A stretch of 40,244 bases of DNA. Origin: Oscillospiraceae bacterium. GTDB lineage: Bacteria > Bacillota > Clostridia > Oscillospirales > Acutalibacteraceae. This document shows positions 1-40,244 of the stretch, in pieces (position 1 is the first letter of the stretch; every line of letters begins with the position of its first letter). The notes beneath the pieces were generated by a model, which made no database searches, was not told the DNA's origin, and was given only the letters and a program-made list of their open reading frames with translations. Made by a program: the position numbers and the translations under genes. Location: NCBI GenBank assembly GCA_015066525.1, contig SVOG01000001.1:1-40244 (forward strand), written 5' to 3'.

Positions 1-1080
1 GTTGTCGAGGGTATGCAGTTTGACCGCGGCTATATCTCGCCTTATATGGTAACCGATACCGATAAGATGGAAGCAGTTATCGACGATGCCATGCTCCTCA
101 TCACCGATAAGAAAATCAGCACGGTACAGGATATCCTGCCCCTTCTTGAGAGCGTTCTCAAGGCGGGTAAGAAGCTCGTTATCATTGCTGAGGATGTCGA
201 GGGTGAAGCGCTCCAGACCATCCTTCTCAATAAACTCAGAGGCACATTTACCTGCGTATGCGTGAAGGCTCCGGGCTTCGGTGACAGACGCAAGGATATG
301 CTTCAGGATATCGCCATTCTTACAGGTGGTCAGGTTATCACAAGCGACCTCGGACTCGAGCTGAAGGATACCACGATGGCTATGCTCGGCGAGGCACGTC
401 AGGTGAAGGTTACGAAGGAAAATACCATCATCGTTGACGGTGCAGGCGACGGCGAGCAGATTAAGTCGAGAGTAGCGCAGATTAAGACCGCTATCGAGAC
501 CACCACTTCCGATTTCGACAGAGAGAAACTGCAGGAAAGACTTGCCAAGATGGCAGGCGGTGTCGCAGTTGTAAAGGTCGGTGCCGCTACTGAGACCGAA
601 ATGAAGGAGAAGAAACTCCGCATCGAGGATGCGCTCGCAGCGACTAAGGCAGCCGTTGAAGAGGGCATTGTTGCCGGCGGCGGCGTTGCTCTTATCAATG
701 CGATTGCTTCTGTTGAGGCACTGCTTGATACCGACGATGCCGATTTCAAGACGGGCGTGAATATCGTGCTGAAGGCACTCGAAGAGCCCGTTCGTCAGAT
801 TGCGACGAACGCAGGACTCGAAGGCTCCGTTATCGTGGATAAGATTAAGAACAGCGACGCAGGCTACGGCTATAATTTTGCAACGAATGAGTATGCGAAT
901 ATGCTTGATGCCGGTATCGTTGACCCCGCAAAGGTAACCCGTTCGGCACTGCAGAATGCCGCTTCGGTTGCGGCGATGGTACTCACTACCGAATCCCTCG
1001 TTACCGATATTAAGGATCCGCAGGCGGATGCAGCCCAGGCAGCCGCAATGGCAGCCGCAGCACAAGGTGGAATGTACTAA
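1..1080 (+). CDS. groEL: Chaperonin GroEL (Hsp60), C-terminal two thirds, 5' end outside window
   Basis: ATP-dependent cytosolic folding chaperonin that works with GroES. The reading frame is open from base 1 (V-V-E-G before the first Met), so the true start lies upstream. The fragment begins at the GroEL signature [13 protein letters not shown] in the apical/intermediate region, so about 185-190 residues are missing. Other family landmarks are [42 protein letters not shown] and the C-terminal [11 protein letters not shown]. The tail ends in an Ala-rich stretch closing AQGGMY, a shortened version of the usual Gly-Gly-Met tail. A terminator follows directly. groES is presumably just upstream but is not visible. 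Identification is certain. Confidence 0.98.
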
Positions 1081-1104
1081 AAAAAGCCCTGACGGGCTTT
1101 TTTT
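1081..1104 (+). terminator. Rho-independent terminator of groEL
   Basis: The sequence GCCC-TGAC-GGGC (1086-1097) is preceded by five A and followed by seven T. It starts immediately after the groEL stop codon. The A run can pair with the T run, so it may also work on the other strand. Confidence 0.85.
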
Positions 1105-1160
1105 AGTACATTCAATTAATGGTACGGAGCGGCGACCTCGACTTTCCATGAACAGATAAG

Positions 1161-1200
1161 AACGGAGCGATTATCAATTAATCACATCGCTTCGTTTTTT
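1161..1200 (+). terminator. Second hairpin with T-tract between groEL and padR
   Basis: AACGGAGCGAT (1161-1171) pairs with ATCGCTTCGTT (1186-1196) over 11 positions with one G-T wobble, and six T follow (1195-1200). It insulates padR from groEL read-through and ends just before the padR -35 box. Confidence 0.7.
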
Positions 1201-1203
1201 CTA

Positions 1204-1232
1204 TTGACAAAGATAATCCTCTGTGCTACATT
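1204..1232 (+). promoter_or_regulatory. Sigma-A promoter of the padR operon
   Basis: A perfect TTGACA (1204-1209) is followed after 17 bp by TACATT (1227-1232, four of six matches to TATAAT). Transcription would start near 1239, inside the palindrome described in the next entry. Confidence 0.65.
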
Positions 1233-1254
1233 ATACATAGAACATCTATGCATA
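1232..1254. promoter_or_regulatory. Near-perfect palindrome, likely PadR operator
   Basis: The arm TATACATAGA (1232-1241) and the arm TCTATGCATA (1245-1254) match as an inverted repeat at nine of ten positions around a 3-bp centre. It abuts the -10 box and covers the expected start site. PadR proteins are usually autorepressors that bind palindromes of this size with ATGTAT/ATACAT-like half-sites. Binding is inferred from position and symmetry only. Confidence 0.6.
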
Positions 1255-1279
1255 GAGACAATATGTAAAGGAGGAGCTT

Positions 1280-1606
1280 ATGAAATTCACGAAGGAATTA
1301 TCCTCAGGCACCATTCCTACTATGGTGCTGTCCGTTATCAAGAGCGAGGATATGTACGGCTACAAAATTATCAAAACACTCGAAGCCAGAAGTGAAAACG
1401 CGTTTTCACTCAAGGAGGGCACGCTTTATCCCATTCTGCATTCTATGGAAAAGGAGGACCTGCTTGAGAGCTACTGGGACAGCTCCGACGGCAGGAAGCG
1501 CAAGTATTACCACATCACCAAGAAAGGAATTAAGCATCTGAATCTCAAGGCTGAGGAATTTGAGGAATTTACCGTCGCTGTGAAAAAGGTGCTTAGCTTC
1601 GCCTGA
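1280..1606 (+). CDS. PadR family transcriptional regulator
   Basis: A 108-residue winged-helix repressor. The N-terminal half shows the PadR pattern: MVLSVIKSEDMYGYKII, then SLKEGTLYPILHSMEKEDLL (recognition helix region), then GRKRKYYHITKKG (wing). A short C-terminal helix follows, so this is a subfamily-2-type small PadR that should dimerise. A strong AAAGGAGGAG site lies before the ATG at 1280. A longer overlapping frame starting at 1204 in another phase has no such support. The stop overlaps the next start as TGATG (1604-1608), indicating translational coupling with the HAAS membrane protein. PadR plus HAAS/DUF1700 pairs are common in Firmicutes and usually respond to membrane or small-molecule stress. 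The ligand is unknown. Confidence 0.93.
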   Translation: MKFTKELSSGTIPTMVLSVIKSEDMYGYKIIKTLEARSENAFSLKEGTLYPILHSMEKEDLLESYWDSSDGRKRKYYHITKKGIKHLNLKAEEFEEFTVAVKKVLSFA

Positions 1607-3711
1607 TGAAAAAAGAAGAATACTTATCCGAGGTAACGAAGCGGATTTATAACGAATCGGAGCACCGAGCCGTGTACGATGAACTCGGCGAGCATATTGA
1701 CAGCAAGACCGAAGAGCTCTCTAAGCGTTACCTCAGCGCTGAAGCCGCTGCGGAGAAAGCGGTTGATGAAATGGGCGATACCGAACAGGTGCGTGATGAC
1801 TTCGCCCAAATACATAATGACGGATATAACCCTGCATTTGATATTGTGACACTTCTTTTACATATGGGAATTCTTGCAGGTGGCTGGTATCTGATGAAAG
1901 TGTTTGTTTTTAACGACTCAGGTATGATGTCGACGCATTTGGCGGCAGTTTGTATTGCGCTTTCACTGATGCTTTCCGATGTGTTTATGACGCTGAAGCG
2001 CAAGCTGCTTGTGCCGACGATTTTTTCATTTTTTCGGCTCGGCGCCACAGGTGCCTTCCTGTACATTGTTTTTGTCGAACTCGGCAAGCTGTCTGATTCA
2101 AGCCTTGTTACTGTTCTTCAGGATTTTTACCGCTCGCAGATACCGAATCAGAGTAATTATTATAACAAGGAACAGATAATAACTGCGCTTACCGTAATTG
2201 CTGCGGTGATGCTGTGCGGCATTCTGATTTCACTCATTATATGGATGAAAAAGCGCCTTCGCGTTAATAACCGTACGGACAATATGGTGCGCCGCAAGGC
2301 GGCGGGGATTTATCGTTATTTTGCTGTGACGTTGCTGTGCTTTGCCGTATTCTTCGGCGTTAAACAGTTTATAGACCGAAACGCATATAAAAGCGAATAT
2401 CTGAATGCATTTGAAACCGTGCAGCAGATGAGCGAGACCTGCAAAACTGTCGAGGATGTAACGGAATTCATTCGTGCTTGTGATCTTGATTTCAAGGAGA
2501 GCCGTAACAACAGTGGTGAATTAACGGGCTATTCGTACCTCAGTAACTATACGCAGATTGAGTGCGACCTCACGCCCGAGCCTGCGCCGTCACTTGCCGA
2601 GGCAATAGACGGTGACACGTATGAAATAGTCGATAACCTTATGACAAGTCAAGGCGTGCCTGAAGATACACGCGAACTGTTTAAGGTTCAGCTCAATGTT
2701 AATAAATATACGGTCAAAAAGGGGACGGACTCATTTACGTTAAAATGTCTCTGGGCGGACGAGGAGGACGAGGAATATCTCGCTGATTTTACTCCGTACA
2801 ATGCCAATAGTGAAGAGCAGTTTGATTACTATAAGGGCATTATTCCGCGCAGCTTTATATTCTCTGTCGACGACAGTCCGCTAAACGAAAAAAGCTGTTC
2901 GTTTACCTACTACATTATCAGCGGCAATTTCAGCTATGAGGAAAAGCGCGAAGTGGTTTACCGCACACCGCTCTACGACAAGCTGAATGCCTATTCGGAC
3001 AAGCTGCTTGCGGTGATTGAAAAAAACGGCGACCTGCTCCCCTATGAGCTTGCCAAAAAGACTAAGGCAAAAGAGCAGGTAATAGACTACTCCGAGGAGA
3101 TAAAAAGACTTTATAAAAAGTTCGGCGGTAATAGCTCGCTTTATGATAATATAGAGATTACCGAAACCCGATACGTCACGAAAAGCGGTATGTTTTATGT
3201 TCTTGACGGCGAAAAGCCGCCGTATGCAACCGTTTTGTTTGCGGATTTGAATAATCGTTATTTCAGGATAGGGATTATCGGCAATAACGGCGAAGCATAC
3301 GAGGCGAATGAGGATACCCGCTCACTTTCCATAAATGGCTATCATTTTGACCGCTACGGCAAGTGTTACAGCAGCGCAGAGCATGTACCGTTTTATACAC
3401 GCGATGGCAGGAAGTATTACTTCCGCAGTGTCAAACGAAGTACGGGCGACCCGAATATCGGCGACATCAAGGAAAAGTATTATACCGACCGCCAAAACAG
3501 TTGGTATCCCGAAAGTCAGTGCTTTGTTGACGAGGAGGGCTATATCTACTTCAACACAGACGGTTCGCTCAAATATGACGAGAAGGGTTATTTCAAATCC
3601 TCCTCCGGCAAACGTTATATCAAAGCGACTGAAACCTCGTGGTACGATGACGGTACCCTTGCCGCGCCTCAGCGCAAAACGAAATTACAAAAAGCACTTT
3701 CAGGAGACTAA
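1606..3711 (+). CDS. HAAS/permease-prefix-domain membrane protein with large extracytoplasmic region
   Basis: 701 residues, translationally coupled to padR. Residues 1-70 (KKEEYLSEVTKRIYNESEH through DEMGDTEQVRDDFAQIH) match the helical HAAS/permease-prefix-1 domain that typically partners PadR. Five hydrophobic segments follow at about 78-101, 108-130, 139-161, 191-214 and 235-255. With a cytoplasmic N-terminus, an odd number of spans puts residues 256-701 outside the membrane. That 445-residue part is rich in Tyr, Asp and Lys. Near its end it has short repeated units of the type YF-x-DG and KGYF-SSSGKRY. I do not recognise a catalytic motif. Most HAAS proteins are much shorter, so the ectodomain is unusual. 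A role in membrane-stress sensing under PadR control is inference. Confidence 0.75.
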   Translation: MKKEEYLSEVTKRIYNESEHRAVYDELGEHIDSKTEELSKRYLSAEAAAEKAVDEMGDTEQVRDDFAQIHNDGYNPAFDIVTLLLHMGILAGGWYLMKVFVFNDSGMMSTHLAAVCIALSLMLSDVFMTLKRKLLVPTIFSFFRLGATGAFLYIVFVELGKLSDSSLVTVLQDFYRSQIPNQSNYYNKEQIITALTVIAAVMLCGILISLIIWMKKRLRVNNRTDNMVRRKAAGIYRYFAVTLLCFAVFFGVKQFIDRNAYKSEYLNAFETVQQMSETCKTVEDVTEFIRACDLDFKESRNNSGELTGYSYLSNYTQIECDLTPEPAPSLAEAIDGDTYEIVDNLMTSQGVPEDTRELFKVQLNVNKYTVKKGTDSFTLKCLWADEEDEEYLADFTPYNANSEEQFDYYKGIIPRSFIFSVDDSPLNEKSCSFTYYIISGNFSYEEKREVVYRTPLYDKLNAYSDKLLAVIEKNGDLLPYELAKKTKAKEQVIDYSEEIKRLYKKFGGNSSLYDNIEITETRYVTKSGMFYVLDGEKPPYATVLFADLNNRYFRIGIIGNNGEAYEANEDTRSLSINGYHFDRYGKCYSSAEHVPFYTRDGRKYYFRSVKRSTGDPNIGDIKEKYYTDRQNSWYPESQCFVDEEGYIYFNTDGSLKYDEKGYFKSSSGKRYIKATETSWYDDGTLAAPQRKTKLQKALSGD

Positions 3712-3712
3712 A

Positions 3713-4249
3713 ATGAATTATTACCCATTCGATAAAAAACCGATATCTTACCGGATTGTAGTTGCGCTCGGGATGTTTGTGTACCTTGTGCTTGCGTCAC
3801 TTGTCGTTACCAGGTGGATATACACCGTATTGAGTATCCTGTTTCATCTGCCGTGTAACGACGGGATGATCACGGCGGTGAACATTATCGGCTTTTTGAT
3901 TGGGTTTATCTTATGGTTTTTCGATACCTTTTCCCAAAAGGGCGTATATGTGTATTATGACAAAATTGTCATCAGAAACGGTTTATCTCCCGTCATTTGT
4001 CGGCGGATTCGACTTACCAATATCACAGCGGTGCAGTTTGTCTATTGTTGCAGAAAGGATGAGGATTATCGACGCATCCGGTTTTTTTCAAATCTGGTCG
4101 CGGGTGACTCCGGATTTCCTGCGGCAAAGCTGCATACGGTAAATCGCGGTATTCGTTTTGTGGGTGTGGCGGACACGGCGGCACTCGTTACGGATTTGCA
4201 ACGGCGGCTTGAACGGTTAGAGGTGCGTTTACCTCACCGAGAGGAATAG
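3713..4249 (+). CDS. Small two-span membrane protein with PH-like C-terminal domain
   Basis: 178 residues starting at ATG 3713, behind AGGAG (3702-3706), one base after the previous stop. The frame is open back to 3335, but that extension overlaps the HAAS gene and has no ribosome site. Two hydrophobic segments lie at about residues 14-44 and 52-70. The rest (GVYVYYDKIVIRNGL, RRIRLTNITAVQF, then a helix DTAALVTDLQRRLERLEV) has the strand-turn-strand pattern of bacterial PH-like (bPH2/YdbS-type) domains. Function is not recognised. It is the last gene of the padR operon, since a terminator follows at once. It probably acts with the HAAS protein at the membrane. Confidence 0.75.
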   Translation: MNYYPFDKKPISYRIVVALGMFVYLVLASLVVTRWIYTVLSILFHLPCNDGMITAVNIIGFLIGFILWFFDTFSQKGVYVYYDKIVIRNGLSPVICRRIRLTNITAVQFVYCCRKDEDYRRIRFFSNLVAGDSGFPAAKLHTVNRGIRFVGVADTAALVTDLQRRLERLEVRLPHREE

Positions 4250-4255
4250 CTGTTT

Positions 4256-4285
4256 GGAGCGACTTGCGTCGCTCCTTAATTTTTT
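4256..4285 (+). terminator. Rho-independent terminator of the padR operon
   Basis: GGAGCGAC (4256-4263) and GTCGCTCC (4268-4275) form a perfect 8-bp stem with a TTGC loop, followed by TTAATTTTTTA. Confidence 0.85.
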
Positions 4286-4305
4286 ATAAACAAATGTTTA
4301 TTATG

Positions 4306-4334
4306 TTGACTTTTGATGCGTTATAGTATATAAA
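4306..4334 (+). promoter_or_regulatory. Sigma-A promoter upstream of the dlt-like operon
   Basis: TTGACT (4306-4311), a 17-bp spacer and TATAAA (4329-4334). A second possible -10 (TATAAT, 4379-4384) lies nearer the gene but its -35 region is weak. Confidence 0.6.
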
Positions 4335-4397
4335 TATATTGCTCTTAGAAAAATCTTTATTTTTTCGACATTTTTTGTTATAATTCCCCTTGTAGAA

Positions 4398-4416
4398 TGA
4401 TGTTAGTTTAACATCA
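4398..4416. repeat. Inverted repeat in the leader of the dlt-like operon
   Basis: TGATGTTA (4398-4405), a 3-base loop and TAACATCA (4409-4416) form a perfect 8-bp palindrome that touches the AGGAG ribosome site (4416-4420) of the first gene. It could be an operator or an RNA hairpin limiting initiation. There is no direct evidence for either. Confidence 0.5.
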
Positions 4417-4425
4417 GGAGCGATT

Positions 4426-5472
4426 ATGAATAAACTTAGCAAAACCGAACTCAAACACATTGCCCTCGGCTCGGTGAAAATCCTTGCCTTCGTGCTTGTG
4501 TTTATGATTTTACTGCAGCTTTTGTCAAACACCTGTTTTTCTCAGAAGGGTGCAACGCATTACAAGACTGCGCTGAATAAGGCTTACGCATTCCTGCAGG
4601 AGCCGGATAATTCCATCGATGTCGTGGCAATCGGCAACAGTGACCTGTATTCTGCCTTTGTACCCGCCGAACTGTGGACAAAGCACGGCTATACCTGTAC
4701 GGTTATCGCGTCACCCCACCAGACGCCGCTGCAGTCCTATAAAATGCTGCAGACGCTCTTTGAAAAGCAGCACCCCCGTGTCGTCGTTATCGAGACAGAT
4801 ATGCTTTATGATGAGATGGTCGAGAAAAACGGGAGCGTCAAGGGCGAGCAGAATATCGTGCAATTCCTCTTTGATAATTATGACACGGAGGATTTTGAGG
4901 AAATCGTGAAATCGCAGTTTCCCATCTTCACCTTCCATGATAAGTGGAAGAAGGCGGGCAAACCCAAGAAAGTCGACACCCCCGACTCCCACGGTTATAA
5001 GTATTCTTCGACCGTGCGCCGCGTCACCATCGGTGATTATATGAAGGAGACGGAGGACAAGGAGCCGATTAAATCCAAAAACGCCGAAATGCTCCGCAAG
5101 ATTCAGGAACTTTGTGAGGAAAACGGCAGCGAGGTATTCTTTATTGAAATGCCGAGTGTTACCTCGTGGAACACCGAGCGCCATAACGCGGTTGAAGCAC
5201 TTACGACAGAACTCGGCGCGGATTTTCTCGACCTCAATCTGCTGACGCGGGATATGGGGTTGAATCTCGAGGTGTCCTTCCGTGATAAGGGCAACCATCT
5301 GAATTACGATGCCGCCTGCAAGGTGACGGATTATCTCGGCGATTATATCGCTGCACATTATCATCTCGATGACCGACGCGATGACCCCGATTATGCATTC
5401 TATCAGACGAGCATTGAACGCTTCTATAACCAGATAGAAGCGGAGAATGCTGCCAAAGGTGAAATACAATGA
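4426..5472 (+). CDS. Membrane-anchored SGNH-type hydrolase/acyltransferase, DltD-like (first copy)
   Basis: 348 residues with a single N-terminal hydrophobic anchor (about 15-33) and an extracytoplasmic domain. The motif GNSDLYS gives nucleophile candidate Ser72, and FRDKGNHLNY near the C-terminus gives Asp287 and His291. This is the block I / block V pattern of SGNH/DltD-type enzymes. DltD acts outside the membrane in transferring D-Ala to teichoic acids, and this protein sits in the same operon as DltA-, DltC- and DltB-like genes. It shares FFIEMP, SHGYKYSS and FRDKGNHLNY with the second copy at 8789, so the two are paralogues. The start follows AGGAG with 5-base spacing, and the stop overlaps the next ATG (ATGA). 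Whether it transfers or removes acyl groups cannot be told. Confidence 0.8.
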   Translation: MNKLSKTELKHIALGSVKILAFVLVFMILLQLLSNTCFSQKGATHYKTALNKAYAFLQEPDNSIDVVAIGNSDLYSAFVPAELWTKHGYTCTVIASPHQTPLQSYKMLQTLFEKQHPRVVVIETDMLYDEMVEKNGSVKGEQNIVQFLFDNYDTEDFEEIVKSQFPIFTFHDKWKKAGKPKKVDTPDSHGYKYSSTVRRVTIGDYMKETEDKEPIKSKNAEMLRKIQELCEENGSEVFFIEMPSVTSWNTERHNAVEALTTELGADFLDLNLLTRDMGLNLEVSFRDKGNHLNYDAACKVTDYLGDYIAAHYHLDDRRDDPDYAFYQTSIERFYNQIEAENAAKGEIQ

Positions 5473-6977
5473 AAAACATCCTTGAATTTCTCGAAAAAGA
5501 CGCGCTGACCCTGCCGGACAAGATTGCCTTTGCCGACAGTGATGAGGCGCTTACCTATTCCGAAACGCTCGATATGGCGCAGCGCATCGGTACCTGCCTT
5601 GCATCGCTCGGCACGAAGAATCAGCCCGTCGCAGTCTATCTCGATAAGAACGCCCGCGCGCTGACGGCGATGTTCGGCGTCGTGTACAGCGGCAATTTCT
5701 ATGTGATGATTGACAGCGAAATGCCAACCGACCGCATTGAACGCATTTTTACGACGCTGCAGCCCGCTGCCGTACTGACGGACGGCGCGCATCTCGAGGC
5801 GGCGCAGACGCTGACAGTGGACAGGGTGTTCACGGTTGAGGACGCGCTCAAAACCGATATTGACGCGGACATTCTTGCAGCAATTCGCGCTGCGCAGATT
5901 GATACCGACCCGCTCTATGCGCTTTATACCTCGGGCTCCACGGGTATGCCCAAGGGCGCCGTGCTGACGCACCGTAATGTGATTGCATACAGCGAGTGGA
6001 CGGTGAATACATTTGGTATCACGGAAAAAACCGTGTTCGGCAATCAGACGCCGTTTTACTTCTCGATGTCCGTGACGGATATTTATTCCACCTTACGTGC
6101 GGGCAGTACGCTCGTCGTCATTCCGAAGAGCTATTTCTCATTCCCGATTATGCTCGTGGATTATCTCAATAAACATAAAGTCAATACAATCTACTGGGTG
6201 CCGAGCGCTCTGTCGATTGTGGCGAATCTGAAACTCTTTGACGCGGCAAAACCGGAATATCTGAAGATGGTGCTCTTCGCCGGAGAAGTTATGCCGACCA
6301 AGCAGCTCAATTACTGGATTCATTCTCTTGATGAGAATATTGTTTACGCCAACCTCTGCGGACCGACCGAGACGACCGATATCTGCACCTACTATGTGGT
6401 AGACAGGGAATTCTCGGACGATGAGCCGCTCCCCATCGGCAGACATTGCAATAACTGCGACGTGTTTATCCTCAGGGATGACGGCACCGAGGCGGGCGTT
6501 AATGAGGAGGGAGAACTCTATGACAGAGGTTCCTTTCTCGCGCAGGGATACTACAATAATCCCGAAAAGACTGCCGAGGCATTCGTACAAAATCCGCTGA
6601 ATACCGCATATCCCGAAAAGGTGTATAAGACCGGTGACCTTGTGAAGATGAATGAGCGCGGCGAGATTATGTATATCTGCCGCAAGGATTATCAGATTAA
6701 GCATATGGGCTACCGTATCGAACTCGGCGAAATTGAGACTGCCGCAAGCGCCTGCACGGGTATGCAGGAATGCGTGTGCGTCTACGACGACAAGGAGGAT
6801 AAAATCATCCTTGTATACAGCGCTAAGAAAACGAGCGAGGAGCAGATTATGGACGAACTGTCGCAGAAACTGACCGCTTATCTGATGCCGAACCGCCTTG
6901 TGAAGATGCGTACCCTGCCGCATAACCAAAACGGCAAAATCGACCGCAAGGCAATTAAAGCAGAAGTGACAAAATAA
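5469..6977 (+). CDS. dltA: DltA-like adenylate-forming ligase with altered substrate pocket
   Basis: 502 residues, the length of D-alanine:carrier-protein ligase DltA. It activates a carboxylic acid with ATP and loads it on a carrier protein. Visible motifs are the P-loop TSGSTGMPKG (154-163), A5 CGPTETTD, YKTGDLVK, the hinge region RKDYQIKHMGYRIELGEIE and the catalytic Lys490 in NGKIDRK. In DltA of Bacillus cereus, Asp197 (motif FD) binds the substrate amino group and Cys269 (LFCGEV) sets D-Ala preference. Here the aligned residues are Ser199 (FYFSMSVTD) and Ala271 (LFAGEV), both at the same +2 offset. The substrate may therefore not be D-alanine, or not an alpha-amino acid. The ribosome site is AAAGGTGAAA, and the ATG overlaps the upstream stop. 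The fold is certain; the substrate is open. Confidence 0.88.
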   Translation: MKNILEFLEKDALTLPDKIAFADSDEALTYSETLDMAQRIGTCLASLGTKNQPVAVYLDKNARALTAMFGVVYSGNFYVMIDSEMPTDRIERIFTTLQPAAVLTDGAHLEAAQTLTVDRVFTVEDALKTDIDADILAAIRAAQIDTDPLYALYTSGSTGMPKGAVLTHRNVIAYSEWTVNTFGITEKTVFGNQTPFYFSMSVTDIYSTLRAGSTLVVIPKSYFSFPIMLVDYLNKHKVNTIYWVPSALSIVANLKLFDAAKPEYLKMVLFAGEVMPTKQLNYWIHSLDENIVYANLCGPTETTDICTYYVVDREFSDDEPLPIGRHCNNCDVFILRDDGTEAGVNEEGELYDRGSFLAQGYYNNPEKTAEAFVQNPLNTAYPEKVYKTGDLVKMNERGEIMYICRKDYQIKHMGYRIELGEIETAASACTGMQECVCVYDDKEDKIILVYSAKKTSEEQIMDELSQKLTAYLMPNRLVKMRTLPHNQNGKIDRKAIKAEVTK

Positions 6978-6990
6978 AGGAGAATATACC

Positions 6991-7221
6991 ATGGAAAGAA
7001 TTATCGAAATCATTAAAGAAATCAAACCCGGCGTTGCCGTGGATGAAACCACCCGTCTGCTCGACGACAAGGTGCTCGACTCACTCGCTATCGTGTCCCT
7101 CGTGGCTGAACTCAGCGACGAATTTGACGTGGACATCACTGCGCGCGATATCGTGCCCGATAATTTTGCCACTGTCACTGCTATCAAAGCGATGATTGAC
7201 AGACTCGAGGACGAGGACTGA
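6991..7221 (+). CDS. dltC: DltC-like acyl carrier protein
   Basis: 76 residues, acidic, with the phosphopantetheine attachment motif LDSLAIV (Ser31). After attachment of the pantetheine arm it would carry the acyl or aminoacyl group made by the upstream ligase and pass it to the MBOAT protein. Length and helical pattern fit DltC and ACPs in general. It has a strong AAAGGAGAA ribosome site, lies 13 bp after the ligase, and is followed 3 bp later by the MBOAT gene, which makes an operon partnership very likely. Confidence 0.9.
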   Translation: MERIIEIIKEIKPGVAVDETTRLLDDKVLDSLAIVSLVAELSDEFDVDITARDIVPDNFATVTAIKAMIDRLEDED

Positions 7222-7224
7222 TAA

Positions 7225-8802
7225 ATGATTAGTTATACCTCTTTTTCGTTTTTTATCCTCTATTTCCGTATAACTTATCTGCTGTATGTCATTACCCCGC
7301 AAAAGGCGAAGTGGTGCGTTCTGCTTGCCGGTTCCTATGTCTTTTATTTCTTTTCGTCGAAGGGACATATCGTATCACTGATTGCCGCCACGCTGATTGT
7401 ATGGGCGTGCGGACTGTGGATGGAGAAACTCGATAAGAGTTTTAAGTCAAAACGTAAGGGACTCGAAAAGCCGGAGCGTAAGAAACTCAAGGCGCAGTAT
7501 TCGCGCTATAAGTCGTGGGTGCTCGCCCTCGGTGTTGTATCCACCCTTGCACTGCTGATTGTCAGTAAGTATACGAATTTCTTTATCGGCACGGCGAATA
7601 CGCTCTTCTCTTCCCATATCGGTGAGGTGGATATCGTACAGCCGCTCGGTATCTCGTTTTATACGCTGATGGCGGTGAGTTATCTTGCCGATGTGCACGC
7701 GGGTAAGTATGCCGCGCAGAAGAATCCGTTGAGAGTCGGACTCTATCTTGCATTTTTCCTCACGATTGTGGAGGGTCCGTTTGCGCGCTACGACCAGTTC
7801 GGCACGCAGCTTCAGACCTGCAAGCGCTTTGACCCGTCCGACTTTGTTTACGGCGCAGAACGCGTGATGTGGGGCCTCTTTAAGAAGATTGTCATTGCCG
7901 ATAGAGCGGCGGAATTTGTCGATGCCGTATTTGATAACAGCGCCGATTATTCAGGCGTTGTGGTTGCGGCGGCAATTCTGTTTTACACCCTGCAGCTTTA
8001 CTGCGAGTTCTCGGGCGTGATGGATATTATGTGCGGTCTCGGCGAGGCAATGGGACTGAAACTGCCCGAAAACTTTGCCCGTCCGTTCTTTGCGAGGAGT
8101 ATTAATGAGTTCTGGCAGCGATGGCATATCACGCTCGGCGCGTGGCTGAGGGATTACATCTTCTACCCGATTTCATTTTCCAAGACATTTATGAATGCCT
8201 CGAAGAAGGCGAGGGCAAAATTCAGCCCCTATTATGCGAACTTGATACCGACGGCGGTTGCGCTGTTCTTTGTATGGTTTGGCAACGGCTTCTGGCACGG
8301 CGCCGGATGGAAATATATCGTCTACGGTCTGTACTACTATGTGCTGATGATGGTTGCGATGTTTATGGAGCCGCTCTTTCGCAAACTCTGCGAGAAGACG
8401 AAGATAGACCGCACCTCCAAGGGATTTGGCTATTTTCAGATGCTGCGCACCTTTGTGATTGTCAATATCGGTATGCTGATTTTCCGCGCTGATACCCTGA
8501 AGCAGGCAGCGTCGATGTTTGTATCGGTATTCGCCAATCCCAATCTTAAGGCGATGCTTCCCGGCGCGCATAACGGATTCGGACTGGACCTCAACGATTA
8601 TCTGATTCTGGTGCTCGGCACAGTCGTCCTCTTTGTATTCGGTCTCGCGCAGGAGAAGGGCGTGGATATTCGCGCAAGAATTGCGAAACTCCCGTTTATT
8701 GTAAAATTTGTGATGTTTATGGCGGCGCTGTTTGCGATTATTATTTTCGGCGCATACGGCGAAGGCTATGGCAAGGTTGACTTAATCTATGCAAATTTCT
8801 AA
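7225..8802 (+). CDS. dltB: DltB-like MBOAT family acyltransferase
   Basis: 525-residue polytopic membrane protein of the membrane-bound O-acyltransferase family. The family signature is clear: NEFWQRWHITLGAWLRDY (His301), then FGNGFWHGAGWKYIVYGLYY with the invariant His358 in the FWHG motif, and QPLGISFYTLMAVSY earlier in the chain. In DltB this channel-forming enzyme moves the acyl group from the carrier protein across the membrane to an outer acceptor. It is longer than typical DltB (about 390-420) and closer in size to AlgI/PatA-type O-acetyltransferases, leaving room for a different acyl donor. Its last 14 bases overlap the next gene. Confidence 0.9.
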   Translation: MISYTSFSFFILYFRITYLLYVITPQKAKWCVLLAGSYVFYFFSSKGHIVSLIAATLIVWACGLWMEKLDKSFKSKRKGLEKPERKKLKAQYSRYKSWVLALGVVSTLALLIVSKYTNFFIGTANTLFSSHIGEVDIVQPLGISFYTLMAVSYLADVHAGKYAAQKNPLRVGLYLAFFLTIVEGPFARYDQFGTQLQTCKRFDPSDFVYGAERVMWGLFKKIVIADRAAEFVDAVFDNSADYSGVVVAAAILFYTLQLYCEFSGVMDIMCGLGEAMGLKLPENFARPFFARSINEFWQRWHITLGAWLRDYIFYPISFSKTFMNASKKARAKFSPYYANLIPTAVALFFVWFGNGFWHGAGWKYIVYGLYYYVLMMVAMFMEPLFRKLCEKTKIDRTSKGFGYFQMLRTFVIVNIGMLIFRADTLKQAASMFVSVFANPNLKAMLPGAHNGFGLDLNDYLILVLGTVVLFVFGLAQEKGVDIRARIAKLPFIVKFVMFMAALFAIIIFGAYGEGYGKVDLIYANF

Positions 8803-9814
8803 GAAAAAAGTATCGACGGTTGTTAAAATTATATCGTTTGTTATGGTAGCGGCAGTACTTCTCGAGGTACTGTCTGTTACTGCTTTTTCGAAAGAAGCGG
8901 GCGGCGTGAAGTACCGTAATGTGAAAAATAAGCTTTACTCCTTCTACCTCGAGCCGGACGAGAGTATTCAACTTGTAGGTATAGGCAACAGTGATTTGTA
9001 CTCGGGATTCGTTCCGACCGTTCTCTATGAGGAGCACGGCATCACGAGCCAGATGATGGGCTCACCCTACCAGACACCCTTGCAGGCTTACTATTATCTG
9101 AAAGAGATTTTTATGTATCAGACCCCCGAGGTCGTGATGATTGAAGTCGATATGCTCTATGACGAGCCACCCGGGGAGCAGGAGCCTGAGCGGACAAAAC
9201 GCGATGTGCTCTTTCATTACTGCAATACCGACGATTTTCAGGCTGTGATTGAGGATAAACTTCCCATCTTTTCCTTCCACGACAGATGGAAGAGTTTGAT
9301 AAAACGCAATACTGAACTGCGCACACCGAACTCCCACGGCTATAAGTATTTTTCAAAGGTAGATAAGATAAAGTACGAGCCGTATATGTTTGAAACTGAC
9401 GAGAAAGAGCCTGTGCATCAGTACCGCCTGCATCAGCTCGAAAAGGTGATGCAGCTTTGCGCGCAGGAGGGCGCCAAGGTCTTTTTCATCGAGATGCCGA
9501 CGACGAATTCGTGGTCGTATGAGCGCCATAATACCGCTGTCGAGATTGCCGAGAAATACGGTACCGTTTTTCTTGACCTCAATCTGCTGATTGATGAAAT
9601 CGGACTTGATTTTGAAAATTCCTTCCGCGATAAGGGCAACCATCTCAACTACGAGGGCGCCAAAAAGGTGACCTCCTACCTCGGCACCTTTATTGAGGCG
9701 AATTATCCGATGGAAACCCAAAACGGTAATAAGCGCTGGGAGCAGAGTCTGATTGACTTTGAACGGGAACGCCTGCGTGAGGATAAACGCCGCGCAGAAC
9801 AGGAAGAAGAATAA
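8789..9814 (+). CDS. Membrane-anchored SGNH-type hydrolase/acyltransferase, DltD-like (second copy)
   Basis: 341 residues with an N-terminal anchor (about 10-32), GNSDLYS (Ser68) and SFRDKGNHLNY (Asp281, His285), the same candidate triad as the first gene of the operon. The two paralogues share many blocks (SPYQTPLQAY / SPHQTPLQSY, DMLYDE, PNSHGYKY / PDSHGYKY, FFIEMP). The C-terminus ends in a highly charged helix (FERERLREDKRRAEQEEE), unlike the first copy. It starts inside the MBOAT gene with an AAGGTTGA-like site. Two such enzymes in one operon suggest two acceptors, two steps, or a heteromeric transferase. It is the last gene before the bidirectional terminator. Confidence 0.8.
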   Translation: MQISKKKVSTVVKIISFVMVAAVLLEVLSVTAFSKEAGGVKYRNVKNKLYSFYLEPDESIQLVGIGNSDLYSGFVPTVLYEEHGITSQMMGSPYQTPLQAYYYLKEIFMYQTPEVVMIEVDMLYDEPPGEQEPERTKRDVLFHYCNTDDFQAVIEDKLPIFSFHDRWKSLIKRNTELRTPNSHGYKYFSKVDKIKYEPYMFETDEKEPVHQYRLHQLEKVMQLCAQEGAKVFFIEMPTTNSWSYERHNTAVEIAEKYGTVFLDLNLLIDEIGLDFENSFRDKGNHLNYEGAKKVTSYLGTFIEANYPMETQNGNKRWEQSLIDFERERLREDKRRAEQEEE

Positions 9815-9820
9815 CATAAC

Positions 9821-9852
9821 AATAAAAGAACCCCGAAATCGGGGTTCTTTTT
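9821..9852. terminator. Bidirectional terminator between the dlt-like operon and alr
   Basis: AAAGAACCCCGA (9825-9836) and TCGGGGTTCTTT (9839-9850) form a perfect 12-bp stem with T runs on both strands. It serves the plus-strand dlt-like operon and the minus-strand alr gene. Confidence 0.9.
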
Positions 9853-9856
9853 ACTG

Positions 9857-10930
9857 TTACTTGTAAACTCTCGGGATTCTCGGGTTGACCATCAGCGGGG
9901 AAATGTCGACGCTTGCGACGTCGCCGGGCTTGATGTCCGTGCCCGTGATGTCGACCGCCGTGTGTGAGAGTCCGATGCCGCCGATGACAAAGTGCATCTC
10001 ACCGTTGATTCTGACATACATCTGCTGCTTTTTGAGATAGCGCTTGAATACCGAAAGGACATAGCGCAGGTCGTACTGTTCCTTCTCCTTGGCAAGTCCG
10101 AATCCGTCGTAGTGACCGATGGGTACGATGGCGATTTTTGTTTCGCGCTTGGTGGTGTAGAGACCGTTATAGCCGATACTGTAACCGGCGGGGACGACCT
10201 TTGTATCGACCACCTCCGCTTCGAGCACGCCGAGACGGTTCAGTCTGCTCTTGTTGCGGGTGATGACCCTTCCCGTAAACGCTGAGCCGATGCGCACGGT
10301 GTCGAGGCATACGTCCTCCACATTCAAAAGAGCGGGGGAGTTCGACGCGTGCATGACACCGATGTCGCCGACCGCGTCTTTTATCTGCTTCGCCGTGTCA
10401 CGAAACATTGCAAGCTGCGCCTTCGTCAGCTCGGTGTTGCGAAACGCCGATGAAAAATGCGTGTAAATGCCGGTGAACTTGAGATGCGGCAGGGAATAGC
10501 ACTGTATCGCGCTTTCCACCTCACTCGGCATAAAGCCGTAGCGACCCATTCCCGTGTCGATTTTGAGATGGCACTTGACATTCAAACCGTTTTTTTCAGC
10601 GACGGCGTTCATGACCTCAGCCGCCGCAAGCGAGCCGATGGTAGCAGTCGCACCGTTTTCAGCGATGATTTGCGCCTCGCTTTCGATACAGGTCGAGCGC
10701 ATCACGAGGATGTCCTCGTCGTCAAGCACTTCCTTTAGTTCGGGGATGTCGGTGACCTCGGTGACGGCAAAGGTTTTGATACCGTGCTCCTTGAGTATCG
10801 CGGTGAATTCTCTGATGCCGAAACCGTAGCCGTTTCCTTTTACGACACCAATGACGGGCACACCCGCTTTTTCTTTTACCAGCTCGATGTTTTCATCGAG
10901 TGCTTTTTTATCAATGACATATCTGCTCAT
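9857..10930 (-). CDS. alr: Alanine racemase
   Basis: 357 residues, a fold-type III PLP enzyme interconverting L- and D-alanine for peptidoglycan. The PLP lysine is Lys31 in VVKGNGYGFG. Other family marks are KIDTGMGRYGF, HASNSPALLN, DTVRIGSAFTG and the catalytic Tyr region AGYSIGYNGLYT followed by IAIVPIGHYDGFG. The C-terminus is slightly short for Alr (usually 370-390). The gene runs in the same direction as the FemAB-type gene upstream (49-bp gap) and converges on the dlt-like operon. D-Ala made here could supply either peptidoglycan or that operon. Alr and related amino acid racemases share these motifs, so substrate specificity is not proven. Confidence 0.9.
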   Translation of the reverse strand: MSRYVIDKKALDENIELVKEKAGVPVIGVVKGNGYGFGIREFTAILKEHGIKTFAVTEVTDIPELKEVLDDEDILVMRSTCIESEAQIIAENGATATIGSLAAAEVMNAVAEKNGLNVKCHLKIDTGMGRYGFMPSEVESAIQCYSLPHLKFTGIYTHFSSAFRNTELTKAQLAMFRDTAKQIKDAVGDIGVMHASNSPALLNVEDVCLDTVRIGSAFTGRVITRNKSRLNRLGVLEAEVVDTKVVPAGYSIGYNGLYTTKRETKIAIVPIGHYDGFGLAKEKEQYDLRYVLSVFKRYLKKQQMYVRINGEMHFVIGGIGLSHTAVDITGTDIKPGDVASVDISPLMVNPRIPRVYK

Positions 10931-10950
10931 AATTTATACAACCATTGTAG

Positions 10951-10972
10951 GGCACGATGCCTACATCGTGCC
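10951..10972. repeat. Short palindromic repeat between femX-like gene and alr
   Basis: GGCACGATG (10951-10959), loop CCTA and CATCGTGCC (10964-10972) form a perfect 9-bp stem without a T-tract. The flanking TTGTAG before the stem resembles dispersed REP-like palindromes common in clostridial intergenic regions. It may also modulate alr expression within the transcript. Confidence 0.5.
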
Positions 10973-10979
10973 GCAGCAT

Positions 10980-12014
10980 TTATCTAATCTTCTTGAGTAC
11001 TTCCGTGCCGATATTGTAGAGCTTGTAAATCGGCTTATTGATGACATAATCGAATTCGCCGATAAATTCCTTCATATAGCCGCCGAAACCGTGCTTGAAG
11101 CGCCACAGACCGTAGTGAGGGTTATCGGGATTCTGACAGTCGCCGCTGATGCCGCCGAAATCGTAGACCTTGCAGCCGCATTCCATACCCCACTGAATCA
11201 TTGCCCATTGCAGCGCGTAGTTCGGGTAAACGTTGCGGTGCGCGTTTGACGATGCGCCGTACTGATATTTCATCACGTTCTGACCCCACTTAATCGCAAG
11301 CGTGCCTGCAATCGGCTTGCCCTCGTAGTAAGCCATATAGAGTCTTGCGTCGTCGGTCATACAGTCGAGAATCTTCTCGAAATACCATTTCGGACGCGTG
11401 GAAAAACCGTCGCGCTCTCCCGTCTCCGCCATGATTGCGACGAAATCATCGAGCGCTTCCTTGCCGCAAATCCTGACTTCCACACCCTTCTTGGGCGCCT
11501 TGCGGATACGGTTGCGGTAGTCGCTCTTGAAGGTAAGCATCAGCTCGTCCTCGCTCAGTCCGTTATAGTCGAAGCAGTAGACAAAACGCGGCTGCACATT
11601 CTCAAAATCCATACAGCCCGGGTTGAGTTCGACAAAGCCTTTATCCAGCAGATGCTTTTTATATGCCTTGTTTTCAATCACGATTTCGGGGTCGATTTTG
11701 AGGCAGTACGCCTTGTACTCCTTGCCAATCTTGAGGAGCCCTTCGAACAGCTTGTCAAAGGTCTCAAAATCATCCTCATCCGCTACGAATCCGCGGCAGC
11801 AGTACATCAGGGAGTTGTTGATGACGGGGATGGAGCGAATCAGTACCGCCGCAGCGCCGACGATTTCACCGTCTTTTTTGTACATAATTGCTTCCCACTT
11901 CCACGCGGACTTTACCTTTGCCCACTTGCTGGAGTGCTGAAACAGTCCCTTAGGATGCCTTTTGATAAATTCTTCATATTCAGCGAGGTTTTCGCCGGTT
12001 ACTCTTTCAATCAT
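10980..12014 (-). CDS. FemAB-family peptidoglycan bridge aminoacyltransferase
   Basis: 344 residues of the FemABX/GNAT-fold family that adds amino acids from aminoacyl-tRNA to the lipid II stem peptide. Recognisable blocks are HPKGLFQHSSKWAKVK at the N-terminus, MLTFKSDYRNRIRKAPKKGVEV, then MAETGERDGFSTRPKWYFEKI, GKPIAGTLAIKWG, NAHRNVYPNYALQWAMIQWG and YDFGGISGD with GLWRFKHGFGG near the end. Length fits the short FemX-like members without the coiled-coil arm of FemA. The GGAGA ribosome site lies 6-10 bases upstream of the start. It is probably co-transcribed with alr. Which amino acid is transferred, and to which position, is unknown. Confidence 0.88.
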   Translation of the reverse strand: MIERVTGENLAEYEEFIKRHPKGLFQHSSKWAKVKSAWKWEAIMYKKDGEIVGAAAVLIRSIPVINNSLMYCCRGFVADEDDFETFDKLFEGLLKIGKEYKAYCLKIDPEIVIENKAYKKHLLDKGFVELNPGCMDFENVQPRFVYCFDYNGLSEDELMLTFKSDYRNRIRKAPKKGVEVRICGKEALDDFVAIMAETGERDGFSTRPKWYFEKILDCMTDDARLYMAYYEGKPIAGTLAIKWGQNVMKYQYGASSNAHRNVYPNYALQWAMIQWGMECGCKVYDFGGISGDCQNPDNPHYGLWRFKHGFGGYMKEFIGEFDYVINKPIYKLYNIGTEVLKKIR

Positions 12015-12043
12015 AATATGTCTCCATAAAATTTAGTCAATAT

Positions 12044-12072
12044 ATTATAACACAGATGAAATCATATGAAAA
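12044..12072 (-). promoter_or_regulatory. Extended -10 promoter for the femX-like/alr pair
   Basis: On the minus strand TTTTCA (12067-12072), a 17-bp spacer and TGTTATAAT (TATAAT at 12044-12049). The -35 is weak but the -10 is perfect and carries the TGn extension. Confidence 0.65.
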
Positions 12073-12100
12073 GGTGAATTTATAAAATTATAATATTATG

Positions 12101-12129
12101 TTGAAATTTGTGCCAATTAGTGTTAATAT
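12101..12129 (+). promoter_or_regulatory. Promoter of the tepA-ftsK cluster
   Basis: TTGAAA (12101-12106), 17-bp spacer, TAATAT (12124-12129) preceded by TGT (extended -10). Start near 12136, divergent from the femX-like promoter. Confidence 0.55.
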
Positions 12130-12175
12130 ATACTAGATAATGTATTTTGGGGCAATATATCTATTGGTGATTATT

Positions 12176-12877
12176 ATGTCCGAAGATACAGAGAAAACAC
12201 AGGAAAATGAAACGCAGGAATCCTCGCCGTTTGAAACGGGCTCGATAACCGTAGAAAAGAGCGGCCATTTCATCCACTGCCTGACCATTATCGGGCAGAT
12301 TGAGGGGCATTTCATTCTTCCGAGTCAGAATAAAACAACCAAATATGAGCATGTGATACCCCAGCTCGTTGCGATTGAGGAGAGCAAGGATATCGAGGGG
12401 CTGCTGATTATTCTCAATACCGTCGGCGGCGATGTGGAGGCAGGGCTTGCGATTGCGGAACTGCTCTCGACGATGAATACACCCACCGCGTCGCTCGTGC
12501 TCGGCGGGGGACACTCCATCGGCGTGCCGCTTGCCGTCAGCTGTAAGAAGAGTTTTATCGTCCCCTCTGCCACGATGACCGTCCACCCCGTGCGGATGAA
12601 CGGTACCGTCCTCGGCGTACCGCAGACGCTGTCCTATTTCGAAAAAATGCAGGACAGAATCGTGAATTTCATCGAGAATAACGCGCGGATTTCCGCCGAT
12701 GAGTTTCGTAAACTGATGATGAAAACGGGCGAACTCATTATGGATGTCGGCACTGTCCTCGACGGTGAGGGCGCCGTAAAATGCGGACTGATTGACGAGC
12801 TCGGCGGACTGTCCGACGCGCTCGCCTTTCTCGAGAATGTGATTGAGGTGAAGGAAAATGCTCCACACGGTGATTAG
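12176..12877 (+). CDS. tepA: ClpP-class serine protease, TepA (translocation-enhancing protein) family
   Basis: 233 residues in the ClpP/crotonase fold. The TepA-type core is [18 protein letters not shown] with nucleophile candidate Ser114, then [12 protein letters not shown] with His137, and [21 protein letters not shown]. The upstream ATG at 12140 would add 12 hydrophobic residues. It has no ribosome site and lies about four bases from the predicted transcript start. ATG 12176 has GGTGAT upstream and gives a hydrophilic N-terminus, so I prefer it. In Bacillus subtilis tepA stands directly upstream of ylzJ and spoIIIE, and the same order holds here, which strongly supports the name. Its biological role (protein export or proteolysis) is poorly defined. 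Confidence 0.88.
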
Positions 12878-13052
12878 TTTTGATGATGTGTTTTATCAGG
12901 AGAATAGCAATCATAACGCAGTCGTGCGGTCCACCAATCCCTATGACTATATCCGCAAGGGCTGGTTTCTCGATAACAGTGTGATGTACAGAGGAGTGAA
13001 TCATGTCAATCTTAAATTCGATTATTCAGGCAATTTTACAATCGGTGTTTGA
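12858..13052 (+). CDS. ylzJ: YlzJ-like small protein
   Basis: 64 residues ([14 protein letters not shown] at the N-terminus, then [14 protein letters not shown]). It overlaps the end of tepA by 20 bases and has a GAGGTGAAGGAA ribosome site. Size and the opening pattern (hydrophobic start, then a statement of the type VF-x-E) resemble YlzJ, which lies between tepA and spoIIIE in Bacillus. The assignment relies mainly on position. The 3' end overlaps the next gene by 50 bases, which is long but tolerable for a coupled operon. Function unknown. Confidence 0.6.
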
Positions 13053-13860
13053 AATTCTGCCGCTCAGCGAATCGGCGCATTCATCAGCGTTTCACGAGTT
13101 CGCCGGCAGGGCGGACGGCAGCGTGTCGGCGCTCACGGGTATTATCCATATCGCCATAGGCGTGGGTATTATCCTGGCTACATACAATGTCTTTTCCAAA
13201 CTCACCGTGGAGTTTTTCAGAACGTTCTCCGATATTTTCAAGAAGAATATCAAGGGCAGCAGTAAGCGCCCCGTTCGCAGATTTATGTATTTTACGCTTG
13301 TCAGTTTCGTGCCGCTGCTTTTGTGGCTGATTCCGTTCGGAGACGCGGGATTTCTCTATACCGTTCTCCATCGGACAAGCTATAACGGCACCTTACTCGA
13401 CGAGGGTATCTTTCTGCTGATTACGGGCGGCGTAGTGCTCGCTGCAGCGCGCCAGCTTTCGCTCTCGCGCAATGACGGCGATGTGAATATCGGGCTTGCG
13501 GTATTTGCAGGATTTATCTGTCTCTTTACCGTACCCGTTGCCGGTTTCTCGCTGATTGCCGTCATTTTCTCGATGATGGTACTGCTCGGTGTTTCCCGCC
13601 GTCCCGCGCTGCGTTATGCGCTGACGGTTGCCGCTCCGATTCTCCTCGTGCTCGGCATTGTCGAGACCTGCATCGGCACCTCCGTCGGATGGATTGAGGG
13701 CATTCTCGGCGCTGTACTCGGCGTGGTTGTGTCCTTCGTTTTCGTGCGCGTGCTGCGCTTTATTATCAAAAAGGGATACTATAAATATTTCGGAATCTAT
13801 GATATGGGCGTCGGCGTGATTATTGCCGTGGTCGGCATCTTCCAGCTCGCCCTGAATTAA
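13003..13860 (+). CDS. UppP/BacA-like membrane protein with degenerate catalytic motifs
   Basis: 285-residue polytopic membrane protein. The N-terminus ([14 protein letters not shown], residues 13-26) aligns with the UppP motif EGLTEFLPVSSTGH. The later stretch AGFSLIAVIFSMMVLLGVSRR aligns with PGFSRSGATI plus the LLLGVSR segment. UppP recycles undecaprenyl pyrophosphate. It needs the (E/Q)xxxE motif (Gln13 and Glu17 here) and the Arg in PGxSRSG, which is Leu184 in this protein. The Pro is also lost. So this is a family member that may have lost or changed phosphatase activity. Ribosome site GAGGAG precedes ATG 13003. It lies between ylzJ and ftsK, 14 bp before the latter. Confidence 0.75.
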   Translation: MSILNSIIQAILQSVFEILPLSESAHSSAFHEFAGRADGSVSALTGIIHIAIGVGIILATYNVFSKLTVEFFRTFSDIFKKNIKGSSKRPVRRFMYFTLVSFVPLLLWLIPFGDAGFLYTVLHRTSYNGTLLDEGIFLLITGGVVLAAARQLSLSRNDGDVNIGLAVFAGFICLFTVPVAGFSLIAVIFSMMVLLGVSRRPALRYALTVAAPILLVLGIVETCIGTSVGWIEGILGAVLGVVVSFVFVRVLRFIIKKGYYKYFGIYDMGVGVIIAVVGIFQLALN

Positions 13861-13874
13861 AGGTAGGTAACTAA

Positions 13875-16385
13875 ATGGCTAATACGAAGAAAAAAGCACC
13901 TGCTAAGAAACCCGCACCCAAGAAAGCGGCAAAAGCAGTCGAAGAGGAACGCATCGCCCAGAAGCGCGAAGACAATGCCCGTATTCTCAGCATTGTTATC
14001 TTCGCTTTGTCGGCACTCTTCTTCTTTATCGCGGTCGTCAGCGGCGAGGGCGTGTGGCAGATGGTACATAAATTCTATATCGGTCTCTTCGGCTGGTTTG
14101 CAGCGGTCGTATTTCCGCTGCTCTGCCTCTTGTACTCGATTCTCTATACCGTGAAGAAACCGCAGAAGAATATGACCTATGAGGTCGTTTCCATCGTCGT
14201 CCTTGTGATGCTGATTTCGACGTTCATCCATATCGTGGAGAATCAGTCAGGCTCCGTTTTTACTGAAACGGTGAAGTCAGCGTATATCTACGCGCCTGAG
14301 AGCTTCAACGGCGGTTTCTTCGGTGCGCTGATTGGCTGGTTGCTCCTCACCCTTGGCAAGGCGCCTGCGATTATCGTGGACATTTTGTTAATGCTCGTTG
14401 ATGTGCTTCTGCTCTCGAGAGTGACGATAAATCAGTTCTTTAAGAATACCGCAAAACCTGTTAAGAAAGTCGTTGAACGTGCCACCCCGTATATCGAGGA
14501 GCGCCGTGAGAGACGGCAGAACCGCAATATTGATATTCCTCTCGACGAGGTGTCGCCCTACGACAAACCCGCTGAGGTGGTGGATAACCAAAATAAGAAG
14601 CGCCGCACGAAGAAAGCGGAGGAACCCGAACTCTCCGACGACGCAACGGCGGATATCATCCGCGAAATTAACGCGGCGACTAAACGCAATCAGCAGGAAC
14701 GCACCGCGCCGAAGAGCATCGACGAAATCGTTGCCGACGCGAGCAGCGACAAGAAGGAGGAGAAGAAACCCGACGCGGTTGATATTCCTGCCTTCACCGT
14801 GACCGACGACGAACTCCACGCTACGGTCGAGGAGTATAAACTTCCGCCGAAAACGCTGCTTAGAGCCGCAAAGAAAAAGTCGGCGCGCGATGTCAGCAAC
14901 GAGCTGAAGAATAATGCGTCCCTCCTTGTGGACACTCTTGCATCCTTTGGTGTGTCCGCCGAGATTACCGATATCTCACGCGGCCCGACGGTTACCCGCT
15001 ATGAGTTGAAACCCGCAGCGGGCGTGCGTATTTCCAAGATTACGAATCTCTCCGATGACATCGCGCTGAATCTCGCCGCGACGAACGTGCGTATCGAGGC
15101 TCCCATTCCGGGTAAGGCAGCGGTCGGTATCGAGATTCCGAATACCGTAAAGAATATGGTGTCCATGCGCGAAATCATCGACACCGATGAATTTGACAAG
15201 CAGAAATCCCTGCTTTCGGCAGGTCTGGGCAAGGATATCGCGGGCAATATCGTTTTCTGCGATGTGACGAAGATGCCCCACCTTCTGATAGCGGGTACCA
15301 CCGGCTCGGGTAAATCGGTATGTATGAACTCGATTATCGTGTCGATTCTCTACCGCGCTACCCCCGACCAGGTTAAATTCCTGATGATTGACCCGAAGAA
15401 GGTCGAGTTCTCGAAATACGAGAATATCCCGCACCTTCTCGTTCCCGTCGTTACCGACCCGAGAAAAGCGTCGGGCGCGCTCGGCTGGGCAGTGAGCGAA
15501 ATGCTCAAGCGTTACCAGGCATTCTCCGACACGGGCGTGCGCGACATCGAAGGATATAATAAATATGTGAAGAAGCACGACGATATGGAGCCGATGCCGA
15601 AAATCGTCATCTGTATCGACGAGCTTGCCGATTTGATGATGGCAGCGCCGAAAGAGGTCGAGGATTCCATCTGTCGACTGGCGCAGATGGCGCGTGCGGC
15701 AGGTATGCATCTCGTTATCGCGACGCAGCGTCCTTCTGTCGATGTCATCACCGGTCTTATTAAGGCGAATATTTCGTCGCGTATCGCGCTCACCGTATCG
15801 TCCCAGATTGACTCGCGTACCATTCTTGACTCCGCGGGCGCTGAGAAACTCCTTGGTCAGGGCGATATGCTCTATTCTCCCATCGGTGCGAGCAAGCCGC
15901 TGCGTGTGCAGGGTTGCTACATCAGCGATGAGGAGGTAGAGGAGCTCTGTAATTTCATTAAGAATCAGGGCGAGAGCGAGTATTCCGACGAGATTCAGAA
16001 GGAGATTGAGAGCAAAGCCGCGCAGGAAAAGGGCGCGTCGCCGTTCCTTGACGAAGGTGAGGGCGGGGAAGCGCTTGACCCGCTGTTTGACAAGGCGGTC
16101 GACGTCGTTCTCGAAAGCGGCAGAGCATCGACCTCATTCCTCCAGCGTAAGCTCTCCGTCGGTTATTCGCGCGGCAGCAAGATTATGGACCAGCTCGAAG
16201 AGAAGGGCATTATCGGTCCGCAGGACGGCGCGAAACCGCGTGAAATCCGTATTAATAAGCAGCAGTGGATTCAGATGCAGGCGCAGGGTCCCGCGCCCGA
16301 TTTTACTGCGGAGAATACAGAACAGATGAGTTTTGAATCTCAGGACGAAGCGCCTGAGACCGAAGATAATTTTGACGAGTTCTGA
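13875..16385 (+). CDS. ftsK: DNA translocase FtsK/SpoIIIE
   Basis: 836-residue septal DNA pump that moves chromosomal DNA during division or sporulation. A Lys/Ala-rich N-terminus is followed by four membrane spans (about 36-185), then a charged linker (about 200-330). The motor domain has Walker A GTTGSGKS (474-481), Walker [33 protein letters not shown] and [20 protein letters not shown]. The C-terminal gamma domain ([20 protein letters not shown], then [17 protein letters not shown]) recognises oriented DNA sequences. A run of Asp/Glu ends the protein. Its place after tepA and ylzJ is the Bacillus spoIIIE arrangement. It uses the GGTAGGTAA site and overlaps the next start (TGATG). Confidence 0.97.
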
Positions 16386-18238
16386 TGCAGAAATTTTTAC
16401 CTGTTAATCAAAAAGAAATGCACGACAGAGGGTGGGACGAGGTCGATTTCGTCTACATTACGGGCGACGCGTATGTCGACCATCCCTCCTTTGGCGCAGC
16501 CATTATTACCCGCGTCCTTGAGGCGAAGGGGTTTAAGGTAGCCGTACTGAGCCAGCCTGACTGGCACAGCACGGCTGATTTCGTTCAGTTTGGGCGCCCG
16601 CGTCTTGCCTTTTTGATTACGGCGGGCAATATCGACAGTATGGTTGCGCATTATACCGTTGCGAAAAAGAAGCGTTCCGTCGATGCCTATACGCCCGGCG
16701 GCGTGATGGGAAAGCGTCCCGACAGAGCGGTTACCGTTTACTCCAATATTGTGAAGAAGCTTTATCCCGATGTGCCCGTTATCCTTGGCGGACTGGAAGC
16801 GTCGCTGCGCCGCTTTGCGCATTATGATTACTGGAGCGACCGTGTGCGCCCGAGCATTTTGCTTGAATCAAAGGCAGATTTGCTCATTTTCGGAATGGGC
16901 GAGAATCAGATGATCGAGATTGCAGAGCGTCTTGATGCGGGCGAGGATATCCGCTATCTGCACGATGTGGCGGGAACGGTCTACGCCGTGGATGTCCGCG
17001 AGACGCCTTATGAGGGTACCGAGTGCCCGAGCTATGAGAATGCTTCCTCTTCCAAGAAGGAGTACGCCAAGGCGGCACGCATCCAGCAGGATGAGCAGGA
17101 CCATATCCGCGGCAGAGTAATTAAACAAAAGCACGGTAAAATTATGGTCGTGCAGAATAAACCGATGCCACCTCTTACCACGAGCGAACTCGACTGGGTG
17201 TATGCGCTGCCCTATGCCCGCGCCTATCATCCGAGTTATGAAAAGCAGGGCGGCGTGCCGGGAATTTCGGAAGTCGCATTTTCAATTACGCATAACCGTG
17301 GCTGCTTCGGCGCGTGCAATTTCTGTTCTATTGCTTTTCATCAGGGCAGATATGTCACGACGCGTAGTAAAGAGAGCATTGTTGCCGAAGCAAAGGAATT
17401 GACGCAGCATCCTGATTTTAAGGGCTATATCCACGACATCGGCGGACCGACGGCAAATTTCCGCCGTCCGTCCTGCGAGATTCAAAAGGAACACGGATTG
17501 TGCAAGGGGAAGAAATGCCTTGCCCCGAAACCATGCCCGAATTTAGAGGTTGACCATAGCGAGTACCTCGACATTTTGCGCGAAGTTCGCGCGCTGCCGA
17601 AGGTGAAGAAAGTGTTTATCCGCTCTGGCATCCGCTATGATTATCTGCTCGAGGATGGGGACGACGCCTTCTTTCGTGAACTTGTGGAGCACCACGTCAG
17701 CGGCCAGCTTCGCGTTGCACCGGAACACTGCTCGGCTGCCGTGCTCGATAAGATGGGCAAGCCCCATATTGAAGCGTATATCGAGTTCTCAAAGCGCTAC
17801 TTTCAGTATACGGGCGAGGTGCATAAGGACCAGTATCTTGTGCCGTATCTGATGTCGAGCCATCCCGGTTGCACGATGAGGGATGCCGTGGAACTCGCCC
17901 TGTTTTTGAAGAAGCATCATATCCGCCCCGACCAGGTGCAGGATTTCTATCCGACTCCCGGCACAATATCGACGGCGATGTATTATACGGGGCTTGACCC
18001 GTATACGATGGAGGAGGTATACTGCGCGAAGAATCCCCACGAAAAGGCGCTGCAGAGAGCACTGCTGCAGTATTATAATCCGAAGAATCAATCCCTTGTT
18101 GAGGAGGCGTTGCGCCGTGCTCATCGCACGGATTTAATCGGTACCGCCGAGCACTGCCTTGTCCGACCGACGACTCGCCCCGGGACTGCCCGTCGCCCAC
18201 ATCCCAAAGCAGGAAATAATAAAAGAAAACGTCATTAA
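16385..18238 (+). CDS. YgiQ family radical SAM protein
   Basis: 617 residues. A B12-binding-like N-terminal region (FVYITGDAYVDHPSFGAAIITRVLE) is followed by the radical SAM core with the cluster motif CFGACNFC (Cys307, Cys311, Cys314). A downstream Cys-rich insert (CEIQKEHGLCKGKKC then CPN) could hold a second metal site. The landmarks GDAYVDHPSFG, LGGLEASLRRFAHYDYW and DFYPTPGTISTAMYYTGLDP are those of the YgiQ/UPF0313 family. The family is widespread, its substrate is unknown and some members are described as acting on B12 or tRNA-like targets without proof. It is coupled to ftsK by TGATG and has a basic C-terminal tail. No terminator was seen before the tRNA promoter. Confidence 0.92.
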   Translation: MQKFLPVNQKEMHDRGWDEVDFVYITGDAYVDHPSFGAAIITRVLEAKGFKVAVLSQPDWHSTADFVQFGRPRLAFLITAGNIDSMVAHYTVAKKKRSVDAYTPGGVMGKRPDRAVTVYSNIVKKLYPDVPVILGGLEASLRRFAHYDYWSDRVRPSILLESKADLLIFGMGENQMIEIAERLDAGEDIRYLHDVAGTVYAVDVRETPYEGTECPSYENASSSKKEYAKAARIQQDEQDHIRGRVIKQKHGKIMVVQNKPMPPLTTSELDWVYALPYARAYHPSYEKQGGVPGISEVAFSITHNRGCFGACNFCSIAFHQGRYVTTRSKESIVAEAKELTQHPDFKGYIHDIGGPTANFRRPSCEIQKEHGLCKGKKCLAPKPCPNLEVDHSEYLDILREVRALPKVKKVFIRSGIRYDYLLEDGDDAFFRELVEHHVSGQLRVAPEHCSAAVLDKMGKPHIEAYIEFSKRYFQYTGEVHKDQYLVPYLMSSHPGCTMRDAVELALFLKKHHIRPDQVQDFYPTPGTISTAMYYTGLDPYTMEEVYCAKNPHEKALQRALLQYYNPKNQSLVEEALRRAHRTDLIGTAEHCLVRPTTRPGTARRPHPKAGNNKRKRH

Positions 18239-18242
18239 ATTC

Positions 18243-18271
18243 TTGCTATTTTCTACACTTTGTGGTATGAT
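18243..18271 (+). promoter_or_regulatory. Promoter of tRNA-Leu
   Basis: TTGCTA (18243-18248), 17-bp spacer, TATGAT (18266-18271) with TGG extension. The start would be about 9 bases before the mature tRNA. Confidence 0.6.
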
Positions 18272-18286
18272 ACTTTCGCAATATTC

Positions 18287-18371
18287 GCGGGTATGGTGAA
18301 ACTGGCAAACACGCTGGATTTAGGATCCAGTGGAGCAATCCTTGCAGGTTCAAGTCCTGTTACCCGCACCA
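18287..18371 (+). tRNA. tRNA-Leu, anticodon UAG
   Basis: An 85-nt class II tRNA. The acceptor stem GCGGGTA (18287-18293) pairs with TACCCGC (18361-18367). The discriminator is A18368 and the CCA end (18369-18371) is encoded. The anticodon stem CTGGA/TCCAG encloses the loop TTTAGGA with anticodon TAG. A long variable arm (GTGGAGCAATCCTTG region) and the T arm with GGTTCAAGTCC are present. It reads CUN leucine codons. Confidence 0.96.
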
Positions 18372-18375
18372 AAAA
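18352..18375 (+). repeat. tRNA 3'-end direct repeat, copy 1
   Basis: The last 16 acceptor/T-arm bases of tRNA-Leu plus discriminator, CCA and four further A form a 24-bp block that recurs exactly at 18505-18528. This copy is part of the intact tRNA. Confidence 0.85.
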
Positions 18376-18407
18376 CGGTCAGTCCCGTTTGGGGCCGACC
18401 GTTTTTA
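18371..18407 (+). terminator. Terminator after tRNA-Leu
   Basis: AAAAACGGTC (18371-18380) pairs with GACCGTTTTT (18397-18406), enclosing GTCCC/GGG pairing. The hairpin sequence closely resembles the one at 30835-30861. Confidence 0.8.
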
Positions 18408-18528
18408 TATGATAAAACAGGACTTGAAACGAACTCCGATTTCGCAGATGAAAGCGCACGAAATCGGGAGAACAGTCCGGTGGACTGTTCGATAGCTGAG
18501 AAGAAAGTCCTGTTACCCGCACCAAAAA
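18376..18528 (+). mobile_element. 153-bp structured segment bounded by a duplicated tRNA-Leu tail
   Basis: The segment begins after the tRNA 3' end and finishes with an exact 24-bp copy of that end (18505-18528). It contains the first terminator and then ACAGGACTTGAA (18417-18428), the reverse complement of the tRNA T-arm sequence TTCAAGTCCTGT. Next come CTCCGATTTCG (18434-18444) pairing with CGAAATCGGGAG (18459-18470, one bulge) and GAACAGTCC-GGT-GGACTGTTC (18470-18490). ACAGGACTT (18417-18425) can also pair with AAGTCCTGT (18505-18513), closing a branched structure. No coding sequence is present. The tRNA-tail duplication is what site-specific insertion at a tRNA 3' end leaves, but local duplication is equally possible. 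Confidence 0.55.
18505..18528 (+). repeat. tRNA 3'-end direct repeat, copy 2 (att-like)
   Basis: Exact 24-bp repeat of 18352-18375, including the ACCCGCACCA end of tRNA-Leu. No tRNA body precedes it. The distance between the copies is 153 bp. Confidence 0.85.
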
Positions 18529-18567
18529 AACACCAAGTATCCTTTCGGACGCTTGGTGTTCTTATTC
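18524..18567. terminator. Bidirectional terminator after the second tRNA tail
   Basis: AACACCAAG (18529-18537) and CTTGGTGTT (18552-18560) form a 9-bp stem. On the minus strand it is followed by seven T (18524-18530 region), so it also ends the minus-strand ECF gene. On the plus strand the T-tract is weaker (TTCTTATT). Confidence 0.75.
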
Positions 18568-18636
18568 TGTAAAAGGATTTGAACAGCGTTTTTGTTTTGT
18601 TTCGGCTAACGATTGGATTCTTCCTTGCGCGTTTTG

Positions 18637-19605
18637 CTAATCTCTTTTTGCAAAACTGCTTAATAGCGGATAAATAAATGCTGAGGCGAATGTGCACACG
18701 AAGAATTTGAAAACATTGAGCGGGAAGTTATATAGCAGAAGTCCGGCTTTTAGATTGTCCATGGACGGAATCATTCTTTTCACAAACGGAATATGTCGTG
18801 TCAAACTGTCAAATGCGTTTTGATAACTGATAAGAATATCGTGATACATGATCCCTTCGTTACGATAGAAACGATACACCAGCGGCAGGAGAATATGCTC
18901 CGTCGTCAAAACCGATGCGAGTCCGGCTATCAGGCTGCTTACCGCTCCCGCAAAAAGAATACAGATGGTTGCATAATCCCTTATTGAACGGTCGCTTTGG
19001 CTATCAGATTCTACTTTGTTGAGCACAAATTTTGAGTTCAGCGTGCGAACGAAAATGAAGTATAACAGCACGACAAAAAGCAAATCCAAAATCGTTTTAT
19101 TGACGATATTCGGAATATTGGCAGTAAACAAGAGGTAAATTGTATTCTTGAGAACAATCACTGCGATGCCTGCAACCGGGTGAAGGCACAGTGCTGCCGA
19201 TAGCGCACCAAATGTTGAAAAATCTATCCTGACCGTGGAAGGCGTCAGCGGAATTCTCACCGAGGTAATGCTGAGTAAAAAGGAGAGTACAAAGCACAAA
19301 ACAAAAACAACAGTCTTTCTGATAGCCGCAGCTTTCTTATCCGCTTTTTCCTTTTCCTTTTCAGCGGTAAGATAAAGATTGTCTTTGTCATCAAGTGGTT
19401 TATCCAAATCCTGAATCGGAAGCGAGCCTTTTGTTTCAGCGTCCTGTAATGTCATTATATCGTTAGGCATTTTTCGCTCTGCAGTTTTTTGGTAGAACTC
19501 TTTTTGTCTTTCCCGATTCAGATATTCATGATATCTCTTAGCGCCGCTTATCTGGGCAGGATATCTGCCGTCAGGAGTTTCGGGCGGTTGTCTTCTGAAG
19601 TCCAT
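18637..19605 (-). CDS. ECF transporter S component with long cytoplasmic N-terminal extension
   Basis: 322 residues. Residues 1-95 are hydrophilic and charged (KEKEKADKKAAAIRK just before the membrane part). About six hydrophobic spans follow. The stretch SVRIPLTPSTVRIDFS through LCLHPVAGIAVIVLKNTIYLL resembles vitamin-binding S components of energy-coupling factor transporters (PF12822-like), which capture a micronutrient and use a shared EcfAAT module. No EcfA/EcfT genes are adjacent, consistent with a group II system. The substrate cannot be told. The extended N-terminus is unusual for S components, which are normally about 180-220 residues. The start is preceded by AAAAGGGGAAA. A clear sigma-A promoter lies upstream. 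Confidence 0.75.
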   Translation of the reverse strand: MDFRRQPPETPDGRYPAQISGAKRYHEYLNRERQKEFYQKTAERKMPNDIMTLQDAETKGSLPIQDLDKPLDDKDNLYLTAEKEKEKADKKAAAIRKTVVFVLCFVLSFLLSITSVRIPLTPSTVRIDFSTFGALSAALCLHPVAGIAVIVLKNTIYLLFTANIPNIVNKTILDLLFVVLLYFIFVRTLNSKFVLNKVESDSQSDRSIRDYATICILFAGAVSSLIAGLASVLTTEHILLPLVYRFYRNEGIMYHDILISYQNAFDSLTRHIPFVKRMIPSMDNLKAGLLLYNFPLNVFKFFVCTFASAFIYPLLSSFAKRD

Positions 19606-19646
19606 ATTTTCCCCTTTTGCCGGTTTGCGTTTTATCTTCTATTGTC

Positions 19647-19676
19647 AGTATAGTACTTTAGATAATTATCTGTCAA
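19647..19676 (-). promoter_or_regulatory. Promoter of the ECF S-component gene with spacer palindrome
   Basis: On the minus strand TTGACA (19671-19676), 18-bp spacer and TATACT (19647-19652). The spacer contains the perfect 12-bp palindrome AGATAATTATCT (19660-19671), a candidate repressor site. Confidence 0.7.
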
Positions 19677-19813
19677 GATGATTTGTGAGTCAGACATTTC
19701 GTAATCGTGCACAAATTGTCTTTGACGACTTTTGTCTGAAAAAATTTGTGCAAAAAATATATAATTTGTAAATTATAATTGAATTAATGAAAAAAATTTG
19801 TTGTATGTGTCAA

Positions 19814-19860
19814 TTGTGTTGAGGGACTGAAATTTGTTATAATAAAATATATTTTATTAT
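19814..19860 (+). promoter_or_regulatory. AT-rich extended -10 promoter with 22-bp perfect palindrome
   Basis: TTGTGT (19814-19819), 18-bp spacer, TGTTATAAT (-10 at 19838-19843). A perfect 22-bp palindrome (19839-19860, half-site ATAATAAAATA) covers the -10 and the expected start point. The remaining upstream intergenic DNA (19677-19813) is AT-rich with no gene seen. Confidence 0.55.
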
Positions 19861-19887
19861 TAGCACAACTGAGGATTAGGTGGTTCT

Positions 19888-22800
19888 ATGTTTAACAAAA
19901 GATTTATGAAAAAAACGACGAAAGGTTTTGTAGCGGGCTTGCTGGTGTTCACCATCATTCTCACCGCCTTATTTCCGCTGAGTATTATGGCGTCCTTTGC
20001 CAATAGCGGACTGCTTGGCGCGCAAGGTGGCGAAGAAGCGGCGACGGGCGACCAGATTTACGCCTTTCTCAACTACATTGATATGAGCAAAACCTCCGAT
20101 AAGGAGCAGTATAATCTCGAGCTTGTATTTAAGAGTGAGAATGTCAAGGACGACAACTACTATAAGGGTCCTTATACAAATTTTGCCGATATCGAATATG
20201 TAACAACTACGTATACCTTTGACAGCACCGGCAGACCTTCTAAGAAATGGAATTATAGTCAGTGGGATGCTAACGACGCGACGAAAATGCCGGCTGCCAA
20301 CCGCTTGCCGTGGGCAAACGATTCTGATCGCGGTAATTACATCCGCAAAGTTACCTTTAAGGACAAGATTGCGCCTAAGAGCATCGCGGGATGGTTTTAC
20401 AATTGCAGGTACCTCTGTAAATTCGTCAATTTTGAAAATCTTGACGTTTCCCGGTGTGAGAATATGGCATTCGCGTTCTGGTCTATGAACACAGGTGCGT
20501 ACTGGAACAATATAATGGACGGTACCGAAAATCTCAAAAATCAATTTCTGAAGTCGCTGGATTTCTCCGATTGGGATACCTCGAAGTGTAAAAATTTTGA
20601 TTGCTTTCTCTATTCTAACCAGCTTCAAACCCTTGATATATCCAATATGACTTTTGAAGGTCTGAATGACAATATCGTTACCGTAGGCGGCTATGGCACG
20701 ACTGTATACGATGCAAACGGCAAGAGAACATCCGGTTATCCCGCATACACCGGCGCGATAAAATCTGTCAGCTGTTTGGTTTATAACTGCACCGGCCTTC
20801 AGACCATCAAGCTGGATGGAATGGATTTAGATGATATTGAGTTTCTCGGTAGCTTTATATGCAATTCAGGTCTTGCTAAGATTGACCTGAGTACAATTCA
20901 AAATGACCCCCTCCACATTACCTCTGCTGAGAATATGTTTTCCAACAACAAGAATCTGACGGAGATTATCTTCGGCGAGGAAGGTAATCAGTTTGAAATC
21001 GGCACGGAGCCGATGTATCTGGGTTATCCGCGCAACGGCGGTATCGACCCGTTCAGACCGAATGATGTGAATAGCAGCGGAGCGTACTTTGAAAACGGAT
21101 ACAAGAGTAACGCAGTTTGGCTTGGCAATTTTCTTTCCGGTTGCTCATCACTTGAGACGGTTGATTTGCAGTATCTGTGCATAAATGGTTTCGGTACGAA
21201 TTATCCCGACAATTCACCTAGTTACGGTAGCAAGGGATACGAACGTGATAATGCCAATTTGGGCAAAGGTCTCAGATACCAGATGAATAGTTTCTTTGCC
21301 AACTGTACCTCGTTGGAACGCATTGATAATCTGAAAAATCTCGGCTTTATGTCGAATTACTCCGGCGCATGGCCCACCAGAATGATGTTCCAGAACTGTG
21401 AAAAGCTTACCGAAATTGATTTGAGCACATACTGGGCAAATCTGGGCGGTCCGCTACAGTTCCAAAACTGCCGTTCGCTTAAAAAACTGAATCTTTCCAA
21501 TATGGGACGCGCGTTAATCAACGATAACTTTTGGTACACGTCTACCTACGACATTATGAGCAAGGGTTTCCAGAGTTATTATGATACGGACAAGACGAAA
21601 CCGAATGTATTTGAGGGATGCACAGAACTCTCTGAGGTTACCTTAAGTCCTTACTATTACGGTGCTGTCCCTCACGCGAATCCCTCTGCCACCGACACAG
21701 CAAGGCCGGCGTTAAGTGCAGATGCAACATTAACATATACGCCAAGCGGTTATAAAGCTATCAAAAAGGATATTCCGCCTGTTGACCCCGATGCGCTGTG
21801 GATTAAGATTAAGGATCCTGCGGAAGATGCCTTCCAACTTGATTCGCTTAAAGGCTATTATTACCTGCCGGGCAGAACCAATACAGATAGGAATACAGCC
21901 CTTGAGTCAAACACCCTGTATCCTGTAAACGGTGACCCGCTGACTACGTTAGAGCTCTTTGGCGACTATAAGCCGCATTATGCCGGAACGTGGGTGCGCG
22001 CCTCCAAGATTGCTCTTTCAGCGAAGGGGGCAACCCCTGACATTCAGACTGTCGACGGTGCGGTCGGAATGTCAGTAAACTATAATCCTGAGAATATTCA
22101 GGACCCTGTCAGACCCGGTTATGAATTCCTCGGCTGGTACGCAACCGACGAGAACGGCGCCGAGAAAAAACTGGATGAACAACTTGCGGCTAATAAGGAT
22201 GACAATCCTGACAACGACGAGGTTTTCGCCGCTTGGTCATATAAAGCAAAGTGGGCGGAGCACAAGTATAACCTCGTGCTCAACGGCAACTCCGGCACGA
22301 CCACTGTCCGAAACGAACAGACGGGTGAGGATGAAACGGTCAGCAGCTTTACGGCAAAAGAGAATCTGCTTTATTCCGAGTACGTTGAGCTGCACAACAC
22401 CATGTTCACGCGTCCCGGATACGTTCTCTCGGGTTGGAACACCCGTCCCAACGGTCAAGGTGACGAGTACTCAGCAAATGAATCCGTTGCCAGACTCACC
22501 GCCACTGATGGCGCTACCGTCACTCTCTATGCGCAGTGGCACCAACCCGACCTGATTCTTCATTTTGATGCCAACTACGACGGCGCGCCCTCTATGCAGG
22601 ATAAGCACTATACGTTGGTAACAGGTGAGACGACCTATTACGGCGACCTTGCCGAGGCAACACGCAACGGCTATACCTTCGGCGGTTGGTACACGGCTGC
22701 CGACGGCGGCACAAAGATTGGACCCAATACAGAAGTGGATCCGCAGTATGAAACGCTGTACGCACACTGGTACGAAAACCCTGTCATTACCTTTGATGCA

Positions 22801-25800
22801 AACGGCGGATATTACGAAACAAATAATCCGGATGATAAATCCAAGCGTACGGATATCCGTTATTATAAATACAACCAGAACTACGGCGTGCTTCCTACGC
22901 CTATCAACGATAGCGCCGTGCTCAAAGGCTGGTACACCAAGAACGGCAACGGCGGCGACTGGGGCAACGAGATTACCTCAGCTGCTGAGAACGGCGGCAC
23001 GGAGCTCGCCTCTGCGTCTGACAAAAAAGCCACAGAAACAAAAACCTACTATGCACGCTGGGGCTATCAGCCTGAATTTGAAACAAACGGCGGCGTTTAT
23101 AAGACTTTCGGCAATTACCCCATTCAGGATAGCAACCAATATGTCATCGCAAGCGCCGCATATGCCCAGTCACATTCTGAAATACCGACTCTTCCTACCT
23201 TCACGGATGAAACCGGCTTCTTGGGATGGTATTTTAACGGAACGAATATTACTAAGTATCTTAAGACAAACGATACCTACACGATTGATATGAGCGGGAG
23301 CAAGACCGTTGAGGCTTTATGGGATATCAAGAGTGTTTATGAGGTTACCCTGCATCCGGACGGCGGCTCACTGCCGACCACCTATCTGGGCAACAAGCAA
23401 GGCGTTGATTATTACAGAATAAAGGTTTACGCCGGCAAAACTATTGAGGAACTCCCCGTGCCCACAAAGGCTGTCGGAAGCACGGCATATGAATTCCTCG
23501 GCTGGTACACCAAGGACGGCACCGGCGGCGACTGGGGTGAAAAGAAGGACTATACCTTCGTGCCCGACGGCAACTGCGATCTTTATGCACGGTGGGCGGC
23601 AAAGGATGTTGCGATTCACTTTGATGCGGGTGAAGGGGCGCTCTATCTGCCGTCTGATGCGACAATGACGGTGAGCAGCGGCAGCTGCGTCAGGTATCTG
23701 CCGGGCGCAAACCGTTCCGGAGGTTATATCTTCGGCGGCTGGTATTCCAATCTCAGCGACGAGTCCACCAAGCTTACGAGGACTACCCCTATTACAAGCG
23801 ACACAACCTACTACGCAAAGTGGATTTCTACCGAGAGTACTTATACGCAAGCCGATGATAATCTGTATAAATACACGGTCAAGTGGGATACCTCGTCCAA
23901 CGAATATGCGACCAGCATAGGGGACGACCTTGTCATCGCTCCGTCAAACGGCAACGCGGTGCTCTCAGCAACCGTATATATCCGTTTTGCTTTCGATAAG
24001 GTTGAGGCGGTGAAAGATAATAAAAATTTGGAATTACCCGTCGGCTCCGTCCAGATTAAGGTACCGAAGTATATCTTTGAGACGAAGGACGGCGTCAAGG
24101 TCGGCAGTAATAATATTTCTAACGGACTTGACAAGGTTGATACGGCAAACTGTCACTTCATTTATGACGACAGCGATCCCGAGTACTATATCATCACAAA
24201 TAATGAAACGCTCGATAAGGACGCTAATTTCAACGACCAGGTGTTCCAGATTGACTATAAGCTCGACCCGTCCGACCTGCGCAAAATAAACGGCGGCTAC
24301 ACAGACGAGAACGGCTACTACGCCGGAGATTATTTTACCAATACATTTCCTGTAACGATTCAGGTGGACAGGAATAAGGATGGCGATTTGACAGATTCCC
24401 TCGATACCGACGCCTTGAAGAATCTCAACCTTGAGGTGCACACCGGTGTCAATGCCTCAACCTCCAAGACCAGAAGCACCGTATTCTTTGAATGGCAGGA
24501 CAGCTGGGGAGCAGCTCCTCAGGATGCAAACCAGTACTTCTACGTCGTTTGGGATTTGAACGCAACCTTCGACAGCAGAAACAGCCAGCAATTTAAGTTC
24601 TCCTGGAGCGAGGACACTGTTCACGACGGTTCGGTAGTGCTGATGCAATACGGCTCAGGCTATTCTCCGACAAACTTCACGGACCCCGGCACGTATCATA
24701 CGACTGTTGTGACAAAGCATCCGCGCAAGACGAGTGATTCGGGCTGGAAGACGGTTTATAACGAGGCAGTGCTGAATGTCGAGACAATTTCGGGCTATAA
24801 GCAGCAGTATCGTGTGAGCAGGGAGGATGGCGTCTACCTGATTCCCTCAGGACCCGGACGCTTATTTGAAAAGCAGATTTACGGTTATAGTGAAGGTGCG
24901 GACCGCATCAAGAGCGGCGGCACAGAGCTTATTCTCAACCGCAGCGGCGTGGATAATTTGAAATATGAAATCGAGTATCAGGAGTATGCGAACAGCGATG
25001 AAAATAAAACCTGGTACCCCACTTCAAAGACCTACTCCGTAGCGGAACGCGATATCCAGATTACCGACGGTGCCAAGGGACACGGCGATGTGGTGATGTC
25101 CTCGGTATCGGGAAATGACCGATATAACTGGGATTGCTCAAGTAACGTAGCGCTTTCCGATGCTGACTATTCCTTTACAGCGCTTGATGTCTACCTTACA
25201 GAGTACGACGCGATACAGGTGAACGGCGATTGGTCAGAGCCTTATACGCATAGCGCTATCCGTGATTACGGTGATGTGGAAATCTGGATAAGAGGCGAAA
25301 ACGATAATAACTTCAGACTCTTCAGAACGCTCACGGCGGCGGATTTCCACGAGCCTGTGGATGCTGACAACGAGAAAACAGAATATGGCGCAGCGTTAGC
25401 CAGCGACATTACGCTTCCCGAGAGAACGGCGGGTTATAAGATAGTCCACAAGTCCGGCTTCTATACGACGAAGATGTATGTCTGTCCGACGCTCTTCCTG
25501 CGTTCAACCAACAAGGTGTACTCTTTCGTTCAGGATAATATGCTGAAAAATGTGAACACCCTGATTAAGAATAACGCTGTACTCAGCGTTGACGGCGAAG
25601 AAGCAGTTGATTCGAAACGAGCGGACCAGAGTGGCGCGCAGATATGCTCCTATGAGCTCAAAACGGACGAGAGCTATCTTTATGTTTCAAAGAAATGTGC
25701 TGAAGATAAGAAAGACAGCGCCGGAAACGATTACTATTCTGTTGACAGCCAGGCGGGTACTCAGGAATTTCCCGTGTTGATTTCCGCTTGGGGTATCAAC

Positions 25801-28689
25801 CGTGCGGGCTCCACCAAGCTGATGCAGTCGGGTGTATTCTATGACCTTCTTCCTTATAACTTTACCGTTGATAAGAGCACGGTATTTGTTCAGGGAAGAA
25901 AAGAAAAGAATACCACAAACTCCATGCACGCACATTCCTATAATAAAGAAAGCGCCAATAACAACAATTTCCCGTCAAGCCTTTATTCCGTAGAGTTCGT
26001 CGAGAACTGGGAGGGCTCGGGACGTACGATGATGATTGTCACTATCACAGGTATACCGGATAACCTGTCACCGTCTTATACCAATGCAATTAACGGTTTC
26101 AACGTTTTCTATAAGATGAAGACGACGATGTCGAATGTTATGGCAAACGGAACAACCCAGATGAACTACGTCAGCTTTACCGACACGACGGAGAATCAGA
26201 CCGTTCCCATTGCGAGGTATAACGCGCTTAATACTCTTGACCCGAAGGCAATTCCTTACTACAAGAGCATTAACGACGCTGATAAAGAGTTTACCGCATA
26301 TGCCAGCGATGCCACGCACTGTAAGATGCCTTCCCAGTATGTTACAGGCTTCAACAGTTCGGTCAAGACCGAAGGCGTCTTTATGATGGAGGATAAGACG
26401 GTTGGTCTTGCTTCTGACTATTCCTATAACGTCACGTTTACGGACGGCGAGAGCGAAGCCGAAAACGTTGTAATATATGATGTTATAGAAAATAATTATA
26501 ACGGTTCAAACTGCGAATGGAAGGGTTCCTTCGAGTCCATCAATATTTCTGCTATACAGAATATGGAGGATATCAACTCGAAGGAAGGCGCTTTGATATA
26601 CTGTGAGCCAAAGGTGTATTACCTTGTCAAAGACGGTGAGGTCACTCCCGAAGACCTTGACCTCATCAACAATCCTGCAGTCTGGAGCGCTACCGTGCCT
26701 TCCGATAAGTCAAAGATTAAGGCTGTTGCCATAGATTGCCGAACAGCTTCAAACGGCGGTAACTTTACTCTTCCTGCCAAGAAAGCGCTGTCCTTCAATG
26801 TCAGTATGCATTCGCCTGACACAAGCGAGGAGAATGACCTCATTACTTACAATGAGGCGGTTGTAAAGGCGCTGGTCGGCGGTCAGCCCAACAGCAGTAG
26901 AGCCATCACACGCTTGACGCTGCATTTCGCAGAGCCGTTAATCGGCAAGGAATCGTTCCCCGAGTCGGGTAAAGACGCCGCGCATCGCGCAGGCGCAGTA
27001 AACGGTAGTACGATTGACTACACCATCACTGTCACTAACCCCGACAGTTTTGTTCCGATTCGCAATATTGCCGTTGAGGACCTGCTTGACACGAAACTTA
27101 AGGTTAATAGTATACCCAAGGTAAGCAAGGGTGATGAGACACCTGTATCTATTAACAGCGCCGCAGGTATCACCTACAGTATCGAGCCGCAGGAGAGCGG
27201 AAGAGATAAGTTTACCGCTACCATCTCCAGACTCGATCCGGGTGAAACGATGACAATTATCGTGCCTGCTACTGTTACCGACGCTCCAAACGGCTATACG
27301 ATTGACAATACGGCTTACATCACCTCCGCAAACGGAAACAGTCTGAATATCCGGAGTGATACCACATATCACTATGTGACAAACACGCAGGCTAAAATAA
27401 AGAAGGTTGATGCAAACGGTGACGGACTGGCGGGCGCGTCGCTGCAGATACTGAGCAGTGACAAGTCCCAGGTGGTAATAGATAATATCACTTCCACTAC
27501 CGATATTGTGTCAGTCGACCTTGTACCGGGCGACTATGTCCTGCACGAAGTCAGCACTCCCAATGACGCGTACTACAAGATTGCGGCGGATATTCCGTTT
27601 TCCATAGATGTTGAGGGTATCAACAAGGTCAACAATAAGTCCGTAAGCTATGTCGAGATGGTTGACGAGCCCGCTTATCAAATTATTTTCCATGAGAATC
27701 GTCCGGACTATGACGATGAGATATTTAAGGTCTACGGTCCAGCCGATTTGGAATCGGGCAAGCTCAAACATTTCTATGATATTCCGAGCTTTGCCGGCGA
27801 TGAATATATTTTCGCAGGTTGGTATCATACGGCTGGCTATACCACCGCTGCTTCGGAATCCGAAGTGTCGATACCGGTCAACTTTGAAAGCGATACCTAT
27901 TCTGCATCGTCCGCGGAGAATCCCTCCGATTATCACCTCTATGCTAAGTGGATAAAGGTTGGTAAGATAGCATCACAGGCTACGGAGGATACCTACAACT
28001 ACGGCGACGCCGGTATTCGCGGTTTCGGTCTGGTGGGTGTTGAAATCCGCGACCCCGGAATGAATGACCCCAACTACAACACTAACGAAACCGACACAAC
28101 GCCCGGCGGACTGCGATTTATCACTTCGCTGAGTGAGTCGTTAATTTCTGCTGTTGACAGCCTATCCAGCCAAAATGTGGAATACGGCTACGTTGTAGCT
28201 ACTGAGGAGAATATTAAAAAATTCACCGCTAACTATAAAGTATCCGACCTCACTAAGTACAAACTGGAATATAACGGCAGAAACGTGAACGGTATTGACA
28301 CTACCGGTCTCAACGAAAATAACGAGAGATTTGAAACGGACGCAAACGATAATAAGGTATTAGCCCGCAAAGATCTCACCGCTGAAAACGATTATGTATA
28401 CGTAACGAATGTGAACTGTACGAAAGGTACGGGCAGCATTAAGAACGACCATCGTAATTTCAGTAATTATCGTCTTTACACGCTCATCGTAACTTATGAA
28501 GGCGATGACGCCGATAAAAAGAATCAAAAGATTGACGCAAGAGCATACATCCGCTATACCGATGCCAACGGTAAAGTTCGCGTATTCTACAATAATTATA
28601 AGAAGAATTTGTACTACGGCGGATGTCTGAGCAGCTTCAATCAGGCGAAGTCGCTGGCTCGTCCGACCGACTCCGAATGGATCGGATAA
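19888..28689 (+). CDS. Giant secreted BspA-LRR / InlB-repeat / SpaA-domain surface protein
   Basis: 2,933 residues. A signal peptide (about 1-38) leads to a BspA/DUF285-type leucine-rich region (about 160-585) with units such as LKSLDFSDWDTSKCKN. Seven InlB B-repeats (Flg_new type) follow, each with an FxGWY core near residues 749, 849, 932, 1014, 1113, 1205 and 1283. Next come about 1,000 residues of unrecognised beta-rich sequence and a DUF11-like domain (about 2348-2497, DYTITVTNPDSFVPIRNIAV). A SpaA/CnaB-like domain (about 2500-2584, KIKKVDANGDGLAGASLQI with YVLHEVSTP) may form an internal Lys-Asn/Asp isopeptide. An eighth InlB repeat (about 2644) and a C-terminal domain (2691-2933, GLRFITSLSESL, RVFYNN) end the chain. 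No LPXTG motif and no C-terminal membrane span are present, so anchoring is unclear. Adhesion is the usual inference for such proteins. Confidence 0.85.
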   Translation: MFNKRFMKKTTKGFVAGLLVFTIILTALFPLSIMASFANSGLLGAQGGEEAATGDQIYAFLNYIDMSKTSDKEQYNLELVFKSENVKDDNYYKGPYTNFADIEYVTTTYTFDSTGRPSKKWNYSQWDANDATKMPAANRLPWANDSDRGNYIRKVTFKDKIAPKSIAGWFYNCRYLCKFVNFENLDVSRCENMAFAFWSMNTGAYWNNIMDGTENLKNQFLKSLDFSDWDTSKCKNFDCFLYSNQLQTLDISNMTFEGLNDNIVTVGGYGTTVYDANGKRTSGYPAYTGAIKSVSCLVYNCTGLQTIKLDGMDLDDIEFLGSFICNSGLAKIDLSTIQNDPLHITSAENMFSNNKNLTEIIFGEEGNQFEIGTEPMYLGYPRNGGIDPFRPNDVNSSGAYFENGYKSNAVWLGNFLSGCSSLETVDLQYLCINGFGTNYPDNSPSYGSKGYERDNANLGKGLRYQMNSFFANCTSLERIDNLKNLGFMSNYSGAWPTRMMFQNCEKLTEIDLSTYWANLGGPLQFQNCRSLKKLNLSNMGRALINDNFWYTSTYDIMSKGFQSYYDTDKTKPNVFEGCTELSEVTLSPYYYGAVPHANPSATDTARPALSADATLTYTPSGYKAIKKDIPPVDPDALWIKIKDPAEDAFQLDSLKGYYYLPGRTNTDRNTALESNTLYPVNGDPLTTLELFGDYKPHYAGTWVRASKIALSAKGATPDIQTVDGAVGMSVNYNPENIQDPVRPGYEFLGWYATDENGAEKKLDEQLAANKDDNPDNDEVFAAWSYKAKWAEHKYNLVLNGNSGTTTVRNEQTGEDETVSSFTAKENLLYSEYVELHNTMFTRPGYVLSGWNTRPNGQGDEYSANESVARLTATDGATVTLYAQWHQPDLILHFDANYDGAPSMQDKHYTLVTGETTYYGDLAEATRNGYTFGGWYTAADGGTKIGPNTEVDPQYETLYAHWYENPVITFDANGGYYETNNPDDKSKRTDIRYYKYNQNYGVLPTPINDSAVLKGWYTKNGNGGDWGNEITSAAENGGTELASASDKKATETKTYYARWGYQPEFETNGGVYKTFGNYPIQDSNQYVIASAAYAQSHSEIPTLPTFTDETGFLGWYFNGTNITKYLKTNDTYTIDMSGSKTVEALWDIKSVYEVTLHPDGGSLPTTYLGNKQGVDYYRIKVYAGKTIEELPVPTKAVGSTAYEFLGWYTKDGTGGDWGEKKDYTFVPDGNCDLYARWAAKDVAIHFDAGEGALYLPSDATMTVSSGSCVRYLPGANRSGGYIFGGWYSNLSDESTKLTRTTPITSDTTYYAKWISTESTYTQADDNLYKYTVKWDTSSNEYATSIGDDLVIAPSNGNAVLSATVYIRFAFDKVEAVKDNKNLELPVGSVQIKVPKYIFETKDGVKVGSNNISNGLDKVDTANCHFIYDDSDPEYYIITNNETLDKDANFNDQVFQIDYKLDPSDLRKINGGYTDENGYYAGDYFTNTFPVTIQVDRNKDGDLTDSLDTDALKNLNLEVHTGVNASTSKTRSTVFFEWQDSWGAAPQDANQYFYVVWDLNATFDSRNSQQFKFSWSEDTVHDGSVVLMQYGSGYSPTNFTDPGTYHTTVVTKHPRKTSDSGWKTVYNEAVLNVETISGYKQQYRVSREDGVYLIPSGPGRLFEKQIYGYSEGADRIKSGGTELILNRSGVDNLKYEIEYQEYANSDENKTWYPTSKTYSVAERDIQITDGAKGHGDVVMSSVSGNDRYNWDCSSNVALSDADYSFTALDVYLTEYDAIQVNGDWSEPYTHSAIRDYGDVEIWIRGENDNNFRLFRTLTAADFHEPVDADNEKTEYGAALASDITLPERTAGYKIVHKSGFYTTKMYVCPTLFLRSTNKVYSFVQDNMLKNVNTLIKNNAVLSVDGEEAVDSKRADQSGAQICSYELKTDESYLYVSKKCAEDKKDSAGNDYYSVDSQAGTQEFPVLISAWGINRAGSTKLMQSGVFYDLLPYNFTVDKSTVFVQGRKEKNTTNSMHAHSYNKESANNNNFPSSLYSVEFVENWEGSGRTMMIVTITGIPDNLSPSYTNAINGFNVFYKMKTTMSNVMANGTTQMNYVSFTDTTENQTVPIARYNALNTLDPKAIPYYKSINDADKEFTAYASDATHCKMPSQYVTGFNSSVKTEGVFMMEDKTVGLASDYSYNVTFTDGESEAENVVIYDVIENNYNGSNCEWKGSFESINISAIQNMEDINSKEGALIYCEPKVYYLVKDGEVTPEDLDLINNPAVWSATVPSDKSKIKAVAIDCRTASNGGNFTLPAKKALSFNVSMHSPDTSEENDLITYNEAVVKALVGGQPNSSRAITRLTLHFAEPLIGKESFPESGKDAAHRAGAVNGSTIDYTITVTNPDSFVPIRNIAVEDLLDTKLKVNSIPKVSKGDETPVSINSAAGITYSIEPQESGRDKFTATISRLDPGETMTIIVPATVTDAPNGYTIDNTAYITSANGNSLNIRSDTTYHYVTNTQAKIKKVDANGDGLAGASLQILSSDKSQVVIDNITSTTDIVSVDLVPGDYVLHEVSTPNDAYYKIAADIPFSIDVEGINKVNNKSVSYVEMVDEPAYQIIFHENRPDYDDEIFKVYGPADLESGKLKHFYDIPSFAGDEYIFAGWYHTAGYTTAASESEVSIPVNFESDTYSASSAENPSDYHLYAKWIKVGKIASQATEDTYNYGDAGIRGFGLVGVEIRDPGMNDPNYNTNETDTTPGGLRFITSLSESLISAVDSLSSQNVEYGYVVATEENIKKFTANYKVSDLTKYKLEYNGRNVNGIDTTGLNENNERFETDANDNKVLARKDLTAENDYVYVTNVNCTKGTGSIKNDHRNFSNYRLYTLIVTYEGDDADKKNQKIDARAYIRYTDANGKVRVFYNNYKKNLYYGGCLSSFNQAKSLARPTDSEWIG

Positions 28690-28738
28690 TTTAGGTTTCA
28701 TTTAATTTTGTTTTGCCTGAGGAAATAGAGGTTTTGTA

Positions 28739-30508
28739 ATGAAAAGATTTCTTAAAAACACAATAGCACTTTTTCTCTGTGTGTTGATGCTTTTCGGCAC
28801 GGAACTTTTCACCGTTTCGGCAAGCGCAAAAACGCTTGATGAGTATGAGCAGGGCGAACTTGTGACCTTCGGCTGGTATCCGCAGTCGAAGGTCACGGAC
28901 AGCGCCACCGTGAACACGCTGGACAGTCAGCCGTCCGCGTGGTATTCCTATGGCTACTATACCGGTACGGGCAGTTACAGTGACGGAAAAATGACGCCGT
29001 CAGCGTATATGGAATACACCGATGTATTCTACGGCGGACATAAATACCGTGGGGTGAAGTTCACGCAGTACCGTCCATACTATACGGGATTAATATCTTC
29101 CGCAAATGATAGTTTTCAGGATGAAAACGGTTACACTCCGACGGATAATACCTACTGGTTTTTGTGGGAACCGCTGCAGTGGCGTGTGCTCGATTCGACA
29201 ACGGGGTTGATGATGTGTGAGACAATCATCGACAGCCAGCCGTACAATAATTATGTTCTGTGCTCCGGTAAAGATGCTTACGGAAAAGACGCTTACTGGG
29301 GCGATGCGGGCAAGACGCACTATGCGAACAATTATGCCGAAAGCGCTCTTCGGAAATGGCTGAATGACGACTTCTATAACAGCGCATTTTCTTCTGCTCA
29401 GCAGGACATTATCGTTTTAACCGCACTGAATAACAGCGCGTACAGCACGTCCTATTCCGCATACGATAGTGCCTCAACAACCGACAACGTCTTTCTGTTA
29501 TCCTACAGCGATATGATGAATATGGCATACGGATTTGACGCTGAAAGGTATTCCTATGATCTTGCGCGTCAGGCAAAGGGCAGCGACTACGCCAAGTGTC
29601 AGGGATTATACGTCGACACGTCTAACGAATACTCCCGTTGGTGGCTGCGCTCGGCAGGTTATTATTCCGACCTTGCGTGCAGTGTTGAATACGATGGCTG
29701 GGTCAGCGATGAATACTATGGTGCCAGCAATACGAACTACGGTGTTCGTCCCGCTATTAAACTGAATCTGACATCCGAGATTATTCAGTCCGACGTCAGC
29801 GAAACTGACCGTGACGCACCGCATAACCATCGTTATACTCAGTCCGTTACCGCTGCCACCGCCACCAAGTGCGGCTACACCACCCATACCTGTTCGCGTT
29901 GCGGCAATCGTTTTATTGACTCTTATACCGCTCCCACCGGAAAACTCGGCGGCTTTAAGTGCAAAGCGAGAACTGCAAATTCCGAAACCATTATTTGGAA
30001 TAAGGTGAGCACGGCTACCGGCTATCAGGTGCAGATTTCCACTAAGGATGGAAAGAAATGGGACAAAACTCTCACGATTCAGTCGCCTAAGACTGTTACG
30101 GCTGCCTTCAAGAGCCTTGCAGCAGGCAATGCCTATCAGTTCCGCGCACGCTTCTATATTAAAGCGGAGGACGGAAAAAACTATTACAGTCCGTGGAGCC
30201 AGACGCTTCATTCACCGACGTTACCGAGCGGCACAACATTTACCAAAGTTAAACCTGCCAAAAAGGCATTCACCGCACAGTGGAAGCAGAACAAGGCGGC
30301 TGACGGCTACCAGATTCAGTATTCCACCGGCAGCAAATTCCCCAAGCCTAAGACCGTGACTTTAAAGAATCATAAAACGTTAAAAACTACAGTCAAGAAG
30401 TTAAAAGCAGGTAAGCGTTATTATGTACGCATCAGGACCTATAAGACCATCGGAAATGTGAAGTATTACTCTGCTTGGAGCAAGACTTATAAGGTGAAAA
30501 CAAAGTAA
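28739..30508 (+). CDS. Secreted DUF6273-type protein with fibronectin-like C-terminal repeats
   Basis: 589 residues. Signal peptide 1-31 (ends VSASAKT). Residues about 35-350 match DUF6273-like domains: LVTFGWYPQSKV, WEPLQWRVLDS, ALRKWLNDDFYNSAFS, VFLLSYSDM and WWLRSAG with GVRPAIKLN. This pattern is distantly like the C-type-lectin/FGE fold, though I see no catalytic cysteine pair. A short metal-binding-like piece follows (HNHRYTQSV then CGYTTHTCSRCGNRF). Two fibronectin III-like repeats end the protein (GYQVQISTKDGKKW and GYQIQYSTGSKFPKPKT, each closing with Y-SPWS or YYSAWS). No sorting signal is present. It lies 49 bp after the giant gene behind GAGG and is probably co-transcribed with it. 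Confidence 0.82.
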   Translation: MKRFLKNTIALFLCVLMLFGTELFTVSASAKTLDEYEQGELVTFGWYPQSKVTDSATVNTLDSQPSAWYSYGYYTGTGSYSDGKMTPSAYMEYTDVFYGGHKYRGVKFTQYRPYYTGLISSANDSFQDENGYTPTDNTYWFLWEPLQWRVLDSTTGLMMCETIIDSQPYNNYVLCSGKDAYGKDAYWGDAGKTHYANNYAESALRKWLNDDFYNSAFSSAQQDIIVLTALNNSAYSTSYSAYDSASTTDNVFLLSYSDMMNMAYGFDAERYSYDLARQAKGSDYAKCQGLYVDTSNEYSRWWLRSAGYYSDLACSVEYDGWVSDEYYGASNTNYGVRPAIKLNLTSEIIQSDVSETDRDAPHNHRYTQSVTAATATKCGYTTHTCSRCGNRFIDSYTAPTGKLGGFKCKARTANSETIIWNKVSTATGYQVQISTKDGKKWDKTLTIQSPKTVTAAFKSLAAGNAYQFRARFYIKAEDGKNYYSPWSQTLHSPTLPSGTTFTKVKPAKKAFTAQWKQNKAADGYQIQYSTGSKFPKPKTVTLKNHKTLKTTVKKLKAGKRYYVRIRTYKTIGNVKYYSAWSKTYKVKTK

Positions 30509-30542
30509 ACAGTTTTTTATCAGATGTGTATCCAAAAAAGTA

Positions 30543-30571
30543 TTGACACTTTGAATGCCCTCTGATATAAT
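30543..30571 (+). promoter_or_regulatory. Perfect consensus sigma-A promoter (TTGACA-17-TGATATAAT)
   Basis: TTGACA (30543-30548) and TATAAT (30566-30571) are both perfect, the spacer is the ideal 17 bp, and TGA precedes the -10. It drives the short peptide gene at 30631. Confidence 0.9.
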
Positions 30572-30630
30572 TAAAATGCATTTTTGTGTATCTTCTGATT
30601 CACAGCGAAAACGGAATGGGGTGATTAACT

Positions 30631-30789
30631 TTGCAGAAGTATATTGAACCCGAATTTAATATCGTCAAGGTTAATGCGCCCGATGTCATTTGTACTTCTA
30701 TCGGTCCGAGCGACTCCATTTCCGAGAAGGACAATGCTTACGTTGCAATAGGTAAACTGCTTGGCGGCGGTTTCTTTATTGAAATCTGA
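30631..30789 (+). CDS. Short 52-residue peptide, TTG start
   Basis: A small open frame beginning TTG (30631), preceded by GGGGTGAT (30618-30625). An in-frame TGA at 30622 excludes an upstream start. The product begins (M)QKYIEPEFNIVKVNAPDVI and ends GKLLGGGFFIEI. The KYxxPEfxivk opening is like that of many short clostridial peptides of unknown role, some of which are suspected secreted or modified peptides. No maturation enzyme is adjacent. The gene sits alone between a perfect promoter and a terminator, giving a transcript of about 290 nt. It is easily missed because of its size and start codon. A non-coding RNA role for the transcript is an alternative. Confidence 0.65.
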   Translation: MQKYIEPEFNIVKVNAPDVICTSIGPSDSISEKDNAYVAIGKLLGGGFFIEI

Positions 30790-30834
30790 CCGCGCAAGTA
30801 CCTATAGACAGAAAACAGAAAATCGCATTTATTT

Positions 30835-30867
30835 ACGGTCGGTCCGTTTTGGTCCGACCGTTTTATT
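30835..30867 (+). terminator. Terminator after the short peptide gene
   Basis: ACGGTCGG (30835-30842) and CCGACCGT (30854-30861) form an 8-bp stem followed by TTTTATT. The sequence is nearly the same as the terminator after tRNA-Leu. Confidence 0.75.
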
Positions 30868-30903
30868 ATGTGCCGATAATGAAATTATCCCTGACTGTTT
30901 TTC

Positions 30904-30931
30904 TTGACAGCGGGATATTATTTGTTATAAT
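30904..30931 (+). promoter_or_regulatory. Consensus extended -10 promoter for the hydrolase-galactosidase-GTPase genes
   Basis: TTGACA (30904-30909), 16-bp spacer, TATAAT (30926-30931) preceded by TGT. The three genes that follow are nearly contiguous. Confidence 0.8.
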
Positions 30932-30960
30932 TTTATTATTGATAAGAAAAGGATGATGGG

Positions 30961-31626
30961 ATGGATATTCAGTTGCATTTTGTTGAGAAAGGCGGGGGAT
31001 ACCCGCTCATATTGCTTCACGGAAACGGTGAGGACCACAGCATTTTTGCAGCGCAGTTTGATGCTTTTGCGCCCTATTTCCATATCTATGCACCCGATAC
31101 GCGCGGACACGGTAAAACGCCGCGCGGCACAGCGGATTTCACTATCAGTCAGTTTGTGGATGACCTGCTGCACTTTATGGATGCACGGGGGATTGACAAG
31201 GCGCATATTCTCGGCTTTTCGGACGGGGCGAATATCGCAATGGAATTTGCAGTGAAATACCCCGATAGAGTGGATAAACTCGTACTCAACAGCGGCAATT
31301 TCACCGTAGACGGACTGAAAGCAGCCTTTTTAATCCCATGTCGTATCCAACGCGCCATTGCCGCACGAAAAGGGGATACGCAAAAGGTCGAGCTGCTCGA
31401 CTTAATGCTCTGTGACCTCGGCGTAAACGCGCTCGATTTGACGAAAATAAAATCTCCGACGCTCGTCATCGCCGGCACACGCGATTTAATCAAGCGCCGT
31501 CATACCGAATTGATTGCGAAATGTATTGCGCAATCCGAACTCGCGTTTGTGCGCGGTAACCACGCGGTGCTGCGTTTGAATCCGGCACCTTTTAATCGGA
31601 TAGTTCTTGATTTTTTGAGGAAATAA
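30961..31626 (+). CDS. Alpha/beta hydrolase
   Basis: 221 residues of the alpha/beta-hydrolase fold. LILLHGNGEDHSIF supplies the oxyanion-hole loop. The catalytic triad candidates are Ser87 in GFSDGAN, Asp175 in AGTRDLI and His201 in GNHAVL. The lid region is short (about residues 113-150), suggesting a small or exposed substrate, for example an ester. A frame starting at 30953 in another phase is less likely, since the AAGGATGATGGG site fits ATG 30961. The gene ends one base before the alpha-galactosidase, so the two are co-transcribed. The substrate is not known. Confidence 0.85.
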   Translation: MDIQLHFVEKGGGYPLILLHGNGEDHSIFAAQFDAFAPYFHIYAPDTRGHGKTPRGTADFTISQFVDDLLHFMDARGIDKAHILGFSDGANIAMEFAVKYPDRVDKLVLNSGNFTVDGLKAAFLIPCRIQRAIAARKGDTQKVELLDLMLCDLGVNALDLTKIKSPTLVIAGTRDLIKRRHTELIAKCIAQSELAFVRGNHAVLRLNPAPFNRIVLDFLRK

Positions 31627-31627
31627 G

Positions 31628-33466
31628 ATGGAGTTTTACACAGAATGGCGCCTTCTCGGTGACGCATATAGTGGTAATTTTACAAATGGTTTTTCGCTCT
31701 CGGGCAGCGAGTCGGTCGACGGTATGAAAGAAACCGAGCGCAATGCGGACGTGACGGTGTACCGCGGTAAGCACGGTCACACCGTGAAATGCTGTCACGA
31801 AGCGCACGGGAACGTAACTTTCCTAAGGAGCGTCTTTGAAAACACGACGAACGAGACCGCACGTCTCGAACTGCTTTCGTCCTTTGCAATCAGGGGCATT
31901 CACGCGGACAGAATCCACCGCGCAACCTCGTTCTGGAGCGCTGAGGGCAAGCTTCTTTCCCAAAATTTAACCGACCTCAATATGGAGCCTTCTTGGGCGC
32001 ACCACGGTATACGCATTGAAAAATTCGGACAGGTAGGCTCGATGCCCGTGCGCAAGTGGTTTCCGTTCCTTGTGCTCGAGGACAGTGAGAGGGCGCAGTT
32101 TCTCGGCGTGCAGCTCTATTGCGGCTCGAGCTGGCAGATGGAGATTATGCAAAAAGAGGACACTGTTTATATCCAGGGTGGCATCGCCGACCGCGATTTC
32201 GGACAGTGGTTTAAGGATATTGCGCCCGGCGCGTCATTCGAAACGCCGAAGGCGGCGGTTGCCGTCGGAAATTCGATTTATGAAGTCTGCGATAAACTTG
32301 TGAAGGCACAGCAGCCGCGCATTGCGCCCGCTGACCGCGACCTTCCGATTATTTTTAATGAATACTGCACGACCTGGGGTAACCCGACGCTTGACAACCT
32401 GCGGCGCACGGCTGAGAGGCTGCAAGGTGCGGGCGTGAAATATCTCGTCATCGACAGCGGTTGGTATAAGAAACCGAGCGAGGACTGGTTCAGTATGACG
32501 GGCGACTGGGTGGTAGAAAAATCCCTTTTTCCGAACGGGATTAAGGAGGCGGCGGATATCATTCGCTCCCACGGTCTCATCCCCGGTATCTGGTTTGAGT
32601 TTGAATGCCTTGGCGACAAAACCAAGGGTTATTACAATACCGAGCACCTGCTGACACGCGACGGCTACCCCGTCACCGTGGGCGGCAGACGCTTCTGGGA
32701 TATGCGCCGTGAGTGGGTGAGGGACTACCTTGATGAAAAGGTCATCGCGCTCCTTAAAAACGCAGGTTTCGGCTATATTAAGATTGATTATAACGAGAAT
32801 ATCGGCGCAGGTGTCGACGGTGCCGAAAGCTACGGCGAAGGACTGCGACAGACGGTCGAGGCGAGCCGTCGGTATTTTGAACGCCTCAGCGAGAAACTGC
32901 CCGACCTTGTGATTGAAAACTGTTCGAGCGGCGGGCACCGTCTTGAGCCGTCTTTTATGGAAACGACGTCGATGGCGAGCTTTTCCGATGCGCACGAGAC
33001 AAACAGTATTCCGCTGATTGCGGCGAATCTCCACCGTCTGATTCAGCCGCGTCAGAGTCAGATTTGGGCGGTGCTTAGAGCGAATGCCGATGCACATAGA
33101 ATCAACTTTTTGCTCTGCGCTTCCTTCCTCGGAAGGCTCTGTCTCTCGGGCGAGATATTCGACCTTACCGTGAATCAGTGGCAGCAGGCAACCGACGCTA
33201 TCGCCTTTTACGGTAAGATGAAACATATTATCAAAGACGGCATCACAACCGCTATTGTTGCAAGTCCTGCGGACTATTCCAATCCGGCGGGATATCAGAT
33301 TGTCAAGCGTGAACTTGGCGACGAGGCGCTCCTCATTGTCCATACCTTTCAAAACGGCGCCAATCCGCCCGTTGATGCTTACCTTGATGGTTGTACCGTT
33401 CTCGATACCTTCGGCTCCGACCTTGACGGCGATTTCAGGGGAAGGGCGTATTTACTTCAGAAATAA
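31628..33466 (+). CDS. GH36-type alpha-galactosidase (clan GH-D)
   Basis: 612 residues without a signal peptide, so intracellular. It hydrolyses terminal alpha-galactosides such as those of the raffinose family. The N-terminal beta-sandwich (1-230) leads into the TIM barrel: FNEYCTTWGNPT, YLVIDSGWY, PGIWFEFE, then GYIKIDYNEN with nucleophile candidate Asp387, and ENCSSGGHRLEPSFM followed by FSDAHETNS with acid/base candidate Asp454. It is somewhat shorter than classic GH36 (about 720), matching shorter clostridial forms, and the exact sugar specificity is uncertain. GAGGAAATAAG precedes the ATG. It is followed 14 bp later by the GTPase-NYN gene. No sugar transporter is adjacent. Confidence 0.88.
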   Translation: MEFYTEWRLLGDAYSGNFTNGFSLSGSESVDGMKETERNADVTVYRGKHGHTVKCCHEAHGNVTFLRSVFENTTNETARLELLSSFAIRGIHADRIHRATSFWSAEGKLLSQNLTDLNMEPSWAHHGIRIEKFGQVGSMPVRKWFPFLVLEDSERAQFLGVQLYCGSSWQMEIMQKEDTVYIQGGIADRDFGQWFKDIAPGASFETPKAAVAVGNSIYEVCDKLVKAQQPRIAPADRDLPIIFNEYCTTWGNPTLDNLRRTAERLQGAGVKYLVIDSGWYKKPSEDWFSMTGDWVVEKSLFPNGIKEAADIIRSHGLIPGIWFEFECLGDKTKGYYNTEHLLTRDGYPVTVGGRRFWDMRREWVRDYLDEKVIALLKNAGFGYIKIDYNENIGAGVDGAESYGEGLRQTVEASRRYFERLSEKLPDLVIENCSSGGHRLEPSFMETTSMASFSDAHETNSIPLIAANLHRLIQPRQSQIWAVLRANADAHRINFLLCASFLGRLCLSGEIFDLTVNQWQQATDAIAFYGKMKHIIKDGITTAIVASPADYSNPAGYQIVKRELGDEALLIVHTFQNGANPPVDAYLDGCTVLDTFGSDLDGDFRGRAYLLQK

Positions 33467-33480
33467 AGTGTGGTGAAAGC

Positions 33481-36075
33481 ATGAAAAAGATAACACTCGG
33501 CATCCTCGCCCATGTGGATAGCGGCAAGACGACGCTCTCTGAGGCGATGCTGTATTGCGCGGGTGCTATTACAAAACTCGGTAGGGTGGACCACCGCGAC
33601 AGTTTCCTTGATACGAATGCGCTTGAGCGCTCGCGCGGCATCACCATTTTCTCCAAACAGGCGGTATTAAACGCGGGGGACACCGAGTTTACCCTGCTTG
33701 ACACCCCCGGACATGTTGATTTTTCCGCCGAGACGGAGCGCACCCTGCAGGTGCTCGACTATGCCGTTCTTGTCATCAGCGCGACCGACGGCGTACAGAG
33801 CCATACGCGCACCCTCTGGCGACTGCTGTCGAAATACAATGTCCCGTGCTTTCTCTTTGTCAATAAGACCGATTTGGACGGCGCGGATAAAGAGGTCGTC
33901 CTTCAACAACTAAAAACGCGACTGAGCGACGGCTGCATTGACTTTACCGAGACGGACACCCCCGCCTTTTATGAGAACGCCGCTCTCTGCGACGATACGC
34001 TCCTGATGAAATACGATGAGAGTGAAACGCTCACAAAGGACGATATGGTCGCCGCGATACAGAATCGCAGAATTTTTCCCGTCCTATTCGGTTCTGCGCT
34101 GAAAATGGAGGGCGTGGACGCCTTTTTAGAGTGCCTGCGGGAATATACCGAAATGCCTGATTATCCCGCAGCATTCGGCGCGAAGGTTTATAAAATCGCC
34201 GAGGACGCGCAGAAAAACCGTCTCACTTTTATGAAAATAACAGGGGGCACCCTGCGGGTAAAAGATGTGCTCGAGAGTGAGAAGAATACCGAAGGTGAAA
34301 AGGTCAATCAGATTCGTATCTATTCCGGTGATAAATTCACCGCTGTCGACGAGGCACAGGCGGGCACGGTCTGCGCTGTAACGGGCATCACCTTTGCCAA
34401 AAGCGGCGACGGTATCGGTGCCGAGGGTGACGCGGGATTGCCCGTTCTCGAGCCCGTTCTGACTTACCGACTTGAACTTCCCGACGGCGTGGATACCCAC
34501 ACGGTGCTTTCAAAGATGAAGCTGCTTGAAGCAGAGGACCCGCAGCTGCGCGTCGTCTGGAACGAGCGCCTCGGTGAAATTCAAGTACAGCTGATGGGTG
34601 AAATTCAGCTCGAAGTCCTGCGAGCGCTGATTGCCGAGCGTTTCGGTTTTGAGGTGCAGTTTGGCAGAGGCAATATTATCTATAAAGAAACCATCGCCGA
34701 CACCGTGGAGGGCGTCGGACACTTCGAGCCGCTGCGCCACTATGCCGAGGTGCATCTCATCCTCCGTCCCGCACCGCGCGACAGCGGACTGGTGTTTCGG
34801 TCGGAGTGTAAGGAGGATGTCCTCGATAAGAACTGGCAACGCCTGATACTGACGCACCTTTATGAAAAGACGCATATCGGCATTCTCACCGGCTCGCCGA
34901 TTACCGATATGGAGATTGTGCTTGCCTCCGGCAGAGCACATCCGAAGCATACCGAGGGCGGCGATTTCCGTCAGGCTACCTACCGCGCGGTGCGCCATGG
35001 ACTGAGGAGTGCCGAGAGCATTCTGCTTGAGCCTGTATATGACTTTGTCCTCGAGGTGCCTGCCGAAAATATCGGGCGCGCAATGGCGGATATTCAAAAG
35101 ATGAGCGGCACTTTTGAGCCGCCTGAAACCCTCGGTGAGTTCACTCTCTTGAAGGGCACAGCGCCCGTCAGCGAGATGTGCGATTACAGCCGCGAACTCG
35201 TCCGTTATACCCACGGCAGAGGAAAGCTGTCGACAACGCTGAAAGGCTACGAGCCGTGTCATAATGCCACCGAGGTGATAGAGGCGATGGCATATGACTG
35301 CGATGCGGATGTTCAAAACACCGCCGATTCGGTATTCTGTTCCCACGGCGCCGGATATAATGTGCGCTGGGATGAGGTAAAGAGCCATATGCACCTGCCA
35401 AGCGCTCTTTCTTCGCCGAAGAAGCATACCGTTGCCGAAAATGTGCAAAAGACATTTACCTCGTTGAAATCGCAGAAGGATATCTTCGCTTTTGACAAGG
35501 AACTGATGCAGATATTTGAGCAAACTTATGGACCGATTAAGCGTCGTACGGCGTTTGACACCGAAAATGTATCTGATACGCCGCGCAAGAATAATACGCC
35601 CGCACCGAAACAGAAAGTAAAGCCGCGCTATGAGGGTGAGGAGTATCTCCTCGTAGACGGTTATAATGTCATTTTCTCGTGGGATCATCTGCGCGACCTG
35701 AGTGAGGAGAGTATCGACGGCGCGCGCGAAACGCTGATTAATATTCTCTGTAATTACCAGGGATATCAGAAATGCGAGGTCATTCTTGTTTTTGACGCCT
35801 ATAAGGTGAAGGGGAATACCCGCGAGATTGAAAAGGTCAATAATATCCATGTCGTTTATACAAAAGAGGCGGAAACCGCCGATATGTATATCGAAAAGGT
35901 CTCTCATAAACTCGCAAAGCGCCACAAGGTGCGCGTCGTGACATCTGACGCGCTCGAACAGTTAATCATCCTCGGCAATGGCGCACTGCGTGTTTCGTCG
36001 CGCGCATTTCTCTCGGAGGTACAGGAAGCTCAGCGTGAGATTCAGCGCATTATTGACGCGCATACCAATACCTGA
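33481..36075 (+). CDS. TetM/EF-G-like translational GTPase fused to a YacP/Rae1-type NYN ribonuclease
   Basis: 864 residues. Residues 1-about 660 form an EF-G/TetM-type factor: G1 AHVDSGKTT (10-18), G2 RGIT (52-55), G3 DTPGH (74-78), G4 NKTD (128-131), then domains II-V, including ELVRYTHGRGKLSTTLKGYEPCHN. The loop that in TetM contacts the tetracycline site (YSPVST before PADF) reads AHPKHTEGG here (around 486-494), so resistance is doubtful. A linker (about 660-718) leads to a C-terminal NYN domain of the YacP/Rae1 kind (720-864) with LLVDGYNVIF (Asp726), VFDAYKVKG (Asp772), ETADMYIE (Asp801) and LGNGALRVSSR. Rae1 of Bacillus cuts mRNA in the ribosomal A site. TetM-like proteins reach about 640 residues, so the extra 200 are the fusion. 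The likely job is ribosome-linked mRNA cleavage; this is inference. Confidence 0.9.
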   Translation: MKKITLGILAHVDSGKTTLSEAMLYCAGAITKLGRVDHRDSFLDTNALERSRGITIFSKQAVLNAGDTEFTLLDTPGHVDFSAETERTLQVLDYAVLVISATDGVQSHTRTLWRLLSKYNVPCFLFVNKTDLDGADKEVVLQQLKTRLSDGCIDFTETDTPAFYENAALCDDTLLMKYDESETLTKDDMVAAIQNRRIFPVLFGSALKMEGVDAFLECLREYTEMPDYPAAFGAKVYKIAEDAQKNRLTFMKITGGTLRVKDVLESEKNTEGEKVNQIRIYSGDKFTAVDEAQAGTVCAVTGITFAKSGDGIGAEGDAGLPVLEPVLTYRLELPDGVDTHTVLSKMKLLEAEDPQLRVVWNERLGEIQVQLMGEIQLEVLRALIAERFGFEVQFGRGNIIYKETIADTVEGVGHFEPLRHYAEVHLILRPAPRDSGLVFRSECKEDVLDKNWQRLILTHLYEKTHIGILTGSPITDMEIVLASGRAHPKHTEGGDFRQATYRAVRHGLRSAESILLEPVYDFVLEVPAENIGRAMADIQKMSGTFEPPETLGEFTLLKGTAPVSEMCDYSRELVRYTHGRGKLSTTLKGYEPCHNATEVIEAMAYDCDADVQNTADSVFCSHGAGYNVRWDEVKSHMHLPSALSSPKKHTVAENVQKTFTSLKSQKDIFAFDKELMQIFEQTYGPIKRRTAFDTENVSDTPRKNNTPAPKQKVKPRYEGEEYLLVDGYNVIFSWDHLRDLSEESIDGARETLINILCNYQGYQKCEVILVFDAYKVKGNTREIEKVNNIHVVYTKEAETADMYIEKVSHKLAKRHKVRVVTSDALEQLIILGNGALRVSSRAFLSEVQEAQREIQRIIDAHTNT

Positions 36076-36081
36076 TATAAT
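36053..36081 (+). promoter_or_regulatory. Internal extended -10 promoter for the PARG gene
   Basis: TTGACG (36053-36058), 17-bp spacer, TGATATAAT (-10 at 36076-36081). The -35 lies inside the 3' end of the GTPase-NYN gene. The start would be about 20 bp before the PARG ATG. Confidence 0.7.
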
Positions 36082-36107
36082 AACATCACGATGAAAGGGG
36101 GCATACG

Positions 36108-36935
36108 ATGACGAATCTGGAAGAAGAACTCATTGAGTCGTTTCACAATACCGTTCGGGCGTTTACGAAATACGATGATTTAATCCGCGCCACCAATCAG
36201 CTTGTGGACCGTACGCTCGTTTATTTCGAGAATTATGCTGTGATTGAGAAACCGATTAAGCGGCATAGAACGATTGTTACCGTCACTCCCGATACCACCT
36301 TTCATTGTGCGAAACAGTATGTTGACGGGCATAGCACGGTTGCCGTCCTGAATTTTGCTAACCCTTATCAACCGGGTGGCGGCGTCGAACAGGGCGCTGT
36401 GGCGCAGGAGGAGTGCCTTTGCCGCAGCAGTAATCTCTACGCTTCGCTGACAAGTCCGTACATACTGGCGAATTATTATGACCGTAATAATCGCAAGAGT
36501 TCACCCTTTTCGACGGATGCGGTCGTCTATTCAAAGGGCGTTACCGTCTTTAAGTCAGACGACATTATCCCCGTAAAACTCGACAAGTATTTTACCCTCG
36601 ATGTGCTGACCTGTGCGGCGCCGTATTACAGCCGTACTTACGGTCTCTATGATACCAAACGGTATCAGCGCGCCTTTTATCGCCGCATTCGTAATATTCT
36701 CGAAGTTGCTATCGGAAACGGCGTCGATGTGCTTGTGCTCGGCGCGTTCGGCTGCGGTGCGTTTAACAACCCGCCCCAGATTGTCGCCGAAGTGTTCCGC
36801 CGTCTCTTGATAGAAGAGGGATATTGCCACTATTTCAGCACCGTGACCTTCGCGATTAAGTCGGGCGGCGAGAATGATAATTTCGAAGTGTTTTACCGTA
36901 TTCTCGACACAACCGCGGCAGAAAATGTACAGTAA
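36108..36935 (+). CDS. Bacterial-type poly(ADP-ribose) glycohydrolase-like macrodomain protein (TIGR02452/DUF2263 type)
   Basis: 275 residues. The family signature is complete: VAVLNFANPYQPGGGVEQGA then AQEECLCRSS, giving GGG (90-92), a 7-residue spacer and catalytic QEE (100-102) as in bacterial PARG. The macrodomain core continues with LDVLTCAAPYYS, GVDVLVLGAFGCGAFNNPP and the last strand VTFAIKSG. These enzymes remove or process ADP-ribose chains. It begins 32 bp after the GTPase-NYN gene with AAAGGGGG as ribosome site, and has its own promoter as well. The pairing suggests ADP-ribosylation of a ribosome-linked target or a general stress module; neither is shown by the sequence. Confidence 0.88.
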   Translation: MTNLEEELIESFHNTVRAFTKYDDLIRATNQLVDRTLVYFENYAVIEKPIKRHRTIVTVTPDTTFHCAKQYVDGHSTVAVLNFANPYQPGGGVEQGAVAQEECLCRSSNLYASLTSPYILANYYDRNNRKSSPFSTDAVVYSKGVTVFKSDDIIPVKLDKYFTLDVLTCAAPYYSRTYGLYDTKRYQRAFYRRIRNILEVAIGNGVDVLVLGAFGCGAFNNPPQIVAEVFRRLLIEEGYCHYFSTVTFAIKSGGENDNFEVFYRILDTTAAENVQ

Positions 36936-36984
36936 TCTGTATAAATCATTAAATTTATATAAAATATAAAAATTGCCCTTTATT

Positions 36985-37003
36985 TATACCTTATAATGGT
37001 ATA
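36985..37003. promoter_or_regulatory. Inverted repeat around a -10 element upstream of the symporter gene
   Basis: TATACC (36985-36990) and GGTATA (36998-37003) flank TTATAAT, which includes a TATAAT -10 (36992-36997). The -35 region is poor, so a bound regulator may be needed. Confidence 0.45.
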
Positions 37004-37042
37004 TGATAAATGGGTATTTTTATGTGAAAAGGAAAGTTTGTT

Positions 37043-38398
37043 ATGGAAGAAAACAGAAGTACCTTCAAGGGAAAACTCGGTTTTGTCCTGGCAGCGGCAG
37101 GCTCCGCGGTCGGACTCGGAAACCTCTGGCGTTTCCCGTATCTCGCTGCTAAGTACGGCGGCGGTATGTTTTTACTCGTCTATCTGATTCTCGCGATTAC
37201 CTTCGGTTTCGTGCTGATGGTAACCGAGATTGCCATCGGCAGAAAAACGCAGCTCAGCCCGCTCAAAGCGTTTGGCGCGCTGAGTAAGAAGTGGGGATGG
37301 CTCGGCAAACTCGCGACCATCGTACCTGTCTTGATTTTCCCGTATTACTGCCTGATTGGCGGCTGGGTAACGAAGTACGCCGGCGTGATGATTGCCGGTA
37401 GGGTTGCCGACGCGGCAAATGACAGCTTCTTCGGCGATTATATCAGCGCCACAGCTGACCCGCTCGTGTGGTTTATGATTTTCATCGTAGCCACGACGCT
37501 CGTCATCGTATCGGGTGTCAATAAAGGCATCGAGAAGCTCTCGCGTATCCTGATGCCCGCACTCTTGATTCTCACGGTAGCACTCTCGATTTATGTCGTG
37601 ACGCGCCCGGGCGCGCTCGGCGGCGTGAAGTATTATTTGCTGCCCGATTTCAAGAGCCTGAGTGTTAAGACCTTCCTTGCGGCACTCGGTCAGTTATTCT
37701 ATTCGATGTCGCTTGCGATGGGTATTATGATTACCTACGGCTCCTATTTTTCCAAGGAAGAGCATATCGAAAAGGCAGCCCGCCAGATTGAAATTTTCGA
37801 TACCCTTATCGCATTCCTTGCCGGTCTGATGATTGTGCCCGCCGTATTCGTATTCTCGGGCGGCGACAAGGAAGCACTCGGCACGGGACCGTCGCTGATG
37901 TTTGTGACCCTGCCGAAAGTATTTAATTCAATGCCCGCCGGTAATTTCATCGGTGCAGCCTTCTTCATTCTCGTTCTCTTTGCCGCGATTACGAGCTCCG
38001 TCTCCATTATGGAGGCAATCGTGTCGGGACTGATTGATGAGTTTAAGATGCGCCGCGGCACCGCGACGGCTCTTGTCGCCATCTTTGGCATTGTGGTTGG
38101 CATTGCGTGCTCACTCGGTTTCGGTATCTGGAGTGATTTTACCATCTTCGGTTTCTCGATTCTCGACTTCCTCGATTTTGTATCGAACAGTATCCTGCTG
38201 CCGCTTGTCGGTATGCTGACCTGTATCGTCGTTGGTTTTGTCATCAAACCCGATGCGATTATCAGCGAGGTAGAACTCAATGGCGAGTTCAAGATGAAGC
38301 ATTTTTACACAGCGATGGTAAAATGGGTGGCACCCATCTTTATCTTCGCCATCCTTGTATCGAGTATCCTGCAGGGTCTCGGCATTATCCATATCTGA
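37043..38398 (+). CDS. Sodium-dependent SNF-family (SLC6-like, LeuT fold) transporter
   Basis: 451 residues, membrane protein with about 11 spans, related to LeuT/MhsT amino acid symporters. The N-terminal TM1 signature is GFVLAAAGSAVGLGNLWRFPYLAAKYGGG, with the unwound sodium- and substrate-binding GSAVGLGN region. Other marks are GVNKGIEKLSRILMP (TM5 region), LGQLFYSMSLAMGIMITYGSY (TM6) and AITSSVSIMEAIVS (TM8). It should import an amino acid or related amine with sodium. It has 11 rather than 12 spans, like MhsT. The AAAGGAAAG site precedes the ATG. A clean terminator follows the gene. Substrate cannot be assigned. Confidence 0.93.
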   Translation: MEENRSTFKGKLGFVLAAAGSAVGLGNLWRFPYLAAKYGGGMFLLVYLILAITFGFVLMVTEIAIGRKTQLSPLKAFGALSKKWGWLGKLATIVPVLIFPYYCLIGGWVTKYAGVMIAGRVADAANDSFFGDYISATADPLVWFMIFIVATTLVIVSGVNKGIEKLSRILMPALLILTVALSIYVVTRPGALGGVKYYLLPDFKSLSVKTFLAALGQLFYSMSLAMGIMITYGSYFSKEEHIEKAARQIEIFDTLIAFLAGLMIVPAVFVFSGGDKEALGTGPSLMFVTLPKVFNSMPAGNFIGAAFFILVLFAAITSSVSIMEAIVSGLIDEFKMRRGTATALVAIFGIVVGIACSLGFGIWSDFTIFGFSILDFLDFVSNSILLPLVGMLTCIVVGFVIKPDAIISEVELNGEFKMKHFYTAMVKWVAPIFIFAILVSSILQGLGIIHI

Positions 38399-38402
38399 TT
38401 CA

Positions 38403-38432
38403 ATCGGGCGGATTTTCCGCCCGATTTATATT
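38403..38432 (+). terminator. Terminator of the SNF transporter gene
   Basis: ATCGGGCGG (38403-38411) and CCGCCCGAT (38417-38425) form a 9-bp perfect stem followed by TTATATTT. Confidence 0.85.
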
Positions 38433-38459
38433 TACAAAGCTATATGATAGTGATACAAT
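38431..38459 (+). promoter_or_regulatory. Promoter of the second alpha/beta hydrolase gene
   Basis: TTTACA (38431-38436), 17-bp spacer, TACAAT (38454-38459) with TGA extension. The -35 begins in the tail of the preceding terminator. Confidence 0.65.
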
Positions 38460-38478
38460 AAAGATGTGAGGTGATACG

Positions 38479-39273
38479 ATGTCCGCTGTTGTAAAAAGTA
38501 TAGCCATCCCCTCGGGCACGCTCAGATGCGCCGTGTTTGGACACGGTGCCACGCCGCTGGTGATGATACCGGGACTTGGCATTAAGAGCGTTATCAGCGC
38601 CGCTGACGATGTCGCGAGTGCGTACCATGCTTTTCAAGACAGCCACACGGTGTACCTTATCGAACGGCGGGACAGCCTTCCCGCGGGCGTCACGATAGAA
38701 GAAATCACGGACGATACCGCCGCGGCGATGCGGGCGCTCGGAATTCGCAGCGCCGATGTCTTTGCGACCTCGTTCGGCGGCAGGGTGGCAATGCTCCTTG
38801 CCATTCAGTATCCCGACCTTGTCGGCAAACTGGTGCTCGGCTCGACCGCTGCGTGTACGAATCCGCTATCCGAGAAAGTCATCAGCGGCTGGATTGACCT
38901 TGCCACAGCGCGCAGGAGGGAAGACCTCTGCCGTGATTTTATCGAGAAGGTATATTCCGCACCGGTGGCTGAGAAGTTTGGCAATTTTCTCGTGTCGCGT
39001 ATGGCGGACTGCAGCGATGCGGACCTCGAACAGCTGATTCATACCGCCGCGTCGTCGAAGGGATTTGATATTCGCGACCGCCTCGGTGAAATCAAATGTC
39101 CCGTCCTCGTGCTCGGCGCCGAGAACGATTCCGTTCTGACGGGCGAGGCGTCACGGGAAATCGCAGACCTTATCGGCTGCGAGCTGTATATGTACGGCGC
39201 GCCGTATAACCACGCGGTGTATGACGAAGCACCGGATTATAAAGAAAGATTACTTGCGTTTTACAGAAGGTGA
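38479..39273 (+). CDS. Alpha/beta hydrolase
   Basis: 264 residues of the alpha/beta-hydrolase fold. The oxyanion region is LVMIPGLGIKS. The nucleophile candidate is Ser98 in ATSFGGR, with Ala at the usual first Gly of the GxSxG elbow. Asp217 (GAENDSVL) and His245 (APYNHAVYDEAPDY) complete the triad. The GAGGTGAT ribosome site precedes the ATG. The following gene starts 5 bp after the stop, so they are co-transcribed. It is not closely similar to the hydrolase at 30961. The substrate is unknown. Confidence 0.82.
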   Translation: MSAVVKSIAIPSGTLRCAVFGHGATPLVMIPGLGIKSVISAADDVASAYHAFQDSHTVYLIERRDSLPAGVTIEEITDDTAAAMRALGIRSADVFATSFGGRVAMLLAIQYPDLVGKLVLGSTAACTNPLSEKVISGWIDLATARRREDLCRDFIEKVYSAPVAEKFGNFLVSRMADCSDADLEQLIHTAASSKGFDIRDRLGEIKCPVLVLGAENDSVLTGEASREIADLIGCELYMYGAPYNHAVYDEAPDYKERLLAFYRR

Positions 39274-39277
39274 GAGA

Positions 39278-40244
39278 ATGAAAAAGACACTATCCATTTT
39301 ATTATCATTCGTTTTATTGATTGCATCGCTGACCGTTTCGCTGAGCGCCGATGCTGCAACGCGCAAGAAGGTGACCGAGTATAAAGTCGGCGACTCCTTT
39401 ACTGTTACGTTGAAGGCGCATCCGATGAGCGACACGGAGCGTGGCTGGACGCAGCAGTATTACAGTGCCGAGAGTTGGAAAAAAGCGTATTATGCGAAGT
39501 TCAGACCCACCGCGGACGGCTTATATGAATTTGCCGTGAAGGGCGAGGATTATTACGGTGAGGCGGCGTACCAGGCGTTGATTGTCGACAGTAAGGACGA
39601 AGTCGTGTCGTTCTCCTACGCGTATGGCGAGGATTCCTATAATATCGACCTTGTCGGCGATTTGAAAAAGGGCGAGACCTATTATTATCTGATTCGCTAT
39701 TTCACTGCCTATGACGATATTACGCATACCGTGAAACTGAAGGTGAATCTGAAAAAACACAAGCATCAGATGGTTGACCTTACCAAGTCATACGCCGATG
39801 CGGAATATCTGCTTGATTACGCGATTGACAGCGAGGAGCCCGTCTGGGTCTGCAAGATTCAGGGCTGCGGCTTTGACACGAAATCAATTTATTATCACCG
39901 CTATCTGGTTGACCTCTCGCGCAAATCCTATACCTACGACGGCAAGGAAAAGAAGCCGAAGGTGCTCTTTTATGACATCCGCGGCAAGCAGTTCGTCCCC
40001 GAAGAGAAGGGCGTCGACGATATCAATCTGAAAGTCGTCTATGAGAATAATACCTCCGTCGGCAGGGCAAAGGTGAAAATCCGTACAGAGGGTACCTGGC
40101 AGACCATTAAGTTCAACATCAACCCGAAGGGTACGGCGCTGAAGAAACTGACCCCGTATAAAAAGAGTATCAAAGTCCGCTGGACAAAGCAGCCGACCAA
40201 GACCTCGGGCTATCAAATTCAGTACGCAACGAATAAATCCTTCA
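39278..40244 (+). CDS. Secreted protein with C-terminal fibronectin-like repeat, 3' end outside window
   Basis: The frame is open from ATG 39278 (AAGGTGAGAGA upstream) to the window edge, at least 322 residues. A signal peptide (KKTLSILLSFVLLIASLTVS, then LSADAAT) is followed by a beta-rich domain (FRPTADGLYEFAVKG, YYYLIRYFTA). A segment SYTYDGKEKKPKVLF resembles bacterial Ig-like linkers. The start of a fibronectin-like repeat (KKLTPYKKSIKVRWTKQPTK, then SGYQIQYATNKSF) closely resembles the repeats in the secreted protein at 28739, so the two belong to the same surface-protein group. The C-terminus is not visible. Function not recognised. Confidence 0.8.
   Translation, partial: MKKTLSILLSFVLLIASLTVSLSADAATRKKVTEYKVGDSFTVTLKAHPMSDTERGWTQQYYSAESWKKAYYAKFRPTADGLYEFAVKGEDYYGEAAYQALIVDSKDEVVSFSYAYGEDSYNIDLVGDLKKGETYYYLIRYFTAYDDITHTVKLKVNLKKHKHQMVDLTKSYADAEYLLDYAIDSEEPVWVCKIQGCGFDTKSIYYHRYLVDLSRKSYTYDGKEKKPKVLFYDIRGKQFVPEEKGVDDINLKVVYENNTSVGRAKVKIRTEGTWQTIKFNINPKGTALKKLTPYKKSIKVRWTKQPTKTSGYQIQYATNKSF

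Follow-up and report, generated by a model that had tools for sequence, protein, structure and literature searches.

A translational GTPase fused to a Rae1/YacP-type nuclease domain in Clostridia, and its near-exclusion of free Rae1

The fusion gene and its domains

The window analysed here is a stretch of 40,244 nucleotides of contig SVOG01000001.1 from an Oscillospiraceae genome (GCA_015066525.1). Its forward strand carries a single uninterrupted frame with an ATG start and zero internal stops, whose product joins a translational GTPase to a nuclease domain of the Rae1/YacP type. The features of this gene are as follows.

33472..33479, + strand: GGTGAAAG, possible ribosome-binding site before the ATG at 33481 (sequence, read by eye)
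33481..36075, + strand: fusion gene, 864 aa, translational GTPase plus NYN_YacP/Rae1 domain (frame, Pfam, full-length relatives)
33490..34149, + strand: G domain, aa 4-223, with G1 AHVDSGKTT, G3 DTPGH and G4 NKTD (Pfam GTP_EFTU, 4.6e-50; motifs)
34180..34413, + strand: domain II, aa 234-311 (Pfam EF-G_D2)
34450..34665, + strand: domain III, aa 324-395 (Pfam EFG_III)
34672..35013, + strand: domain IV, aa 398-511 (Pfam EFG_IV)
34711..34752, + strand: domain IV tip loop 1, aa 411-424, GVGHFEPLRHYAEV, differing from the Tet loop (group consensus comparison)
34930..34986, + strand: domain IV tip loop 3, aa 484-502, GRAHPKHTEGGDFRQATYR, differing from the Tet loop (group consensus comparison)
35023..35268, + strand: domain V, aa 515-596 (Pfam EFG_C)
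35269..35400, + strand: C-terminal extension of the GTPase, aa 597-640, common to fused and unfused members and absent from the five Tet sequences compared
35401..35640, + strand: linker, aa 641-720 (pLDDT below 50 at 647-671 and 687-713)
35485..35529, + strand: helix within the linker, aa 669-683, with E674 and I678 conserved (relatives' sequences, predicted structure)
35641..36072, + strand: NYN_YacP/Rae1 nuclease domain, aa 721-864 (Pfam, match to solved chains, predicted structure)
35656..35658, + strand: Asp726 codon (VDGYN)
35794..35796, + strand: Asp772 codon (FDA)
35881..35883, + strand: Asp801 codon (ETADMYIE)
35947..35949, + strand: Asp823 codon (TSD)

Residues 4-596 make up a complete EF-G/Tet-type GTPase in which GTP_EFTU, EF-G_D2, EFG_III, EFG_IV and EFG_C all score above their cut-offs, and the motifs and predicted fold agree with an EF2-type translational GTPase. 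The nuclease part matches NYN_YacP (PF05991) at residues 723-860 (E 6.9e-50, 169.7 bits against a cut-off of 24.6) and, when searched alone, the solved YacP chains 5mq8 and 5mq9 (E 1.3e-28, 138-residue alignment); the structural match lists span residues 1-615, and the NYN assignment rests on sequence. All four aspartates are kept in each of the 92 aligned fusions, 91 of which are distinct. The preliminary description of this locus had proposed a GTPase and a Rae1-type nuclease in one chain, with Asp726, Asp772 and Asp801 as landmarks, and all of this is confirmed. The fusion thus shares its NYN family and the catalytic Asp residues with Bacillus subtilis Rae1/YacP, but the latter is a small free protein that lacks the GTPase of the fusion. 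The predicted structure (pTM 0.65) does not fix the orientation of the NYN domain relative to the GTPase.

A frameshift or an assembly join between two separate genes had been raised as a possible source of such a frame. The full-length product was found again in 24 further genomes at 51-71% identity, at least 80 named loci, kept from 589 listed, align from residue 56 or earlier through residue 840 or later, and the fusion is present on single-contig genomes (e.g. G628, G489, G427 and G481). As it recurs end to end in these 24 genomes, some of them single-contig, it results from neither a frameshift nor an assembly join. The host genome (1.64 Mb in 66 contigs, 73.9% complete) contains no other NYN_YacP gene that we could find.

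Relationship of the GTPase to Tet proteins and EF-G

The GTPase resembles EF-G in possessing domains G and II-V, and its best Foldseek match is 8p2g (E 4.1e-53), but at 299.9 bits the window's fusion falls below the NCBIfam EF-G cut-off of 659.4. The NCBIfam model tet_protect is matched by all 25 members scanned (best E-value 1.2e-134), and the window's fusion scores 430.3 bits against a cut-off of 775. Phylogenetic analysis of 70 sequences placed the fused and unfused GTPases in one clade (support 100/100) that lies outside TetM, TetS, TetW, TetO and OtrA, the five Tet references included (Tet(Q), Tet(T), TetB(P) and others were left out), and that is also distinct from a second clostridial group of Tet-like proteins.

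The domain IV tip loops, for which a consensus was built from 92 fused, 27 unfused, 11 second-group and 5 Tet sequences, separate the groups in the same way. Fused and unfused members carry GHFEPLRHYAEVHL, CSEDxLDRNWQRLILTHL and GRAHxKHTEGGDFRQATYRAVRQGL, where the Tet proteins have PPNPFWAS, GYLNQSFQNAV and YGLYYSPVSTPADFR; the Tet-type motifs PPNPFWAS, YLNQSFQN and YSPVSTPADF are found in neither the fused nor the unfused form. Compared with TetM and TetO, therefore, this GTPase has other domain IV loops, a clade of its own, scores below the family cut-offs and a C-terminal extension. From the tet_protect score, the clade and the loops we conclude that, by the tests run, the GTPase of the fusion is not a Tet protein. 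Its position in a separate clade outside TetM/S/W/O/OtrA, with distinct domain IV tip loops whether fused or unfused, is a new observation.

Distribution of fused, unfused and free forms

The architecture was surveyed, as the preliminary description had suggested. The closest named relatives among the matches listed are uncultured Ruminococcus and Oscillospiraceae MAGs (64-70% identity), and the family extends, among the same matches, to Ruminococcus flavefaciens FD-1, Intestinimonas butyriciproducens, Anaerovorax odorimutans and Fusibacter sp. 3D3. At the scale of the phylum, 31 of 398 genomes match the family, including fused genes in families outside the class of the window. NYN_YacP is matched in 101 of 295 genomes from the order, and in 95 the match lies within a single frame of at least 833 residues; the remaining matches comprise four pieces of fusions (G150, G193, G205 and G275) and two (G107 and G215) assigned to neither form. 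The function is not essential, since 173 of these 295 genomes have no family match at the threshold used and a further 8 match through the second Tet-like group alone.

In the class sample, 249 of 391 genomes have an NYN match. The fusion occurs in 138 and free Rae1 in 101, and only one genome (G611) has both, against 36.8 expected by chance (Fisher p = 1e-22, descent ignored). This near-exclusion, with a single genome carrying both where about 37 were expected, is likewise new. Genomes were sorted by frame length together with a GTPase search, which accounted for all 249 NYN-positive and all 165 GTPase-positive genomes; the tally was made without 12 genomes, namely G344, G511 and G621 (split or at a contig edge), G422 (an ambiguous GTPase piece) and eight that are less than 90% complete. 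A few of the 138 fusions are in pieces at contig ends, and the free Rae1 frames are 160-216 residues long, with one of 342. Second NYN matches in G427, G489 and G528 were considered as free Rae1 and rejected, as they score about 21 bits, below the cut-off. One genome (G424), 61% complete, has two fusions.

The exclusion recurs within lineages. In each of five families some species have the fusion alone and others free Rae1 alone, and on an RlmB tree of 49 genomes seven of seven independent pairs run in opposite directions (p 0.016), which we take as support and not as proof because the paired test took only genomes with the fusion or free Rae1, so that opposite pairs are favoured.

An unfused GTPase is present in 22 class genomes, never together with the fusion; 15 of these encode a separate Rae1 and 7 have no NYN gene. 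The corresponding 14 genomes of the order sample, two of which are common to both samples, have no NYN gene at all (0/14). Free Rae1, for its part, occurs without either form of the GTPase in 85 of 101 class genomes, and neither part therefore strictly needs the other. The unfused GTPase and Rae1 are associated in the class (odds ratio 3.4, p 0.011, descent ignored), largely through family f65, but this association is absent in the order sample. A tree built from 25 fused and 27 free NYN rows groups the fused domains in one clade, into which a single free Rae1 (L105) also falls; a constraint grouping the 25 fused domains alone was not rejected (p-AU 0.09). This free Rae1 can be read either as the donor lineage or as the product of a split.

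The rae1 position beside sigH

In 15 of the 16 loci examined, the gene immediately preceding sigH is free rae1, with rlmB adjacent (13) or three genes off (2), and mrnC and cysS are close by in 13 and 10 of the 16, respectively (gene names were assigned by eye from sequence). In seven genomes with free Rae1 in which rlmB adjoins sigH, including the one that also carries the fusion, the slot is filled by a frame of 168-176 residues. No intact rae1 occupies the slot in any of the 24 fusion-only genomes where rlmB adjoins sigH, and 5 of these slots, spanning families f46, f51 and f78, contain clear decayed pieces of the gene (G319, 63.2 bits; G445, 51.6; G404, 45.4; G487, 35.0; G379, 32.7), whereas the best of 15 letter shuffles per slot reached 18.5-20.4 bits for these five. 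These emptied slots are a further new observation, and the decayed pieces indicate that rae1 has been decaying in fusion-bearing genomes. Marginal remnants, 0.4-5.7 bits over the best shuffle, are seen in six more slots (G374, G628, G347, G423, G509 and G577), and the other 13 of the 24 gave no trace of rae1 when scored against letter shuffles. The slot of G379 was considered as a candidate for an intact Rae1 and rejected, as it holds a decayed piece with stops.

In the window's own order, rlmB and sigH do not stand side by side in one operon in the ten genomes examined, so that the slot is not readable there. The window's fusion gene is not at the position before sigH; that position characterises the free form in the present data and is no official definition.

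A basic C-terminal tail in free Rae1

Free Rae1 proteins end in a basic tail that is mostly lacking from the fusions, a difference that is also new here. The strict pattern LEKxR(R/K) is found in 18 of 30 free Rae1s and 1 of 92 fused proteins, and a looser pattern in 29 of 30 and 8 of 92, respectively. The C-terminal end is shorter in 37 of the 92 fusions, including that of the window, in which 139 residues separate the Asp of VDGYN from the end of the protein, compared with 162-166 in 16 free Rae1s. The window's protein thus has no LEKxRR-like tail, in contrast to the free relatives of B. subtilis Rae1, although this leaves the claim that it works like Rae1 unaffected. B. subtilis Rae1 is about 170 residues long, and its residue R166 presumably lies, judging from its number and that length, within the tail. 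The substitution R166P is among suppressors regarded as loss of function (PMC6613710). We infer that free Rae1 reaches its ribosome with the help of this tail, a task which the GTPase has taken over.

Genomic context

Neighbouring genes offer no operon partner, as in 101 fusion loci, clustered by a strict rule and with many contigs short, there were no recurrent neighbours and the commonest family within three genes appeared in only 6. The melibiase upstream and the PARG gene downstream in the window were not found in the loci of 83 relatives. One congener has a match to the window's alpha/beta hydrolase upstream of its own fusion, and two other loci contain a match to the SNF transporter of the window. 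Hairpins resembling terminators occur within 300 nt upstream of 8 of 96 fusions and 26 of 879 other genes, and may end the preceding gene; a drug-induced leader was considered and set aside, the excess being weak and ambiguous. Of 72,556 plasmid records, 1343 match the query, mostly through Tet, EF-G or another GTPase part, and only 2 cover more than 80% of it.

Proposed function and alternatives

The architecture itself has been in print since 2015, when Atkinson and co-workers noted that Tet proteins of ten Clostridiales species carry a YacP-like NYN domain and suggested RNase activity as a mechanism of antibiotic resistance (PMC4342817). Those proteins have the same architecture and taxonomic range as the fusion, but were assigned to the Tet subfamily (PMC4342817), whereas here the GTPase falls outside five Tet references and the fusion excludes free Rae1. 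In the literature searched, which took in part of the work on Rae1, we found no other paper on the fusion and no functional work on it; the portions of PMC8547433, PMC7180214 and PMC1780047 covered do not describe it.

Where free Rae1 is missing, there is repeatedly a protein that keeps the conserved residues of both activities, and the near-exclusion, together with the emptied and decayed rae1 slots, supports a Rae1-like job for it. We consider it probable that the fusion is a Rae1-type endoribonuclease delivered by its own built-in EF-G-like GTPase, and that it displaced free Rae1 in the Clostridia that bear it. The one genome that retains both the fusion and free Rae1 (G611) stands against this reading, as do the unfused GTPases in genomes with no NYN gene, the free Rae1s in genomes with no GTPase of either form, and the many genomes of the order that have no match to the family. 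In EF-G and TetM, domain IV is inserted into the ribosomal A site. The Rae1 of B. subtilis has been described as cutting mRNA within that site (PMC12320835, PMC6613710). If Rae1 acts where domain IV sits, both could not occupy one ribosome together, and this competition leads us to propose an order of “clear, then cut”, in which a Tet-like GTPase with a domain IV chemistry of its own would clear a blocked A site and the tethered Rae1 would cut the exposed codon. By analogy with its family, the GTPase module would dock at the factor-binding site of a ribosome that has paused or stalled, its domain IV extending into the A site; GTP hydrolysis would reset the A site and domain IV would depart; the NYN domain, on its mostly disordered tether of 80 residues, could then reach the emptied A site of the same or the next ribosome and would cut the mRNA there as free Rae1 does, after which the ribosome would be rescued and the mRNA would decay. 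We offer this order as a tentative model of quality control, and infer more generally that A-site cleavage by the fusion would be under the control of GTP.

Other readings have to be weighed against this one. The exclusion could have arisen because rae1 became dispensable for a reason unrelated to the fusion, although the repeated pairing of fused and free forms within families opposes this. Rather unlikely, in our view, is a stress or rescue GTPase whose NYN domain processes stable RNA (rRNA or tRNA) instead of mRNA: NYN/YacP domains were at first proposed to mature rRNA and tRNA (work cited in PMC4342817), and free rae1 lies near rlmB and often mrnC, but the characterised member, B. subtilis Rae1, is reported to cleave mRNA in the A site (PMC12320835, PMC6613710). 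We also think it unlikely that the fusion is a ribosomal protection protein, directed at tetracycline or another A-site drug, whose NYN domain contributes an additional RNase activity. This was proposed in PMC4342817, and the Tet ribosomal protection proteins are among the nearest named families, yet the score of 430 bits is below the tet_protect cut-off, the domain IV loops and the clade are distinct, recurrent neighbours are lacking and just two plasmid records match over most of the query.

The halves might not cooperate at all, the fusion simply locking two useful genes into one transcript. The long linker, predicted to be disordered, would suit this, as would the unfused GTPases without an NYN gene (7 of 22 in the class, all 14 in the order) and the apparent secondary loss of the NYN domain in G239, G271 and L. 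salivarius, all three placed in the tree with weak support; we nevertheless regard it as quite improbable, given that the linker helix is conserved at E674 and I678 and that the basic tail is mostly missing in the fused form only. A role in anti-phage defence or abortive infection, through the cutting of ribosome-bound mRNA in infected cells, appears very improbable, although a ribosome-directed nuclease with a patchy distribution would be compatible with it. The fusion has no PADLOC match, its 101 loci show no recurrent neighbours, and the exclusion concerns a housekeeping gene. The defence role entertained in the preliminary description is accordingly not supported, while the domains, residues and Rae1 link on which its interpretation was built stand.

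To our knowledge, how Rae1-type nucleases choose their target ribosomes is an open question. If our preferred reading of a GTPase-delivered Rae1 is correct, the fusion couples this selection of ribosomes to a translational GTPase and is a natural single-chain probe of it, making GTP-aided cutting of mRNA on ribosomes directly testable; it would also account for the absence of free rae1 in many Clostridia. Should “clear, then cut” hold, a single chain would combine delivery to the ribosome with GTP-powered endonucleolytic cleavage of mRNA, and in gut Clostridia it would repeatedly have rendered free Rae1 unnecessary. Genes of this family now named as tetracycline resistance or as translation factors may then be factors of mRNA quality control, which bears on the annotation of resistomes. 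These names come from two annotated records. One is a 518-kb Monoglobus record, among the two plasmid matches with more than 80% cover, where the fused gene is called “translation factor GTPase family protein”. The other, in line with the earlier suspicion that tetracycline-resistance annotations may cover such genes, is the plasmid pHN3, on which an unfused relative (74% cover) is annotated as “TetM/TetW/TetO/TetS family tetracycline resistance”.

A stand-alone Rae1 gene within the fusion clade

During phylogenetic analysis of the NYN domains we encountered a free Rae1 protein that is placed inside the fusion clade (support 100/96) and retains the basic tail. Its gene is located away from both rlmB and sigH in genome G529, which also encodes an unfused GTPase, separate from the free Rae1. 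This protein possibly represents either the donor lineage or a fusion that has split.

8787-9359, locus L105 (G529): free Rae1

Broken versions of the fusion were observed at three loci, L237, L238 and L239 (genomes G621, G344 and G601). In G621 the break in the reading frame separates the GTPase part from the NYN part, in G344 it falls near the end of domain V and in G601 within the GTPase part; these breaks may be either natural or sequencing errors. A fusion gene is also contained in an unverified record labelled 'Bacteriophage sp.' (L248), with a GTPase part almost identical to that of genome G229. This gene more likely comes from bacterial DNA that ended up in a viral bin than from a phage.

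Relatives of the GTPase part

A second group of Tet-like GTPases (L221-L231; 632-658 residues, about 31-36% identity to the query), in which the loop reads HTHPxDF, also falls outside the named Tet references (TetM, TetS, TetW, TetO and OtrA).

Within the C-terminal extension of the GTPase part of the fusion (33481-36075), Cys593 and Cys620 are invariant, His622 is conserved in at least 90% and His594 is the majority residue at its position. It is possible that these four residues form a metal site.

An unfused relative annotated as a tetracycline resistance protein is carried by Ligilactobacillus salivarius plasmid pHN3, where it adjoins rpsN (encoding S14) and a gene for a 'putative metal homeostasis protein'. 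A zinc-starvation setting for this GTPase is worth checking.

3403-5920, locus L241 (pHN3): unfused GTPase

Other genes in the window

A Microbial PARG-type gene (PF10021, 6.6e-33) lies directly downstream of the fusion gene, preceded by a promoter-like site (36053-36081; 11/12 matches) that overlaps the fusion gene's 3' end. Only one Rfam match in the window, a tRNA gene, exceeded the gathering score.

36108-36935, + strand: Microbial PARG-type gene
18287-18368, + strand: tRNA gene
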